Source: Sedimentisphaerales bacterium
Lineage (GTDB): Bacteria > Planctomycetota > Phycisphaerae > Sedimentisphaerales > UBA12454
Length of the DNA: 51,610 bases
Assembly: GCA_016930635.1 (NCBI GenBank)
Contig: JAFGGI010000063.1
Span: forward strand, 1 to 51,610
Reading direction: 5' to 3'
In this document: positions 1 to 51,610 of the stretch, piece by piece
Numbering within the stretch: position 1 is the first letter of the stretch
Layout: the number at the start of each line of letters is the position of its first letter
Notes under the pieces: generated by a model
Seen by the model: the letters and a program-made list of their open reading frames with translations, nothing else
Told to the model about the DNA's origin: nothing
Database searches by the model: none
Position numbers and translations under genes: made by a program

Positions 1-11
1 CTTATCAATCC

Positions 12-130
12 TGTCATTGCGAGGAGCAAAGCGACGAAGCAATCTCAGGGCACTAAAAATCATAAATGTTTTAGATTGCTTCACTTCCGTCTTCGCCAAG
101 GCTACGACGGACAAGTCGTTCGCAATGACA
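12..130. repeat. Nested inverted repeat, MITE/REP-like
   Basis: Outer arms TGTCATTGCGA (12-22) and TCGCAATGACA (120-130) are perfect inverted copies. Inner arms GAAGCAATCT (36-45) and AGATTGCTTC (73-82) are also perfect. A third hairpin sits in the right half, with arms around TCCGTC and GACGGA near 86-112. The unit lies just downstream of the 3' end of the ELW-repeat gene. CATTGCGAGGAGC-type repeats of this form are widespread in environmental bacterial genomes, probably as non-autonomous elements or REP-like structures. Whether other copies exist in this genome cannot be seen here. Confidence 0.7.
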
Positions 131-183
131 TTGTACAGATATATTTTAATGCAAAATGTTGCAGGTCCGGGGGCTAACCAGAT

Positions 184-2031
184 TTATTGACATAAGGTAG
201 CAGGGATTTTAGTGCAGTCGAGCCATTCGGAGGCCATTATCGACAAATCCAGCATATTTACGATACAGTCGCCATTGAGGTCGCTGAGGATAGGTTCTGA
301 GCAACTGCCGGCGGAGATTGAGATCTGGTATTTGCCCATTTCGCCGTTGAAGCCTGCCAGGCGGATGTAATAGATTTTGTTCTTTATCATATAATATGTT
401 ATCTGCGAATCGGTGGTTATGTCGTAATCATCATTGCATGCAAGTTCATCGCCATCGCAGGCGTTGAAAAGTGCGAGGGTTGTGTCGAAGTTGTCACTGG
501 CTGCGGTGATAGTATATTCGCCAGCCTGGCTCGGCTGGAAGTAGTACCAGACGTCGGTGTAGTCGTCATAGGCACAGGTTGTTATGTCGTTGCCGTCAGC
601 GCCGTAGTTCGAGCCGTTGTAGGTTGTACCGGAGGAGATTTCGATAGCGTCTTCGCAATCGCCATTTACTATATAGAGCCATAATTCAGTACCGTGTGCG
701 GCATAGCCGTCGGTGGCTCTGAAGAAGAGCAGGTTGTCTATGGTTGTCATTTCTTCGGGATATGAACCTAACGAGCCAGGGTTTATATCCATTACCATTT
801 GTGTACCGGCAGCAGTGCCGTCACTTTGCCATAACTCATAGCTGTGTGTGCCGTCACTGACCTGGAAAAATAATTTACCGTTCGCACTGGTCAGGTGCTG
901 AGGGAGTGAGCTGGATATGCCTGGATATATGTCTTTTACTAATGATACGGTGCCGCCGACTGTAGTATCGCATTTCCACAATTCATGGCCGTTTGCATCA
1001 TTATCGGCCCGGAAAAATAATATGCCGTCAACATTTGTCATATCGGCAGGTCCTGAACCGGTCATACCCGGATATATGTCATTTACCATATATGTGCCGA
1101 ATTCAGTGCCGTCGGATTTCCATAGTTCGTCGCCGTTTATACCGTCTCTGGCATTGAAAAATAATGTGCCGTCAACATTTGTCAGGTAGGAAGGGTTCGA
1201 ACTTGAGCCGTAATATATATCGCGAACCATTGTGGTGCCGGCTTCGGTGCCGTCAGTTTTCCATAGTTCCTGGTAGTAAGTGTTTTCGTAAGCGGAGAAA
1301 AACAGCGTGTTGTTAACAGCTGTCAAATAGTCGATGTTTGAACCTGTCGAGCCGGGGCGTATATCCTTTACCATTGCAGTTCCGGCTTCTGTGCCGTCAC
1401 TTGACCATAATTCTGAGCCATTTGCATCATTATTGGCCCGGAAAAATAATGTGCCATTAAAATTTATTAACCTGGAGGGCATTGAATCGTATATACCGGG
1501 ATTTATGTCTTTTACCATATATGTGCCTGCTTCAGTGCCGTCACTTCTCCATAGCTCGTGGCCGTTTGCATCGTTAACGGCCGAAAAAAATAACATACCT
1601 TGCACATCCGTCAGATATACAGAGCCTGAACCTGAGAAACCCGGATTTATATCCTTTACCATCGCCGTGCCAGCTTCGGTACCATCGCTTTTCCATAGTT
1701 CACCACCATTTATGTTATCAGCAGCGGTGAAAAATAATGTACCGTTCACATCTGTCAGATATGACGGATTTGAACCTGTCGGGCCGGGGTATATGTCTTT
1801 TACCATATATGTGCCTGCTTCAGTGCCATCGCTTCTCCATAGTTCCTCGCCAGCTGTGCCGTCGTTAGCTTTGAAAAATATTATGTCGTTCACTCTTGTC
1901 TCATACATAGGATATGAGTTTGACACGCCCGGGTAGATATCCCTGAGCATAAATGGGGCATCTGCAAGGGCAATATAACTAACAGGTAATAATAGAGCCA
2001 GAAATGCTAATATAGATAGTTTTATCTTCAT
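184..2031 (-). CDS. Exported ELW-repeat protein with PPC and dockerin-like C-terminus
   Basis: The protein has 615 residues. An N-terminal signal peptide (about residues 1-24, ending near ALA-DAP) precedes tandem repeats of roughly 45 residues with the pattern ELWxSDGTEAGTxMVKDI, then a PG/S-rich turn and an LFF strand. The ELW motif occurs nine times over about residues 35-445. This repeat is known from exported, probably beta-propeller-like proteins. Residues about 450-570 resemble a pre-peptidase C-terminal (PPC) domain. The last about 35 residues start DLNGDCIVNMLDLSIMA, a dockerin type I-like calcium-binding half-motif common at the ends of Phycisphaerae exported proteins. The role is unknown; surface binding or carbohydrate-associated function is inference. 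It is divergent from the histidine kinase at 2265. Confidence 0.85.
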   Translation of the reverse strand: MKIKLSILAFLALLLPVSYIALADAPFMLRDIYPGVSNSYPMYETRVNDIIFFKANDGTAGEELWRSDGTEAGTYMVKDIYPGPTGSNPSYLTDVNGTLFFTAADNINGGELWKSDGTEAGTAMVKDINPGFSGSGSVYLTDVQGMLFFSAVNDANGHELWRSDGTEAGTYMVKDINPGIYDSMPSRLINFNGTLFFRANNDANGSELWSSDGTEAGTAMVKDIRPGSTGSNIDYLTAVNNTLFFSAYENTYYQELWKTDGTEAGTTMVRDIYYGSSSNPSYLTNVDGTLFFNARDGINGDELWKSDGTEFGTYMVNDIYPGMTGSGPADMTNVDGILFFRADNDANGHELWKCDTTVGGTVSLVKDIYPGISSSLPQHLTSANGKLFFQVSDGTHSYELWQSDGTAAGTQMVMDINPGSLGSYPEEMTTIDNLLFFRATDGYAAHGTELWLYIVNGDCEDAIEISSGTTYNGSNYGADGNDITTCAYDDYTDVWYYFQPSQAGEYTITAASDNFDTTLALFNACDGDELACNDDYDITTDSQITYYMIKNKIYYIRLAGFNGEMGKYQISISAGSCSEPILSDLNGDCIVNMLDLSIMASEWLDCTKIPATLCQ

Positions 2032-2264
2032 CTTCTATTCTCCGAAAAGTTACTTGGGATTCATCCTAAATGCGGTTTTTAGACGTTGTTTTGCTAACAA
2101 GTTATATAATATACAGTTATGAGGCTGAAAATCAAGTTAAATCTTTTGCCTGGTTATGGGGTTAAAATAGGCAGTTAAACTGGGTTAATACTTTGCCGAT
2201 AAAGAAGTTATCGTGTAAGTGCCTATAATCGGGGGCTATATAGACCTGCTATGGGGAAATAGTT

Positions 2265-4805
2265 ATGCGTGAAGAGCATGTAAGAAGGAATATTCTTGTG
2301 CCGTTGGCGGTAGTTTTTGTCCTGCTGCTGGGTCTGTGGATATATGCTCTTTATCGAATTGAATACAACGAGATTGGGCGGTCGACACAGAGACGTGCAG
2401 AGCGGGTTGAAAAACTGTTTCAGATGGAACAGGTTGATGATGCAAAGACTCTTCATGCAGTGGTTGACCTGCTGCAATATGATAAGGAGTTGCAAAGTCT
2501 GTGGTTAGCCAAAGACCGCGATGCCTTGTTTAAATATGTCGAACTTTTCTTTCATGAATTGCGTTCGAGATACAGGGTGACACATTTCGCTTTTTGCGAT
2601 ATCGACAGGACCTGTTTTCTTCGTGTGCACAAGCCGGAGAGGTATGGAGATGAGATAAAAAGATATACGATGCTGCAAGCTCAGGAAAAATATACTAATA
2701 CTGAAGGTATGGAGCTTGGGGCTTTGGGAATGTTTACTTTGCGAATTGTGCATCCATGGATGATCGACGGGAAATTAGCAGGATATATTGAATTGGGAGA
2801 GGAAATTGAACGTATAACGCAAAAGCTGCATGATATTGTTGATGTAAATTTGCTGGTGATGATAGATAAGTCATACCTGGACAGGAGCGGCTGGGAAGAA
2901 GGAATGAAGACGATGGGCAGGGATGCGAACTGGGACCAGTTTGCCGACCATGTGCTGGTTGACAGCACGATGGAGAATGTGCCCTGGCAGCTGCGAGATG
3001 AGATATATCATCATATTACAAGAGGGAACGGACAGAATAATATGCAGTTTTTATCAAAAGATAAGACATATGAGATTCACTTTATAAAACTGACAGATGC
3101 AGGCGGTAATAATGTCGGCAATATGGCCTCTATATGCGATATTACCGCAGAGGTGGCGGCGTTAAAGAGTTTTTCCGTAATTTTAATCTCTGCAAGTACA
3201 GCTTTGGTTGTATGTATTATAGGGATGTTTTATATCTATCTTGGCAGGATTGGAAAGGAGTTAGTAGAATCCAGAGAAGAGATCGTCACAGAAGAAGAAA
3301 ATCTTGAGAAGATATTCAATGCCGCCCCGGTGGGTATGCTTCTGCTGGATGAGCACGCAAATGTGCTGCAGATAAACGATGTTGTCAAAAAGATGGTCTC
3401 TATGGATACGGTGATAGACGGTACCCAGCAGCCCGGCAATATACTGTGCTGCATTCATTCTGTCGAGGACCCGAAGGGCTGCGGGTACGGCGAGACGTGT
3501 GCGAATTGTCCGTTTCGCCAGACAATAATGAAAGTGATTAAAGAAGGTCACTCTTTCCACGATGTTGAGATATTGGCCAAGTTAACACTTGACGGCAAGG
3601 AGGTTAGCTGTTGGCTGAGTGTCAGTGCTGAGCCGGTGAATATGAACGGTAAGCGAAGAGTAGTTGTTGCTATGAACAATATCACTGCTCGGAAACAGGC
3701 AGAACAGCAGTTAATAGAGGCGATGGAGCATTCGGAACTTTTGTACAGGGTTGTGCCGAGCGGGATATTTACTATGGATAAGGATGGAATGATTACCAGT
3801 TGTAATGAGACCTTCGAAGAGATAACCGGATTTAAGGAGATAGAACTGCTGGGCAAAAAATGCAGTGAATTTGCGTTAGAGCCCTGCAGCCATGGATGCG
3901 ATTTGTTCTCTGACGATACACCTAAACCGATAACAGCAAGAGAAGCGCAGATACAGCGTAAGGATGGCACGATAGTAAACATACTTAAGAATGCAGATCT
4001 ATTGAGAGATGAGGCGGGTAATGTCATCGGTGGGATAGAGAGCTTCGAAGATATAACTGAGGTTAAAAAAGCACAGGACAGGGCCAGGGAGGCTGTTGAG
4101 GCTAAGTCGAGGTTTGTCTCGACAGCTTCACACGAGCTCAGGACACCTTTGACGGCTATCAAGGAAGGTATCAATCTTGTTTATAGCGGGATGACCGGTG
4201 AGCTCAACGATGAGCAGAAGGAGTTTTTAGAGATAGCAAAGAGAAATGTGGACAGGCTGGCCAGACTGATAAATAACGTGCTTGATTTCCAGAAGATATC
4301 GGCAGGCAGGATGAATTTTGTTATCAAGCCTAACAATATTAATGAGGTTGTAAAACAGATAGAAGAGACTATGCAGCCATGGGTAAGGGATAAGGGGTTG
4401 AAATTAGAAGTGGAGCTGGATGAACATATCGAAGAATTCGGTTTTGACAGTGATAAGATTATCCAGGTGCTGACGAATCTTGTGAATAATGCTATTAAAT
4501 TCACAGACCACGGAAAAATAAAGTTATCTACAATTAAAGAGGGCAAAAAAGCAGTTGTTTCTGTGGAGGATACCGGGCTTGGGATAAAATATGAAAATAT
4601 ACCGAAGCTGTTCAGGGAATTTCAGCAGTTTGAAACTGCGGACCATAATAGAAAGACAGGCGGTACAGGTCTTGGACTTGCAATATGTAAAAAAATCATA
4701 GAAGGTCATAATGGGAAAATATGGGCCACTTCAGAATTTGGAGTAGGAACAACCTTCTGTTTTCAGTTACCTATGGAGGATGTATCATGCCAGATAAAGT
4801 ATTAA
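2265..4805 (+). CDS. Membrane sensor histidine kinase (Cache-like, two PAS)
   Basis: The protein has 846 residues. TM1 is at about 9-29 and TM2 at about 303-326, enclosing a periplasmic Cache-like sensor region. Two PAS domains follow (about 345-470 and 480-605), then HisKA with the H-box around SHELRTPLTAI (phospho-acceptor His623) and an HATPase domain with N-box TNLVNNAIKF, DTGLGI and GGTGLGLAICKKI. The first PAS carries a cysteine cluster (LCC...GCG...CANCPFR) and the second has CSHGC. The stop overlaps the start of the response regulator by 19 bp, so the two form a translationally coupled two-component pair. The ligand is unknown. A promoter should lie in the 230-bp gap shared with the divergent ELW-repeat gene. 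Confidence 0.92.
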   Translation: MREEHVRRNILVPLAVVFVLLLGLWIYALYRIEYNEIGRSTQRRAERVEKLFQMEQVDDAKTLHAVVDLLQYDKELQSLWLAKDRDALFKYVELFFHELRSRYRVTHFAFCDIDRTCFLRVHKPERYGDEIKRYTMLQAQEKYTNTEGMELGALGMFTLRIVHPWMIDGKLAGYIELGEEIERITQKLHDIVDVNLLVMIDKSYLDRSGWEEGMKTMGRDANWDQFADHVLVDSTMENVPWQLRDEIYHHITRGNGQNNMQFLSKDKTYEIHFIKLTDAGGNNVGNMASICDITAEVAALKSFSVILISASTALVVCIIGMFYIYLGRIGKELVESREEIVTEEENLEKIFNAAPVGMLLLDEHANVLQINDVVKKMVSMDTVIDGTQQPGNILCCIHSVEDPKGCGYGETCANCPFRQTIMKVIKEGHSFHDVEILAKLTLDGKEVSCWLSVSAEPVNMNGKRRVVVAMNNITARKQAEQQLIEAMEHSELLYRVVPSGIFTMDKDGMITSCNETFEEITGFKEIELLGKKCSEFALEPCSHGCDLFSDDTPKPITAREAQIQRKDGTIVNILKNADLLRDEAGNVIGGIESFEDITEVKKAQDRAREAVEAKSRFVSTASHELRTPLTAIKEGINLVYSGMTGELNDEQKEFLEIAKRNVDRLARLINNVLDFQKISAGRMNFVIKPNNINEVVKQIEETMQPWVRDKGLKLEVELDEHIEEFGFDSDKIIQVLTNLVNNAIKFTDHGKIKLSTIKEGKKAVVSVEDTGLGIKYENIPKLFREFQQFETADHNRKTGGTGLGLAICKKIIEGHNGKIWATSEFGVGTTFCFQLPMEDVSCQIKY

Positions 4806-5164
4806 TTGTTGATGATGAGCCGGATATTTTAAGGATCGTTTCGTTTACTCTCAAGAAATGGGGCTATGAAGTTGCGACAGCGGTCAACGGCAAGGAAGGG
4901 CTGGATGTATTGGAAGATAATCCGGACATTGGCCTTATATTGCTCGATGTAGGGATGCCGGTGATGAACGGCCAGCAGATGCTGGACAAGCTTAGGATGC
5001 ACCCGGAATGGAAAGATATTCCTGTAATAATGCTGACTGCTCATTCAGATGGGTCAAGTATAAAGGAAGCACTGTCACATGATGTACATGAATACATAAC
5101 CAAACCGTTCGAGCCGACAGATCTGAGGGAAAAAATTGATTCGGTAATGAACCGTGTGAAGTAG
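4787..5164 (+). CDS. Single-domain response regulator (CheY-like)
   Basis: The protein has 125 residues and is a receiver domain only: acidic pocket VDDEPD near residues 8-13, phospho-acceptor Asp54 in LLDVGMP, and the conserved K-P in YITKPFEP. I chose the ATG at 4787 because GGAGGA sits 6 nt upstream and MPDKVLIVDDE matches family N-termini; in-frame codons upstream lie inside the kinase gene. The start is embedded in the 3' end of the histidine kinase gene, its presumed partner. There is no output domain, so signalling is presumably by protein-protein contact or phosphorelay. Confidence 0.93.
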   Translation: MPDKVLIVDDEPDILRIVSFTLKKWGYEVATAVNGKEGLDVLEDNPDIGLILLDVGMPVMNGQQMLDKLRMHPEWKDIPVIMLTAHSDGSSIKEALSHDVHEYITKPFEPTDLREKIDSVMNRVK

Positions 5165-5231
5165 AGAGTATCAGCGGATTTAGTATAGGATCTTCGGGTA
5201 GAAAGCGGACATGTCTTAATCGCACAAACGC

Positions 5232-5252
5232 CCCAAAATCATTGATTTTGGG
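5232..5252. other. Perfect 9-bp hairpin, possible terminator or processing site
   Basis: CCCAAAATC (5232-5240) pairs with GATTTTGGG (5244-5252) across a 3-nt loop, between the two-component pair and the DUF2959 gene. It is followed on the plus strand by A residues rather than T, so it lacks the U-tract of a standard intrinsic terminator. It could be a bidirectional pause, a processing site or a protein-binding palindrome. Confidence 0.4.
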
Positions 5253-5345
5253 CAAAAAAAGCCATTTTCAGGTAATTCTTGCCTTTAGCAATAATCAGGG
5301 GGATAATGTGTGTTCAGGAAACCGGGTTTAAAGGAGTAACGGAAA

Positions 5346-5996
5346 ATGCAAAAAGCTGTCATATCTATTTTGGTTCTTTGTATGCTTATCACCAGCGGCT
5401 GTCAGAGTGTTTATTATAAAACTATGGAGACGTTCGGCAAGCATAAGCGGGATATACTGGTCAACAGAGTTGAAGATACCCGTGATGCTCAGGAGGAAGC
5501 TAAAGAACAATTCCAGACGGCACTGGAAAAGTTCACAGCAGTTGTGGATTACAGCGAAGGCGGCGAACTTGAAAGAAAATATAAAGAGCTCAGCGGCGAA
5601 CTCGAAAGAAGTGAAACAAAGGCAAGGGCTGTGCGGAAACATATTAAAGATGTTGAGGATGTTTCAGAAGCTTTGTTTGATGAATGGCAGGACGAACTGG
5701 AAGAATACAGCAATGATCATTTACGAAAATCGAGTGAAAACAAATTGTATCAGACTAAACAGCGGTATGCACAGCTTATAGTCGCAATGAAACGAGCGGA
5801 AAGCAAGATAGAACCTGTACTGACGGTATTTCGGGACCAGGTTTTGTTTTTGAAGCATAACCTTAACGCAAGCGCTATCGCATCACTGCAGGATGAACTT
5901 GCTTCGGTACAGGCTGATATTACATCGCTTATCAAGGAAATGGAAAATTCCATTACAGAAGCTGATGCGTTTATCAAAGCGATGGGTGAAGAATAA
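5346..5996 (+). CDS. DUF2959 family lipoprotein
   Basis: The protein has 216 residues. The N-terminus has a lipoprotein signal with lipobox ITSGC (Cys about 19). The mature part is almost entirely charged, predicted helical and coiled-coil-like, with a YYKTMETFGKHKRDIL segment right after the lipobox that is typical of DUF2959 proteins. No catalytic motif is visible. It is the first gene of a plus-strand cassette with an AsmA-like and a PepSY-like protein, so a periplasmic or envelope role is likely; the molecular function of the family is unknown to me. The start is supported by a GGAG sequence about 10 nt upstream. Confidence 0.85.
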   Translation: MQKAVISILVLCMLITSGCQSVYYKTMETFGKHKRDILVNRVEDTRDAQEEAKEQFQTALEKFTAVVDYSEGGELERKYKELSGELERSETKARAVRKHIKDVEDVSEALFDEWQDELEEYSNDHLRKSSENKLYQTKQRYAQLIVAMKRAESKIEPVLTVFRDQVLFLKHNLNASAIASLQDELASVQADITSLIKEMENSITEADAFIKAMGEE

Positions 5997-6029
5997 AATT
6001 TGATATAAATTATTAAGGAGAATAGAGTT

Positions 6030-6851
6030 ATGGCAAAGAAATCAAACGCTCTGCGTACAGTTTTATTGGTTATTGTAATACTTATTGTTGCAGTTATCGT
6101 TCTGGTCAAAATGTTTGGCGGCAGTGCTTTAAAGGCTGGGGTTGAAACAGCAGCGAGCAAGACTTTAAAAGTCGGGGTCAAAATCGATGATATAGATTTT
6201 TCAATCCTTGGCGGCAAGGTTGGTATTGCTGGATTAGTGATCGACAATCCGCCCGGCTATCAGCATGAGACGCTGCTTAAGTTAGGACAGGGACAAGTGG
6301 CAGTTACGTTGGGTTCACTTTTGAAGGATACGGTGAATATAAAAGAGATTATGTTCGATGGCATCGAAGTTGTAATAGAGCAGAAGGATGTCCGAAGTAA
6401 TAATCTGCAGGATGTGATTAACAATCTCCCTAAAAGCGATGCAAAACCTGAAGAGACAACAGAAAAATCAGGCAAACCTGGTAAAAAGCTTCATATAGAC
6501 AAACTGGAAATTAAAAATGTAACTGTCAAGGCCAAGCTTTTACCTGTGCCGGGCAAGGCTGATACTGTTACGCTCAAACTTAATCCTATCGTGATGAATG
6601 ATCTGGGCGGCGATAACAAGATGGATGTTGCCAAGTTAACGGGTAAGATTTTTGCGGCTATTGCAGGCGGTATTGCGGCTCAGGGAGCAGGGTTATTGCC
6701 TAAGGATATGACGGCAGCTATGGGTAAAGGTCTGGACCAGGCGGCTGAATTGGGCAAAAGTGTTGCTGAAGAGGGCACAAAAGCAGTAGAAGAAGGCGCC
6801 GAGGCAGGCAAAGAGATGTTAAAAGGTGTTGAAGGTTTGTTTAAGAAGTAA
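6030..6851 (+). CDS. AsmA-like / DUF748-like membrane-anchored protein
   Basis: The protein has 273 residues. An N-terminal membrane anchor (about 10-30) is followed by a segment reading GVKIDDIDFSILGGKVGIAG and LVIDNPPGY, which matches the start of AsmA-type beta-groove proteins (a hydrophobic strand repeat with a GxV/xGLxIxNP pattern). The C-terminal about 60 residues are Ala/Gly/Glu-rich. AsmA relatives span the periplasm and are implicated in lipid transport or outer-membrane homeostasis; this short version has only one repeat unit. AAGGAG lies 9 nt before the ATG. It sits between the DUF2959 lipoprotein and the PepSY-like gene with gaps of about 35-45 bp, consistent with one operon. Confidence 0.7.
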   Translation: MAKKSNALRTVLLVIVILIVAVIVLVKMFGGSALKAGVETAASKTLKVGVKIDDIDFSILGGKVGIAGLVIDNPPGYQHETLLKLGQGQVAVTLGSLLKDTVNIKEIMFDGIEVVIEQKDVRSNNLQDVINNLPKSDAKPEETTEKSGKPGKKLHIDKLEIKNVTVKAKLLPVPGKADTVTLKLNPIVMNDLGGDNKMDVAKLTGKIFAAIAGGIAAQGAGLLPKDMTAAMGKGLDQAAELGKSVAEEGTKAVEEGAEAGKEMLKGVEGLFKK

Positions 6852-6895
6852 TAATAGAACAGCTCGACAAGTAAAATTGTATAGGGAGTTTCAGG

Positions 6896-7405
6896 ATGAC
6901 AAAGAAAAGACTAATCGGTGTTTTGTTAATTATTGCAATTATTGCTTGTGCGGGGTATGCGGCCAAAGGTAAGAAAAAAGGTGATAAAGAACTGCCGGAA
7001 GTAGTGAAAGCTGCGATAAAGGCACTTTTCCCGGCCGGTGAGATTAAAGAGTTCAAAAAGGAAGAGGAACATATCAAGCTTTATGAAGTCGGGGTAGAGG
7101 CTAACGGAGTTGAGATGGATATAGATGTTGGCTGCGATGGTACGGTTGCCGAGGTTGAGACAAACCAGGATGTTAACAGTTTGCCTGAAGCAGTTGCAAA
7201 AACGATTGCCGATAAAGGCGGTGAAGTTCTCGATGTAGATAAAGAGGTTGTTTATGCCGAGCTTAAGCTGATAAAGCTTGATGTGCCTGTAACAATGTAT
7301 GAAGTGAAGATCAAAAAAGACGGCAAGGTAAAAGAGTTGAAAATCGCTGAAGACGGTAAGATACTGGATGTGAAGAAAATCGAATGCAGCAAGGATAAAG
7401 ATTAA
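6896..7405 (+). CDS. Exported PepSY-like protein
   Basis: The protein has 169 residues with an N-terminal signal/anchor (residues about 5-22). The mature part contains two imperfect PepSY-like repeats. Each starts with a short helix (LPEVVKAAIKALFPAGEI and LPEAVAKTIADKGGEVLDV) and continues with three strands including YEVGVEANGVEMDI and YEVKIKKDGKVKELKI. PepSY-like proteins are small periplasmic binding or inhibitory modules; the ligand is unknown. Last gene of the cassette, followed within 30 bp by a strong intrinsic terminator. Lys/Glu-rich composition fits a soluble periplasmic protein. Confidence 0.75.
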   Translation: MTKKRLIGVLLIIAIIACAGYAAKGKKKGDKELPEVVKAAIKALFPAGEIKEFKKEEEHIKLYEVGVEANGVEMDIDVGCDGTVAEVETNQDVNSLPEAVAKTIADKGGEVLDVDKEVVYAELKLIKLDVPVTMYEVKIKKDGKVKELKIAEDGKILDVKKIECSKDKD

Positions 7406-7433
7406 AAAGGCGAGGATGTACTTGCGGGAAATT

Positions 7434-7475
7434 GACGCCGGCAGAAAGGATACTTTTCGCCGGCGTTATTTTTTT
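7434..7475 (+). terminator. Intrinsic terminator after the envelope cassette
   Basis: GACGCCGGC (7434-7442) pairs with GCCGGCGTT (7459-7467; the outer G faces T) and is followed by ATTTTTTT. The U-tract is on the plus-strand side, so it ends the DUF2959/AsmA/PepSY operon just before the convergent yihY-family stop codon. Confidence 0.85.
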
Positions 7476-8793
7476 AAAGATTTTTCAGTAATACATTTGC
7501 AGGCGAGACTTCAATATTATTTGCAAATGTGTTCAGACACTGAGAAAGTTTGTCCAGTTCGCTTGTTTTTCCCACAGGTATTTGGGAATGACCTTTTTGT
7601 TCGAGGGCATCTAAGACATATTTTATTGTTAATTTTTCGACATCCACAGCAGGCTGATAGGCGACATCTTTGCTGTTGTTCTTTTGAGCCTGTGAGAGAA
7701 TTTGCGACTCGACCAATTCGAAGAGTATCTGTCTTACAAGACGAATAGGGATCTCGAGTTTTTGTGATATTTGCTGGGCATCCAGGGGCACTTCGGCATT
7801 ACAGAAGTTCTTTACGAGTTGATGAGTTATCAACAAGGCAAGCAGTTTTTTGAAAGAGTAACTGGCGGAGAGACAATCCTGCTCGAATTCGTAGGTATCA
7901 ACATTTTGGTGAGCGAAGGATATCTCTGCGCCGAACAGGACGACGAGCCAGCTGATTTGCAGCCAGAGTAAGAACAGCGGTAATGCGGCAAAGCTGCCGT
8001 AGATGGCGCTGTATTTTGCTGCACCGATCTGGAAATTTATATAGGCCCATTGTACAAGCTGAAAAATCGTTCCTGCAACAATGCCTGCAAGCAGGCCCGA
8101 GCTGAATCTGACCTTAGTGTTAGGCATAAAGATAAAGACAAACGTGAACATTACCCAGATAGTACAGTAGGGCAGCAGCCTGAGCAAAAATGAGATCAAC
8201 GGGCCGATGGAATTAAAGATGGCGAATTTCTGGATTATATTCATAATCTGACTGCTTATAACGACAGTAGCGCTGCTGGCCATTATCAAAAGGAATGGAC
8301 ATATCAGCATCATGGACAGGTAATCGCTGAATTTTCTTCCGATGCTCCGTGAGTTTTTAATACCCCAGATATCGTTGAAGGAATTTTCGATATTGCTGAG
8401 AACCTTTATTATTGCCCAGAACAAAAAGGCTACACCGATGCCGGCGATAACGCCTCCGCTGGCATTTTCGAGCAGGGCGGTTGAGAAGCCTATTATTTTT
8501 TCCGCAATTTCTTCCTGGCCCTGCATTTTCTGCATGAGTGCTGTTTTGACGCGTTCTTCAAGGCCGAAGCCCTTGGCGATGCCGAACATCATGGCAATTA
8601 CAGGTACGATGGACAACAGTGAGAAAAAGGTCAAAGCAGAAGCCCGGAATTTGCATTTGTCTTCTGCAAAGCCGCGGACAGAAAGAACGACGATTCTCAG
8701 CTGTCTAAGCAAAAAGGATTTTCGGCGGGAATAGTTTTTTAACTGTATTCGCCAAAGGTCTGTTTTAAGAAATTGGACGGCTTTTGCGAGCAT
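7474..8793 (-). CDS. YihY/BrkB (UPF0761) family membrane protein
   Basis: The protein has 439 residues. The core (about 30-300) has six predicted transmembrane helices with the family's typical N-terminal LTFFSLLSIVPVIAM segment and a central FNDIWGI motif. The C-terminal about 130 residues form a soluble extension resembling a winged helix (LDAQQISQKLEIPIRLVRQIL) before a tail. YihY proteins are inner-membrane proteins sometimes mis-annotated as RNase BN; their transport function is unresolved. It is convergent with the PepSY-like gene and just downstream of the aldo/keto reductase gene (33-bp gap), so it may be read through from that operon. Confidence 0.88.
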   Translation of the reverse strand: MLAKAVQFLKTDLWRIQLKNYSRRKSFLLRQLRIVVLSVRGFAEDKCKFRASALTFFSLLSIVPVIAMMFGIAKGFGLEERVKTALMQKMQGQEEIAEKIIGFSTALLENASGGVIAGIGVAFLFWAIIKVLSNIENSFNDIWGIKNSRSIGRKFSDYLSMMLICPFLLIMASSATVVISSQIMNIIQKFAIFNSIGPLISFLLRLLPYCTIWVMFTFVFIFMPNTKVRFSSGLLAGIVAGTIFQLVQWAYINFQIGAAKYSAIYGSFAALPLFLLWLQISWLVVLFGAEISFAHQNVDTYEFEQDCLSASYSFKKLLALLITHQLVKNFCNAEVPLDAQQISQKLEIPIRLVRQILFELVESQILSQAQKNNSKDVAYQPAVDVEKLTIKYVLDALEQKGHSQIPVGKTSELDKLSQCLNTFANNIEVSPANVLLKNL

Positions 8794-8825
8794 AATAAAA
8801 TCCTCCCTGCTAAAGCTTTAGAAAT

Positions 8826-10046
8826 TTACGCTAAGATTTTCTGAGCCTGATTCATTAATGAGCTGATAGGTATTCTGTTGGGGCAGATTTTTTCAGCCCG
8901 GCTGTAATCGAAGCTGTTTACAGGTGCATTTATGTGTTTGCGGACATCAGCAAAAACCTGTCTTGCCAGTGCTTTGTCGCCATATTTTCGATGATACATT
9001 AAGGACCTCATCACATCGCTGACATATGGCATATCGCTGGTTACCTTTGAACAGGCGCCGCAGGCGGAACAATAACCGCTGCAGGTTTGTTTAGCATAGG
9101 TTTTCATAAAATCCAGATCTGCCTGGCTAAGTTCGGTCTTATCGAGAACGGCAGCTACATTAGAAGTTAAAGTCGCGACATTTTTCATTCCCACGCAGGC
9201 AGAGGCAAGGCGGTCATCGGCCAGGGTTACCTTAATTTTGGCCTGACCATCGGTAAAACCTTTCTGCAGAAATCGCTCATAAAGCAAGTTGTCACTACCC
9301 ATATCAGAGCGATGGCCCTGAGTTTTCATAGCGATTATGGCAATACCCCTATTACGGCAGGCGTCGACAGCGGCCATGAATTTTTCATCCTGCATCAGTC
9401 GGTAGTTATAGCTGGTCATAATCGCATCTATCCAGTCGAATTTGGCAGCGGCATTGAGGCATTCGGTCATATTACGATGGGTGGTGAAACCGAAATATTT
9501 GATAAGGCCCTTATCTTTGAGATCGGCTGCCAGTTGGCCCAGAGACTCTGTTAAATGGTCAGGGTCTTTTAGACTGTGTATGCCGTAATACAGGTCAATG
9601 TAATCTGTTTTCATTCTTTCGAGTGAGGTTTTCAGCCTGTCTCTTATTTCTTCGCCATTTTTTGCGCCGCTTGCTTTTGTTACGAGAAAAATGCCTTTTC
9701 GTTTTTCAGGATATTTGCCGAGAAACATCCCTATGCCTATTTCGCTGTTACCGCCGGCGTAGCTATGTGCGGTGTCCCAGTAATTGACGCCCCATTCGAG
9801 AGTCTTATGCAGCATTATCTGATTTTCAACTATGTCGAACATTGCGCCGAAAGAAAGGGCAGGGACCGTTATTTTTGCCCGTCCTAAAAGGCGCCTTGGA
9901 ACCTGGGGGAGTGTTTTCTCCTGGGTGGGTTTGTTCGGGTCGGTAAGGGCGGCTAAGACTTTTTCAGATGCGATCGCTGAGGCAATACCAATGCCGGCAG
10001 CGGTTTTAAGGAAATCTCTTCTGTTTATAGGTTTGTTCTTCATCAT
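8826..10046 (-). CDS. Tat-exported aldo/keto reductase with C-terminal 4Fe-4S motif
   Basis: The protein has 406 residues. The N-terminus has a twin-arginine signal (NRRDFLKTAAG) before the AKR barrel. Catalytic-type residues are seen in WDTAHSYAGGN (Asp and Tyr), the Lys of LVTKASG and the His of GIHSLKDPDH. The C-terminal CSGYCSACGAC plus a later CP pair would bind one [4Fe-4S] cluster, as in iron-sulfur AKRs of anaerobes. Two adjacent ATGs exist; GGAG 5 nt before the first favours 10046. It is the last gene of the DUF6599-DUF362-ferredoxin operon, which suggests electron transfer between the ferredoxin fusion and this enzyme (inference). The substrate is unknown. Confidence 0.9.
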   Translation of the reverse strand: MMKNKPINRRDFLKTAAGIGIASAIASEKVLAALTDPNKPTQEKTLPQVPRRLLGRAKITVPALSFGAMFDIVENQIMLHKTLEWGVNYWDTAHSYAGGNSEIGIGMFLGKYPEKRKGIFLVTKASGAKNGEEIRDRLKTSLERMKTDYIDLYYGIHSLKDPDHLTESLGQLAADLKDKGLIKYFGFTTHRNMTECLNAAAKFDWIDAIMTSYNYRLMQDEKFMAAVDACRNRGIAIIAMKTQGHRSDMGSDNLLYERFLQKGFTDGQAKIKVTLADDRLASACVGMKNVATLTSNVAAVLDKTELSQADLDFMKTYAKQTCSGYCSACGACSKVTSDMPYVSDVMRSLMYHRKYGDKALARQVFADVRKHINAPVNSFDYSRAEKICPNRIPISSLMNQAQKILA

Positions 10047-10116
10047 TTTATCTCCGTATTACTGATGATACAGGAGCGTGATTTTACACGATATAAGTGT
10101 TAAAAGAAAGGATTTT

Positions 10117-11817
10117 TTACTTATTTCTGCTTTGTCCGTAAGGGGTAACTATTACCGCTCCGGATCCGCTGACGGGGCATTCGTGCTGGCAAATACCGCA
10201 TCCTATGCAGCGCAAAGGGTCAACATAGGGGCGCTGAAGCTTTATCTCGATTTTAACACCTGTCGGTTGGTGGGAATTAATACCTGAGGCAAGTTGTATA
10301 GTGTTAGCTGAGTTAGAAATTATTTTTTCGCGAACAGTTTGGCCTTTCATATCCAGCAGGCAATAGTAATCACCTGTTGAAAACCGCTGAGACGGCAGAG
10401 GATCTCTGCTTAAATATATTGTGTTGCCGGTGCAGCTTTCGATATTTAGCGGTTTATCAAAGGCAGATACGAATACTGTTCGGGTGTAAATAGCTTTGGG
10501 GCTGACGGGACAGTTTTCCTCGCAGACGATGCAGGGGATGTTTCTGGCCCAGGGCAGACACCTTGTTTTGTCGAAGCTTGCTGTACCTATTTTGACCGGG
10601 CCTTTGTCCTCGAATTTACCTTTGCCGAGCTTTTCGGCAAGTGTTAATGGTCTTATTGCAGAAGTTGGACAGACAAAGCCGCAGGCTACACAATCGAGCT
10701 GACAGCCGCTTGAGCCGATGCGGTTGTTCATTGTCGGCGTCCAGAGATTTTCAAGGCCTTTTTCGATACCGGCCGGCTGAATGACATTTGTCGGACAAAC
10801 GCGGATACATTGGCCGCACTTGATGCAGCGTTTTGCGAATTCCTCCTCGCTTAATGAGCCGGGTGGGCGAAGGATATTGTCAGAATTGGTCGCCCCAGCG
10901 AGCCTGAAAGCCGGCATTGTAAGCAGGCCCGTAAAGGCTGCTGCTACGAAGCCCCGACGGGACATATCAGGCTCAGCCTGAATGGCATCGGCAGATTTAG
11001 TATTGAAATCGATGGCGTGGTAGCCGCAGTCATCAAGGCAGTTAAAGCATAACAGGCACTCGCTTAGCTTGACGGTTTCAGATGGCTGGCAAGAGCCTTG
11101 GCAGTGTTTGTTGCACATCTTGCAATCAGTACATTTTTCGTTACGGTTTATCCGCAAGAGGGCAAATCTGTTGAGAATCCCGAAAAGCGCACCCAGGGGA
11201 CAGATAAACAGGCAGAAAAACCGGGGAATAAAGAAGTTTAAGATTACAAATATCATAAAGACGGCCAGAATCAGCGGGGCAGTTTGATAAAAACGGTCGA
11301 TAGCGGAAAGGAAATTGACCGAGTTGTCGGCGACTGGCAATAAAAGCAGATTAACAGTGCGGGTGAATAACGGTATCGGGTCGAGCAGACCGGTATAAAT
11401 GGTTTCCATTGACGGCAGGGCAGCGATTACCAGGAAAATAATAAGAATGTAATACTTTATATTCTGAGCTCTTCGATATTTGTGCAGGTCGGCAAGTTCG
11501 CGGGCGGATTTCTTTCTGTGCACAAGATAAGAAATAGCCTGATGTAGTGAACCGAAAGGACATACCCAGCCGCAGAAGAATCTGCCTATTAGGATCGTAA
11601 GGACGATAGTCAAAACAGACCATAATAGCGGGGCGAAGAGCTTGTGTGTTGAAAGGACAGTTGCAATTGCGGTTAAGGGGTCGAGATGCAGGAAGATATT
11701 CACCGGCCAGGAGCGGAGATTATGAAAACTATTACCGAGGGTAGTTACAACGCATAGCCAGATAAACAGCACCAGGAAGAAAATCTGACTTATTTTTCTT
11801 GTTGTTGTGATTTTCAT
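10117..11817 (-). CDS. NapH/NapG-like polyferredoxin fusion
   Basis: The protein has 566 residues from the ATG at 11817, chosen because it follows the upstream stop by 1 nt; an in-frame start at 11838 lies inside the neighbour. The N-half resembles NapH/NosR-type membrane proteins with several helices and the motifs CGWVCPFGSLHQ and CLFICPLGALFG, then CTDCKMCNKHC. At residue about 285 an internal MSRRGFVAAAF looks like a twin-arginine signal, followed by a NapG/MauM-like ferredoxin half (CIKCGQCIRVCP, CVACGFVCP, CIVCEENCP, CIGCGICQHECP). This looks like a fusion of the quinol-oxidising membrane subunit with its periplasmic ferredoxin. The orientation of the second half depends on that internal signal. 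Confidence 0.88.
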   Translation of the reverse strand: MKITTTRKISQIFFLVLFIWLCVVTTLGNSFHNLRSWPVNIFLHLDPLTAIATVLSTHKLFAPLLWSVLTIVLTILIGRFFCGWVCPFGSLHQAISYLVHRKKSARELADLHKYRRAQNIKYYILIIFLVIAALPSMETIYTGLLDPIPLFTRTVNLLLLPVADNSVNFLSAIDRFYQTAPLILAVFMIFVILNFFIPRFFCLFICPLGALFGILNRFALLRINRNEKCTDCKMCNKHCQGSCQPSETVKLSECLLCFNCLDDCGYHAIDFNTKSADAIQAEPDMSRRGFVAAAFTGLLTMPAFRLAGATNSDNILRPPGSLSEEEFAKRCIKCGQCIRVCPTNVIQPAGIEKGLENLWTPTMNNRIGSSGCQLDCVACGFVCPTSAIRPLTLAEKLGKGKFEDKGPVKIGTASFDKTRCLPWARNIPCIVCEENCPVSPKAIYTRTVFVSAFDKPLNIESCTGNTIYLSRDPLPSQRFSTGDYYCLLDMKGQTVREKIISNSANTIQLASGINSHQPTGVKIEIKLQRPYVDPLRCIGCGICQHECPVSGSGAVIVTPYGQSRNK

Positions 11818-11818
11818 A

Positions 11819-12811
11819 TCAGCTTTCGACCTTTGCAAAAATCGGATTTAATGATTGATAATCAGTTGTGCCGATACCCTGGCTGGCGGTTTTTAACAGA
11901 TAGGGCAGTGAGGCAGGAGACATTTCAAGTAAAGTGGCTCCGAAACTGTCGACAGCAAGCTGGTCACAGCCCGCGATCATAAGATTGGTTTGTTTTAGGT
12001 CCGCCGCCGAGCCGCCTGTAGGGCCGTTGGAGATCATTATCTGGGTGGCATCGAGTATAACGAGTGTTGGTTTCATCATTGTTGCCAGTTCTGTAATGAT
12101 TGTGTTTATATTAGTATGGAAGATGCTTCTTGTTCCGCCGAGCAGGCCGTACCAGTTTTTCATTGTCATAGATGCGCCGCTTCGGTGGTGGTCTTTGACG
12201 ACAGCGATACCTATAACTTTGTCAGCTTTTTCGAGCGGTTCATAGAGAACAGGCCAATTGTTAATCAGCTTTGCACCTTTTAATGTTATTGGCTTAAAGA
12301 AATTATCCTTTGGAAAGATAATTTCTGCGTTACTTTGTTTTGCTGCCTGGGCTATTCCGCTCAGTTCGAAACAACTGGCAGGATTGTTAATAGGATTATC
12401 TGTTACGAGGACTTTTTTCGCACCGGCCTGGCAGCAGAGCTTTGCAACTTGAAAGATAATGTCTGGATGACTTGTTGAGCAGATACGGGCGGGACGGGCA
12501 AAGGCGACATTAGGTTTAAGCAGTACGGTTTCGCCTGGTTTTACGAATCGTCCTATACCGCCGAGCAGGTCAATGGCTTTTTGCACGGTTTTTTCTCTCG
12601 CCTGGCCTGAGACTATACTCATTGTCTGACCTTTGACGGACGGGACGGAATAGTCTTTTAAGCCGGTCAGAACTTTTTGACGGGATATCATATTTTGGAC
12701 ATCTGACTCATAAAGCAATTTTGCCCCGGCAGCAGCAACAGCAACAGAAATGCCGGCTTTGGCAGACCGGGCCAGAAATTGTCTTCTCGAGATTTTATCG
12801 TTATCCGTCAT
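11819..12811 (-). CDS. DUF362 family protein with Tat signal
   Basis: The protein has 330 residues. The N-terminal SRRQFLARSAKAG is a canonical Tat motif. The body matches DUF362: ALLKPN-type segment (VLLKPNVAFARP), then VTDNP, a GIAVVKDHHRSGASMTMKNWYGL region and LVILDATQIM. DUF362 proteins often accompany ferredoxins, sometimes with Fe-S domains of their own; this one has no ferredoxin cysteines. The stop is 1 nt before the start of the ferredoxin fusion, and its start is 2 nt after the DUF6599 stop, so these genes are tightly coupled. The function is unknown; an electron-transfer or redox accessory role is inferred from the neighbours. Confidence 0.88.
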   Translation of the reverse strand: MTDNDKISRRQFLARSAKAGISVAVAAAGAKLLYESDVQNMISRQKVLTGLKDYSVPSVKGQTMSIVSGQAREKTVQKAIDLLGGIGRFVKPGETVLLKPNVAFARPARICSTSHPDIIFQVAKLCCQAGAKKVLVTDNPINNPASCFELSGIAQAAKQSNAEIIFPKDNFFKPITLKGAKLINNWPVLYEPLEKADKVIGIAVVKDHHRSGASMTMKNWYGLLGGTRSIFHTNINTIITELATMMKPTLVILDATQIMISNGPTGGSAADLKQTNLMIAGCDQLAVDSFGATLLEMSPASLPYLLKTASQGIGTTDYQSLNPIFAKVES

Positions 12812-12813
12812 AT

Positions 12814-13779
12814 TTATTTAGCGAGATTTCCTGTTAGATTGTTTGCAATTTGCTCTAAATCCTTCATATTTACCGAGCCCCTGACGCCTGCGAAGTAACT
12901 GCCTGTGATGAAGAATATTTCTGTTGTGCCGAAAAGCTCGACCGCCTGGCAGTTGGGAAGCTTAATATTATGGTCCAGTGGATTTGCACCGTTATCTGTG
13001 AGAAATTGGTAATATTTTTTGAAGGTTTCGGCAGGGTCGGTCCTGGTCAAATATGCCGTGATACTGCTGTCGTTAATTTCATATTTGGCAGAAAATATAT
13101 TTTTAAGTTCGCTGCAGCTAAAGGCATCGGTCTTGATGAATTTAAAGGAATCGTCGACGAGATTGTCAACCGGGAACAGAGCAATAGTAGGTATTGCAAC
13201 TGTGCCGGCTGAAGAATTAGATGATAACTGTTTAGCTGCATTTTTTGCCGAGGTCAGGAGTTTGTCATCTTCAGAGGAAAGGAAAATCTCAATATAATAT
13301 TTACCTGCGGCGAAATAAATGGAATCGGTTGTAAAATAACCGAATTGTGCCCAGCCGAGCGTAACGGAGTCTTCTCTTTTCTGCAGGCTGTAAACGGCAA
13401 AGGCATTTTCAGCTTGACCCATATCATAAAGGTAAACCTCTGCCCAATTGTTCTCCACGGATTTATCAATAAACCGGCGGCACTGAAGAGACGCAAAGTC
13501 GTTGTTAAGGTATAAGTCAGCTTTTCCGTTGATCTTTTCATATAGATTGTCTGGATTATAGTACTCAACGGGACCTGGTGAAGTAAAATCACTGTTGAAC
13601 AGATCGCTGGTAAGTAAAGCAGAATCAGGAATATCATTAACAGTGTCGAGCGGAAGTAGTTCTGGTTTTTGGTAGTTTTTCTGCTTTATAAATACGGCGA
13701 TAGCAATGAAAATGAGCAGAGATATTATTAGATAGCTGATAATTGTTTGTGTTCGACTGTGATTGAGTGGTTTCGGCAT
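12814..13779 (-). CDS. DUF6599-like membrane-anchored protein
   Basis: The protein has 321 residues. One N-terminal helix (about 12-27) anchors it; the rest is predicted periplasmic. The segment YNPDNLYEKINGKADLYL followed by FASLQCRRF and an AENAFAVYSLQKRED stretch is characteristic of the family I recall as DUF6599, found beside DUF362 and NapH-like ferredoxins in uncultured anaerobes. No catalytic residues can be assigned. First gene of the operon, preceded by a strong promoter at 13815-13843. It could be a docking or assembly partner of the exported redox proteins (inference). Confidence 0.7.
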   Translation of the reverse strand: MPKPLNHSRTQTIISYLIISLLIFIAIAVFIKQKNYQKPELLPLDTVNDIPDSALLTSDLFNSDFTSPGPVEYYNPDNLYEKINGKADLYLNNDFASLQCRRFIDKSVENNWAEVYLYDMGQAENAFAVYSLQKREDSVTLGWAQFGYFTTDSIYFAAGKYYIEIFLSSEDDKLLTSAKNAAKQLSSNSSAGTVAIPTIALFPVDNLVDDSFKFIKTDAFSCSELKNIFSAKYEINDSSITAYLTRTDPAETFKKYYQFLTDNGANPLDHNIKLPNCQAVELFGTTEIFFITGSYFAGVRGSVNMKDLEQIANNLTGNLAK

Positions 13780-13814
13780 CCGTTTTTACCCGCTTGCAAC
13801 CTTTATCACGGCGT

Positions 13815-13843
13815 ATTATACTATCAGGAGTTTAAAGCGTCAA
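13815..13843 (-). promoter_or_regulatory. Sigma70-type promoter for the DUF6599/DUF362/ferredoxin/AKR operon
   Basis: On the minus strand TTGACG (13843-13838) is separated by 17 bp from a perfect TATAAT (13820-13815). Transcription would start near 13808, giving a leader of about 30 nt before the ATG at 13779. Confidence 0.75.
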
Positions 13844-13885
13844 ATTATATTGATTTTTTATATGGTCTGCGGCTAAGGCAGCAGG

Positions 13886-13891
13886 TATAAT
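13886..13891 (+). promoter_or_regulatory. Probable -10 box of tatA promoter
   Basis: A perfect TATAAT lies 31 bp upstream of the tatA ATG on the plus strand. No good -35 is seen at 16-18 bp. It is divergent from the operon promoter on the other strand, about 45 bp away, so shared control is possible. Confidence 0.5.
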
Positions 13892-13922
13892 AGATAATCG
13901 ACAGTAGAAAACGGAGTTTGAT

Positions 13923-14132
13923 ATGGTAGATATTGCTCAAAACATACTGGCGTGGAGTATAGGTTGGCCTGAGATACTTGTAGTGCTGATTGTTGCATTG
14001 CTTTTCTTCGGCAAGAGGCTGCCGGAAGTTGCCCGTTCATTAGGCAAAAGTCTTACCGAATTTAAGAAGGGAATGAAGGAGACTGAAGACGAAATAAAAA
14101 AGAAAACAGCTGATGACGACCAGGATGCTTAA
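13923..14132 (+). CDS. tatA: Sec-independent translocase subunit TatA
   Basis: The protein has 69 residues: a single N-terminal helix GWPEILVVLIVALLFFGKRL with the FG hinge, followed by the amphipathic helix PEVARSLGKSLTEFKKG and an acidic/lysine tail, which is the TatA/E pattern. It forms the pore-forming multimer of the twin-arginine pathway in the cytoplasmic membrane. GGAG lies 7 nt before the ATG. It ends tail-to-tail with tatC, sharing 4 bp. It is next to an operon of Tat-type substrates, which suggests a dedicated or at least co-located export function. Confidence 0.95.
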   Translation: MVDIAQNILAWSIGWPEILVVLIVALLFFGKRLPEVARSLGKSLTEFKKGMKETEDEIKKKTADDDQDA

Positions 14133-14890
14133 GCATTTCTGTGGTTTTTGGTTTTTGACACACAAAAGATAACAGCCAGTTCATACAGCACATAAATCGG
14201 TACAGCAAGAGCAATCTGGCTTATCACATCAGGAGGGGTGGCAAAGGCGGCAGCAATAAGTATTCCAAGCACCACAAATTTTCTACCATTTTTCAGGCTT
14301 TCAAGCGGGAGGATCCCTATCCTGTTTGCTGCGACAATAGCAAGAGGCATTTGAAACGACAGGGCGAAAACCAGCGTCATTGAGAACATAAAATTAATAT
14401 AGCTTTGAAGTGTTACCTGGGTTTTTAAAAAGTCTATGCCTGTATCGAAATTGACAAAGAAGCTTATAACGATCGGGGCAATGACAAAGAGGTAAAAAGC
14501 GGCTCCTGCAATAAAAAGCGTAGTACACAATGGGGTTATAATATAGACGATTTTTTTTTCGCTTGCGTAAAGGCCTGCCGAGATAAATTTCCATAATTGG
14601 TAAAAAACCCAGGGTGAGGAAAATATCAAGCCGAAAAACAGGGCGGTTTTGAGATATACGAGGAATTTTTCGGGAAGGGTAATAGCTAACAGGCCGGCGT
14701 CAATGTCGGATTGCTGGATGGCATGGTAATATGGCTTGGCCAGCAAAGACAGGAAAAATCGTGAGAAAAACAGGCACAAGATCAGGCCTGCACCGATACC
14801 CAGCAGTGAGAGTATGACCCTTATGCGAAGCTCTTCGAGATGGTCGCCAAAAGACATTTCTGTGGAATTTTGCTCTTTTGTTTGTGCCAT
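14129..14890 (-). CDS. tatC: Sec-independent translocase subunit TatC
   Basis: The protein has 253 residues, with six predicted helices and typical motifs: the N-terminal HLEELRIRVI segment, PWVFYQLWKFISAGLY, and near the C-terminus ATPPDVISQIALAVPIYVLYELAV. TatC recognises the twin-arginine signal. It is convergent with tatA, unlike the usual tatA-tatC co-directional operon, so the two subunits use separate promoters. No tatB is visible in the window; a two-component TatA/TatC system, as in many Gram-positive bacteria and archaea, would work. Confidence 0.96.
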   Translation of the reverse strand: MAQTKEQNSTEMSFGDHLEELRIRVILSLLGIGAGLILCLFFSRFFLSLLAKPYYHAIQQSDIDAGLLAITLPEKFLVYLKTALFFGLIFSSPWVFYQLWKFISAGLYASEKKIVYIITPLCTTLFIAGAAFYLFVIAPIVISFFVNFDTGIDFLKTQVTLQSYINFMFSMTLVFALSFQMPLAIVAANRIGILPLESLKNGRKFVVLGILIAAAFATPPDVISQIALAVPIYVLYELAVIFCVSKTKNHRNA

Positions 14891-15016
14891 ATGCCGCTAT
14901 TTACATAATACAAATATCATACCATTGCTCTGCTTATATTGTAAAGGATGGTTTATATTTGATTTTAAAGGTCTTTTAGGTTAAAATAAGCCTGTTCTGT
15001 TTTGAAAGGACGTCTT

Positions 15017-16159
15017 ATGACACAAGAGTATCCCGTGGATGCGAAGATATATAAGACTGCTGAATCCGGCAGTTGGAGCATATCGGACATGCTTTCATAT
15101 TTCAGAAGACATGGGGTTATGAGGGTTTCCGACCTGCATATAAAAGTTGGGGTCCAGCCGGCATTTCGTGTTGATGGCGATTTAATGAAACTCAGAGGTG
15201 AAATTGTAACCAAAGCGGTAGCCAAAGGACTTATTTATCCGCTTCTCGGCGAGCATCATATCGCCCAGTTCGAAGCCAATAGTAACGTTGACTGTTCTTA
15301 TCAGTTTGGGGACATACAGTTCAGGATAAATGTATTTGTTGATAACGATGGAATGGTTGCTGCTATCAGGGCATTAGGAGCGGAACTGCCGAAACTTGAT
15401 CAAGTCGGTTTCCCGAACGATATCTATGAGGATATTGTTAAGATACAAAACGGACTTGTGCTGGTTACCGGTATCACCGGAGCGGGCAAGTCAACCACGA
15501 TAGCGTCATTTATTGACAGAATAAGCGAGGTACGGCCCTGCAGGATAATCTCGGTAGAGGATCCGATCGAATATCTGTTGAAGCAGAAAAATGCCTTTGT
15601 CTCACAGCGTGAGGTCGGCAGAGATGTACCTTCATTTTCGACAGGCTTAAAAGCTATGCTGCGTGAGGACCCGGATGTGATCTTTGTCGGAGAGATGAGA
15701 GATGCGGAAACAATATCGATGACGCTGATGGCTGCCGAGACAGGCCATTTGGTTTTTTCCACACTGCACACCCGTGATGTTACAAGTACTATTACACGAG
15801 TTCTTGATTATTTCCCCGCTGAAAGGCAGGATGAGGTTAGGAATCAGCTTTCACTGGGCCTTGCATATGTGATTAGTCAGAAACTCGTGCCCCGAAAAGA
15901 CGGTTTAGGCAGATTGATTGCCATGGAAATACTGAATAACGATTATGCCATTGCGAACCTCATCAGGTCGGGGAAAATCGAGCAGCTTTATTCGCATCTT
16001 CAGACAAAGACTAGAAATAAGCCCAATGAGAAGATGATTACATTCGAGCAGCACCTTGCCAAACTGGTCAAAGCTGGTCAGGTTGAATTGCTCGAGGCTA
16101 AAAAATGGGCTAATGACCAGCAATGCTTCATGGATGCAATGAGCAGCCTGGTAGTATGA
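15017..16159 (+). CDS. pilT: PilT/PilU-type twitching motility ATPase
   Basis: The protein has 380 residues from the ATG at 15017, chosen because AAAGGA lies 6 nt upstream; a TTG at 15002 is in frame but lies before this site. It contains the PilT N-domain (SDLHIKVGVQPAFRVDG), Walker A GITGAGKSTT, the Walker B/Asp box around EDPDVIFVGEMRD, and the His box TGHLVFSTLHT. It should be a hexameric ATPase driving type IV pilus retraction at the inner membrane. No other pilus gene is nearby. PilT versus PilU cannot be decided from sequence alone; the C-terminus is longer than in short PilT proteins. Confidence 0.92.
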   Translation: MTQEYPVDAKIYKTAESGSWSISDMLSYFRRHGVMRVSDLHIKVGVQPAFRVDGDLMKLRGEIVTKAVAKGLIYPLLGEHHIAQFEANSNVDCSYQFGDIQFRINVFVDNDGMVAAIRALGAELPKLDQVGFPNDIYEDIVKIQNGLVLVTGITGAGKSTTIASFIDRISEVRPCRIISVEDPIEYLLKQKNAFVSQREVGRDVPSFSTGLKAMLREDPDVIFVGEMRDAETISMTLMAAETGHLVFSTLHTRDVTSTITRVLDYFPAERQDEVRNQLSLGLAYVISQKLVPRKDGLGRLIAMEILNNDYAIANLIRSGKIEQLYSHLQTKTRNKPNEKMITFEQHLAKLVKAGQVELLEAKKWANDQQCFMDAMSSLVV

Positions 16160-16187
16160 GTAAACACAGTTTTTTTGCGTCTATTTT

Positions 16188-16218
16188 GCCTGTTTTATCA
16201 GCCGGCAAAAAAACAGGC
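16188..16218 (+). terminator. Possible weak terminator after pilT
   Basis: GCCTGTTTT (16188-16196) pairs with AAAACAGGC (16210-16218); the loop is 13 nt and the following TTAACTT is a poor U-tract. It separates pilT from the MBL operon promoter. Confidence 0.4.
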
Positions 16219-16226
16219 TTAACTTC

Positions 16227-16255
16227 TTGCAATAAATACACTTCTGCTATATAAC
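16227..16255 (+). promoter_or_regulatory. Promoter of the MBL/radical SAM/RACo operon
   Basis: TTGCAA (16227-16232), 17-bp spacer, TATAAC (16250-16255). The expected start near 16262 leaves about 9 nt before the ATG at 16271, with only a weak GGA, so translation would start on a nearly leaderless mRNA. Confidence 0.55.
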
Positions 16256-16270
16256 TTTACCTAACGGACA

Positions 16271-17119
16271 ATGACACAAAAAGTAAAAATAACAACACTT
16301 GTGGAAGATACTGCACAGGGCAACGGGCTGACATCAGAGCACGGTATCAGCTTCTGGATTGAATACGGCAGTAGAAAACTGCTTTTCGATACCGGACAAA
16401 GCAGTATTATCATCAGAAATGCTCAGATACTCGGTATAGATCTGTCGCAGACGGAAGCTGTTGTTATCAGTCACGGGCATTATGACCATACCGGCGGGCT
16501 TGAAGCGGTGCTGAGCATTGCCAAAAAGGCAAAGATATATATACATCCTAATGCACTCGACAGGAAATACAGCTACCATGGCGGGTCAAGCAGATTTGTT
16601 GGTATTGCAGGCGGAGTAAAAAGTATTATAGAATCTCATGTCCAGACAAATGCTGTAGTATGGACCAAAGAGCCGACGGAGATTTTCGATGGCTTATTTG
16701 TTACCGGACAAGTGCCGAAAACCAATGATTTTGAGATTGATGAGGATGAGTTTTTTCTTGATGAATATGCTCAGAAATCGGATGAGCTGCCGGATGACCA
16801 GTCGTTGTTTTTCAGGGCCAAAGGCGGACTTGTGGTGGTGCTCGGTTGTGCTCACGCAGGGGTGATTAATATTCTTAATTATATTACGAAAATTTCAGGC
16901 ATCAGCGAAGTATATGCTGTGATGGGCGGAATGCATCTTGTCGGAGCCAGTAAAGAAAAAATGGCTAAAGTTATGGACAACCTGGAAAAATTCGGCCTGC
17001 AGAAAATAGGACCGGGGCATTGTACAGGCAGCGAAGCGGCTCTTGAATTAAGAAAAGTGTATCCGAGGCGGTGTTTTATGTGTTCGGTGGGAACAGAATT
17101 TGAATGTGAGGTGCCATGA
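16271..17119 (+). CDS. MBL-fold metallohydrolase
   Basis: The protein has 282 residues. It has the metal-binding HGHYDHTGG motif, FDTGQSS, and later GCAHAG and GPGHCTG histidine motifs. This set matches the MBL subfamily annotated as dihydropterin-ribofuranosyl-aminobenzene phosphate synthase-like (the methanopterin-related enzyme group), which also occurs in organisms without methanopterin; I would not assign that reaction here. The stop overlaps the next gene by 4 bp (ATGA), so it is translationally coupled to the radical SAM protein. There is no clear Shine-Dalgarno sequence and the promoter sits just upstream. Confidence 0.88.
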   Translation: MTQKVKITTLVEDTAQGNGLTSEHGISFWIEYGSRKLLFDTGQSSIIIRNAQILGIDLSQTEAVVISHGHYDHTGGLEAVLSIAKKAKIYIHPNALDRKYSYHGGSSRFVGIAGGVKSIIESHVQTNAVVWTKEPTEIFDGLFVTGQVPKTNDFEIDEDEFFLDEYAQKSDELPDDQSLFFRAKGGLVVVLGCAHAGVINILNYITKISGISEVYAVMGGMHLVGASKEKMAKVMDNLEKFGLQKIGPGHCTGSEAALELRKVYPRRCFMCSVGTEFECEVP

Positions 17120-18051
17120 GTGATGAATCAGTGAAAAAGATCGAGCACGTATTTGGGCCGATACCGTCACGAAGACTTGGCCGGTCGCTTGGAATAGACC
17201 TTGTGCCTGCCAAGACGTGCACTTATGACTGTCTGTACTGCCAGGTAGGGCGGACAACCGAAAAGACAACTCAAAGACAGCAGTGGGTAGATATTGATAA
17301 AATCATCGCGGAATTAAAGACTAAACTGTCGGCAAAACCGGATTATATTACTTTTTCCGGCTCTGGTGAGCCGACACTGTTCAAAGACTGTGGTGAATTG
17401 ATATCGAGAATCAGGCAGGTTGTTGATATCCCAATTGCTGTCATAACCAATGGATCGCTGTTATCTGATCCGGAAGTTCGTAAGGAGCTGCTTGCTGCTG
17501 ATTTAGTGATACCTTCGCTTGATGCGGGTGATGAAGAAACCTTTCAAAAGATAAATCGGCCGGTAACTGAAATAACTTTTGATAAAATGCTGGAGGGTCT
17601 GATAGATTTTCGCAGAGAATATAAGGGTAAATATTGGCTGGAAGTGCTTCTGCTTGAAGGTTTAAATGACAGTGATGAGCAGATAGATAAGATAGCAGGC
17701 TGTATTGAGAAGATAAATCCTGATAAGGTACAACTTAACACAGTAACCCGCCCGCCGGCAGAGGATGTAAAAGCAATCGGCACGGAAAGGCTTAATGAAA
17801 TTGCCGCCAGGATATACAAAAATACCGAGGTCATAGCTGATTTCAGGAGTATCGATAAACCCAGTGATATTAAGATTAAGGGTGAAGATATTATCGAAAC
17901 TCTTAAACGCAGGCCTTGTACAGCAGAAGAAATGGCAATCGGTCTTAGGATATCGAAGATCGAACTGCTTAAGCATGTGGAATATCTGATGAGAGAAGGA
18001 AAAGTCGAATTTGTCAGGCAGGGAGAAAGAATTTACTATAGGGTTGTTTAG
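17116..18051 (+). CDS. Radical SAM protein (COG0731-like) with C-terminal winged helix
   Basis: The protein has 311 residues. Cys35, Cys39 and Cys42 form the CxxxCxxC motif (CTYDCLYC) that binds the [4Fe-4S] cluster and S-adenosylmethionine. The N-terminal FGPIPSRRLGRSLGIDL segment marks the group related to the wyosine-forming Fe-S oxidoreductases but without their tRNA-specific context. FSGSGEPTL is the SAM-contact GGE-like motif. Residues about 240-311 form a predicted winged helix (CTAEEMAIGLRISKIELLKHVEYL). The substrate is unknown. It sits between the MBL hydrolase and the RACo-like gene, and the three form one operon. Confidence 0.9.
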   Translation: MSDESVKKIEHVFGPIPSRRLGRSLGIDLVPAKTCTYDCLYCQVGRTTEKTTQRQQWVDIDKIIAELKTKLSAKPDYITFSGSGEPTLFKDCGELISRIRQVVDIPIAVITNGSLLSDPEVRKELLAADLVIPSLDAGDEETFQKINRPVTEITFDKMLEGLIDFRREYKGKYWLEVLLLEGLNDSDEQIDKIAGCIEKINPDKVQLNTVTRPPAEDVKAIGTERLNEIAARIYKNTEVIADFRSIDKPSDIKIKGEDIIETLKRRPCTAEEMAIGLRISKIELLKHVEYLMREGKVEFVRQGERIYYRVV

Positions 18052-18057
18052 GATTCT

Positions 18058-19671
18058 ATGAGCCAGGAGCAGATCAAAGTTACTTTTCAGCCTCAGAACA
18101 GGGAAATCTTCGTTCTGAGCGGTACCAAGATAACCGAAGCGGCAGCATTGGCAGGAATAATAATAGATACTCCATGCGGGGGTGAGGGTACCTGCCGTAA
18201 ATGCGGGGTTAAAATCATATCGCCGATAAGTGAACCGACTGTGGAGGATAAGAATACCTTCACCGGCGACGAACTTGCAGACAACTGGCGGCTGGCCTGT
18301 CGAAATGTTGTCTTCGAGGATACTGTTGTAGAGGTGCCGCGGAAATCTGTTCTGGGCTCCGAGAAGATAGTCGTTGATTCGAGCGTTCTGCAGAACATCG
18401 ATCCTGATGTTTATAAACGTCCCGGGGACAACTGTTTTGGTTTTGCTGTCGATGTTGGTACTACTACGCTGGCAGGTTCCCTGGTCAATCTTAAAAGCGG
18501 CGATGAAATCGGAATAGTTGGCGGCATCAACCCGCAAATCGGGTTTGGAGAAGATGTTATCAGCAGAGTGAAATATGCCAGTACCGATCAAAACAAGCTC
18601 AGAGAACTGCAAAGTCTGATCGCAGGACAAATAAATGTGATGATAGGGCAAGTCTGCAACCAGGCTGGAGTTGATAAGAAGAATATTTATGAGGTTACAG
18701 TTGCAGGCAATACGGCGATGGAACATCTTGTCAGCAAAATAGATCCTCATGAGCTTGGACAGTTGCCCTTTGAGCCGAGCTGGCGGGGAGGAGTTGAATT
18801 TGATGCATCAGAACTTAACATAAATGTTCATCCTGAAGGCAGAGTTTATATTCTGCCGATAGTGGGCGGATTTATTGGCGGAGATATTGCTGCAGGCATG
18901 CTGGTAGTGGATATATTAAGCCAGAAACAGCCTTTACTGCTGGTCGATGTAGGCACTAATGGTGAAATCGTACTGGTAAAGGATAATAAAATCATGGCGG
19001 CATCGACTGCGGCAGGGCCTGCGTTCGAAGGGGCTGGTATGTCATGCGGGAGCAGAGCTGTAGCTGGTGCAATTGAAGAAGTTAAGTTTACCGATGATTG
19101 TGTGTATTCAGTTCTATCGAATACAAAGCCGAGGAGTATTTGCGGCAGCGGGCTTATAGATGCGGTTGCAGAAATGCTTAATGCCGGTATAGTAAATTCG
19201 GCCGGCAGGATCGATCTGTCGGCAAAAGTGCCGCCGAAAATAGCTGAAAGACTCATTACGGACGAGAAGGGCCAACCTGTATTTGTTATTGCCGATGAAG
19301 TTGAGATCACACAGGCCGATATCCGTCAGATCCAGCTTGCTGTCGGAGCGATCAGAGCGGGAATAAATATAATGCTTAAAAAAGCAGGTATTAAGGCAGG
19401 CGATTTGCAGCGGGTGCTTATAGCAGGGGGGTTCGGCAGTTTTATCCGCCGAAATCACGCCCAGAGGATTGGATTGCTGCCTGATGATATAAGCCATGAA
19501 AAGATATCATTTGTGGGTAATATATCTCTTGCCGGTGCCAGACTTACCCTGTTATCAGGGCAGGCAAGAAAGACTGCTCAAGAGCTTGCTGCTCAGTGCC
19601 GGCATATACAGTTGTCATCTGATAAGGCTTTTCAGGATGAATTTACCTCTGCGATGATCTTTCCAGGTTAG
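18058..19671 (+). CDS. RACo-like corrinoid-protein reductive activator ([2Fe-2S] + ASKHA/DUF4445)
   Basis: The protein has 537 residues. The N-terminal ferredoxin-like domain has Cys40, Cys46, Cys49 and Cys81 (PCGGEGTCRKC ... RLACR), a plant-type [2Fe-2S] set. The rest is the DUF4445/ASKHA ATPase: DVGTTTLAGSLV, AGNTAMEHL, VDVGTNGEIVL, AGPAFEGAGMSCG and AGGFGSF. RACo proteins use ATP to drive reduction of inactive Co(II) corrinoid cofactors in methyltransferase systems. No corrinoid protein or methyltransferase is visible in the window, so the partner must be elsewhere. It follows the radical SAM gene by 6 bp and ends overlapping convergent nadD by 4 bp. Confidence 0.9.
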   Translation: MSQEQIKVTFQPQNREIFVLSGTKITEAAALAGIIIDTPCGGEGTCRKCGVKIISPISEPTVEDKNTFTGDELADNWRLACRNVVFEDTVVEVPRKSVLGSEKIVVDSSVLQNIDPDVYKRPGDNCFGFAVDVGTTTLAGSLVNLKSGDEIGIVGGINPQIGFGEDVISRVKYASTDQNKLRELQSLIAGQINVMIGQVCNQAGVDKKNIYEVTVAGNTAMEHLVSKIDPHELGQLPFEPSWRGGVEFDASELNINVHPEGRVYILPIVGGFIGGDIAAGMLVVDILSQKQPLLLVDVGTNGEIVLVKDNKIMAASTAAGPAFEGAGMSCGSRAVAGAIEEVKFTDDCVYSVLSNTKPRSICGSGLIDAVAEMLNAGIVNSAGRIDLSAKVPPKIAERLITDEKGQPVFVIADEVEITQADIRQIQLAVGAIRAGINIMLKKAGIKAGDLQRVLIAGGFGSFIRRNHAQRIGLLPDDISHEKISFVGNISLAGARLTLLSGQARKTAQELAAQCRHIQLSSDKAFQDEFTSAMIFPG

Positions 19672-20291
19672 TCAGTAGCAGCATAAAGCCTGTGTCTTTT
19701 TATATAATCCAGCACATCAGGATGAAGGTGTTGACAGATATCCTGATTTTTTGATATTCCCTGACGTATTTGTGTACTGCTTATATTTATAAGGGGGGTT
19801 TCAATCATATTTGTTTTTAGTTTTTCGATGTTGCTGTCATCGAGTTTTTGACTCAAACTGTTAAAATCCGGCCTGTCATATCCGCCTCTATACATCAGGC
19901 AAATGGTGCATTTATAGAACAATTCATTTATCTTGTGCCAGCGATACAAGTCTTCGAGCATATCAATACCAATTAACCAGTAGAACCGGCAGTCACTGCC
20001 AAATTGCCGGGCGAGGTGGTCTATTGTATCGACTGTATAGCTGGGTTCGGCTCTGTTTAGTTCCACAAGACTTATCTGAAAGAGATTTTTACCTGCAATA
20101 GCGAGTTTCAGCATTGCTATCCGGTGGTTATCTGCTGCGACAGGCTTTTGTTTCTTGTGCGGCGAACGTCTTGCAGGTATCAAAACTACCTTTGATGCTC
20201 CAATTTTATCGGCAGAGACTTGCGCAACAGTTATGTGACCGAGGTGTACAGGGTCGAAGGTGCCTCCAAATAAAACTATTCTCTCAGACAT
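19668..20291 (-). CDS. nadD: Nicotinate-nucleotide adenylyltransferase
   Basis: The protein has 207 residues. The nucleotidyltransferase motif GGTFDPVHLGH (about residues 9-19) and the C-terminal ISSTQIRQ motif are both present, along with PARRSPHKKQKP and WLIGIDMLEDLYRWHK. It adenylates nicotinate mononucleotide to deamido-NAD in cytosolic NAD synthesis. Length and motif spacing are normal. The gene is convergent with the RACo-like gene; its stop codon shares four bases with the other stop. Confidence 0.96.
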   Translation of the reverse strand: MSERIVLFGGTFDPVHLGHITVAQVSADKIGASKVVLIPARRSPHKKQKPVAADNHRIAMLKLAIAGKNLFQISLVELNRAEPSYTVDTIDHLARQFGSDCRFYWLIGIDMLEDLYRWHKINELFYKCTICLMYRGGYDRPDFNSLSQKLDDSNIEKLKTNMIETPLINISSTQIRQGISKNQDICQHLHPDVLDYIKRHRLYAATD

Positions 20292-20798
20292 TGTTAAACC
20301 ATCGAAATAGAATTAAAAAGTAATCAAAATATTATAAGAACTTGTAAAAAAACTCAAAACTATAAAAAATTTCACAAAGAAACTGTTGTTTATTTTAGAA
20401 GATTTTTCAATAATTTCCTTAAAAAGTTCTTTGGAATACGAATTTTAACCAGTTTTATAAAAAAAATCGAAAAAAAATCTTGTCACACATATATTTTGTA
20501 AACCAGTAACTCCGTATTTTGTCTTCATGTCTTTTATAGGCGTAAGTTAAAAAAGAAATTGGTCCGTAAAAAACAAAAAAACGTCGATTTTTTAATGTTA
20601 TTGCGGTTTTTTGATTATTACTTAAAAAGGTATCGTGTGATTGAGAAGTGATGAAAAGCATTTTCAAATTTGGAAACAACCTTCAATGTTTCACTGTATC
20701 AGTATTGCAGAAGGGGTTTGACAGTGAAATTTTGTGAAGATTTTTCAATTTATTTGACGATAAAGTGGTATAACAGGTGAACTTATGATAAGAATCTA
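20292..20798. other. AT-rich intergenic region, no gene recognised
   Basis: About 500 bp upstream of nadD and of the lysine-rich mini-gene, strikingly A/T-rich with many runs of A and T. A minus-strand 74-codon ORF (20455-20679) has the composition of random AT-rich sequence and no ribosome-binding site that I can see. It should contain the nadD promoter. I see no tRNA or repeat. Confidence 0.5.
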
Positions 20799-20826
20799 TT
20801 GACAGGATTATAAAGTAGTGTAAAAA
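20799..20826 (+). promoter_or_regulatory. Promoter for the lysine-rich mini-gene
   Basis: TTGACA (20799-20804) is a perfect -35; TAAAAA (20821-20826) follows after 16 bp and is preceded by TG, giving an extended -10-like element. The leader to the ATG at 20874 would be about 40 nt. Confidence 0.55.
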
Positions 20827-20873
20827 GATATTATTCAATGAGTCCTTTTTTTATTGAAGGGAGGTGAATAATA

Positions 20874-20978
20874 ATGGCCAAACGGAAAAAAGCTGCAAAG
20901 AAAAAAGCAAAAAAGAAAGTAGCAAAGAAAGCACCAAAGAAGAAAGCTAAAAAGAAAGCAGCAAAGAAGAAAAAATAG
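20874..20978 (+). CDS. 34-residue lysine/alanine-rich basic protein (histone H1-like)
   Basis: The ORF has 34 codons: after MAKRKK, only K, A, V and P occur, with AAKKK/AKKK units repeated. About two thirds of the residues are lysine. The near-consensus Shine-Dalgarno GGGAGGTGA (20859-20867) lies 6 nt before the ATG, the strongest in the window, and a promoter and an intrinsic terminator flank it, so it is likely expressed. Composition resembles the C-terminal tails of bacterial H1-like proteins (Hc1/Hc2, AlgP) that bind DNA or RNA electrostatically. A nucleoid or ribosome association is inference. It is too short for ordinary gene callers. Confidence 0.75.
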   Translation: MAKRKKAAKKKAKKKVAKKAPKKKAKKKAAKKKK

Positions 20979-21085
20979 TTCCAGTTAGAAGTCGTCGCAT
21001 CACATGATTTTACTGCTATAAGATAACGACATAATAAGGGAACTGTGAGCAGTGCTCAAAATTTTGATTTCAGCTCACAAGCTAA
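20979..21085 (+). other. Structured 3' region between mini-gene and terminator
   Basis: TGTGAGC (21044-21050) pairs with GCTCACA (21073-21079), enclosing the perfect 12-bp palindrome TCAAAATTTTGA. It lies between the mini-gene stop and the terminator. It could be a long 3' UTR or a small RNA released by processing; no known RNA family is recognised. Confidence 0.35.
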
Positions 21086-21126
21086 CGGAAGACCCCGACG
21101 CCACGAGAGGGTCTTCCGCTTTTTTA
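21086..21126 (+). terminator. Strong intrinsic terminator
   Basis: CGGAAGACCC (21086-21095) pairs perfectly with GGGTCTTCCG (21109-21118), followed by CTTTTTT. The stem is 10 bp with a 13-nt loop and ends the mini-gene transcript. Confidence 0.9.
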
Positions 21127-21226
21127 TGTCTTTGCTCATAGCTTTGTAGAGTATTGACCTTATTGATATATGCTGGTATAATCCGGGATGCTCAAAGTTA
21201 CAGAACTTCTTATTAAAGGGTATGTT

Positions 21227-21577
21227 ATGAAGGGTACATGGTTGTTTTCGGCTGTTTTAATCATAACCTTGGCAGGTTGTCAGCAGTCTGAACAGAGTCA
21301 GAATTCCGGTATTTCCAGGAGAGACAGGCTTTTAGCTAATGAGAATATGAATATTAGAAATGAACTGACAGATTGTCAGAAAGAAGTAAAAAGACAGCAG
21401 GAGCTTCTTACACAGTGCCAACAGGAAAAGGAAGAAATAGGGCAGCAAGCCAATGAAAATGTGAGTTGGCTTATGGAGGAATTGCCGGGTGATCTACAAA
21501 AAGAAATTAATCGCCTCACGAAAGAGAATGAGCAGTTAAAGGCTGAAATAGTTAGCCTTGGCGGTCAATTACCATAA
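21227..21577 (+). CDS. Small coiled-coil lipoprotein
   Basis: The protein has 116 residues from the ATG at 21227, preferred over an in-frame ATG at 21188 because AAAGGG lies 6 nt upstream and MKGTWLF begins a clean lipoprotein signal. The lipobox is TLAGC, followed by a Gln/Ser linker. The mature part is Glu/Lys/Gln-rich and predicted coiled coil (ECQKE- and LTQCQQE-like heptads, then LTKENEQLKAEI). No known family is recognised. An outer-membrane anchored spacer or structural lipoprotein is plausible. Confidence 0.75.
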   Translation: MKGTWLFSAVLIITLAGCQQSEQSQNSGISRRDRLLANENMNIRNELTDCQKEVKRQQELLTQCQQEKEEIGQQANENVSWLMEELPGDLQKEINRLTKENEQLKAEIVSLGGQLP

Positions 21578-21623
21578 ATATGGACGGCAGATAGGGGAGT
21601 TGAGATAAATTCATCAGGAGGAT

Positions 21624-23333
21624 TTATCTTTTCATTGCTGCTGCGACCAGGCCGACGAACATAGGCTGAGGATGCAATGGCCTTGAGGTCAGGGACGGAT
21701 GTGCCTGGGTCGCAATAAAATATGGGTGGTTTGGCAGTTCGAGTATTTGCATAATCGGCTGGTTCGGTGCTTTTCCTGAAAAGACCATACCCTCTTTTTC
21801 AAGCGTTTCAATGTAACGTGGGTCAACCTCGTAACGGTGCCTGAATCTCATTCGAACAGATGTTTTGTTGCCGAAGAGTTTGAAAGCTGCTGTATCCGGT
21901 TTGATCTCTATATCGTGGCCTCCCAGTCTCATATTACCGCCGAGACCTTCGATTTTTTTCTGTTCGGGCAGAATGTCAATTACAGGATTAGGGCCGTCGG
22001 GAACGATTTCTGTGCTGTTTGCGTCTTTGAGCTTGCAGATATTACGCGCGAATTCTATTACGGCCATCTGGAAACCAAGACATATACCCAGAAAAGGTAT
22101 GTTATTTTCCCGAATATATTTGATACAGGCGATTTTGCCTTCTGTACCGCGGGCACCAAAACCTCCTGGCACGATTATGCCATTGACACCCTTTAAATGT
22201 TCAGCAACATTCTTATCTGTTATATTACTTGTTTCGATCCAGGCGATTTTGATCTTACATCCGCAGGCTATACCGGCATGTTCGAGGGCATTAATAATAG
22301 AAGCATAACTGTCCCTGACAGAAGTGTATTTTCCTGTAATGCCGATAGTAACTTCATTTGTTTCTTTTCCGATTTTGTCCGTAAAATCGCACCAGGTAGC
22401 CCAGGCCGTTCTTTCCTTACGCAGATCTATCCTGTCTTCTATATGCAAAAGTCTTAACACCTCGAAATCCATACCGTGATCACGGAGCATTGCGGGTATC
22501 TTGTATATACTGGCTGAATCTGCCAGGCTTATGACCCTGTCAATAGGCACATTGCTGTAAACACTGATTTTCTGGCGAGCTTTCTGGTCAACTGTTCTCG
22601 CTGCCCTGCAGGCAATAATGTCAGGCTGGATGCCGCTTTGCATAAGCTGCTTTATACCGAGCTGAGCAGCCTTTGATTTTTGTTCACCGAGAATTTCCGG
22701 CTCAAGAATGTATGTCAGGGCTACAAAACAGCAGCTGTTCGGGCCTTCCTCGTATGCAAGTTCCCGCATAGCTTCAATATAAAAGGCATTTTCAAGGTCG
22801 CCTACGGTACCTCCGATTTCAACAAATACGATGTCTGCCTCGGATTTTATTGCAAGATTACGCAATTTCAGCTTTACTTCACCAGTAACGTGCGGAATCA
22901 TCTGGACGTCTCTGCCGAGATAGTCGCCGTGACGTTCCTTATCAAGCACATCACGGTAAATTTGGCCGCTGGTTGAAAAATTATCCCTGCTCAGGTTTGT
23001 CTCAAGCATCCGCTCATAGGTGCCGAGGTCCATATCGCATTCCATACCGTCATCGAGTACAAAGACTTCGCCGTGACGGAAGGGATTTAATGTGCCGGAA
23101 TCTATATTCAAATAACCTTCAAGCTTTATAGGAGCGACTTTGAGCCCCTTATCCTGCATAAGCTTGCCCAGGCAAGAGGAGAATATTCCCTTGCCCAGAC
23201 CGCTCATCACCGTACCCATTACGATGACATACTTTGTTTTACCTTTCTGATAGCCCCTGGGTATCGGCGAAAAGTATTCATTCTCTACTGAAGAGTCGCT
23301 TGTGCCTGCAAGTAAATTCTTTTTGTCAGCCAT
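21624..23333 (-). CDS. pyrG: CTP synthase (divergent)
   Basis: The protein has 569 residues. The amidoligase domain has MGTVMSGLGKG and HGEVFVLDDG, the Mg/ATP-binding ECDMDLGTYER and VEIGGTVGD; the glutaminase domain has the nucleophile in GICLGFQ and a C-terminal catalytic His-Glu region (HPSLTSRP). It makes CTP from UTP, ATP and glutamine. There is an N-terminal extension of about 30 residues before the P-loop, and KLEGYLNIDSGTLNP stands where most enzymes have KxDPYxNxDPGTMSP, so this is a divergent branch. It starts 8 bp inside the 3' end of kdsB, coupling CTP supply to CMP-Kdo formation. Confidence 0.95.
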   Translation of the reverse strand: MADKKNLLAGTSDSSVENEYFSPIPRGYQKGKTKYVIVMGTVMSGLGKGIFSSCLGKLMQDKGLKVAPIKLEGYLNIDSGTLNPFRHGEVFVLDDGMECDMDLGTYERMLETNLSRDNFSTSGQIYRDVLDKERHGDYLGRDVQMIPHVTGEVKLKLRNLAIKSEADIVFVEIGGTVGDLENAFYIEAMRELAYEEGPNSCCFVALTYILEPEILGEQKSKAAQLGIKQLMQSGIQPDIIACRAARTVDQKARQKISVYSNVPIDRVISLADSASIYKIPAMLRDHGMDFEVLRLLHIEDRIDLRKERTAWATWCDFTDKIGKETNEVTIGITGKYTSVRDSYASIINALEHAGIACGCKIKIAWIETSNITDKNVAEHLKGVNGIIVPGGFGARGTEGKIACIKYIRENNIPFLGICLGFQMAVIEFARNICKLKDANSTEIVPDGPNPVIDILPEQKKIEGLGGNMRLGGHDIEIKPDTAAFKLFGNKTSVRMRFRHRYEVDPRYIETLEKEGMVFSGKAPNQPIMQILELPNHPYFIATQAHPSLTSRPLHPQPMFVGLVAAAMKR

Positions 23334-24081
23334 TTGTAACCTTATCTGAATTATGGTGTCTTTTTACGAATTCCGCATACTGCTGTGGTGTATCTATACC
23401 ATCGGCGACGGTACTTACCAGGCCGGTAAGTATCTTATAGCCATACTCAAGAACGCGAAGCTGTTCGAGTTGCTCAATTTGTTCTAATGTACCCCCCGGC
23501 AGTTTCGTTATATTTAAAAGAAAATCCTTTTTATAAGCATATATGCCCAGATGCCTGTAATAATCGCTTATATTGCCTACGGGACTGTTCTTACGGCAAT
23601 ATGGTATTACTGAACGTGAAAAATACTTTGCGAAACCGTCCTTATCTATGACAACCTTGACGATATTGGGATCTGCAACCTGTTCTCTGGTTTCAAACTT
23701 TGCTATAAGCGTAGCCATTTCTACCTGTGGATTGTCAATCATAAGCTGGGCGAGAAGGTCTATATTAGCCGGGTCAATATCAGGTTCGTCAGCCTGAACA
23801 TTTATGACTATATGAGCATTGATATCTGCTATTGCCTCAGCAATTCGGTCTGTGCCGCTGATATGAGTTGATGCAGTCATAATACAGTCAGCATTGAATG
23901 ATTTGCAGGCAGAAAAGATTCTCTCATCGTCTGCAGCAATTATCACCTTATCTACCGCATCGGCTTTACAGACTTGCTCATAGGTGTGCTGAATAAGGAA
24001 TTTACCGGTGTCTTTAGCGAGAACCTTACCAGGGAATCTTGTTGAATCGTAACGAGCAGGTATTACAGCTATAATTTTCAC
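23326..24081 (-). CDS. kdsB: 3-deoxy-manno-octulosonate cytidylyltransferase
   Basis: The protein has 251 residues. It starts with the nucleotidyltransferase motif IPARYDSTRFPGK and contains QTHIS-like substrate segments (TASTHISGTDRIAE) and NVQADEPDI. The enzyme activates Kdo as CMP-Kdo for lipopolysaccharide inner core assembly, which supports a diderm envelope with LPS. It overlaps pyrG by 8 bp; pyrG would be translated with it and supply CTP. Length is normal for the family. Confidence 0.95.
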   Translation of the reverse strand: MKIIAVIPARYDSTRFPGKVLAKDTGKFLIQHTYEQVCKADAVDKVIIAADDERIFSACKSFNADCIMTASTHISGTDRIAEAIADINAHIVINVQADEPDIDPANIDLLAQLMIDNPQVEMATLIAKFETREQVADPNIVKVVIDKDGFAKYFSRSVIPYCRKNSPVGNISDYYRHLGIYAYKKDFLLNITKLPGGTLEQIEQLEQLRVLEYGYKILTGLVSTVADGIDTPQQYAEFVKRHHNSDKVTNG

Positions 24082-24170
24082 TTTTCTCCGCAGCGATTCT
24101 TAGAATATTACCCTGAAAACCACTGCCCGTTTATATTATTGTTTTTGCAGCAGAATGTCAACTATATGCA

Positions 24171-24200
24171 TAAAAAAACCAGGCCTAAACAGGCCTGGTT
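24171..24200 (-). terminator. Intrinsic terminator of rpsU (bidirectional form)
   Basis: AACCAGGCCT (24177-24186) and AGGCCTGGTT (24191-24200) form a perfect 10-bp stem with a 4-nt AAAC loop. On the minus strand it is followed by a run of T (A7 at 24172-24178 on the plus strand). It ends rpsU; kdsB lies further on. Confidence 0.9.
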
Positions 24201-24230
24201 TTGTATTTTTTCAAAAAACAGGTAGTTTAC

Positions 24231-24419
24231 TTAGTAGCTGGTTGAAAATTTTGCACTTCTTGCCGCTTTTCGTCTCCTTCTGCGGTTCTTTTCTGATGGT
24301 TTTTCATAATAACTTGTCCGCTTCATATCGCGAATAACGCCTTCTTTTTCGCACATTTTTTTGAAGCGTTTAACCATCTGTTCTACTGACTCACCAAGGC
24401 GAGCTTTAACCTTAATCAT
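24231..24419 (-). CDS. rpsU: 30S ribosomal protein S21
   Basis: The protein has 62 residues: IKVKARLGESVEQMVKRFKK, then EKEGVIRDMKRTSYYEKPSEK and a strongly basic RRRRRK stretch, matching bS21. It binds the 30S platform near the 3' end of 16S rRNA. AAAGGTG lies upstream of the ATG. It is a monocistronic gene with its own terminator between the radical SAM gene and kdsB. Confidence 0.97.
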   Translation of the reverse strand: MIKVKARLGESVEQMVKRFKKMCEKEGVIRDMKRTSYYEKPSEKNRRRRRKAARSAKFSTSY

Positions 24420-24510
24420 AAAACCACAACACCTTTCATGCTAAAAAAACAACGATTTATCCCAAAAGGGCAAAACAGCAAATAATAGAGATTTTCAGAG
24501 CCTTTTCAAG

Positions 24511-25668
24511 TTAAAAATTGAATAAAAAAGCCTTATTTTTCTGGCTGTCGCCAAAATCGAGATACTTACAGGCCCGAAATAACCTTGAACCTACCTTACC
24601 AATATCGTCAATTGAGCGGATTTTTGCCAGTTTTCTCTTATTTAGTATGGTCTCGACCGTTTGAAGCCCCAAACCCGGTACCCGTAAGAGCTTATGGCGG
24701 TCTGCAGTATTTATGCTGACAGGAAAAAATTCGGGATGATTTTTTGCCCAGACTTCTTTAGGGTCAGTCTCGCAAGATAAAAGACCTGATTGGTCGTATA
24801 TGATATCTGATTGGTCAAAGCCGTATTTACGAAATAAAAAATCAACCTGATATAACCTGTGTTCACGCATAAATGCATTTTCAGTATTGATACTTTGCTT
24901 TTTGGGGTTGTCGGGCTGGTGTTTTTGATATGCCGAGAAATAAACCCTTTGAAGGTTTATCCTTTTATATAGTGCCGAGGTGTAATTTACAATATCCCGG
25001 TCGCTTTCGCCGGCAGCACCGACTATAAACTGTGTTGTTTGTTTAACCCGGTGCCTGCTTTGGGCGGTGAGTTGACTGATAAGTTTCATAGGCTCGACGA
25101 TGTCTTTTAGAAAATCCTTCTTACTTGAGAGTTTGTCGAGGTATTGTGCTCCCGGCGTTTCAATATTAATAGAGACTGCATTTGAAAGCGATATGGCTTT
25201 TTCTATAGCGGCTCGGCTTGAGCCCGGCAGTATCTTTAAATGCACATAACCTTTGAAATTGTGCTTTTTTCTGAGTATCTCGACAGGGGCTATAAGCTTT
25301 TCCATCGCGGTATCTGACGAGCATGTTATTCCGCTGGAAAGAAAAAGACCGAAAACCACACCCTGGCGGTAATATTGCAGGAAAGAGGCAGCTATTTCTT
25401 CAGGGCTGAGGCTGCAGCGCCTGATATCCTCATTTTGGCGAAGAGGGCAGTATTTGCAGTCGCTTGTGCAATGATTGGAGATTAGTGTCTTAAACAGCGA
25501 GGCAACCCCGCCATCAGGCAGTGTTACCGGATATATCCATTTGCCGTTTGTACCGCGGGTTCTGTGTTCTGATTTATTATAGCTGCAGGCACAGGCGAGG
25601 TCGTACTGTGAATCCCGGCTTAAAAGCTGAAGTTTTTCGATCGTGTTGGGCCTGGAAGTGACAAGCAT
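24511..25668 (-). CDS. Putative DNA modification/repair radical SAM protein
   Basis: The protein has 385 residues. The cluster motif is CTSDCKYCPL (CxxxCxxC), preceded by a conserved CACSYN segment and followed by GLFLSSGITC and the YVHLKILPG strand. The C-terminal RVPGLGLQTVETILNKRKL is a helix-hairpin-helix DNA-binding motif. This arrangement matches the family linked to a uracil-DNA-glycosylase-like partner (TIGR03916 type). That partner gene is usually adjacent but is absent here on both sides. The actual DNA lesion or modification is not established for the family. Confidence 0.85.
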   Translation of the reverse strand: MLVTSRPNTIEKLQLLSRDSQYDLACACSYNKSEHRTRGTNGKWIYPVTLPDGGVASLFKTLISNHCTSDCKYCPLRQNEDIRRCSLSPEEIAASFLQYYRQGVVFGLFLSSGITCSSDTAMEKLIAPVEILRKKHNFKGYVHLKILPGSSRAAIEKAISLSNAVSINIETPGAQYLDKLSSKKDFLKDIVEPMKLISQLTAQSRHRVKQTTQFIVGAAGESDRDIVNYTSALYKRINLQRVYFSAYQKHQPDNPKKQSINTENAFMREHRLYQVDFLFRKYGFDQSDIIYDQSGLLSCETDPKEVWAKNHPEFFPVSINTADRHKLLRVPGLGLQTVETILNKRKLAKIRSIDDIGKVGSRLFRACKYLDFGDSQKNKAFLFNF

Positions 25669-25736
25669 ATATATTCAAATATATACGCGATGCCTGATTT
25701 GGCAAGAGGGTTAAAAGAATTTTTTGATATAGGCGC

Positions 25737-25769
25737 AAAAAAACAGCCGGCGGGAAAACCGGCTGTTTT
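25737..25769 (-). terminator. Intrinsic terminator of the TonB-dependent receptor gene
   Basis: AAACAGCCGG (25741-25750) pairs with CCGGCTGTTT (25759-25768); the minus-strand transcript continues into a T run (A7 at 25737-25743 on the plus strand). The loop is 8 nt. Confidence 0.85.
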
Positions 25770-25792
25770 AATATGTACTAATTTAAAGGATG

Positions 25793-28219
25793 TTAACGTT
25801 TTACTACCCAGCGTACGAAGAATACCATATCCTCTTCGATCCAGCTGGTTTTGTCAGGCCATGCATTCCTCAATCCGGAAGAATATACATGTCTTTTATT
25901 CTCTCCGATAATCGGTATGTTATGGAGAAGGAAGCTTACATTAGAATCCTTATTCAGATGATATGTCAATGAGGCGTTACCTACGGCCTGGATGGCATAA
26001 GGTTTTCTGCTCTTGACGTCTTCTATAATCTGGGAATATCTGCCTTCACTGGTAGTTCCGGGTGATGTGGCATTGGCATTATAAAGGGCTTCTAAACCTT
26101 CTTCACGGCCTTCCATACCCCAGAATACCATAACATCGCCGTGAAGAGTTACCTTCTTTTCAAACAGATGAATGTTGGTAAACAGCTTTGTGGCATGGTC
26201 GTGCCAGTTGTTCAGGTTATTACCGGCCGACTGAATGGCACCGCTGTTCTGAATTGAATCATAATAGTCAGAATAACTTACACCGGACTTAAGGATGCCG
26301 TCAGCCAGTTCCCATGATAACTGCTTTACATAAGAATGGTTTATACCGACTTCCCAGTTTTCCTTCTTGTACAGCATTTCAAGCTCTAACCCGAAGGTTC
26401 TTAACAGACCAACAGGGGCAGCACTTCTGGTAGTGCCGTCCCAGTAGATAGCATTGTTCTTGTTTAAGAAAGCAGCAGCCTGGAATGACAGGTTTTCGTT
26501 GTATTTTCTGGAATATATAACCTCAAAGGAATCCAGTGTCTCAGGCTTGTTTTCCACACCTCTTGGAAGACCCATCTGGGGTTCGGCTCGCTGTACCTGG
26601 TTTTTATTCGAGAATAATTCATCTGCTGTATTCATTCTTACAGATCTTTGAATGATGAATTTGATGTATTCGTCTTTCTGTATCTGGTAAATAAAAGCAG
26701 CACGAGGCGAGAGCATATAAGGAGTCCAGGAATGTTTGTCTATACGGGCAGAGAGAATTATCGTTACCTTTTCGGATACCATAAGGTTCAACTCACTCAG
26801 GAATGAATGAGTTACAGTGTCCCATCCATCGCCTGCGGCAAAATACCTGTTGCTCGATTCGGTATATTGATTAGAGCCGCTTCCATAAGCGCCTGAATCA
26901 GGACCGCTCATAATACCGCCGTCACCTAAACGCAGGCCGTCATTTTTGCCTTTGCCCCATGCAGGACGGATGCAGTCCCAGCTGACTTCATAACCAATAG
27001 CAGCCTTGACTTTTCCGTCTTCGGGCGTATAGTTGAACATAAATCTGAGGAAGTATTCCCACTCTGACCATACCCACTTCATATTCTGAATGCTGTCTCT
27101 GTCATTGTTGTGTGTGGAGAGCCATGACTCGATATTTTGCGTATCGATAGAGCTGACACCCGCGGTAGACTTCAATTCCCAGTTTTGCGAAAGGGTCTTG
27201 ATATTTTCCAGAGCTAACTGGAAGTAACGATGTCTTGTCTGACGGAAGTCCTGGTAAGACTCATCTATCAGATATTGTGTTGCAGAGCCCTGCATTAACT
27301 CGAATGAAGAAGTTACATATCTGCCCCAGAATTTCCATTCATCGTTAATACGGACAGCTAAATGGGCCTTTACCTCCGGCTCACCTTTAAAATCTGCCAT
27401 ATATGTTGAAGGCGGTCTGCCGTACATAGCGTTGTCAACATCGACATAACCCCAATCTATGGTGCCGCTCGTATCTCCGCCGCAGTATATATCCGGACGG
27501 GTACCGGAAGTATGAACAATGCTGAAATAGGCATACAAATCAAACTGGTCTTTGGTTCTTCCATAGCTTACGTAATTGCCGATGCTGTCATACTTGTCCC
27601 AGTAATGACCGCCGAATCTCCAGCCGGGGGCTTCTTTACCTTTCTTGGTGTAAATGTTAATAACACCGCCGATAGCACCTGGGCCGTAAGTAACTGAGCC
27701 GGGACCTCTGACGATTTCAACTCGTGAAATATCGCTTAATTCCCAGTTAAGCAGTTCGAGACGGGCACCATAGTGTGCTTTAATATTAATATTCATGCCG
27801 TTGATGTTGACCAGATACTTATATGGTCTGTCACCAAGGAAGCCACGAATACCGAATGTTGGACCAATACTATGCTGCATCCACATAGCACCGGGAACGT
27901 AGATCTCTATAAGGTCTAACAGGTTCCTTGCCGGTGTCCTTGCGATGTCGTCAGCATAAATAGTGGTGATACATGCAGGAGTTTTCAGCGGGTCCTTTTC
28001 TGTAAGGGTAGCAGCCGCGTAAACTCCAACGTCCATGAGCTGTTCAAGAGATAAAGCGAACAGGTCATCCTGTGGGCTTGCTTCGACCACCTTAGCCTCT
28101 ATCTGCACCTGCGGCTGAGATCCCTCAATCGCAAACGCATTGAATGCAAAGGCTAAGAGGATTAAAAATACAGGCAAGCTCATCCTCAATTTGTCTTTTT
28201 CATTCCTTACTTTGTACAT
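25793..28219 (-). CDS. TonB-dependent outer-membrane receptor
   Basis: The protein has 808 residues from the ATG at 28219. I chose this over an in-frame start at 28267 because AAAGGATGGG lies just upstream and the MYKVRNEKDKLRM... signal peptide follows. After a LSLEQLMDVGV segment typical of receptor N-termini, the plug domain reads CITTIYADDIARTPARNLLDLIEIYVPG and VEIVRGPGSVTYGPGAIGGVINIYTKKG; the rest is beta-barrel, with a C-terminal aromatic-rich strand (VFFVRWVVKR). It imports a ligand across the outer membrane using TonB energy. The ligand is unknown. A BtuCDF/FecCD-type importer lies 11 kb away. No cobalamin riboswitch is recognised upstream. Confidence 0.93.
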   Translation of the reverse strand: MYKVRNEKDKLRMSLPVFLILLAFAFNAFAIEGSQPQVQIEAKVVEASPQDDLFALSLEQLMDVGVYAAATLTEKDPLKTPACITTIYADDIARTPARNLLDLIEIYVPGAMWMQHSIGPTFGIRGFLGDRPYKYLVNINGMNINIKAHYGARLELLNWELSDISRVEIVRGPGSVTYGPGAIGGVINIYTKKGKEAPGWRFGGHYWDKYDSIGNYVSYGRTKDQFDLYAYFSIVHTSGTRPDIYCGGDTSGTIDWGYVDVDNAMYGRPPSTYMADFKGEPEVKAHLAVRINDEWKFWGRYVTSSFELMQGSATQYLIDESYQDFRQTRHRYFQLALENIKTLSQNWELKSTAGVSSIDTQNIESWLSTHNNDRDSIQNMKWVWSEWEYFLRFMFNYTPEDGKVKAAIGYEVSWDCIRPAWGKGKNDGLRLGDGGIMSGPDSGAYGSGSNQYTESSNRYFAAGDGWDTVTHSFLSELNLMVSEKVTIILSARIDKHSWTPYMLSPRAAFIYQIQKDEYIKFIIQRSVRMNTADELFSNKNQVQRAEPQMGLPRGVENKPETLDSFEVIYSRKYNENLSFQAAAFLNKNNAIYWDGTTRSAAPVGLLRTFGLELEMLYKKENWEVGINHSYVKQLSWELADGILKSGVSYSDYYDSIQNSGAIQSAGNNLNNWHDHATKLFTNIHLFEKKVTLHGDVMVFWGMEGREEGLEALYNANATSPGTTSEGRYSQIIEDVKSRKPYAIQAVGNASLTYHLNKDSNVSFLLHNIPIIGENKRHVYSSGLRNAWPDKTSWIEEDMVFFVRWVVKR

Positions 28220-28508
28220 TTTCCCATCCTTTAAAATTTGTTTATAACTCCTGTTAATTAAAATCATTGACTATAGCTATATATCGTCTTTTCGATATCA
28301 ATAATCAAATTTTTGATACAACTATATTTCGATAATTTTAGGGAAAAGAGCAGCTAAAAGCATACTTTGTTTCGAATGACGCCACGTACATTTAAGCAGA
28401 ATATTAGTCCCATATTAATTGCCATGCAATAAAATAATACGGATTTTTTCATTTTTTTCATTTTTTTTGATTTGCTTTTATGAAGTGATCTGAAAAGAAA
28501 ATTTTATC

Positions 28509-28548
28509 TTTACTTATTTTAACAATAAGCAATTTACTTATTTTAACA
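28509..28548. repeat. 16-bp perfect direct repeat, 24-bp period
   Basis: TTTACTTATTTTAACA occurs at 28509-28524 and again at 28533-28548, separated by 8 bp. The period is about 2.3 helical turns, so the copies would lie on roughly adjacent faces. It resembles a tandem operator rather than chance AT-rich sequence. No protein is known to bind it. Confidence 0.75.
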
Positions 28549-28592
28549 GGCGGGATTTGGTTGGCGATTGAATTTCGATTTTCAAAAGTCGT

Positions 28593-28610
28593 GTTATCAA
28601 TACTGATAAC
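28593..28610. promoter_or_regulatory. 18-bp palindrome, candidate operator
   Basis: GTTATCA (28593-28599) and TGATAAC (28604-28610) are perfect inverted arms around ATAC. It lies about 375 bp from each of the two divergent start codons and 45 bp from the direct repeat. The form fits a dimeric regulator site; it does not match a full Fur box. Confidence 0.5.
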
Positions 28611-28987
28611 AATGAAGCTGTAGATTATAGGATGATAGGAAATAATTTTTACAGGTTTATAATAATATTGAGTGAAGGGGTTGTGTTAAAAGAGGAAAAC
28701 CTGGTGCATATTCAAATCATATTTTATTAATCGGTGGGGCATTTAAGATACTTTGGCTGCGCGGGTTATTGAGTATCTTTGCCAGGTTTTATATGGGGTT
28801 TAAGCGGACTTATATAGCCATTAGTTCTCAAAAAGGACCTATAACTTTTTAATATAAGGCGATTTTTGGCAAATTTTTGCCGTAAAGCATTATTTTCCTT
28901 AATACTCGGCGTATTTATACCGAATTCAGACGCAGGCAAAAATAGTTTGCTGAAAAGGAATGTGTTCTCTTGAAAAGAAGTGAAGTG

Positions 28988-29578
28988 ATGAAAAACAGGA
29001 TTAAAACATATATTTTTGCAGCGGTGCTTTTGGCCTTGTTCATAGGGCCTCAGGTACAGGCAAATTCGGATACTGCCCGTGAGTATCAGGTCAAAGCTGC
29101 ATTTCTTTATAATTTTATTATGTTCGTGGACTGGCCGGCGTCAAAAATGCCTAACGACAGCAGTCCTGTGCTTATAGGGATTGTTGGCAAAGATCCGTTT
29201 GGCGATGCCTTTGACCCTGTTAAGGACAAACAGGCCAAGAACAAGAAGGTTGTTATAAAACGTTTCAAGGGGCTTGAGGAACTTAAGAAAGCCACTCAGG
29301 AAGAAAAAGACGCCGAGTTCACAGAGATAAAGAAATGCCATATGGTATTTATCTGCGGATCTGAGGAGAAGGTCGTAAAGGAAACCATAGATATGATTAA
29401 GGGTAGTGATATTCTGACTGTTGGGGACACAAGTAAGTTTTTATCCGACGGCGGGATAATCAATTTTGTTATAGAAGATAAGAAAGTTAGATTTGAAGTT
29501 AATCTTGGGGCCGCCAAGCAGGCCAATCTTAAAATCAGGTCGCAGCTTTTAAGGCTGGCAATAAAAGTGATTGAATAG
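28988..29578 (+). CDS. YfiR-family periplasmic regulator (copy 1)
   Basis: The protein has 196 residues from the ATG at 28988; a TTG at 28970 is also in frame. A signal peptide (ending near VQA-NSD) precedes the YfiR domain: YQVKAAFLYNFIMFVDWP, then GIVGKDPFGDAF, a CHMVFIC segment, TVGDTSKFLSDGGIINFV and LKIRSQLLRLA. In Pseudomonas, YfiR is a periplasmic inhibitor of the diguanylate cyclase YfiN and is released by the lipoprotein YfiB. Here the next gene, 23 bp downstream, encodes a histidine kinase with a YfiN-like CHASE8 sensor. That pairing suggests YfiR controls the kinase. Copy 2 lies at 45748. Confidence 0.9.
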   Translation: MKNRIKTYIFAAVLLALFIGPQVQANSDTAREYQVKAAFLYNFIMFVDWPASKMPNDSSPVLIGIVGKDPFGDAFDPVKDKQAKNKKVVIKRFKGLEELKKATQEEKDAEFTEIKKCHMVFICGSEEKVVKETIDMIKGSDILTVGDTSKFLSDGGIINFVIEDKKVRFEVNLGAAKQANLKIRSQLLRLAIKVIE

Positions 29579-29601
29579 AAGGGCATCGGAAGAGGCGAAT
29601 T

Positions 29602-32259
29602 ATGACTTTATTAAAGAACATGGCGATCAAATATAAGCTGATGACAATTATCATGCTTGCATGTGTCACCGGCCTTTTGTTGGCAGGAGCGACATTTATT
29701 GTTTGGGAGCAGCGTACAATAAGCGCTCAAATGGTGAAGAATCTGTCAACATTAGCAGAGATGGTGGGAGAGAACTGTAAAGCAGCTCTGACATTTGAAG
29801 ATAATCAGGATGCCGAGAAGACATTAGAAGTCCTCCATGTGGACTCTTCTATTATGTTTGGCGGTATCTATACTAATGACGGCAATATTTTCGCAGCTTA
29901 TTATCGAAATAATGTTGAACCGGAGGTTCAGTTAAATCTAACCAGGTTCCAGGGCAGCGGTTTCGGATTCACTGACGGCAGTTTAGTCGTGGCCAGTCCT
30001 ATTATTCTTGATAAGAAGATAATTGGAACGGTTTGTCTGCAGTCGGACCTCAGAGCTATGTACACAACCCTGAAACGCAGCGCTATGATAATTATAGCTG
30101 TGCTGGTCCTTTCTTCTCTGGCAGCGTTCCTTGTGTCGTCAAGACTCCAGACGGTCATCTCCAAGCCGATATTGAGCCTGGCTGGTATCGCCAAGAGTGT
30201 TTCAGAGGAAAAGGATTATTCTGTCCGGGCAGTTAAGGAGAACAATGACGAAGTTGGTTTGCTTATCGACTCGTTCAATGAAATGCTTGTACAGATACAG
30301 GAGCGTGATTCCGAGCTGCGTGACGCCAAGGAAGGACTGGAAGTAAAGGTTGAAGAGCGTACTTTAGAGCTCAGCAAGACCAATGAGCAGATGACCAGGG
30401 AAATTACCGATCGTAGAACTGCTCAGGAAGAATTAGGCAAATTGTTATCATTACATAGTGCAACACTCGAATCAACTGCAGATGGTATTCTCGTAGTTGA
30501 CCTGCAGGGCAAGGTTGTAAGTTATAACCAGAAGTTCCTGCAGTTATGGCAGATACCGGAACATCTGGCCAAAGACGGTACCGACCAGAAGGTGCTCGAA
30601 TCTGTGCTGGATCAGCTCAAAGACCCGGGCGGATTCCTGGATGAAGCTAAAAGACTGTATTCTAATCCTCTGGCACAGTCTCTGGATATACTGGAGTTCA
30701 AGGACGGCAGAGTATATGAAAGATGCTCTCAGCCTCAGAGAATTGAGAACAGGGTAGTTGGCCGAGTATGGAGCTTCCGTGATATTACCGATCGTAAGTT
30801 TGCCGAAAGGGCGATAAAGGAATCCAAGAAGATGCTCGAACTGGTTATGAACAATATTCCACAGTTCATCTTCTGGAAGGACAGGAACTCTACATACCTT
30901 GGTTGTAACACCAACTTTGCAAAGGCAGCAGGTTTTGAAAGACCTGAAGATGTCATAGGCAAGACCGACCACGATATGGCATGGACCAAAGAAGAAGCCG
31001 ATTCCTATACGGAATACGACAAGAAGGTTATGGATGCCGATATGCCTCAATACCATATTATAGAACAGCAGAGACAGACTGATGGGTATAAGGCATGGGT
31101 TGATACTAATAAGGTGCCTCTGCATGATATGGACGGCAAAGTTGTAGGAATTCTCGGCTCATATGAAGATATTACTGAGCGTAAGAAAGCTGAGGAGGAA
31201 AGGGAAAGACTTAATGAAGAACTTGGAAGTGCTGTAGATAAGCTTGAAGAAGCCAATACAGAACTGAAGAACTTCGTATATATTGCATCTCACGACCTGC
31301 GTGAACCTTTGAGAAAGATTACTGCATTCGGCTCTATGCTCGAAAGCTCGCTCAAGGGCAAGATCGACGAAGATGATGCTGAGAATCTACGGTTTATGAT
31401 AGAAGGTGCGGCCCGTATGACAAGTATGATCGAAGGACTACTTGCTTATTCGAGAGTAAGTACAAAGGCTCGTGAGGCAGAATCGGTTGACCTTAATGAG
31501 ATAGTTGAGCAGTTAAGACAGCTCGAACTTTCTGTGCTGCTTGAAGAAAAGAATGTGGACCTGGAAGTCCCGGAACCGTTACCTTCTGTTAAGGTTGATA
31601 CCGCACAGATACGTCAGCTTCTGCAGAACTTTATCGCGAACGGCATAAAGTATCAGCCTGCGGGCAATAAACCTAAGATAATCGTGACCAGTGAACCTGT
31701 CGGTGACGGCAAAGTTAAAATATCGGTTAAAGATAATGGAATAGGTATTGCTCCGGAATATCAGGATTCGGTATTTGCTATGTTCAAGAGGCTGCATACG
31801 AGAAATGAATATGAAGGTACGGGCATCGGCCTTGCGGTCTGTAAGAAGATCGTAGAACGTCATGGAGGAGAAGTAGGTATTATCTCTGACAAGGGTCAGG
31901 GTTCTATATTCTGGTTCACTGTCCCAGCCGCAGGTGCTGCCGGGTCAAAGGAACCGGCGCAGGGCTCTGACGAGCCGGTGCAGGAATCAAAGCCGGCACA
32001 GAAGGTTGCAGATGTACAGCAGCCCCAGCCGGAATCTAAGATTGCACAACAGCCCGAACCGGCCCGGGAGCAAGTACAGGAACCGGTGTCAAAACAGGAA
32101 ATAACGCAGAATCAGACTCCTGGACCTGTACAGCAAACCGAATCTGCGCAGCAAGACGAAGCGGTACAAGATCCGGAAGAAAAGCAAGAGGTAGCACAAA
32201 ATAAGGAACAGGATCAAGATCAAGATCAGGATCAGGATAAGAAGGAAGTAGAAGTCTAA
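29602..32259 (+). CDS. CHASE8-HAMP-PAS-PAS histidine kinase with low-complexity tail
   Basis: The protein has 885 residues. TM1 is at about 12-34; a CHASE8-like periplasmic domain follows (TLAEMVGENCKAALTFED); TM2 is near 155-177, then HAMP, two PAS domains (about 285-390 and 400-520), HisKA with His564 in YIASHDLREPLR, and HATPase (GNKPKIIV, DNGIGI, GTGIGLAVCKKI). From about residue 775 the C-terminus is a Gln/Glu/Pro-rich, then Asp/Gln-rich tail of about 110 residues with no recognisable fold. The kinase type resembles phytochrome-like kinases, and the following genes are Rcp1-like regulators. It is coupled to YfiR copy 1 and the regulators in one operon. Confidence 0.93.
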   Translation: MTLLKNMAIKYKLMTIIMLACVTGLLLAGATFIVWEQRTISAQMVKNLSTLAEMVGENCKAALTFEDNQDAEKTLEVLHVDSSIMFGGIYTNDGNIFAAYYRNNVEPEVQLNLTRFQGSGFGFTDGSLVVASPIILDKKIIGTVCLQSDLRAMYTTLKRSAMIIIAVLVLSSLAAFLVSSRLQTVISKPILSLAGIAKSVSEEKDYSVRAVKENNDEVGLLIDSFNEMLVQIQERDSELRDAKEGLEVKVEERTLELSKTNEQMTREITDRRTAQEELGKLLSLHSATLESTADGILVVDLQGKVVSYNQKFLQLWQIPEHLAKDGTDQKVLESVLDQLKDPGGFLDEAKRLYSNPLAQSLDILEFKDGRVYERCSQPQRIENRVVGRVWSFRDITDRKFAERAIKESKKMLELVMNNIPQFIFWKDRNSTYLGCNTNFAKAAGFERPEDVIGKTDHDMAWTKEEADSYTEYDKKVMDADMPQYHIIEQQRQTDGYKAWVDTNKVPLHDMDGKVVGILGSYEDITERKKAEEERERLNEELGSAVDKLEEANTELKNFVYIASHDLREPLRKITAFGSMLESSLKGKIDEDDAENLRFMIEGAARMTSMIEGLLAYSRVSTKAREAESVDLNEIVEQLRQLELSVLLEEKNVDLEVPEPLPSVKVDTAQIRQLLQNFIANGIKYQPAGNKPKIIVTSEPVGDGKVKISVKDNGIGIAPEYQDSVFAMFKRLHTRNEYEGTGIGLAVCKKIVERHGGEVGIISDKGQGSIFWFTVPAAGAAGSKEPAQGSDEPVQESKPAQKVADVQQPQPESKIAQQPEPAREQVQEPVSKQEITQNQTPGPVQQTESAQQDEAVQDPEEKQEVAQNKEQDQDQDQDQDKKEVEV
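32212..32237 (+). repeat. GATCAR hexanucleotide repeat in kinase tail
   Basis: GATCAA/GATCAG units repeat four times plus a partial, encoding the run DQDQDQDQD at the end of the kinase. It is the most repetitive coding stretch in the window and slippage-prone in sixes, so length changes would keep frame. Confidence 0.85.
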
Positions 32260-32295
32260 TGATGATGAAAACTGATGAGAATTACAAAGCGAGCC

Positions 32296-32417
32296 CGGAT
32301 TTATATCCGAGCCCCCGAATTAGTAGTTGTCGTATCTCACGGTGCCAGTCGAAGCAGGGTTGGCAACGGGATGGGCTAAAATCACAGCTCGAACTAAGCC
32401 GTATTCGTAACAGGGGG
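32296..32417 (+). ncRNA. Candidate structured leader sequestering the Shine-Dalgarno of the next regulator
   Basis: Between the kinase stop and the regulator ATG at 32423, CGGAT/ATCCG (32296-32300, 32305-32309) form a hairpin. Then CCCCC-GAAT (32312-32320) can pair with ATTC (32403-32406) and, across a small bulge, GGGGG (32413-32417), while TGCCA/TGGCA (32343-32347, 32361-32365) forms an inner hairpin. The GGGGG is the only plausible ribosome-binding site of the next gene. This would be a translational switch or attenuator. It matches no riboswitch class I know. Confidence 0.4.
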
Positions 32418-32422
32418 TCGCT

Positions 32423-32902
32423 ATGGGAAATGACTCAGAAAGTGATGCCAAACAGGCACATGGAGTACTCCTGGTAGAAGATGATCAGGGAGATCAGAAG
32501 CTAATTAAGATGGCCATTAAAGGCCCGGAGTGTGAGATTAATTTGATGATTACATCAAACGGAGAAGCTGGATTGGATTACCTGCATAAGTGCAAGGAAA
32601 ATCCGGTTAAGTATCAAAGGCCGAGCATCATACTGCTTGATTTGAATATGCCGGGTATGGGCGGCAAAGAGTTTTTGCGGACCATAAAGAAGGACCCGGA
32701 TTTGTGTATTATTCCTGTAGTTGTTGTTACAACTTCGGATTCGGAGAAGGATGTACAGGAATGTTATCAGTTACAGGCAGCCGGCTATATACAGAAGCTG
32801 GCTATACCTTCGGAGTTTAGAGAAGAACTCAGTAAATTAACACGTTACTGGTTTACAGTTTCGTCTATGGTGGAACACAAAGTTTGTGAGCAAGAAAATT
32901 AG
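32423..32902 (+). CDS. Rcp1-like response regulator (first of two)
   Basis: The protein has 159 residues with a single receiver domain: VEDDQGDQKLIKMAIK, phospho-acceptor Asp73 in LLDLNMPGMGGKEFL, and VVTTSDSEKDV. The conserved K-P of the family is K-L (YIQKLAIP), so the cis-proline is lost. Long N-terminal extension relative to its neighbour. The Rcp1/phytochrome-associated group pairs with kinases of the SHDLREPLR type, as upstream here. No output domain; it likely shuttles phosphate or docks other proteins. Confidence 0.9.
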   Translation: MGNDSESDAKQAHGVLLVEDDQGDQKLIKMAIKGPECEINLMITSNGEAGLDYLHKCKENPVKYQRPSIILLDLNMPGMGGKEFLRTIKKDPDLCIIPVVVVTTSDSEKDVQECYQLQAAGYIQKLAIPSEFREELSKLTRYWFTVSSMVEHKVCEQEN

Positions 32903-32928
32903 AAACTAATTTTTTAGGGAATGTTAAG

Positions 32929-33405
32929 ATGGACTACTACAAAACAGTAATAATTATGCTGGTGGAGGACGACATAGGCGACCAGAAGCTTATCAAAATG
33001 TCGCTTAAAGAACAGCGAATAGCTAATGCGCCAGTCGTCGCCGGCAGCGGAGAAGAGGCGATCGAATATCTTGAAAAGTGCAAAGCAGGGGATCCGGAAA
33101 ATGAGCTTCCAGACCTCATTTTGCTCGACTTGAATATGCCGGGTATGGGAGGTAAGGAATTCCTGAAAAAGATAAAGTCCGACCCTGCGTTAGCGGCTAT
33201 TCCTGTTGTTATCCTTACCACAAGTGATTCCGACAAGGATATCCTCGAGAGCTTCAGACTGCAGGCTGCAGGATATATCAAGAAGCCTGTCAGCATCGAC
33301 GGTCTTGAAGAAGTTATGCGTACTTTAACAGATTATTGGTTTACTCTTTGTAGACATACGAGCCATGCAACAAACAAACAAGTTAGTAAATGTTTTAATT
33401 GTTGA
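32929..33405 (+). CDS. Rcp1-like response regulator (second of two)
   Basis: The protein has 158 residues. The receiver domain has VEDDIGDQKLIKMSLK, phospho-acceptor Asp67 in LLDLNMPGMGGKEFL, TTSDSDKD and an intact K-P (YIKKPVS). It is clearly a tandem duplicate of the preceding regulator; the two share the LDLNMPGMGGKEFL core. The last about 13 codons overlap the start of the hybrid kinase gene by 41 bp in another frame, so the end is constrained by two proteins. It ends with an unusual Cys-containing tail (SKCFNC). Confidence 0.9.
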   Translation: MDYYKTVIIMLVEDDIGDQKLIKMSLKEQRIANAPVVAGSGEEAIEYLEKCKAGDPENELPDLILLDLNMPGMGGKEFLKKIKSDPALAAIPVVILTTSDSDKDILESFRLQAAGYIKKPVSIDGLEEVMRTLTDYWFTLCRHTSHATNKQVSKCFNC

Positions 33406-35017
33406 TGACGATGAGCTTGACAGAAAGTTAGTCAAGCTCGTGCTTGCAAAAGCAGTCAGTCAAATACAATTCGGTGTAGATGGTGCCGAGACACTTGGTC
33501 AGGCATGTGAGAAGCTGTCCGGCGGCAACTACGATATTGTCCTGTTAGACCTTAATCTGCCCGACAGCAGAGGAAACGTCAACGTCGAGAAGATATTTAA
33601 TCTCGTCCCTGATGTTCCTATTGTTGTTCTTACGGGGCTCGATGACGAAGAGGCAGGGCTTGAGGCTATACGAAGCGGTGCCGAGGACTATCTGGTCAAA
33701 GGTGACGGACTGGCATATACTCTTGTCAAGTCTATAAGGTACGCCATCGAAAGAAAGAGGTCTGAATACAGCCTTATTGAAGCTAAAAATGAGCTTGAGC
33801 AGAGCAATACAAGGCTTGTCAAGGCTACTGCCGTGGCGAATGAAATGGCTGCTGAGGCCGAAAAGGCTAATGCTGCCAAAAGCCAGTTCCTGGCAAATAT
33901 GAGCCATGAGATAAGGACTCCTATGAATGCTATCATCGGCTTCAGTGAGGTACTTGCAGAAGAAGAGCCTCTGACCGCTCAGCAGAAAGAATATCTCAAA
34001 ATGATCCTCGACAGCAGCAAACATCTGCTTGATTTGATCAATGATATTCTCGACTTCTCTAAGATTGAAACAGGACGTATGGATGTAGACAATATCCAGT
34101 GTGATATCAGGGCACTTCTGGCGGCAATTGAATCTACAATGAATCCCAGTGCTAAACATAAGAATCTTGAATTCAAAATCGAATGTGCGGACGATGTTCC
34201 AACCGCTATTTTTACGGACCCTGCGAAGATAAGACAGTGTCTTATTAATATTGTAAGCAATGCCATAAAGTTCACCGAGCAGGGGTATGTAAAGATAAGT
34301 GCCAGAAAGATATCGCAGCAGGACGGGCAATTCGTTGAGTTTGAAGTCTCTGATACCGGCATAGGAATACCTCCGGATAAGCTGGATTCGGTATTTGATG
34401 CTTTTACCCAGGCTGACGGCAGCACGACGCGTAAATATGGAGGTACAGGACTGGGTCTTACCATAACCAAACAGATGGCAGGTCTCATAGGCGGCCAGGT
34501 CTCTGCTGAAAGTGAGGTAGGAAAAGGTTCGAAATTCAAACTTGTTATGCCTATGACAAATACAGCGCAAACTCAGGATGATAAAGGCAGCGGTTTCGGA
34601 AAGACCACTGCTGCAAATGCCGCCCAGGAGATAGAACCTCAGTTCTCAGGCGGAGTCCTGGTAGTTGAAGATATCCAGACGAATCAGGCTCTTATAAAAA
34701 CACTGCTTGAAAAACTTGGCTTTGTTGTAACCGTTGCAGAAAACGGTTTAGAAGCGATAGAAGCCGTCAAAAAACAGCATTTCGAAATGATATTTATGGA
34801 TGTACAGATGCCGGAGATGAACGGTTATGACGCTACAAAGCGACTTCGCAGTCTCGGTATAAAGACTCCGATCGTGGCTATGACGGCAAGTGTGGTAGAA
34901 GATGACGAGCAGAAGTGTCGTCAGGCCGGTTATGACAATTATCTTGCAAAACCTATAGATCATAAGTGTCTTGTCGAGATTATAAGCAGTTATCTTGCAA
35001 GTCCTATGGCTGTATAA
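33365..35017 (+). CDS. Hybrid histidine kinase REC-HisKA-HATPase-REC
   Basis: The protein has 550 residues, all cytosolic. The N-terminal receiver has phospho-acceptor Asp62 in LLDLNLPDSRG. After a coiled-coil linker, HisKA carries His181 in NMSHEIRTPMNAIIGFSE, followed by HATPase (NIVSNAIKFTEQGYV, DTGIGIP, GGTGLGLTITK). The C-terminal receiver has Asp479 in FMDVQMPEMNGYD and YLAKPID. This layout fits a phosphorelay intermediate taking signals via the N-terminal receiver from another kinase. It begins inside the preceding regulator (41-bp overlap), so it is the last member of the yfiR-kinase-regulator-regulator-hybrid operon. No HPt domain is visible. Confidence 0.94.
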   Translation: MQQTNKLVNVLIVDDDELDRKLVKLVLAKAVSQIQFGVDGAETLGQACEKLSGGNYDIVLLDLNLPDSRGNVNVEKIFNLVPDVPIVVLTGLDDEEAGLEAIRSGAEDYLVKGDGLAYTLVKSIRYAIERKRSEYSLIEAKNELEQSNTRLVKATAVANEMAAEAEKANAAKSQFLANMSHEIRTPMNAIIGFSEVLAEEEPLTAQQKEYLKMILDSSKHLLDLINDILDFSKIETGRMDVDNIQCDIRALLAAIESTMNPSAKHKNLEFKIECADDVPTAIFTDPAKIRQCLINIVSNAIKFTEQGYVKISARKISQQDGQFVEFEVSDTGIGIPPDKLDSVFDAFTQADGSTTRKYGGTGLGLTITKQMAGLIGGQVSAESEVGKGSKFKLVMPMTNTAQTQDDKGSGFGKTTAANAAQEIEPQFSGGVLVVEDIQTNQALIKTLLEKLGFVVTVAENGLEAIEAVKKQHFEMIFMDVQMPEMNGYDATKRLRSLGIKTPIVAMTASVVEDDEQKCRQAGYDNYLAKPIDHKCLVEIISSYLASPMAV

Positions 35018-35028
35018 TTTCGGGCAGT

Positions 35029-36540
35029 TTAATCTATCCCGCCATAAATAAACCGCATTCGGCCTATATTCGGAACGAATCCCAGTCTGGATTTCCCTGT
35101 TTTGAAGCTGCTGGGCCAATATACAAAAAAGGCTTTGCCGACGAGATAATCTCTCGGTACAACTCCGATTCGATAACTTTGGCCGTTATTACCCACGCCC
35201 GGATCGTCCCAGAGGCGAGAATCAAGACTTGCCGGGCTGTTGTCGCCGAGAGCGAAGAACTCGTCTTTTTCAAGAGTAAACGGATTCCCTTCTCCTGCCC
35301 GATATACAGGCTCCTGTGATTCAGGTCTGGTTCCGAGATAATGCGTGTCACGATATAAAGCAATATGGGAAATTGTAACATCGCCGGAGCCGAAGAATAA
35401 CGCTCTTGGCTCTATTTCGCCCAGCCTGTCCCCGGCATCATTTTTACCTGTGCCCAGATCATAAGTAAGCTTTTGGTCATCAATTTCGAAAATAAGCTGA
35501 TGGTCAACATTTGCAAAGCGGACGAGAAAGGTTTTGTCCTGTGCCGGCGGAGTTATTTCTTTGCGACACAGCTCGGTACTCTGGCCAAGTAAATTAAGCT
35601 TTTCGATTATCATTATACCTGATGGGTTCAGGGATGCTTTATAAAGAGAGTCATATTTGCCCAGACCAATACCTATTGAACCTTTGTCGGTTCCGAATTT
35701 GGCATGATAATTCATCATAAGATCACTGCAGATGGGCATATTATGATAATATAGTGGATTCCCGTAAGCATAAGTGCTGCGAAAATCATTGCCCTTTTTT
35801 GTGTCGTAGTACATTGTGTTAAGTTCTTCAGGATTACTTTTAAGGCTGAATTGAGTTGGTTTTGCCGAATCATAAACCCATTGTGAATCTGCTTCATTTG
35901 TGAACGGCTGGAGCCAGATGTGTTTATTGAAACTATTCTCTATTGGATGTACAGGTTTATAATCATTATTATAAACGCACATCCACATTTCCTGCTGAAC
36001 CTTTTGTGGTTTTCTTGCCAGAACATTGTCGATATAGATATCACCATCGATTATTTCAATTGTTTCGCCCGGTTTACCGAGCAGTCTTTTTATATAATTT
36101 ATCTTTGGTTCGGGTGGATTCTTAAAGACTATTACGTCCCATCTTTTCGGCTCGGCAAACTGATACAGGCACTTAAAGACAAGGATTCTGTCGCCGTTGG
36201 ACTTTGGTACGAAAGTGTTTTGTGCATAGTATCCGCAGCTCGGGCATCGCGGAGGATACTTCATTTGATATAAATTAGCAGCCGTCGGAACCCTGCACTT
36301 TTGCTGTGTATAAGGATCAAAGTTGTACTCGTAGCTGTATCCGCATTGCGGGCAGCAGATCTGAAAATGCTGGCCCATAAGGGTCTCAGCCATGCTGCCG
36401 GTCGGTATCTGGAAAGCCTCGAGCACGAAGGCCCTGAATACAAAAGCGAGCACGAAGGCTGTTATCAGCCATTCGAATGTGTTGGCTATTGACTCAGCCG
36501 TCGTATGTTTATCAGTTTTTGGCGTATATTCATCCGGCAT
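35029..36540 (-). CDS. lepB: Signal peptidase I with zinc-ribbon and large insertion
   Basis: The protein has 503 residues, about twice the length of a typical bacterial enzyme. An N-terminal membrane helix (about 22-42) leads to catalytic Ser49 in PTGSMAETL. Two CPxCG motifs (Cys63/66 and Cys99/102) form a probable zinc ribbon between the Ser box and the catalytic Lys151 in YIKRLLGKPGE. Residues about 200-430 are an insertion with a LamG/jelly-roll-like section (FANVDHQLIFEIDDQKLTYDLG, ISHIALYRDTHYL), and the C-terminal GDNSPASLDSR box is intact. It removes signal peptides at the outer face of the membrane. The insertion pattern is one I associate with planctomycetes. Confidence 0.93.
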   Translation of the reverse strand: MPDEYTPKTDKHTTAESIANTFEWLITAFVLAFVFRAFVLEAFQIPTGSMAETLMGQHFQICCPQCGYSYEYNFDPYTQQKCRVPTAANLYQMKYPPRCPSCGYYAQNTFVPKSNGDRILVFKCLYQFAEPKRWDVIVFKNPPEPKINYIKRLLGKPGETIEIIDGDIYIDNVLARKPQKVQQEMWMCVYNNDYKPVHPIENSFNKHIWLQPFTNEADSQWVYDSAKPTQFSLKSNPEELNTMYYDTKKGNDFRSTYAYGNPLYYHNMPICSDLMMNYHAKFGTDKGSIGIGLGKYDSLYKASLNPSGIMIIEKLNLLGQSTELCRKEITPPAQDKTFLVRFANVDHQLIFEIDDQKLTYDLGTGKNDAGDRLGEIEPRALFFGSGDVTISHIALYRDTHYLGTRPESQEPVYRAGEGNPFTLEKDEFFALGDNSPASLDSRLWDDPGVGNNGQSYRIGVVPRDYLVGKAFFVYWPSSFKTGKSRLGFVPNIGRMRFIYGGID

Positions 36541-36698
36541 TTACAAATCCTTAACAGCTAAAAACCTGAATATAACCGCAAATCGGCCCGGCTGCAAGGG
36601 TAGATTTATGAATGAAAGTATTTGACGGCAAATGGATATAACAGTATCCTAAAAGCCCTGAGTTGATATTTTTTAATCTTTATTTGAGGGATTACGAT

Positions 36699-37265
36699 AT
36701 GCAGGAAAATACAGATTCATATAGCCAGCAAAACGTAAATGAAAATATCCAACCCCAGCAAAGTCAGCCCCAGCCCCAGGTTGTAATACAGCAGAAAAAC
36801 ACTGGTGCCAGATGCCTTATAGGCTGCGGCATAGGCTGCCTTATACTGATAATTCTGATGGTTCTCGTTACAGGTATTGGCGGATATTTTGGTTACAAGT
36901 ACGTTATGGGCAAGGTTAATGCCTGGACACAGGAATTCGAAAATATGGGTTTTGAAAAGGTCAAGGGCCAGATAATCGAAGTTGCCGAAGATGTTAATGC
37001 TCCCAAACTTTATCTTGGTCAAACCGTGAAAATTATGGGTAATTGTGAAAAAGACGTTGCTATTATCTCGCAAATAGCTGAGATACACAGCAATGTAAAA
37101 GGAACGGTCTATTTCAGAGGGCAGAGCATCATAATCCAGCCGGGTGCTGTAATAGAAGGTGATCTGGACATAGTGGCGCAGACCGTAGAAGTGTATGGCC
37201 AGGTAAAGGGTGATATAAAAGGTGAATATCAGGTCATGGAGGATAAGCGAAAAGACTCTATTTAA
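36699..37265 (+). CDS. Membrane protein with bactofilin-like beta repeat
   Basis: The protein has 188 residues from the ATG at 36699, chosen because GAGGG lies 8 nt upstream; a TTG at 36663 is in frame but has no such site. The N-terminus is Gln/Pro/Asn-rich (cytosolic), then one hydrophobic helix (about 45-70) with IGCGIGCLILIIL. The C-terminal half contains beta-helix-like turns (GNCEKDVAIISQIAEIHSNVKGTVYF, then PGAVIEGDLDI and YGQVKGDIKGEY), as in polymer-forming or bactofilin-like proteins. It probably has a membrane-anchored scaffold role (inference). It precedes cysK by 10 bp. Confidence 0.65.
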   Translation: MQENTDSYSQQNVNENIQPQQSQPQPQVVIQQKNTGARCLIGCGIGCLILIILMVLVTGIGGYFGYKYVMGKVNAWTQEFENMGFEKVKGQIIEVAEDVNAPKLYLGQTVKIMGNCEKDVAIISQIAEIHSNVKGTVYFRGQSIIIQPGAVIEGDLDIVAQTVEVYGQVKGDIKGEYQVMEDKRKDSI

Positions 37266-37275
37266 GGTATAAAGT

Positions 37276-38163
37276 ATGCTTACAGATAACATCCTTGATT
37301 TAATCGGTAATACCCCCTTGATAAGGCTCAAGGGAGAAAATGTTTATGCTAAAGCCGAGTTTCTTAATCCCGGCGGGAGCATAAAAGACAGAGTAGCTCT
37401 TGCTATGTTAGAAGGAGCTGAGCGGGACGGCAGATTAAAACCGAATTCTATCATTGTCGAACCCACCAGCGGTAATACCGGTATAGGTATTGCTCTTGTC
37501 GGAAAGATGAAGGGTTACAAAGTTAAAATTGTAATGCCTGAAAATATGAGTGAGGAGAGGAAAAAGCTTATCCGGGCACTTGGCGCAGAGTTGATCTTGA
37601 CCAGTGCCGATGCCAGTATTGCAGGTGCGGTCGAACTGGTTGAAAAAATGGCTGCTGAGGATGATAAAGTTTTTGTGCCTCAGCAGTTTGAAAATCCTGA
37701 TAATCCCCGCTGTCATTATGAGCAGACGGCGGTCGAGCTTTGGCGGCAGATGAGCGGCGATGTTACCTGTTTTGTGGCCGGTGTCGGCAGCGGCGGAACA
37801 CTGCAGGGTGTCGGTAAGTTTCTTAAAGAGCATAAGAAAGACATCAAAATAGTTGCTGTCGAACCTAAAAACGTAAGTGCACTTCTGGGCCATGAGCCTG
37901 GCCTGCATCAGATACAGGGCATTGGTGACGGCTTTATCCCAGGCGTGCTTGATGTTTCGCTTGTCGATGATGTTATTGAAGTGACAGATGAAGATGCGAT
38001 AGAAGTCACAAAAAAGTTAGGTACAGATTACGGCCTGCTTGTGGGCATCTCCTCAGGTGCTAATGTATGGGCGGCTCGTCAGCTTACCAAAAAATACAAG
38101 GGAGCCATAGCAACAGTTCTGCCCGACCGGGCCGAAAGATATTTCAGTACCGCTCTGTTATAA
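37276..38163 (+). CDS. cysK: Cysteine synthase (O-acetylserine sulfhydrylase)
   Basis: The protein has 295 residues. It has IGNTPLIRL, the PLP lysine in NPGGSIKDRVAL, the substrate loop PTSGNTGIGIAL and VGSGGTLQGVGKFL. It forms cysteine from O-acetylserine and sulfide. The C-terminus is slightly short but includes GISSGANVWAA and DRAERYFS. Its stop overlaps the convergent DAHP synthase stop by 6 bp. No cysE is next to it. Confidence 0.95.
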   Translation: MLTDNILDLIGNTPLIRLKGENVYAKAEFLNPGGSIKDRVALAMLEGAERDGRLKPNSIIVEPTSGNTGIGIALVGKMKGYKVKIVMPENMSEERKKLIRALGAELILTSADASIAGAVELVEKMAAEDDKVFVPQQFENPDNPRCHYEQTAVELWRQMSGDVTCFVAGVGSGGTLQGVGKFLKEHKKDIKIVAVEPKNVSALLGHEPGLHQIQGIGDGFIPGVLDVSLVDDVIEVTDEDAIEVTKKLGTDYGLLVGISSGANVWAARQLTKKYKGAIATVLPDRAERYFSTALL

Positions 38164-39201
38164 CTTTACTGCGTCAGCAAATATATTGACGAATTCTTCA
38201 GTTTCGGCCCAGCTTATACAGCTGTCAGTTATGGATTGACCGTATGTGAGATTGTCTGGTTTTGCAGGTTTTTGCCTGCCGGCTGCGATAAAGCTTTCCA
38301 GCATTATACCTGCGATGATATCTGTTGAGCTTTTTACCTGTTCAGCTACGTCCAAAAGTGCATTACGCTGGAGTGTATGGTCCTTATTCGAGTTCGCATG
38401 ACTGCAGTCGATGATAATGCCATTCGGTATATTTGCTTTTTTGAGCAGTACCTCTGCGAAAGCGACATATTCAGCGGTATAGTTCGGACAATCCTCTCCG
38501 CCCCGCATAACCAGATGGCAGGCTTTATTCCCTCTTGTCTCAGCTATAATAACCTTGCCTTCACTGTCTATGCCCATAAACGAATGTGTGCTTGCCGCGG
38601 CTTTGATAGCATCGATGGAAGCGGTGATTTTGCCGTCGGTTGAATTCTTAAAGCCTATCGGCATCGAAAGGCCGCTGGCCATTTGGCGGTGTATCTGTGA
38701 TTCGGTCGTCCTTGCACCAATAGCTGCCCAGGAGATCAGATCAGCGGTGTACTGCGGCACGATCGGGTCGAGAAATTCTGTCGCACAAGGAAGACCGATG
38801 TTGCTGATTTCAAGCAGTATTTCACGTGATCTGGAAAAACCTTCTTCTATATCATAAGAGCCATCGAGATAAGGGTCGTAAAGCATACCCTTCCAGCCGA
38901 CAGTTGTACGGGGTTTTTCAAAATATGTGCGCATCACAAGCAGAAGTTTATCTGCGGTTTTATCCTGAAGTTTCTTTAACCGGGTTGCGTAATCAAGTGT
39001 AGCTTTCTTGTCGTGCAGCGAGCAGGGGCCTGCGATAACCAGGCGTCTTTTGTCTTTGTTCGTTAAAATTGCCTCAATTGTCCTGCGGGACTGCGCCACG
39101 AGATGAGCCACCGGATCGGTTTCAGGAAATTTTTCCTTTAACTGCCTCGGCGTTGTCAAAGGCTTAAATTGAACAATATTTAGATTATCTGTAAGTTCCA
39201 T
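38158..39201 (-). CDS. aroG: 3-deoxy-7-phosphoheptulonate synthase (AroG type)
   Basis: The protein has 347 residues, the usual size for class I AroG/F/H enzymes. It has IAGPCSLHDKKATLDYA, MRTYFEKPRTTVGWKG, GLPCATEFLDPIVPQY, AIGARTTESQIHRQMASGLS and the metal-site HANSNKDH. It condenses phosphoenolpyruvate and erythrose-4-phosphate, the first step of aromatic amino acid synthesis. Feedback specificity (Phe, Tyr or Trp) cannot be read from sequence. The C-terminus has the SQSITDSCISWAET-like segment. Confidence 0.95.
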   Translation of the reverse strand: MELTDNLNIVQFKPLTTPRQLKEKFPETDPVAHLVAQSRRTIEAILTNKDKRRLVIAGPCSLHDKKATLDYATRLKKLQDKTADKLLLVMRTYFEKPRTTVGWKGMLYDPYLDGSYDIEEGFSRSREILLEISNIGLPCATEFLDPIVPQYTADLISWAAIGARTTESQIHRQMASGLSMPIGFKNSTDGKITASIDAIKAAASTHSFMGIDSEGKVIIAETRGNKACHLVMRGGEDCPNYTAEYVAFAEVLLKKANIPNGIIIDCSHANSNKDHTLQRNALLDVAEQVKSSTDIIAGIMLESFIAAGRQKPAKPDNLTYGQSITDSCISWAETEEFVNIFADAVKL

Positions 39202-39259
39202 AATGGCGTATCATTGTAGCGATTTTACCAACGGTTGCAAGTAGTTTATTTTAAACCGG

Positions 39260-40249
39260 TTACGCACCTGTTTTGCCCCTGTCTTTCAAAAGCAGCCAGA
39301 CAAAGAAAGGCCCGCCTAAAAGGGCGGTTATCACACCGACCGGCATCTCGGCAGGAGCAATAACAGTCCGAGCTATTGTGTCACACAGAGCCAGAAATGC
39401 CCCGCCGAACAGCACCGAAGCAGGTGTTAAAATCTTATGGTCACACCCGATAAGCAGTCTGCATATATGCGGTGCCATTAAACCGACAAAGCCTATCGGG
39501 CCGCAAAAAGCTACCACGCCTGCGACCATAACCGATGTTGCAAAGAAGATGATTTTTCTTGTGAGTCTGATATCAACGCCTCTTGAAATCGCTATCTCAT
39601 CACTGATACTCATCAAGTTAAGATTAGCACTTTGTGATATGATGATTAGAATACCTGCCGCTGTAAAGATGAGCATAGCAGCTGGCGTTGCATATCCGAT
39701 AACGTCTATACTCCCCATAAGCCAGTGAATAATCCTGAATGACTGTGTAAAGTCGCTTATGTATTGCAGAAATAATATCAAACTCGAAAAGAAGAAATTA
39801 ACCGCCACACCTGCCAGCAGCATTGTGCCGACAGAGAATCCTTTTTTGATTCTTGTTAGGCCATAAACCAGAAGCACCGCTAAAAGAGAACCTGCAAAAG
39901 AGAAGACTACTGAATCGTAAAGAAATGTCAGTGAGGCAGCGAATAAAATATGTACAGCCGCCCCGAAAGCTGCCCCGCCTGATATGCCGAGTGTAAAAGG
40001 TGTTGCCAATGGATTCTTGAACATTGCCTGCAGAGCTACTCCGCAGCATGCAAGGGCGGCTCCCGCTAAAAACGCCGTAAAAACCCTCGGCAAGCGGATT
40101 TGATAGAAAATATGGGATTCTGTAGATACGTCAGGATCAAGGTTTTTTAAAACTGAAATTGGTATTTTTACAGAGCCTGTAAACGGCGTAATAGATACGA
40201 CCAGTATCGCAAAAACGATTATAAATATAAAGGGCATAGTCTTTTTCAT
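39260..40249 (-). CDS. FecCD/BtuC-family ABC importer permease
   Basis: The protein has 329 residues and about ten predicted helices, with the family motifs RLPRVFTAFLAGAALACCGVALQAMFKNPLATPFTLGIS-like region (positions about 55-95), GPIGFVGLMAPHICR and EMPVGVITALLGGPFFVWLL. It transports an iron complex, vitamin B12 or related chelate across the inner membrane together with the ATPase (4-bp overlap upstream). FecCD and BtuC cannot be separated by eye; substrate unresolved. Confidence 0.93.
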   Translation of the reverse strand: MKKTMPFIFIIVFAILVVSITPFTGSVKIPISVLKNLDPDVSTESHIFYQIRLPRVFTAFLAGAALACCGVALQAMFKNPLATPFTLGISGGAAFGAAVHILFAASLTFLYDSVVFSFAGSLLAVLLVYGLTRIKKGFSVGTMLLAGVAVNFFFSSLILFLQYISDFTQSFRIIHWLMGSIDVIGYATPAAMLIFTAAGILIIISQSANLNLMSISDEIAISRGVDIRLTRKIIFFATSVMVAGVVAFCGPIGFVGLMAPHICRLLIGCDHKILTPASVLFGGAFLALCDTIARTVIAPAEMPVGVITALLGGPFFVWLLLKDRGKTGA

Positions 40250-41061
40250 TTTACGGTGAGCCTGTCGAATCCGTTTATTACATCCGGCACAATGATTTTT
40301 TGGCCTGTTACAGGATGGTTAGTAAATTCAAATTCTTTGGAATAGATCTGTTCGAGTATTTGGCTGTTCATGATTTTCTCAGCAGTCCCATTGAAGATGA
40401 TTTTCCCGTCTTTTAAAGCGATGATCGTATCTGCACTGAGCAGGGCGGAATTCAAATCATGTGTTACACATATAATTGTAGTTTGATACATCCTGTTTAT
40501 CTGGGCCAGCAAAGAATGTATATCCCGCTGGTGTCTGTAATCGAGATGTGTTGCAGGTTCGTCAAGCAGGAAGATTTCAGCCTGCTGGGCAACTGCCGCT
40601 GCGATACTGACCTGCTGTTTTTCTCCGCCGCTTAGTGTTGCCATTGGACGCTCGGCAAAGCAGTCTGTTTTGGTGGTCTCCATTGCCTGGCGGACGATTT
40701 TTTCATCATCAGGACCTACCACCGAAAATGGGCTAAGATGCGGATAGCGGCCCATCAGGACAAACTGTCGAACAGTAAACTGAATGTCATCGCCCAGCGA
40801 CTGCGGCACATAAGTCAGTATCTTCGCCAGTTCTTTTTGTGAGTAGGTTTTCAGGCTAATGTCTTTTACCTTTATTCTGCCTCGCCAGCCGGTGATTATC
40901 CGGCTCAGACAGCGAAGCAGCGTTGTCTTTCCTGCACCGTTGGGACCGACGATGAACAGCTTTTGGCCCGGCGTTACTGAAAAAGAGATTCCCTGCAGTA
41001 TCTGCTTACCTGATATTGCAAAGTTCAGATCTTCAATTTCAATAGCTTTTTGACTCATCAT
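40246..41061 (-). CDS. ABC importer ATP-binding protein (FecE/BtuD type)
   Basis: The protein has 271 residues. Walker A is GPNGAGKTT, the Q-loop YVPQSLGDD, the signature LSGGEKQQ, Walker B IFLLDEP and the switch H-loop CVTHDLN. It energises the BtuC/FecC-like permease. Its start overlaps the upstream substrate-binding-protein gene by 23 bp and its end overlaps the permease by 4 bp, so the three are translated together. Confidence 0.95.
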   Translation of the reverse strand: MMSQKAIEIEDLNFAISGKQILQGISFSVTPGQKLFIVGPNGAGKTTLLRCLSRIITGWRGRIKVKDISLKTYSQKELAKILTYVPQSLGDDIQFTVRQFVLMGRYPHLSPFSVVGPDDEKIVRQAMETTKTDCFAERPMATLSGGEKQQVSIAAAVAQQAEIFLLDEPATHLDYRHQRDIHSLLAQINRMYQTTIICVTHDLNSALLSADTIIALKDGKIIFNGTAEKIMNSQILEQIYSKEFEFTNHPVTGQKIIVPDVINGFDRLTVK

Positions 41062-41965
41062 CTTCCAGTTTCAGCCTGGGGTTTATGACGCGTGCGATTT
41101 TCTCAAGCGTCAGTATAAACCGCGGGCCCGGTATCGCCATATAATTTTCACCGAATATATGTATCCTGTCGTTTTTAACCGCGTCAATGCGGTCGAGGTT
41201 TTTCCATTGCTTGATTACTATCTCCGCATCAAGGCGATTTTGCTCTACCGATACTATGTCGATGATTATTTGCGGATTCATCGAGATTAGTGATTCGTAA
41301 CCGATAGCAGGAAAAGCTATACTGCCTGTGTAAGCGTTTTGTCCGCCGGCCAGTTCGAGCATTGTACTGTAAAAGTCATCCTTCCCTGCTATGTAGATGT
41401 TTTCAGGAGCTTTATCGGTATCCTGTGAAAGGCTGTGTCCGACTACTATAAGAACTTTGGGCCGCCCTTGATTTACACATTGATTTTTTATGGTTTGCAT
41501 TTTAGTTTTAAGTTTGCCGACCATCACCTCGGCATCTTCTGCCTTGTCACAGTGTTGGCCTATCAGGACAATCGAATCGAAAATATCATCCAGCCGGTCG
41601 TGTTTCACTACGAGGGTGTCGATTCCCAGTGTTTTAAATTTACTTTCAGCCTCGGCCATATCATCAAAGGTAATTACGAGGTCAGGCTTTGCCGCGACAA
41701 TAGCTTCATAATTGGGGTTGAGCAGGCCGCCGATTTTTAATTTCGTCCTGGCGCCGACAGGATAATCACAGAATTCCGATACACCTATAACCTTATCGCC
41801 CAGACCGAGCGAAAAAAGGATCTCGGTAGTGCTTGGCGCCAGAGAAATTATCCTGCTGTAAGATTTTGGTTGAGTTTTTGGGGTAGAATTCGCAGACTGT
41901 ACGACAGATACCAGGCAAAATAATGCAGTTAGCAGAAAAACAGATAGTTTAGTTTTCAGCTTCAT
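41039..41965 (-). CDS. BtuF/FepB-type substrate-binding protein
   Basis: The protein has 308 residues. Signal peptide (about 1-25) then the family hallmark RIISLAPSTTEILFSLGLGDKVIGVSEFCDYP and AAKPDLVI; later YESLISMNPQIIID. Class III binding proteins of this type deliver cobalamin or ferric siderophores to BtuCD/FecCDE importers. The PSTTEILFSLG section is most like BtuF. It lies between the alpha/beta hydrolase and the ATPase with coupled starts and stops. Confidence 0.93.
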   Translation of the reverse strand: MKLKTKLSVFLLTALFCLVSVVQSANSTPKTQPKSYSRIISLAPSTTEILFSLGLGDKVIGVSEFCDYPVGARTKLKIGGLLNPNYEAIVAAKPDLVITFDDMAEAESKFKTLGIDTLVVKHDRLDDIFDSIVLIGQHCDKAEDAEVMVGKLKTKMQTIKNQCVNQGRPKVLIVVGHSLSQDTDKAPENIYIAGKDDFYSTMLELAGGQNAYTGSIAFPAIGYESLISMNPQIIIDIVSVEQNRLDAEIVIKQWKNLDRIDAVKNDRIHIFGENYMAIPGPRFILTLEKIARVINPRLKLEDDESKSY

Positions 41966-42843
41966 TTTGCAACCGACCCCTGCCGGCAGCTTTCAAGAGA
42001 TTCGAGCCAGTCTCTGATACCTTCATAATACACGTGCCCTGAATGTATATACCCGCTGTTATGACTGCCGAATATCTCGATGAATTTCTTGGGTTCATTA
42101 GCAGCATCATATACTTTTCGGCCAAACTTATATGAGACTATTTCATCACCTTTGCTGTGGAGACAAAGTACAGGGTAATGCACCTTTTTAACATAATCGA
42201 CAGCGTTGAAACTGAACTTTGAAAACAGCTTTACCGGCATATAGGGGTAATATCTTCTGGCGATATCGACGTATGAGCTGAAACAGCTTTCAAGAATAAG
42301 GCCTTTTGCTTTTACGTTACTTGCCAGATGAGCCGCGACAGTCCCGCCCAGCGACCTGCCGAAGATTATTATCTCTTCAGGGGCTAGTCCCTTTTCTTTT
42401 CTGAGCCAGTCATAGGCCGTCTGTGCATCCATATACACACCCCGCTCGGAGGGCTTTCCCTGGCTTTGGCCGTAGCCGCGGTAGTCAAATATAAGGCAGT
42501 TAAGGCCGAGCCTGTTGAAGATGTTTATTGATTCGAGGCGGTGCGTCATATTTCCGCCATTGCCGTGACAGAAAAGCAGTGTAGTATTGCCGTTTTTGGC
42601 CGGAACATACCAGGCCGAAAGCATCAAGCCATCGGCTGTTTCGAGTTTGACCTCTTCATATTCAAGACCTATATCGCTCGGATTGTAGGGTAATTCACGG
42701 CTTGGCTGAAAAGTAAGTCTGGACTGCATAAAAAACAGCGTCCATGCCAGGATTGAATAAATGACCACTATTATAATCAGTACAGATAATAGCATACGTA
42801 TAAGTTCCCGAAACCGTAAATGTAAGAAGCTATTCTTCTTCAA
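41962..42843 (-). CDS. Membrane-anchored alpha/beta hydrolase (BEM46-like)
   Basis: The protein has 293 residues. N-terminal helix (about 16-37), then LTFQPSRELPYNPSDIGL, oxyanion-region FCHGNGGNM, DYRGYGQSQGKPSE, and the nucleophile elbow FGRSLGGTVAAHL; the catalytic His is likely in GSHNSGYI. It overlaps the binding-protein gene by 4 bp, the first gene of the importer operon. Enzyme activity on an imported chelate (such as an ester siderophore) is a possibility but the anchor and family (diverse esterases) do not fix a substrate. Confidence 0.9.
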   Translation of the reverse strand: MKKNSFLHLRFRELIRMLLSVLIIIVVIYSILAWTLFFMQSRLTFQPSRELPYNPSDIGLEYEEVKLETADGLMLSAWYVPAKNGNTTLLFCHGNGGNMTHRLESINIFNRLGLNCLIFDYRGYGQSQGKPSERGVYMDAQTAYDWLRKEKGLAPEEIIIFGRSLGGTVAAHLASNVKAKGLILESCFSSYVDIARRYYPYMPVKLFSKFSFNAVDYVKKVHYPVLCLHSKGDEIVSYKFGRKVYDAANEPKKFIEIFGSHNSGYIHSGHVYYEGIRDWLESLESCRQGSVAK

Positions 42844-42859
42844 AGCAACTTATTTTAAT

Positions 42860-42888
42860 TTGCCCGGCCGCATAAAACAAGATAGAAT
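42860..42888 (+). promoter_or_regulatory. Promoter of ispG, probably leaderless
   Basis: TTGCCC (42860-42865), 17 bp, TAGAAT (42883-42888). The ATG is at 42898, only 9 nt after the -10, so the transcript would start at or within a few bases of it. No Shine-Dalgarno sequence is seen. Confidence 0.55.
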
Positions 42889-42897
42889 CCAGCGTAT

Positions 42898-43956
42898 ATG
42901 GTAAAAAGACGCAGAACACACACGGTAACCGCAGGAACTGTTAAAATCGGCTCCAGATATCCGATAGTAATTCAGTCTATGGTAAAACTTGCTACTACAG
43001 ATGTTGCGCGTTGTGTAAAGCAGGTAAATTCACTCGCGATGGCAGGGGCTCGGCTTGTAAGAATTGCCGTCCCGACCGCCAAAGACAGTGCCGCCTTTGC
43101 AAAGATAGTTCAAAAAGTAAAAGTGCCTCTGATTGCCGATATCCATTTTTCCCCGGAAAGGGCGATAGAGGCCATCGAAGCCGGCGCCGCAAAAATCCGC
43201 CTGAACCCCGGCAATATAAAGAACAAAAAAGATATCAGCCGAATCATCGATTGCGCAAAGGCAAATAAGGTTGCTATCCGTATAGGTATAAACGAAGCAA
43301 GTATCCGAAACCTTTTTGATGATACGCCTCAGCGTAAAAGAACATCTCTTATGCTGAAAGAAATGGCAGGCTATATCAGGCTGTTTGAAAAGAAAGGTTT
43401 CAATAACATAGTTCTAAGCGTCAAAAGCTCGGATGTCACACGAACTATCGAATCGAATCTTGCTGTTGCCGAAAAGTTCGATTATCCGCTCCATCTGGGC
43501 CTTACCCACGCCGGCCTTGCACAAGATGCGATAATACCGGCCTCTGTCGCGATAGGCTCCCTTCTGCAGCAGGGTATCGGCGATACGATTCGTATAAGCA
43601 TCGCAGGCGATCCAATAGGCGAGGTCGAAATAGCCAAGAAAATCCTTGCTTCGCTGGGCCTTTATGAGATCAATGAACCGCACTTAATTGTCTGCCCGAC
43701 CTGCGGCAGATGTGAATGGGATCTGATTTCCTTTGCCGAGCGGGTTAAAAAACTTCTCAAAGATGTTAAAAAACCACTGCGAATCGCTGTTATGGGCTGT
43801 GTCGTCAACGGCCCGGGCGAAGCCGCAGATGCCGATATCGCCATCTGTGCGGCAGCAGGCAAAGGATTTATCTATAAAAGAGGAAGAAAAATAGCCACGG
43901 TAAAACAGGCCCAGCTCTTTGCCGCTTTAAAAAAGGAAATTGAAAATCTGGCATAA
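42898..43956 (+). CDS. ispG: Flavodoxin-dependent 4-hydroxy-3-methylbut-2-enyl diphosphate synthase
   Basis: The protein has 352 residues. It has VQSMVKLATTDV near the start, IADIHFSPERAIEAIEAGAAKIRLNPGN, and the cluster ligands CPTCGRC and GCVVNGPGEA for the [4Fe-4S] cluster. It makes HMBPP in the MEP isoprenoid pathway. The usual MTNTD position is MVKLA here, a minor variation. The next gene overlaps its stop by 17 bp. Confidence 0.96.
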   Translation: MVKRRRTHTVTAGTVKIGSRYPIVIQSMVKLATTDVARCVKQVNSLAMAGARLVRIAVPTAKDSAAFAKIVQKVKVPLIADIHFSPERAIEAIEAGAAKIRLNPGNIKNKKDISRIIDCAKANKVAIRIGINEASIRNLFDDTPQRKRTSLMLKEMAGYIRLFEKKGFNNIVLSVKSSDVTRTIESNLAVAEKFDYPLHLGLTHAGLAQDAIIPASVAIGSLLQQGIGDTIRISIAGDPIGEVEIAKKILASLGLYEINEPHLIVCPTCGRCEWDLISFAERVKKLLKDVKKPLRIAVMGCVVNGPGEAADADIAICAAAGKGFIYKRGRKIATVKQAQLFAALKKEIENLA

Positions 43957-44431
43957 ATTACTTAGTCTCGATAAGTCTGCTTTATTGCAGACGCTTGGTG
44001 TAATCTGCGGAATAATATTTTCCATCTATTCTGTCCCCGTTTTAGCTGCACATCTTCTCTCCGCTGCGATGAAAATAGAGGACGGCAGTATGATTAGCGG
44101 GATACGTGTGAGCTTCTTCATTGATACCGGATTGGTGAGTGTTTCTTATGGCATCTCCGGCTTTTTAATGGGCCTTATTGTTGTTCTTATCTCAAGAAGC
44201 AGGAAAACCGTGAATGTAATATTCGCCGGGATATTCGTAATGATGCTGCACATACCCTGGTGGTATCAGTATGTTAGCTGCGCCTCTATACCGGTATTTT
44301 TCCAGGTTTACTGGGTGTTCTGGATGATTATCAATACGGCATTTATTCTCGGCTTTGCTGTTTTAGGTATCCGGTTCATTAACAAAATGGAATGTTTAAA
44401 AGTGCAGAAAAACAAAGAAGTTATGAAATAA
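43940..44431 (+). CDS. Hypothetical four-helix membrane protein
   Basis: The protein has 163 residues and starts with TTG (MKIWHKLLSLDK) after AAAAGG, 3 nt away, inside the ispG gene. Four hydrophobic helices are predicted: ALLQTLGVICGIIFSIYSV, VSVSYGISGFLMGLIVVLI, VNVIFAGIFVMMLHIPWWY and VFWMIINTAFILGF. The N-terminus is tentative because no ATG precedes the first helix. I recognise no family. It is followed directly by the cysteine-rich mini-protein. Confidence 0.55.
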   Translation: MKIWHKLLSLDKSALLQTLGVICGIIFSIYSVPVLAAHLLSAAMKIEDGSMISGIRVSFFIDTGLVSVSYGISGFLMGLIVVLISRSRKTVNVIFAGIFVMMLHIPWWYQYVSCASIPVFFQVYWVFWMIINTAFILGFAVLGIRFINKMECLKVQKNKEVMK

Positions 44432-44451
44432 ATTTTTAGTTGCGGGGCCGT

Positions 44452-44634
44452 ATGGCTTTTATACGAATTAAAGGTATTCCCGGCAAAGTATATGTGCCGG
44501 ATGAGGCAGGCCCTAAAAAACATAATTGCAAGGACTGCTTTTTCTGCCAGTTCTGCAGCGATGAGCGATGTACTGCGTGTCTGAGATCAAAATCTGAAAA
44601 GCGTTGCAAAAAACACTATAAAAAGAAAAAATAA
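44452..44634 (+). CDS. 60-residue cysteine-rich protein
   Basis: The protein has 60 residues from the ATG at 44452 (a TTG at 44440 is also in frame). Seven cysteines at 26, 29, 32, 35, 40, 43 and 52 are spaced CxxCxxCxxCx4CxxC, then a Lys/His-rich end. This could hold a [4Fe-4S] cluster or zinc. The N-terminal part (FIRIKGIPGKVYVP) looks like a small beta-strand pair. I recall similar short proteins in sulfate-reducing bacteria but no function. It lies between the membrane protein and the PEBP gene. Confidence 0.65.
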   Translation: MAFIRIKGIPGKVYVPDEAGPKKHNCKDCFFCQFCSDERCTACLRSKSEKRCKKHYKKKK

Positions 44635-44652
44635 TTTCAGGAGCAGGAGATT

Positions 44653-45204
44653 ATGAACAAGCGATATTACATTCTGTTTGTGCTGTTAGTTTTTTCGTGT
44701 GTTGTTGGCCAAAACTGTACTGCACAGAAAGGAGATGAAAAAATGGTGATTACAGTAACCAGTTCAGCGTTCGGCGAAGGGCAATTGATACCTGCAAAAT
44801 ATACCTGCGATGGTACGAATATCTCGCCGCCTTTACAATTCAAAGGTATACCGGCGGGCACAAAAAGTATTGCCCTGATAAGTGATGACCCCGACGCTCC
44901 AATGGGCACATGGGTTCACTGGGTCATATGGAACATTCCTGCCGAGGCAAATGGACTTCCTGAAAACGTCCCGACAGATGCCGAACTGCCTGACGGCTCG
45001 AAGCAGGGCATTACCGATTTTCGCAGGCCCGGCTATGGAGGCCCATGCCCGCCGAGCGGAACGCATCGCTACTATTTCAAGGTTTATGCCCTCGATTCAA
45101 TGCTTGATTTATCTGTCAGATCTACAAAAGAAGACCTCCTTGAAGCTATGCAAGGCTATATCCTTGCCGAGGGTGTTCTAATGGGCAAATATAAAAGGCG
45201 TTAA
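44653..45204 (+). CDS. Exported YbhB/YbcL-type PEBP protein
   Basis: The protein has 183 residues. A signal peptide precedes the PEBP fold: IPAKYTCDGTNISPPLQFKGIP, ALISDDPDAPMGTWVHWVIWNIP and GYGGPCPPSGTHRYYFKVYALD. YbhB-type proteins are phosphatidylethanolamine-binding homologues, not kinase inhibitors in bacteria. The DPD and GP-CPP-GTH loops form the anion pocket. Function unknown. CAGGAG lies 8 nt before the ATG. Confidence 0.93.
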   Translation: MNKRYYILFVLLVFSCVVGQNCTAQKGDEKMVITVTSSAFGEGQLIPAKYTCDGTNISPPLQFKGIPAGTKSIALISDDPDAPMGTWVHWVIWNIPAEANGLPENVPTDAELPDGSKQGITDFRRPGYGGPCPPSGTHRYYFKVYALDSMLDLSVRSTKEDLLEAMQGYILAEGVLMGKYKRR

Positions 45205-45233
45205 TTCAATAGTTTTATTGAAAGGGAATAAAA

Positions 45234-45485
45234 ATGACGGCCGATATTATGCGCGGATTCTTCTTGTGGTCTTTTTTGATCAATATGGCTCTGCTTTTTC
45301 TAACCTTTGCGATATTCTGCTTCGGACGCAATTGGGTCTATCGGATGCATACCAAATGGTTTAAGATATCAAGGGATACTTTTGATGCCCTGTGGTATGG
45401 CTTCTTAGGATTCTACAAGACAGCGATAATTATGCTCAACCTTGTCCCGTATCTTGCACTGCTGATAGTCTCAAAGGCCTGTTAG
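45234..45485 (+). CDS. Small membrane protein (DUF6868-like)
   Basis: The protein has 83 residues: helices FFLWSFLINMALLFLTFAIFCF (near 10-30) and TAIIMLNLVPYLALLIV at the end, with a polar middle (YRMHTKWFKISRDTFDALWYGF). AAAGGGA lies 6 nt before the ATG. The pattern matches a small conserved membrane family I know as DUF6868. No function is known. Confidence 0.7.
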   Translation: MTADIMRGFFLWSFLINMALLFLTFAIFCFGRNWVYRMHTKWFKISRDTFDALWYGFLGFYKTAIIMLNLVPYLALLIVSKAC

Positions 45486-45658
45486 GTCTGTAAAAGCTTC
45501 AAAAATGTAAAATTTTATTTCAGCAGACGTCCTATAACATAGATTTTATCAATATTGTCACCGCCGATAATCACCGCAAAGTCCGATATCCCACTTTTCG
45601 TATACTATTTCTACCAACTTTTATGAGAAAATGATTAAGAATATATCTTATGCTTTAA

Positions 45659-45741
45659 CAGGTAAGGAAACCTGGATTTATCACGGTAGAGAGAACGGCT
45701 CTCTAACGGGGTTAATGGGAAATGTACTTTCAAAAGAGTAC
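45659..45741 (+). ncRNA. Candidate hairpin-rich leader of yfiR copy 2
   Basis: Three stem-loops stand in tandem before the second yfiR: CAGGT/ACCTG (45659-45663, 45670-45674), TAGAGAG/CTCTCTA (45687-45693, 45699-45705, 5-nt loop) and GTACT/AGTAC (45724-45728, 45737-45741). The last ends 6 nt before the ATG at 45748 and abuts the GGGTGA ribosome-binding site. It may control translation. It does not match a GEMM c-di-GMP riboswitch core. Confidence 0.35.
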
Positions 45742-45747
45742 GGGTGA

Positions 45748-46368
45748 ATGAAATTTAGAGCTTGTATCTTAATATTCGTGATTTTGAGCTTATCCTTGGT
45801 ACTACAGGCCCAGGCAGGGTCTGTATCTGCCCAGGAATATCAGGTTAAAGCGGCATTTTTATATAATTTTATTATGTTTGTTGATTGGCCGGAAGAAAAA
45901 ATGGCCTCCGGCAAAGATCCTGTAATTATAGGTATTATCGGTAAAGACCCCTTCGGCGAAGCCTTTGGTCCTATCACAAGCAAGCAGGCCAAGGGCAAAG
46001 ATGTCATTGTAAAGCACTTTAAAGGCCTGGCAGAACTTAAAAAGGCCGCCCCGGATAAAATGGCTCAGGAAATCGAGGAGATTAAGAAGTGCCATGTGCT
46101 GTTTATCTGCAGTTCTGAGAAGGAAAAGGGCACTGTAAAAGAGATTATTAATCTGCTCAAGGGCTCAAGTGTCCTGACCGTAAGCGATACTGATGGATTC
46201 CTCGAGTCTGAAGGCGGGATCATCAATTTCATCCTCCATGACCAGAAAATCAGGTTTGAAGTTGACATTGATACCGCAAAACAGGCTAATCTCAAGATAA
46301 GGTCTCAGCTTCTCAGGCTTGCCAAAAAGGTTATTGGCAGCGATTCTGCAACACTGGCAAAAGGCTAA
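45748..46368 (+). CDS. YfiR-family periplasmic regulator (copy 2)
   Basis: The protein has 206 residues: signal peptide, then YQVKAAFLYNFIMFVDWPEEKM, GIIGKDPFGEAFGPI, CHVLFIC, SDTDGFLESEGGIINF and LKIRSQLLRLAKKVIG. It is closely related to copy 1 (shared KAAFLYNFIMFVDWP, GKDPFG and LKIRSQLLRLA), with an additional C-terminal extension (SDSATLAKG). Unlike copy 1 it is not followed by a kinase; its target may be the same kinase or another membrane receptor. Hairpins precede it, and a decayed copy of its 3' end follows. Confidence 0.92.
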   Translation: MKFRACILIFVILSLSLVLQAQAGSVSAQEYQVKAAFLYNFIMFVDWPEEKMASGKDPVIIGIIGKDPFGEAFGPITSKQAKGKDVIVKHFKGLAELKKAAPDKMAQEIEEIKKCHVLFICSSEKEKGTVKEIINLLKGSSVLTVSDTDGFLESEGGIINFILHDQKIRFEVDIDTAKQANLKIRSQLLRLAKKVIGSDSATLAKG

Positions 46369-46611
46369 CCCATAAACCCCGGCAGCAAACCTGCTCCACA
46401 AATCCCCAAATCGGAGATAGTCTGACTTTAGAACTGTAGTCTAAGGTTTAGATAAGTTTCGAGAACGATACGGAAGCCCGAAAGCCCTCTGTCCGCACCT
46501 GGACTGCGTCTATCTCTATCGACGCGGCAAATCTGCGGCTCTGGCGAAAGGCTAAACCCATAAACCCCGATTCTAAACCAGCCCCCTAAGCCCCCAAAAC
46601 AGAGACAGTCT
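46336..46611 (+). repeat. Duplicated 3' end of yfiR copy 2 (imperfect direct repeat)
   Basis: Segment A (46336-46423) contains the end of the gene (GSDSATLAKG and stop). Segment B (46526-46611) reads GKSAALAKG and stop in the same register, followed by the same downstream pattern (AGGCTAA-ACCC-ATAAACCCC, later GAGA-AGTCT). The two are about 190 bp apart. The intervening sequence has no ORF. It looks like a relic of tandem duplication. Confidence 0.65.
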
Positions 46612-46621
46612 ATACGTGCTT

Positions 46622-47920
46622 TTAATCAAAGGGAAGGTTTACTCCACCCTCAGGGGTGATTTTCGCCTTACTTTTGGCTCCTTCTCTTTTGTCTGGTTCT
46701 ATTTTATATCTGCAGATCATTCCTGTGGAAATGTTTGACAGTGCACCCTCTACAAGCTCTGCACAGGCTATATTTTGCGCTACTTCATTAATTTTTATCG
46801 ATGCTACTGAGGTTTCCATCCTGCCCAGCGACTCTTTTGTATCGATATCTGTTATCTCTTTGCCTTGTGTGTAAACGTCTAAAACCAATCCCTTTGAAAT
46901 TCTTCTCCCGCCCTGATTGATGATTATTTTACCGTCTTTTTCGACTGCTGCTATGCGTATTGGATATGTCTTATCAATAACAGTGCTGACGACCTGATTG
47001 ACAGCCTGGGAAATCATCTTTTCTAATAGTTCCCTATGATCCAAGTTTTTAGGGTCCCATTTTCTTATGAGTTTTTTAATAGCCTTTGTTTTAAGTGTAA
47101 TTTTAACTGAATCAGCAACTACAATTTGTCTTGTCGAGGCAACCATGAGCCGATAATCAAAGGCAAAATCCGCTTCATATTCTTTTGTTTCCCGGCCGAT
47201 AGCTTTTAAGAATACATCCCTTGTTTCGAGCCTTAAATCAGTAACAGTTCCTGAAAACATATAGTCTGCGCCCAGTGTTTTACCTAATTTGGCCTGTTCC
47301 TCGATGGAATGCTCGCTGTCCGAAAGGATTATTCCCTTATTTTTAGCAAAATCAGTAACATATTCTCTGTCCAAAACAGCGTACTTATTTGTTTCTGTAA
47401 ATCCTGTGCTTAATTTATGTGAAACCATACTTGATATATCATCAGAGGAGATATATTCGCCAAATTGGTATTGTGGTTTGAGTGTTTTAACCGGCATTAC
47501 CGCAAGCTTAGGCCTGTTATTCAGGTGAGGCGGTTCATAGTTATAAACCCATACTTTAAGCGCAACTTCGTATGTTTCATCGTCTATCTTTTTTTCATTT
47601 AACATTTCATAGGTTTTAACCAGGTCTATAACTTCAGTTTTCACATCAGAACTGCCGGCCTGGACGGAGACCGCATCAATTTTTATAGATGCACCTTCTC
47701 CTTCGATATCTGCTGAAGCTGACCGGTAATTGCTGCTTTCGTCTTTGGTGCTGACTTTAACGCCTTTAGTCTGAGCAACGGCCTGGTATAAAGCATGTTT
47801 AATCGCCTCTTCTCTGTTTACGCCTTGCCCTTTAGTCTGACGGGTTATTGTTTTGATGTCGCAAAATGCTATAGGACAGAACAAGGCGATAATAACGAAA
47901 TATATACATATCTTTTTCAT
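46622..47920 (-). CDS. CsgG/HfaB-like exported protein
   Basis: The protein has 432 residues with an N-terminal signal peptide. The first part (EAIKHALYQAVAQTKGVKVS) resembles LPP20/FlgT-like modules; the middle (RPKLAVMPVKT, then DISSMVSHKLSTGFTETNKYAVLDREYV and KTLGADYMFSGTVTDLRLET) matches the CsgG/LpoB-type nucleotide-free fold. No lipobox cysteine is evident at the signal end. It is the last gene of the SUMF1-YcfL-LpoB operon. It could be an outer-membrane assembly or peptidoglycan regulator; the family is not uniform. Confidence 0.8.
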   Translation of the reverse strand: MKKICIYFVIIALFCPIAFCDIKTITRQTKGQGVNREEAIKHALYQAVAQTKGVKVSTKDESSNYRSASADIEGEGASIKIDAVSVQAGSSDVKTEVIDLVKTYEMLNEKKIDDETYEVALKVWVYNYEPPHLNNRPKLAVMPVKTLKPQYQFGEYISSDDISSMVSHKLSTGFTETNKYAVLDREYVTDFAKNKGIILSDSEHSIEEQAKLGKTLGADYMFSGTVTDLRLETRDVFLKAIGRETKEYEADFAFDYRLMVASTRQIVVADSVKITLKTKAIKKLIRKWDPKNLDHRELLEKMISQAVNQVVSTVIDKTYPIRIAAVEKDGKIIINQGGRRISKGLVLDVYTQGKEITDIDTKESLGRMETSVASIKINEVAQNIACAELVEGALSNISTGMICRYKIEPDKREGAKSKAKITPEGGVNLPFD

Positions 47921-47945
47921 TTTTCACTCCAACCTATAATGAGAC

Positions 47946-48554
47946 TTAATAATTTTTACCTCGCTTACCAATAATTAATTCTTTTTGCCAAAATCTCAGA
48001 CCGCTTGCTAATTCTGTAATTTTAAGTTGGAAATAGTATTCAACTTGTGTTTTATCTTTGTCGTAAGCTAGTTCTTTTTGAAAAATCATGCCTGATATGC
48101 TTAATCCCGGTGCAATTAATTGTTTTTCTTCGGCAAGAGTTCCCTCTTTAAATTCATCTTCATATTCCGATTTCCTCACATCTCTTATGTCGTGGACCAT
48201 ATCATCGCGTGCAATTTTATTGCCAACTGCAGATGTTATTACGACTTGACCACTGTTCATAAGATCTTCCTCGATTTTGGCCATTAGTCTATCAGTATTA
48301 AATCTTTGGGTTGTAGCATTAATGATTTCGCTGATTGCTACGACGTATCTGCTTCCATCTTCTTTCTTGAGTGCGCCGGAGGCAAGCATAGACTGAACCA
48401 TTTCACTGGCGACCTGATCAAAATCACGGTAATCCAGGGCTAAGACCTGCTTGCCGTCATCATTTGCGGTGTCAATTCTTTTTACCTCCTGACAGCCTGC
48501 GAGCATAACAGCGACGAAAAGTAATATTGCGGAATATAATATTTTATTTTTCAT
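47946..48554 (-). CDS. LpoB-like lipoprotein (penicillin-binding-protein activator type)
   Basis: The protein has 202 residues; lipobox AGC follows VAVMLAGCQEV. Mature features LDYRDFDQVASEMVQSML, VVAISEIINATTQRFNTDRLMAKIEEDLM and GLSISGMIFQKEL match LpoB. In enterobacteria LpoB reaches through peptidoglycan to activate PBP1b. The gene follows a YcfL-like gene, the same order as in E. coli (ycfL-lpoB), which supports the call. Whether a class A PBP exists in this organism is not visible. Confidence 0.88.
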   Translation of the reverse strand: MKNKILYSAILLFVAVMLAGCQEVKRIDTANDDGKQVLALDYRDFDQVASEMVQSMLASGALKKEDGSRYVVAISEIINATTQRFNTDRLMAKIEEDLMNSGQVVITSAVGNKIARDDMVHDIRDVRKSEYEDEFKEGTLAEEKQLIAPGLSISGMIFQKELAYDKDKTQVEYYFQLKITELASGLRFWQKELIIGKRGKNY

Positions 48555-48557
48555 GAT

Positions 48558-49004
48558 TTACTCCCATTTCTTAGTTTCCATTGTGAAATCAACAGCCTCC
48601 GGCCTTGGCGCTACAGCCTTAAGTGTAAAAGGGACAGGTTTGCCCATAGATTTACCCTTTACTGATGCCGGCAGCCAGACGCTTGCCTTGCTCTCAATAG
48701 GCAGCCCATCTTTATCGAACCATTCTACCTTATACCAGAAACGCTTGGTTCCTTGTGAATTATTAACGCCCTTGACATAAAGCGTAAGCAATCCGGCCTT
48801 GTTTACTTTTGTAATTGTTTCAGTAACTTCGATGCCCTCGCCGATCAGCCCGCTAAAGGCATAGGCGACAGGGCGGACTACAGCATTGTTTGTAAGGGAA
48901 TCGCTTTTCACCTCAGCTCTTAAATTAACCTTGGAAGACTCCTCTTTACAGCCTGTTACTGCTATCGCCATTAATAAAAACAACAAATATAATGCTATTC
49001 TCAT
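48558..49004 (-). CDS. YcfL-like DUF1425 lipoprotein
   Basis: The protein has 148 residues. The lipobox VTGC follows the N-terminal signal. The body has a beta-sandwich-like pattern with LYVKGVNNSQGTKRFWYKVEWFDKDGLPI and KAVAPRPEAVDFTMETKKW, characteristic of DUF1425. It is directly upstream of LpoB (3-bp gap), as in E. coli. Function is not known beyond association with LpoB. Confidence 0.85.
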   Translation of the reverse strand: MRIALYLLFLLMAIAVTGCKEESSKVNLRAEVKSDSLTNNAVVRPVAYAFSGLIGEGIEVTETITKVNKAGLLTLYVKGVNNSQGTKRFWYKVEWFDKDGLPIESKASVWLPASVKGKSMGKPVPFTLKAVAPRPEAVDFTMETKKWE

Positions 49005-49040
49005 TTTCGCTCTCCTGATAATGATATAATTTCTCTAAAG

Positions 49041-50204
49041 CTAACGTATAGCTTCAAATTCTATAGTATATGTCCCATCCTGCAGCTTCTCATCTAACAC
49101 TCGAAAATAGCCCGGTTCAGGTTGTTTGCCCTCCTGGATAACGATATTTTTTGAAGAACATATCTCGCCTATTTTCTTCATCATCCATGGCCTGGCTTCT
49201 AACCCTCTGCCGGTTATGGAGATATGTCCTGTTTTGCTTTTTTCGTCATATACAAGCTCGTGTTTTATTGGTGTAAATGTCCTCACAGGAGCAATTTGTG
49301 TTGCATCGATAGTCGGCGGAGAAAAATTTATCGTACCATTTTCCGGGATTTCCAAAACGACCCTGAACCCGAGATACTTTTTATCAGCCCCGCACATTTT
49401 ACCTTTTCTGCTTGCCGAGCGTATATCCTCAGGCTTGTTTTTATATGAGCCGCCCCGAATAACATGTCCTTTCTTGTTTACAGGACCTTTTGGATTTATC
49501 GTTTCACTTCTTTTGTAGTATTCTTTATCATACCAGTCGCTGCACCACTCAGCTACATTCCCGTGCATATCATATAAGCCAAAAGCGTTTGGCGGATAGT
49601 TGCCCACTTGGGTTGTCATTTTCAGGTACACTCCCTTATCGCCTTTTCCATATACAAATTGACTATTATAATTTGCTTGCAGAGCACTTATAGTTTGGCC
49701 TGTATAAAAGGGCGTATCTGTTCCTGCCCGACAGGCATATTCCCATTCCGCTTCTGTCGGCAGTCTGAATTTTAAGCTGAATTTATGTGATAGTCCGCTT
49801 ATAAAAGCATTTACTTCATACCAATTGATATTCTCTACAGGAAAACCATCTCCTCTGAATTTACATTCTTTCTGAACACCCATAACGGTATTGTATTGAA
49901 GTTGAGTCACCTCAAATTTACCCATATAAAACGGCCTGCTGATAGTAACCTGATGCACAGGTCCTTCATCTGGTTGCCTCTGTTTTTCCTTGTTTGACGA
50001 CCCCATTAAGAATTCACCTGCAGGGATCAAAATAAATCTTATGCTGACATTGTTGCCTAATGCAAATTCCGCTTCGATAGGCAAATTCAGCTCAGTTGCT
50101 GTTATGATTTGTAAAAATTCAGCTTCTGCAGGTGAGGCTGGACTGCGCCGCCATTGTGAAGTGCTTTCCATAGCACCGCATTGTACAAACACCAACACAC
50201 ACAA
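49041..50204 (-). CDS. SUMF1 (FGE-sulfatase) domain lipoprotein or exported protein
   Basis: The protein has 387 residues from the TTG at 50204. The SUMF1 domain (about 55-285) has IPAGEFLMGSS, PVENINWYEVNAF, FRLPTEAEWEYACRAG, GLYDMHGNVAEWCSDWY and RGGSYKNKPEDIRSA. The FGE catalytic cysteine pair is not evident, so this is probably a non-enzymatic SUMF1 protein. A C-terminal domain of about 85 residues has no family I recognise. The upstream 7 codons read as a better signal peptide start (ATA-AAG-CGA...), preceded by GGAGAGG; see findings. First gene of the YcfL-LpoB-CsgG cluster. Confidence 0.85.
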   Translation of the reverse strand: MCVLVFVQCGAMESTSQWRRSPASPAEAEFLQIITATELNLPIEAEFALGNNVSIRFILIPAGEFLMGSSNKEKQRQPDEGPVHQVTISRPFYMGKFEVTQLQYNTVMGVQKECKFRGDGFPVENINWYEVNAFISGLSHKFSLKFRLPTEAEWEYACRAGTDTPFYTGQTISALQANYNSQFVYGKGDKGVYLKMTTQVGNYPPNAFGLYDMHGNVAEWCSDWYDKEYYKRSETINPKGPVNKKGHVIRGGSYKNKPEDIRSASRKGKMCGADKKYLGFRVVLEIPENGTINFSPPTIDATQIAPVRTFTPIKHELVYDEKSKTGHISITGRGLEARPWMMKKIGEICSSKNIVIQEGKQPEPGYFRVLDEKLQDGTYTIEFEAIR

Positions 50205-50232
50205 AATTATTAAAAATCGCTTTATTTCGAAT

Positions 50233-50239
50233 CCTCTCC
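50233..50239 (-). promoter_or_regulatory. Ribosome-binding site favouring an ATA start at 50225
   Basis: GGAGAGG on the minus strand (50239-50233) is 7 nt from ATA (50225-50223), the normal spacing for initiation, and far (28 nt) from the first canonical TTG at 50204. The seven codons between would add IKRFLII to complete a signal peptide. Confidence 0.55.
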
Positions 50240-50413
50240 AAAAAGCCTGTGAGAATTATACCACTGACCAACCCCCTAAACAACTATGAAATATACGATT
50301 ATGGCAGTAAAAAACGTGATATCAGTACTGAAAACGGCCTTTCAAAATCATCTTAAACTTGAAAAACCGGGCCATCTGTGATATACTATTATTATCAGGA
50401 AAAGGGTGATAAA

Positions 50414-51610
50414 ATGACTACGCCGAACAGTTCAAAAATCTGCATTTATCTCACAGCCTTTATCGCAATAAGTCTTTTACTTACCTGCGGTTTGGCCCAG
50501 GCAGCCTGTGATGATTTCGTAATAGACGGCACATACGAGGCGTCTTTGGACCTGCCTCGCATCCTGTTTTTGCTCAAACGGGCTCCCAACGAGCCGCCCA
50601 TCGAAGTCGAAGGATATTTTGAGCTGAATTATGCCTTTCTCGATACCGGTGCCTCAGGAATACTGGTCTCGAAAGAGACGGCAGAATATATGGAACTTGC
50701 GATTGAGCCTAATGCCGTATTTGTAGATACCGGTGTCGCCGGCGACGAATATTTCGATGTCTCCGAGTCGCTCTATATCGGCACAGCGGATTACTATACC
50801 CCTGATCCTAACGACCCCAACACCTACTCTCTTAATGGTCCATTTAGATTCCAGGTTAAACAGGACTATGTCGAATGGCCCGAAGAGCCGCTGGACATAA
50901 TCGGCATGCCGGCTATGGCAGGCAAAACAGCCGTATTCACACCGATAAGCGATATCAATGATATCCTTGATTTAAACTACTATTCCGCGGACATAAAAGA
51001 AGCCAACGACCCCAATATCCCGCAGACTGATTTTCAAGTTGCACTGAGGTTCGAAAAGTTTATTAATCTGTCTATTCCGCAAAACATCCCGCCTTTGCCG
51101 ACGCTCGCATATAATCCCATGATAGATAATATAGTCGTCGAATATAGTAATGGAAGCAGCTCGACAGGCAGCTGGCTTTTCGATACAGGCGGTACGGTCA
51201 GTATTATGTCGATAGACCAGGCGGTAACTCTCGGCCTGACCGATGCCAACGGCGAGCCGATAGTATCACCCGATTTTTCGATGCTTATAGGCGGTATAGG
51301 CGGGGGAGTCGAAATTCCGGGCTTTATACTGGACAGGCTGAGCGTACCTACGCTGAATGGCTTTGATCTCGTATTTCTCAATGCAAGGGTCTGTGTGCAC
51401 GATATCGTGATTTTCGATGAGGACCTCAACGATTTTGTCGTTCTTGACGGCGTCTTCGGCGACAACTTCACTTGCGCTTCAATGGATTTGGCTACCTGGG
51501 ATATCAGCGGCTCACCTTTCGACCATTTATACTCTTCACACTTGAATTTTTCCGTTTTCAAGCGGCTTGAACGTGAAAATTTTCGGTCAGCAGTGTTTGC
51601 AATTCCGGCA
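50414..51610 (+). CDS. Exported two-motif aspartic protease, 3' end beyond window
   Basis: The ORF is open from the ATG at 50414 to the window edge (399 codons). A signal peptide (to about residue 28, LAQA-ACD) precedes two active-site motifs: Asp77 in FLDTGASGILVS and Asp257 in LFDTGGTVSIMS, 180 residues apart. Each follows a hydrophobic strand and is followed by a small hydrophobic turn, as in retropepsin and pepsin lobes. The spacing is close to that of pepsin-type bilobal enzymes. Other halves: GIGGGVEIPGF and LDGVFGDN, which fit later lobe strands. AAAGGGTG lies upstream of the start. Proteolytic role and substrate unknown. Confidence 0.75.
   Translation, partial: MTTPNSSKICIYLTAFIAISLLLTCGLAQAACDDFVIDGTYEASLDLPRILFLLKRAPNEPPIEVEGYFELNYAFLDTGASGILVSKETAEYMELAIEPNAVFVDTGVAGDEYFDVSESLYIGTADYYTPDPNDPNTYSLNGPFRFQVKQDYVEWPEEPLDIIGMPAMAGKTAVFTPISDINDILDLNYYSADIKEANDPNIPQTDFQVALRFEKFINLSIPQNIPPLPTLAYNPMIDNIVVEYSNGSSSTGSWLFDTGGTVSIMSIDQAVTLGLTDANGEPIVSPDFSMLIGGIGGGVEIPGFILDRLSVPTLNGFDLVFLNARVCVHDIVIFDEDLNDFVVLDGVFGDNFTCASMDLATWDISGSPFDHLYSSHLNFSVFKRLERENFRSAVFAIPA

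Follow-up and report, generated by a model that had tools for sequence, protein, structure and literature searches.

A predicted exported, two-lobed retropepsin-like protease of planctomycetes, interrupted by an IS630-type element in one genome

Results

The window analysed here, a stretch of 51,610 nucleotides, is the entire contig C23 of a 2.45 Mb planctomycete genome assembled in 64 contigs. We consider it highly likely that the last gene of the window encodes an exported single-chain clan AA endopeptidase, in which a retropepsin-like unit has been duplicated and fused, and that the copy in this genome is interrupted by an IS630-type insertion sequence.

The protease frame and its product

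Both the ORF listing and direct reading of the sequence give a frame that is open from an ATG at position 50414 up to the contig end. A probable ribosome-binding region (AGGAAAAGGG, 50393–50413, plus strand), read directly from the sequence, lies upstream of this ATG. The 5′ part of the interrupted gene (50414–51529, plus strand) encodes residues 1–372; homologues align to residue 372–373 and then diverge. Of the 32 window frames that reach 250 codons, no other contains at least two D[TS]G motifs; the DTG triads of this one fall at residues 77, 105, and 257. By eye, the N-terminus resembles a signal peptide (residues 1–30, 50414–50503, plus strand), with Lys8, a hydrophobic stretch at residues 9–27, and a putative cleavage site between AQA and the following Ala. 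The preliminary description of this DNA had placed DTG motifs at Asp77 and Asp257, 180 residues apart, in one exported chain. The two motifs, LDTGAS at Asp77 and FDTGG at Asp257, are indeed in phase at that spacing, and from the N-terminus we infer export of the protein.

Two similar lobes with conserved catalytic elements

The Asp_protease_2 profile (PF13650) matches the window protein in two stretches, with 31.1 bits against a curated cut-off of 24.3. The first stretch and the structural model delimit an N-terminal retropepsin-like lobe at about residues 31–187 (50504–50974, plus strand), and the second stretch (51149–51355) and the models delimit a C-terminal lobe at about residues 221–372 (51074–51529, plus strand), which lacks its last β-hairpin. 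Conservation was assessed in alignments of 27 and 44 sequences, the larger of which spans members down to about 29% identity. The catalytic motifs Asp77-Thr78-Gly79 (50642–50650, plus strand) and Asp257-Thr258-Gly259 (51182–51190, plus strand) are invariant in both alignments.

Each lobe also contains a flap and a psi-loop. In the N lobe, DSSP analysis of the model and column conservation define a flap hairpin (50717–50791, plus strand) with strands at about residues 102–107 and 110–126 and the tip V108-A109-G110, of which G110 is invariant among the 44 sequences; the psi-loop motif D161-I-I-G164-M-P166 (50894–50911, plus strand) has an invariant G164 and a P166 present in 43 of 44. The C-lobe flap hairpin (51275–51349, plus strand; strands at about residues 288–294 and 297–312), defined in the same way, has a glycine-rich tip, G293-G-I-G-G297, where G294 is invariant and G296 and G297 occur in 41/44 and 39/44 sequences, respectively. 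Column conservation across the 44 sequences places the C-lobe psi-loop motif at L344-D-G346-V-F-G-D-N351 (51443–51466, plus strand), with G346 and N351 invariant and G349 found in all sequences but one (43/44). The hydrophobic-hydrophobic-Gly signature of clan AA is thus found in each lobe, as G164 after I162-I163 and as G349 after V347-F348, beside G346. The clan's other hallmark, two h-h-D-[TS]-G aspartates contributed by two similar lobes, is represented by D77 and D257 in the two-lobe model. The remaining triad, DTG105, lies inside the N-lobe flap and was rejected as a third catalytic motif, since its Thr is conserved in just 8 of the 44 sequences (the Asp in 43).

Profile comparison of the two lobes with hhalign gave E-values of 1.4e-4 to 1.5e-4 over the DTG motif and the helix that follows it, with a score of 32.7 against a best of 25.0 in 60 column shuffles. 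The sequence similarity between the lobes is confined to these elements, about 25 columns, and global hhalign of lobe N against lobe C was uninformative. The internal duplication that the preliminary description had suggested looking for is therefore detectable beyond all shuffles. The opposite outcome that it had envisaged, halves that fold as unrelated domains or lack the flap and psi-loop, is not what we find: the halves are similar and both elements are present in each.

The predicted fold and its structural neighbours

AlphaFold2, supplied with the 44 sequences, modelled residues 31–372 with a pLDDT of 95.3 and a pTM of 0.92, and an intact relative was modelled equally well (pLDDT 94.1, pTM 0.92). 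The catalytic part is confidently predicted to consist of two similar lobes set like an active aspartic-protease dimer. In Foldseek searches of the PDB, the window protein retrieved, in rank order, tethered HIV-1 protease dimers, the Bacteroides fragilis protein 9iy9, and cathepsin D with pepsins; for the intact relative the order was 9iy9 (E 7e-9), tethered dimers, and pepsins. Alignments to the tethered HIV-1 dimers cover about 300–350 columns with a target TM of 0.57–0.68. These values exceed the reach of one lobe on a two-lobe target, which suggests that both lobes superpose together. Sequence profiles run against the PDB recovered 9iy9, Ddi1, APRc, and retroviral proteases at weak E-values, and single-sequence phmmer against the PDB returned chance matches only. 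The bilobal aspartic protease first proposed for this DNA is supported by the duplicated PF13650 match, the similarity of the lobes, the two flaps and psi-loops, and a confident two-lobe model whose nearest neighbours are of the retropepsin type, with pepsins next.

Assignment to retropepsin-like proteases rather than pepsin family A1

The preliminary description had also taken the protein for a pepsin relative, and in the sense of MEROPS family A1 this part of the claim is not supported. A true bacterial member of family A1, comparable to the shewasins, would likewise be a single bilobal chain with catalytic triads 180 residues apart, and Foldseek does find pepsins and cathepsin D at E of about 1e-6 and query TM up to 0.48. 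Nevertheless, we regard such membership as very unlikely. The pepsin profile PF00026 does not match the window protein up to E 10 and matches none of the 44 members, whereas PF13650 is matched by all 44 at E ≤ 0.01. Hmmsearch of the PDB with the family's sequence profiles returned retropepsin-like chains and no pepsin. Family A1 requires Ser or Thr after D-x-G (PMC2761423); in the 44 sequences, the residue after motif 1 is Ala in 32 and Thr in 12, and that after motif 2 is Ala in 34, Gly in 9, and Ser in 1, so that Ser/Thr is not kept in both lobes. Each lobe carries a flap hairpin, and the conserved Tyr at the tip of the N-lobe flap, a feature of A1, is absent: columns 108–111 hold Val or Ile, Gly or Ala, Gly, and a variable residue, and Y113 occurs in 8 of 44 sequences. 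Moreover, no signal peptide is reported for bacterial A1 members (PMC2761423). The presence of two lobes in one chain also separates the family from retropepsin family A2 proper, which is homodimeric and single-lobed. The fitting label should be 'bilobal retropepsin-like' in place of pepsin.

Proposed function and origin

From the fold, the conserved residues, and established knowledge of clan AA, we propose a mechanism in which a retropepsin-like clan AA unit, duplicated and fused into one exported chain, would form a pseudo-dimer of packed lobes, each giving the aspartate of its DTG to a common pair that activates water. The activated water would attack the peptide bond while the flap of each lobe covers the cleft, and the single chain would act as a pepsin or a dimeric retropepsin does, with no need for dimerisation. 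Judging from the model, the family most likely performs catalysis as a two-lobed protease with one aspartate from each lobe. The same fold could instead serve for binding only, without peptidase activity, and dockerins and PEP-CTERM signals, which terminate many relatives (see below), do occur on non-enzymes too. We give this alternative little credence, as both Asp-Thr-Gly triads and the flap and psi-loop glycines are kept across the 44 sequences, and triads that stay invariant down to about 29% identity are hard to explain without catalysis.

Returning to the peptidase, we tentatively put forward a more specific scenario, about which we have more doubt than confidence: a natural single-chain retropepsin that originated by duplication and fusion within bacteria, independently of pepsin, has a flap in each lobe, and is attached to the cell surface through dockerins or PEP-CTERM signals.

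Interruption by an IS630-type element

The window closes with 83 bases (51528–51610, minus strand) that form one end of an IS630-type insertion sequence. The element interrupts the protease gene and runs past the contig; these 83 bases are identical in four contig ends. They include the 3′ end of a transposase frame (PELQTLLTENFHVQAA and stop, 51558–51608, minus strand), which matches the C-terminus of the transposase of locus L089. In other genomes, related copies of the element adjoin a transposase whose DDE_3 and winged-helix domains resemble the IS630 group, and 12 further genomes of the order hold weaker relatives of the element end. The insertion boundary lies at a TA dinucleotide, the site used by IS630-type elements. 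Residues 373–399 of the frame were rejected as protease sequence because they are encoded by the insertion-sequence DNA. The original view that the 3′ end of the gene simply lies outside the window has to be corrected: the window end is the contig end, the final 83 bases belong to the element, and the gene continues on contig C55, beyond the element.

This missing part occupies C55:80–547 of the same genome; it was found with the tail of a relative as the query, which matched C55:80–544 with 63% identity. It encodes the last strand, SIVFDTQNAVLGFDV, two dockerin-like repeats, and then a stop. The element is thus inserted just before the last β-hairpin of the C lobe and cuts off the hairpin together with the two dockerin-like repeats. 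Contigs C64, C54, and C47 each start with the ~85 bases found at the beginning of C55. The element ends break the assembly, one end at C23, C54, C16, and C24 and the other at C55, C64, C54, and C47; four left and four right ends at contig breaks point to about four near-identical copies of the element. We would join C23 to C55 through this repeat. If the two contigs represented separate insertion sites, two partial gene copies would be needed, and there is no sign of these.

Function might persist if the run-on product folded and cleaved, or if the element were absent in part of the population; residues 31–372 alone are modelled confidently, and both gene halves are otherwise open, with no further stops. 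We nonetheless judge a functional window copy to be unlikely. The lost hairpin holds an Asp conserved in 39 of 40 sequences and a Leu conserved in 40 of 40 and forms two strands in the model of the intact relative, and with it goes the attachment region. Since the hairpin and the dockerin-like repeats are separated from the catalytic domain, the window copy is probably inactive, and loss of function is the most likely outcome of the insertion. The otherwise open state of both halves, free of further stops, indicates that the insertion is probably recent.

Similar exported proteins (EYQVKAAFLYNFIMFVDWP), which by eye resemble the YfiR/DUF4154 type, are encoded at 45748–46368 of the window (plus strand) and in locus L125 on C55 (710–1390, plus strand), the latter a short distance downstream of the protease gene's 3′ part.

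Distribution and C-terminal tails of the family

The family profile matched at E ≤ 0.001 in 45 of the 198 genomes searched, the window's own genome counted. Scanning roughly 85,000 species genomes with one N-lobe peptide pattern, by which distant relatives elsewhere could be missed, gave 45 loci, all labelled Planctomycetota or its subgroups except one bin. The exception (L081) is a relative whose bin bears the label Gammaproteobacteria, through either mis-binning or transfer. When the phylum was sampled thinly, the profile was matched at E ≤ 1e-10 in 18 of 392 genomes, in several through the C lobe only. Frames of 500–570 codons that match the profile by the C lobe only also occur within the order (G017, G021, G025, G029, G033, G036, and others) and possibly constitute a further Asp_protease_2 family whose N lobe has diverged. 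No conserved operon partners were found, with shared neighbours in just 3–4 of 28 loci, and tblastn detected no plasmid copies of the protease.

Among the 44 members, the C-terminal tail carries a type I dockerin (Dockerin_1) in 14 and PEP-CTERM in 12. From these tails we infer that the members probably work beyond the cytoplasm, being fixed to the cell surface or sorted to it. The window's genome contains 14 Dockerin_1 matches, one of them at C55:158–319, and a profile search of this possibly incomplete genome found no cohesin. The dockerins may therefore not dock as they do in a cellulosome. For freshwater planctomycetes, a hypothesis of cohesin–dockerin complexes that bear peptidases has been put forward (PMC6461901). 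Elsewhere in the window, positions 184–2031 (minus strand) encode an exported 615-residue protein with repeated ELW(K/R)SDGTEAGT units and a dockerin-like C-terminus.

Discussion

Pepsins are thought to descend from a duplicated and fused retropepsin-like unit. A conserved, exported family of two-lobed retropepsins would provide a natural test of such a fusion, through the asymmetry of the lobes, the two flaps, and the response to inhibitors; should the duplication prove independent of pepsin, the family would be a living counterpart of the hypothetical pepsin ancestor. The family further extends the little-known set of planctomycete surface enzymes by a predicted peptidase. The window copy itself matters less because it is interrupted. 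Our literature search found no description of tandem or bilobed retropepsins; the bacterial examples that it returned were either genuine A1 pepsins or dimers of single-lobed chains. Within the literature searched, the family appears not to have been described, yet it is built of known domains, and a related structure has been solved. Automatic annotation also assigns tandem PF13650 architectures to proteins of other bacteria, which would make the family less novel still.

Comparison with known systems

The solved structure, B. fragilis 9iy9 (a putative endopeptidase released on 2025-08-06, for which the literature search found no published description), is the structure that the intact relative matches best in fold, with a query TM of 0.46. 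It is exported, as is predicted for the planctomycete family, the alignment extends over nearly the whole catalytic part, and the DTGA-plus-helix motif is common to the two. In contrast, the two proteins share only about 12% identity, come from different phyla, and align by sequence at just one DTG. The engineered tethered dimers of HIV-1 protease (1g6l, 2o40, 3kt2) resemble the planctomycete family in having two retropepsin lobes per chain, two flaps, and one DTG per lobe. They are, however, man-made from identical units, whereas the planctomycete lobes are natural, larger, and diverged, and they come with a predicted export signal and with tails of the dockerin or PEP-CTERM kind. RloA/RimB and the Rickettsia protease APRc are also bacterial clan AA proteins with DTG[AS], but they are single-lobed; RloA is exported and works as a homodimer (PMC12239564), and APRc is a weak sequence match to the planctomycete family. 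The shewasins (family A1; PMC2761423, PMC4814920) likewise consist of a single bilobal chain with two catalytic aspartates. They belong to the A1 sequence family, have no reported signal peptide, and are reported from proteobacteria (PMC2761423), whereas the planctomycete family is retropepsin-like and, by prediction, exported.
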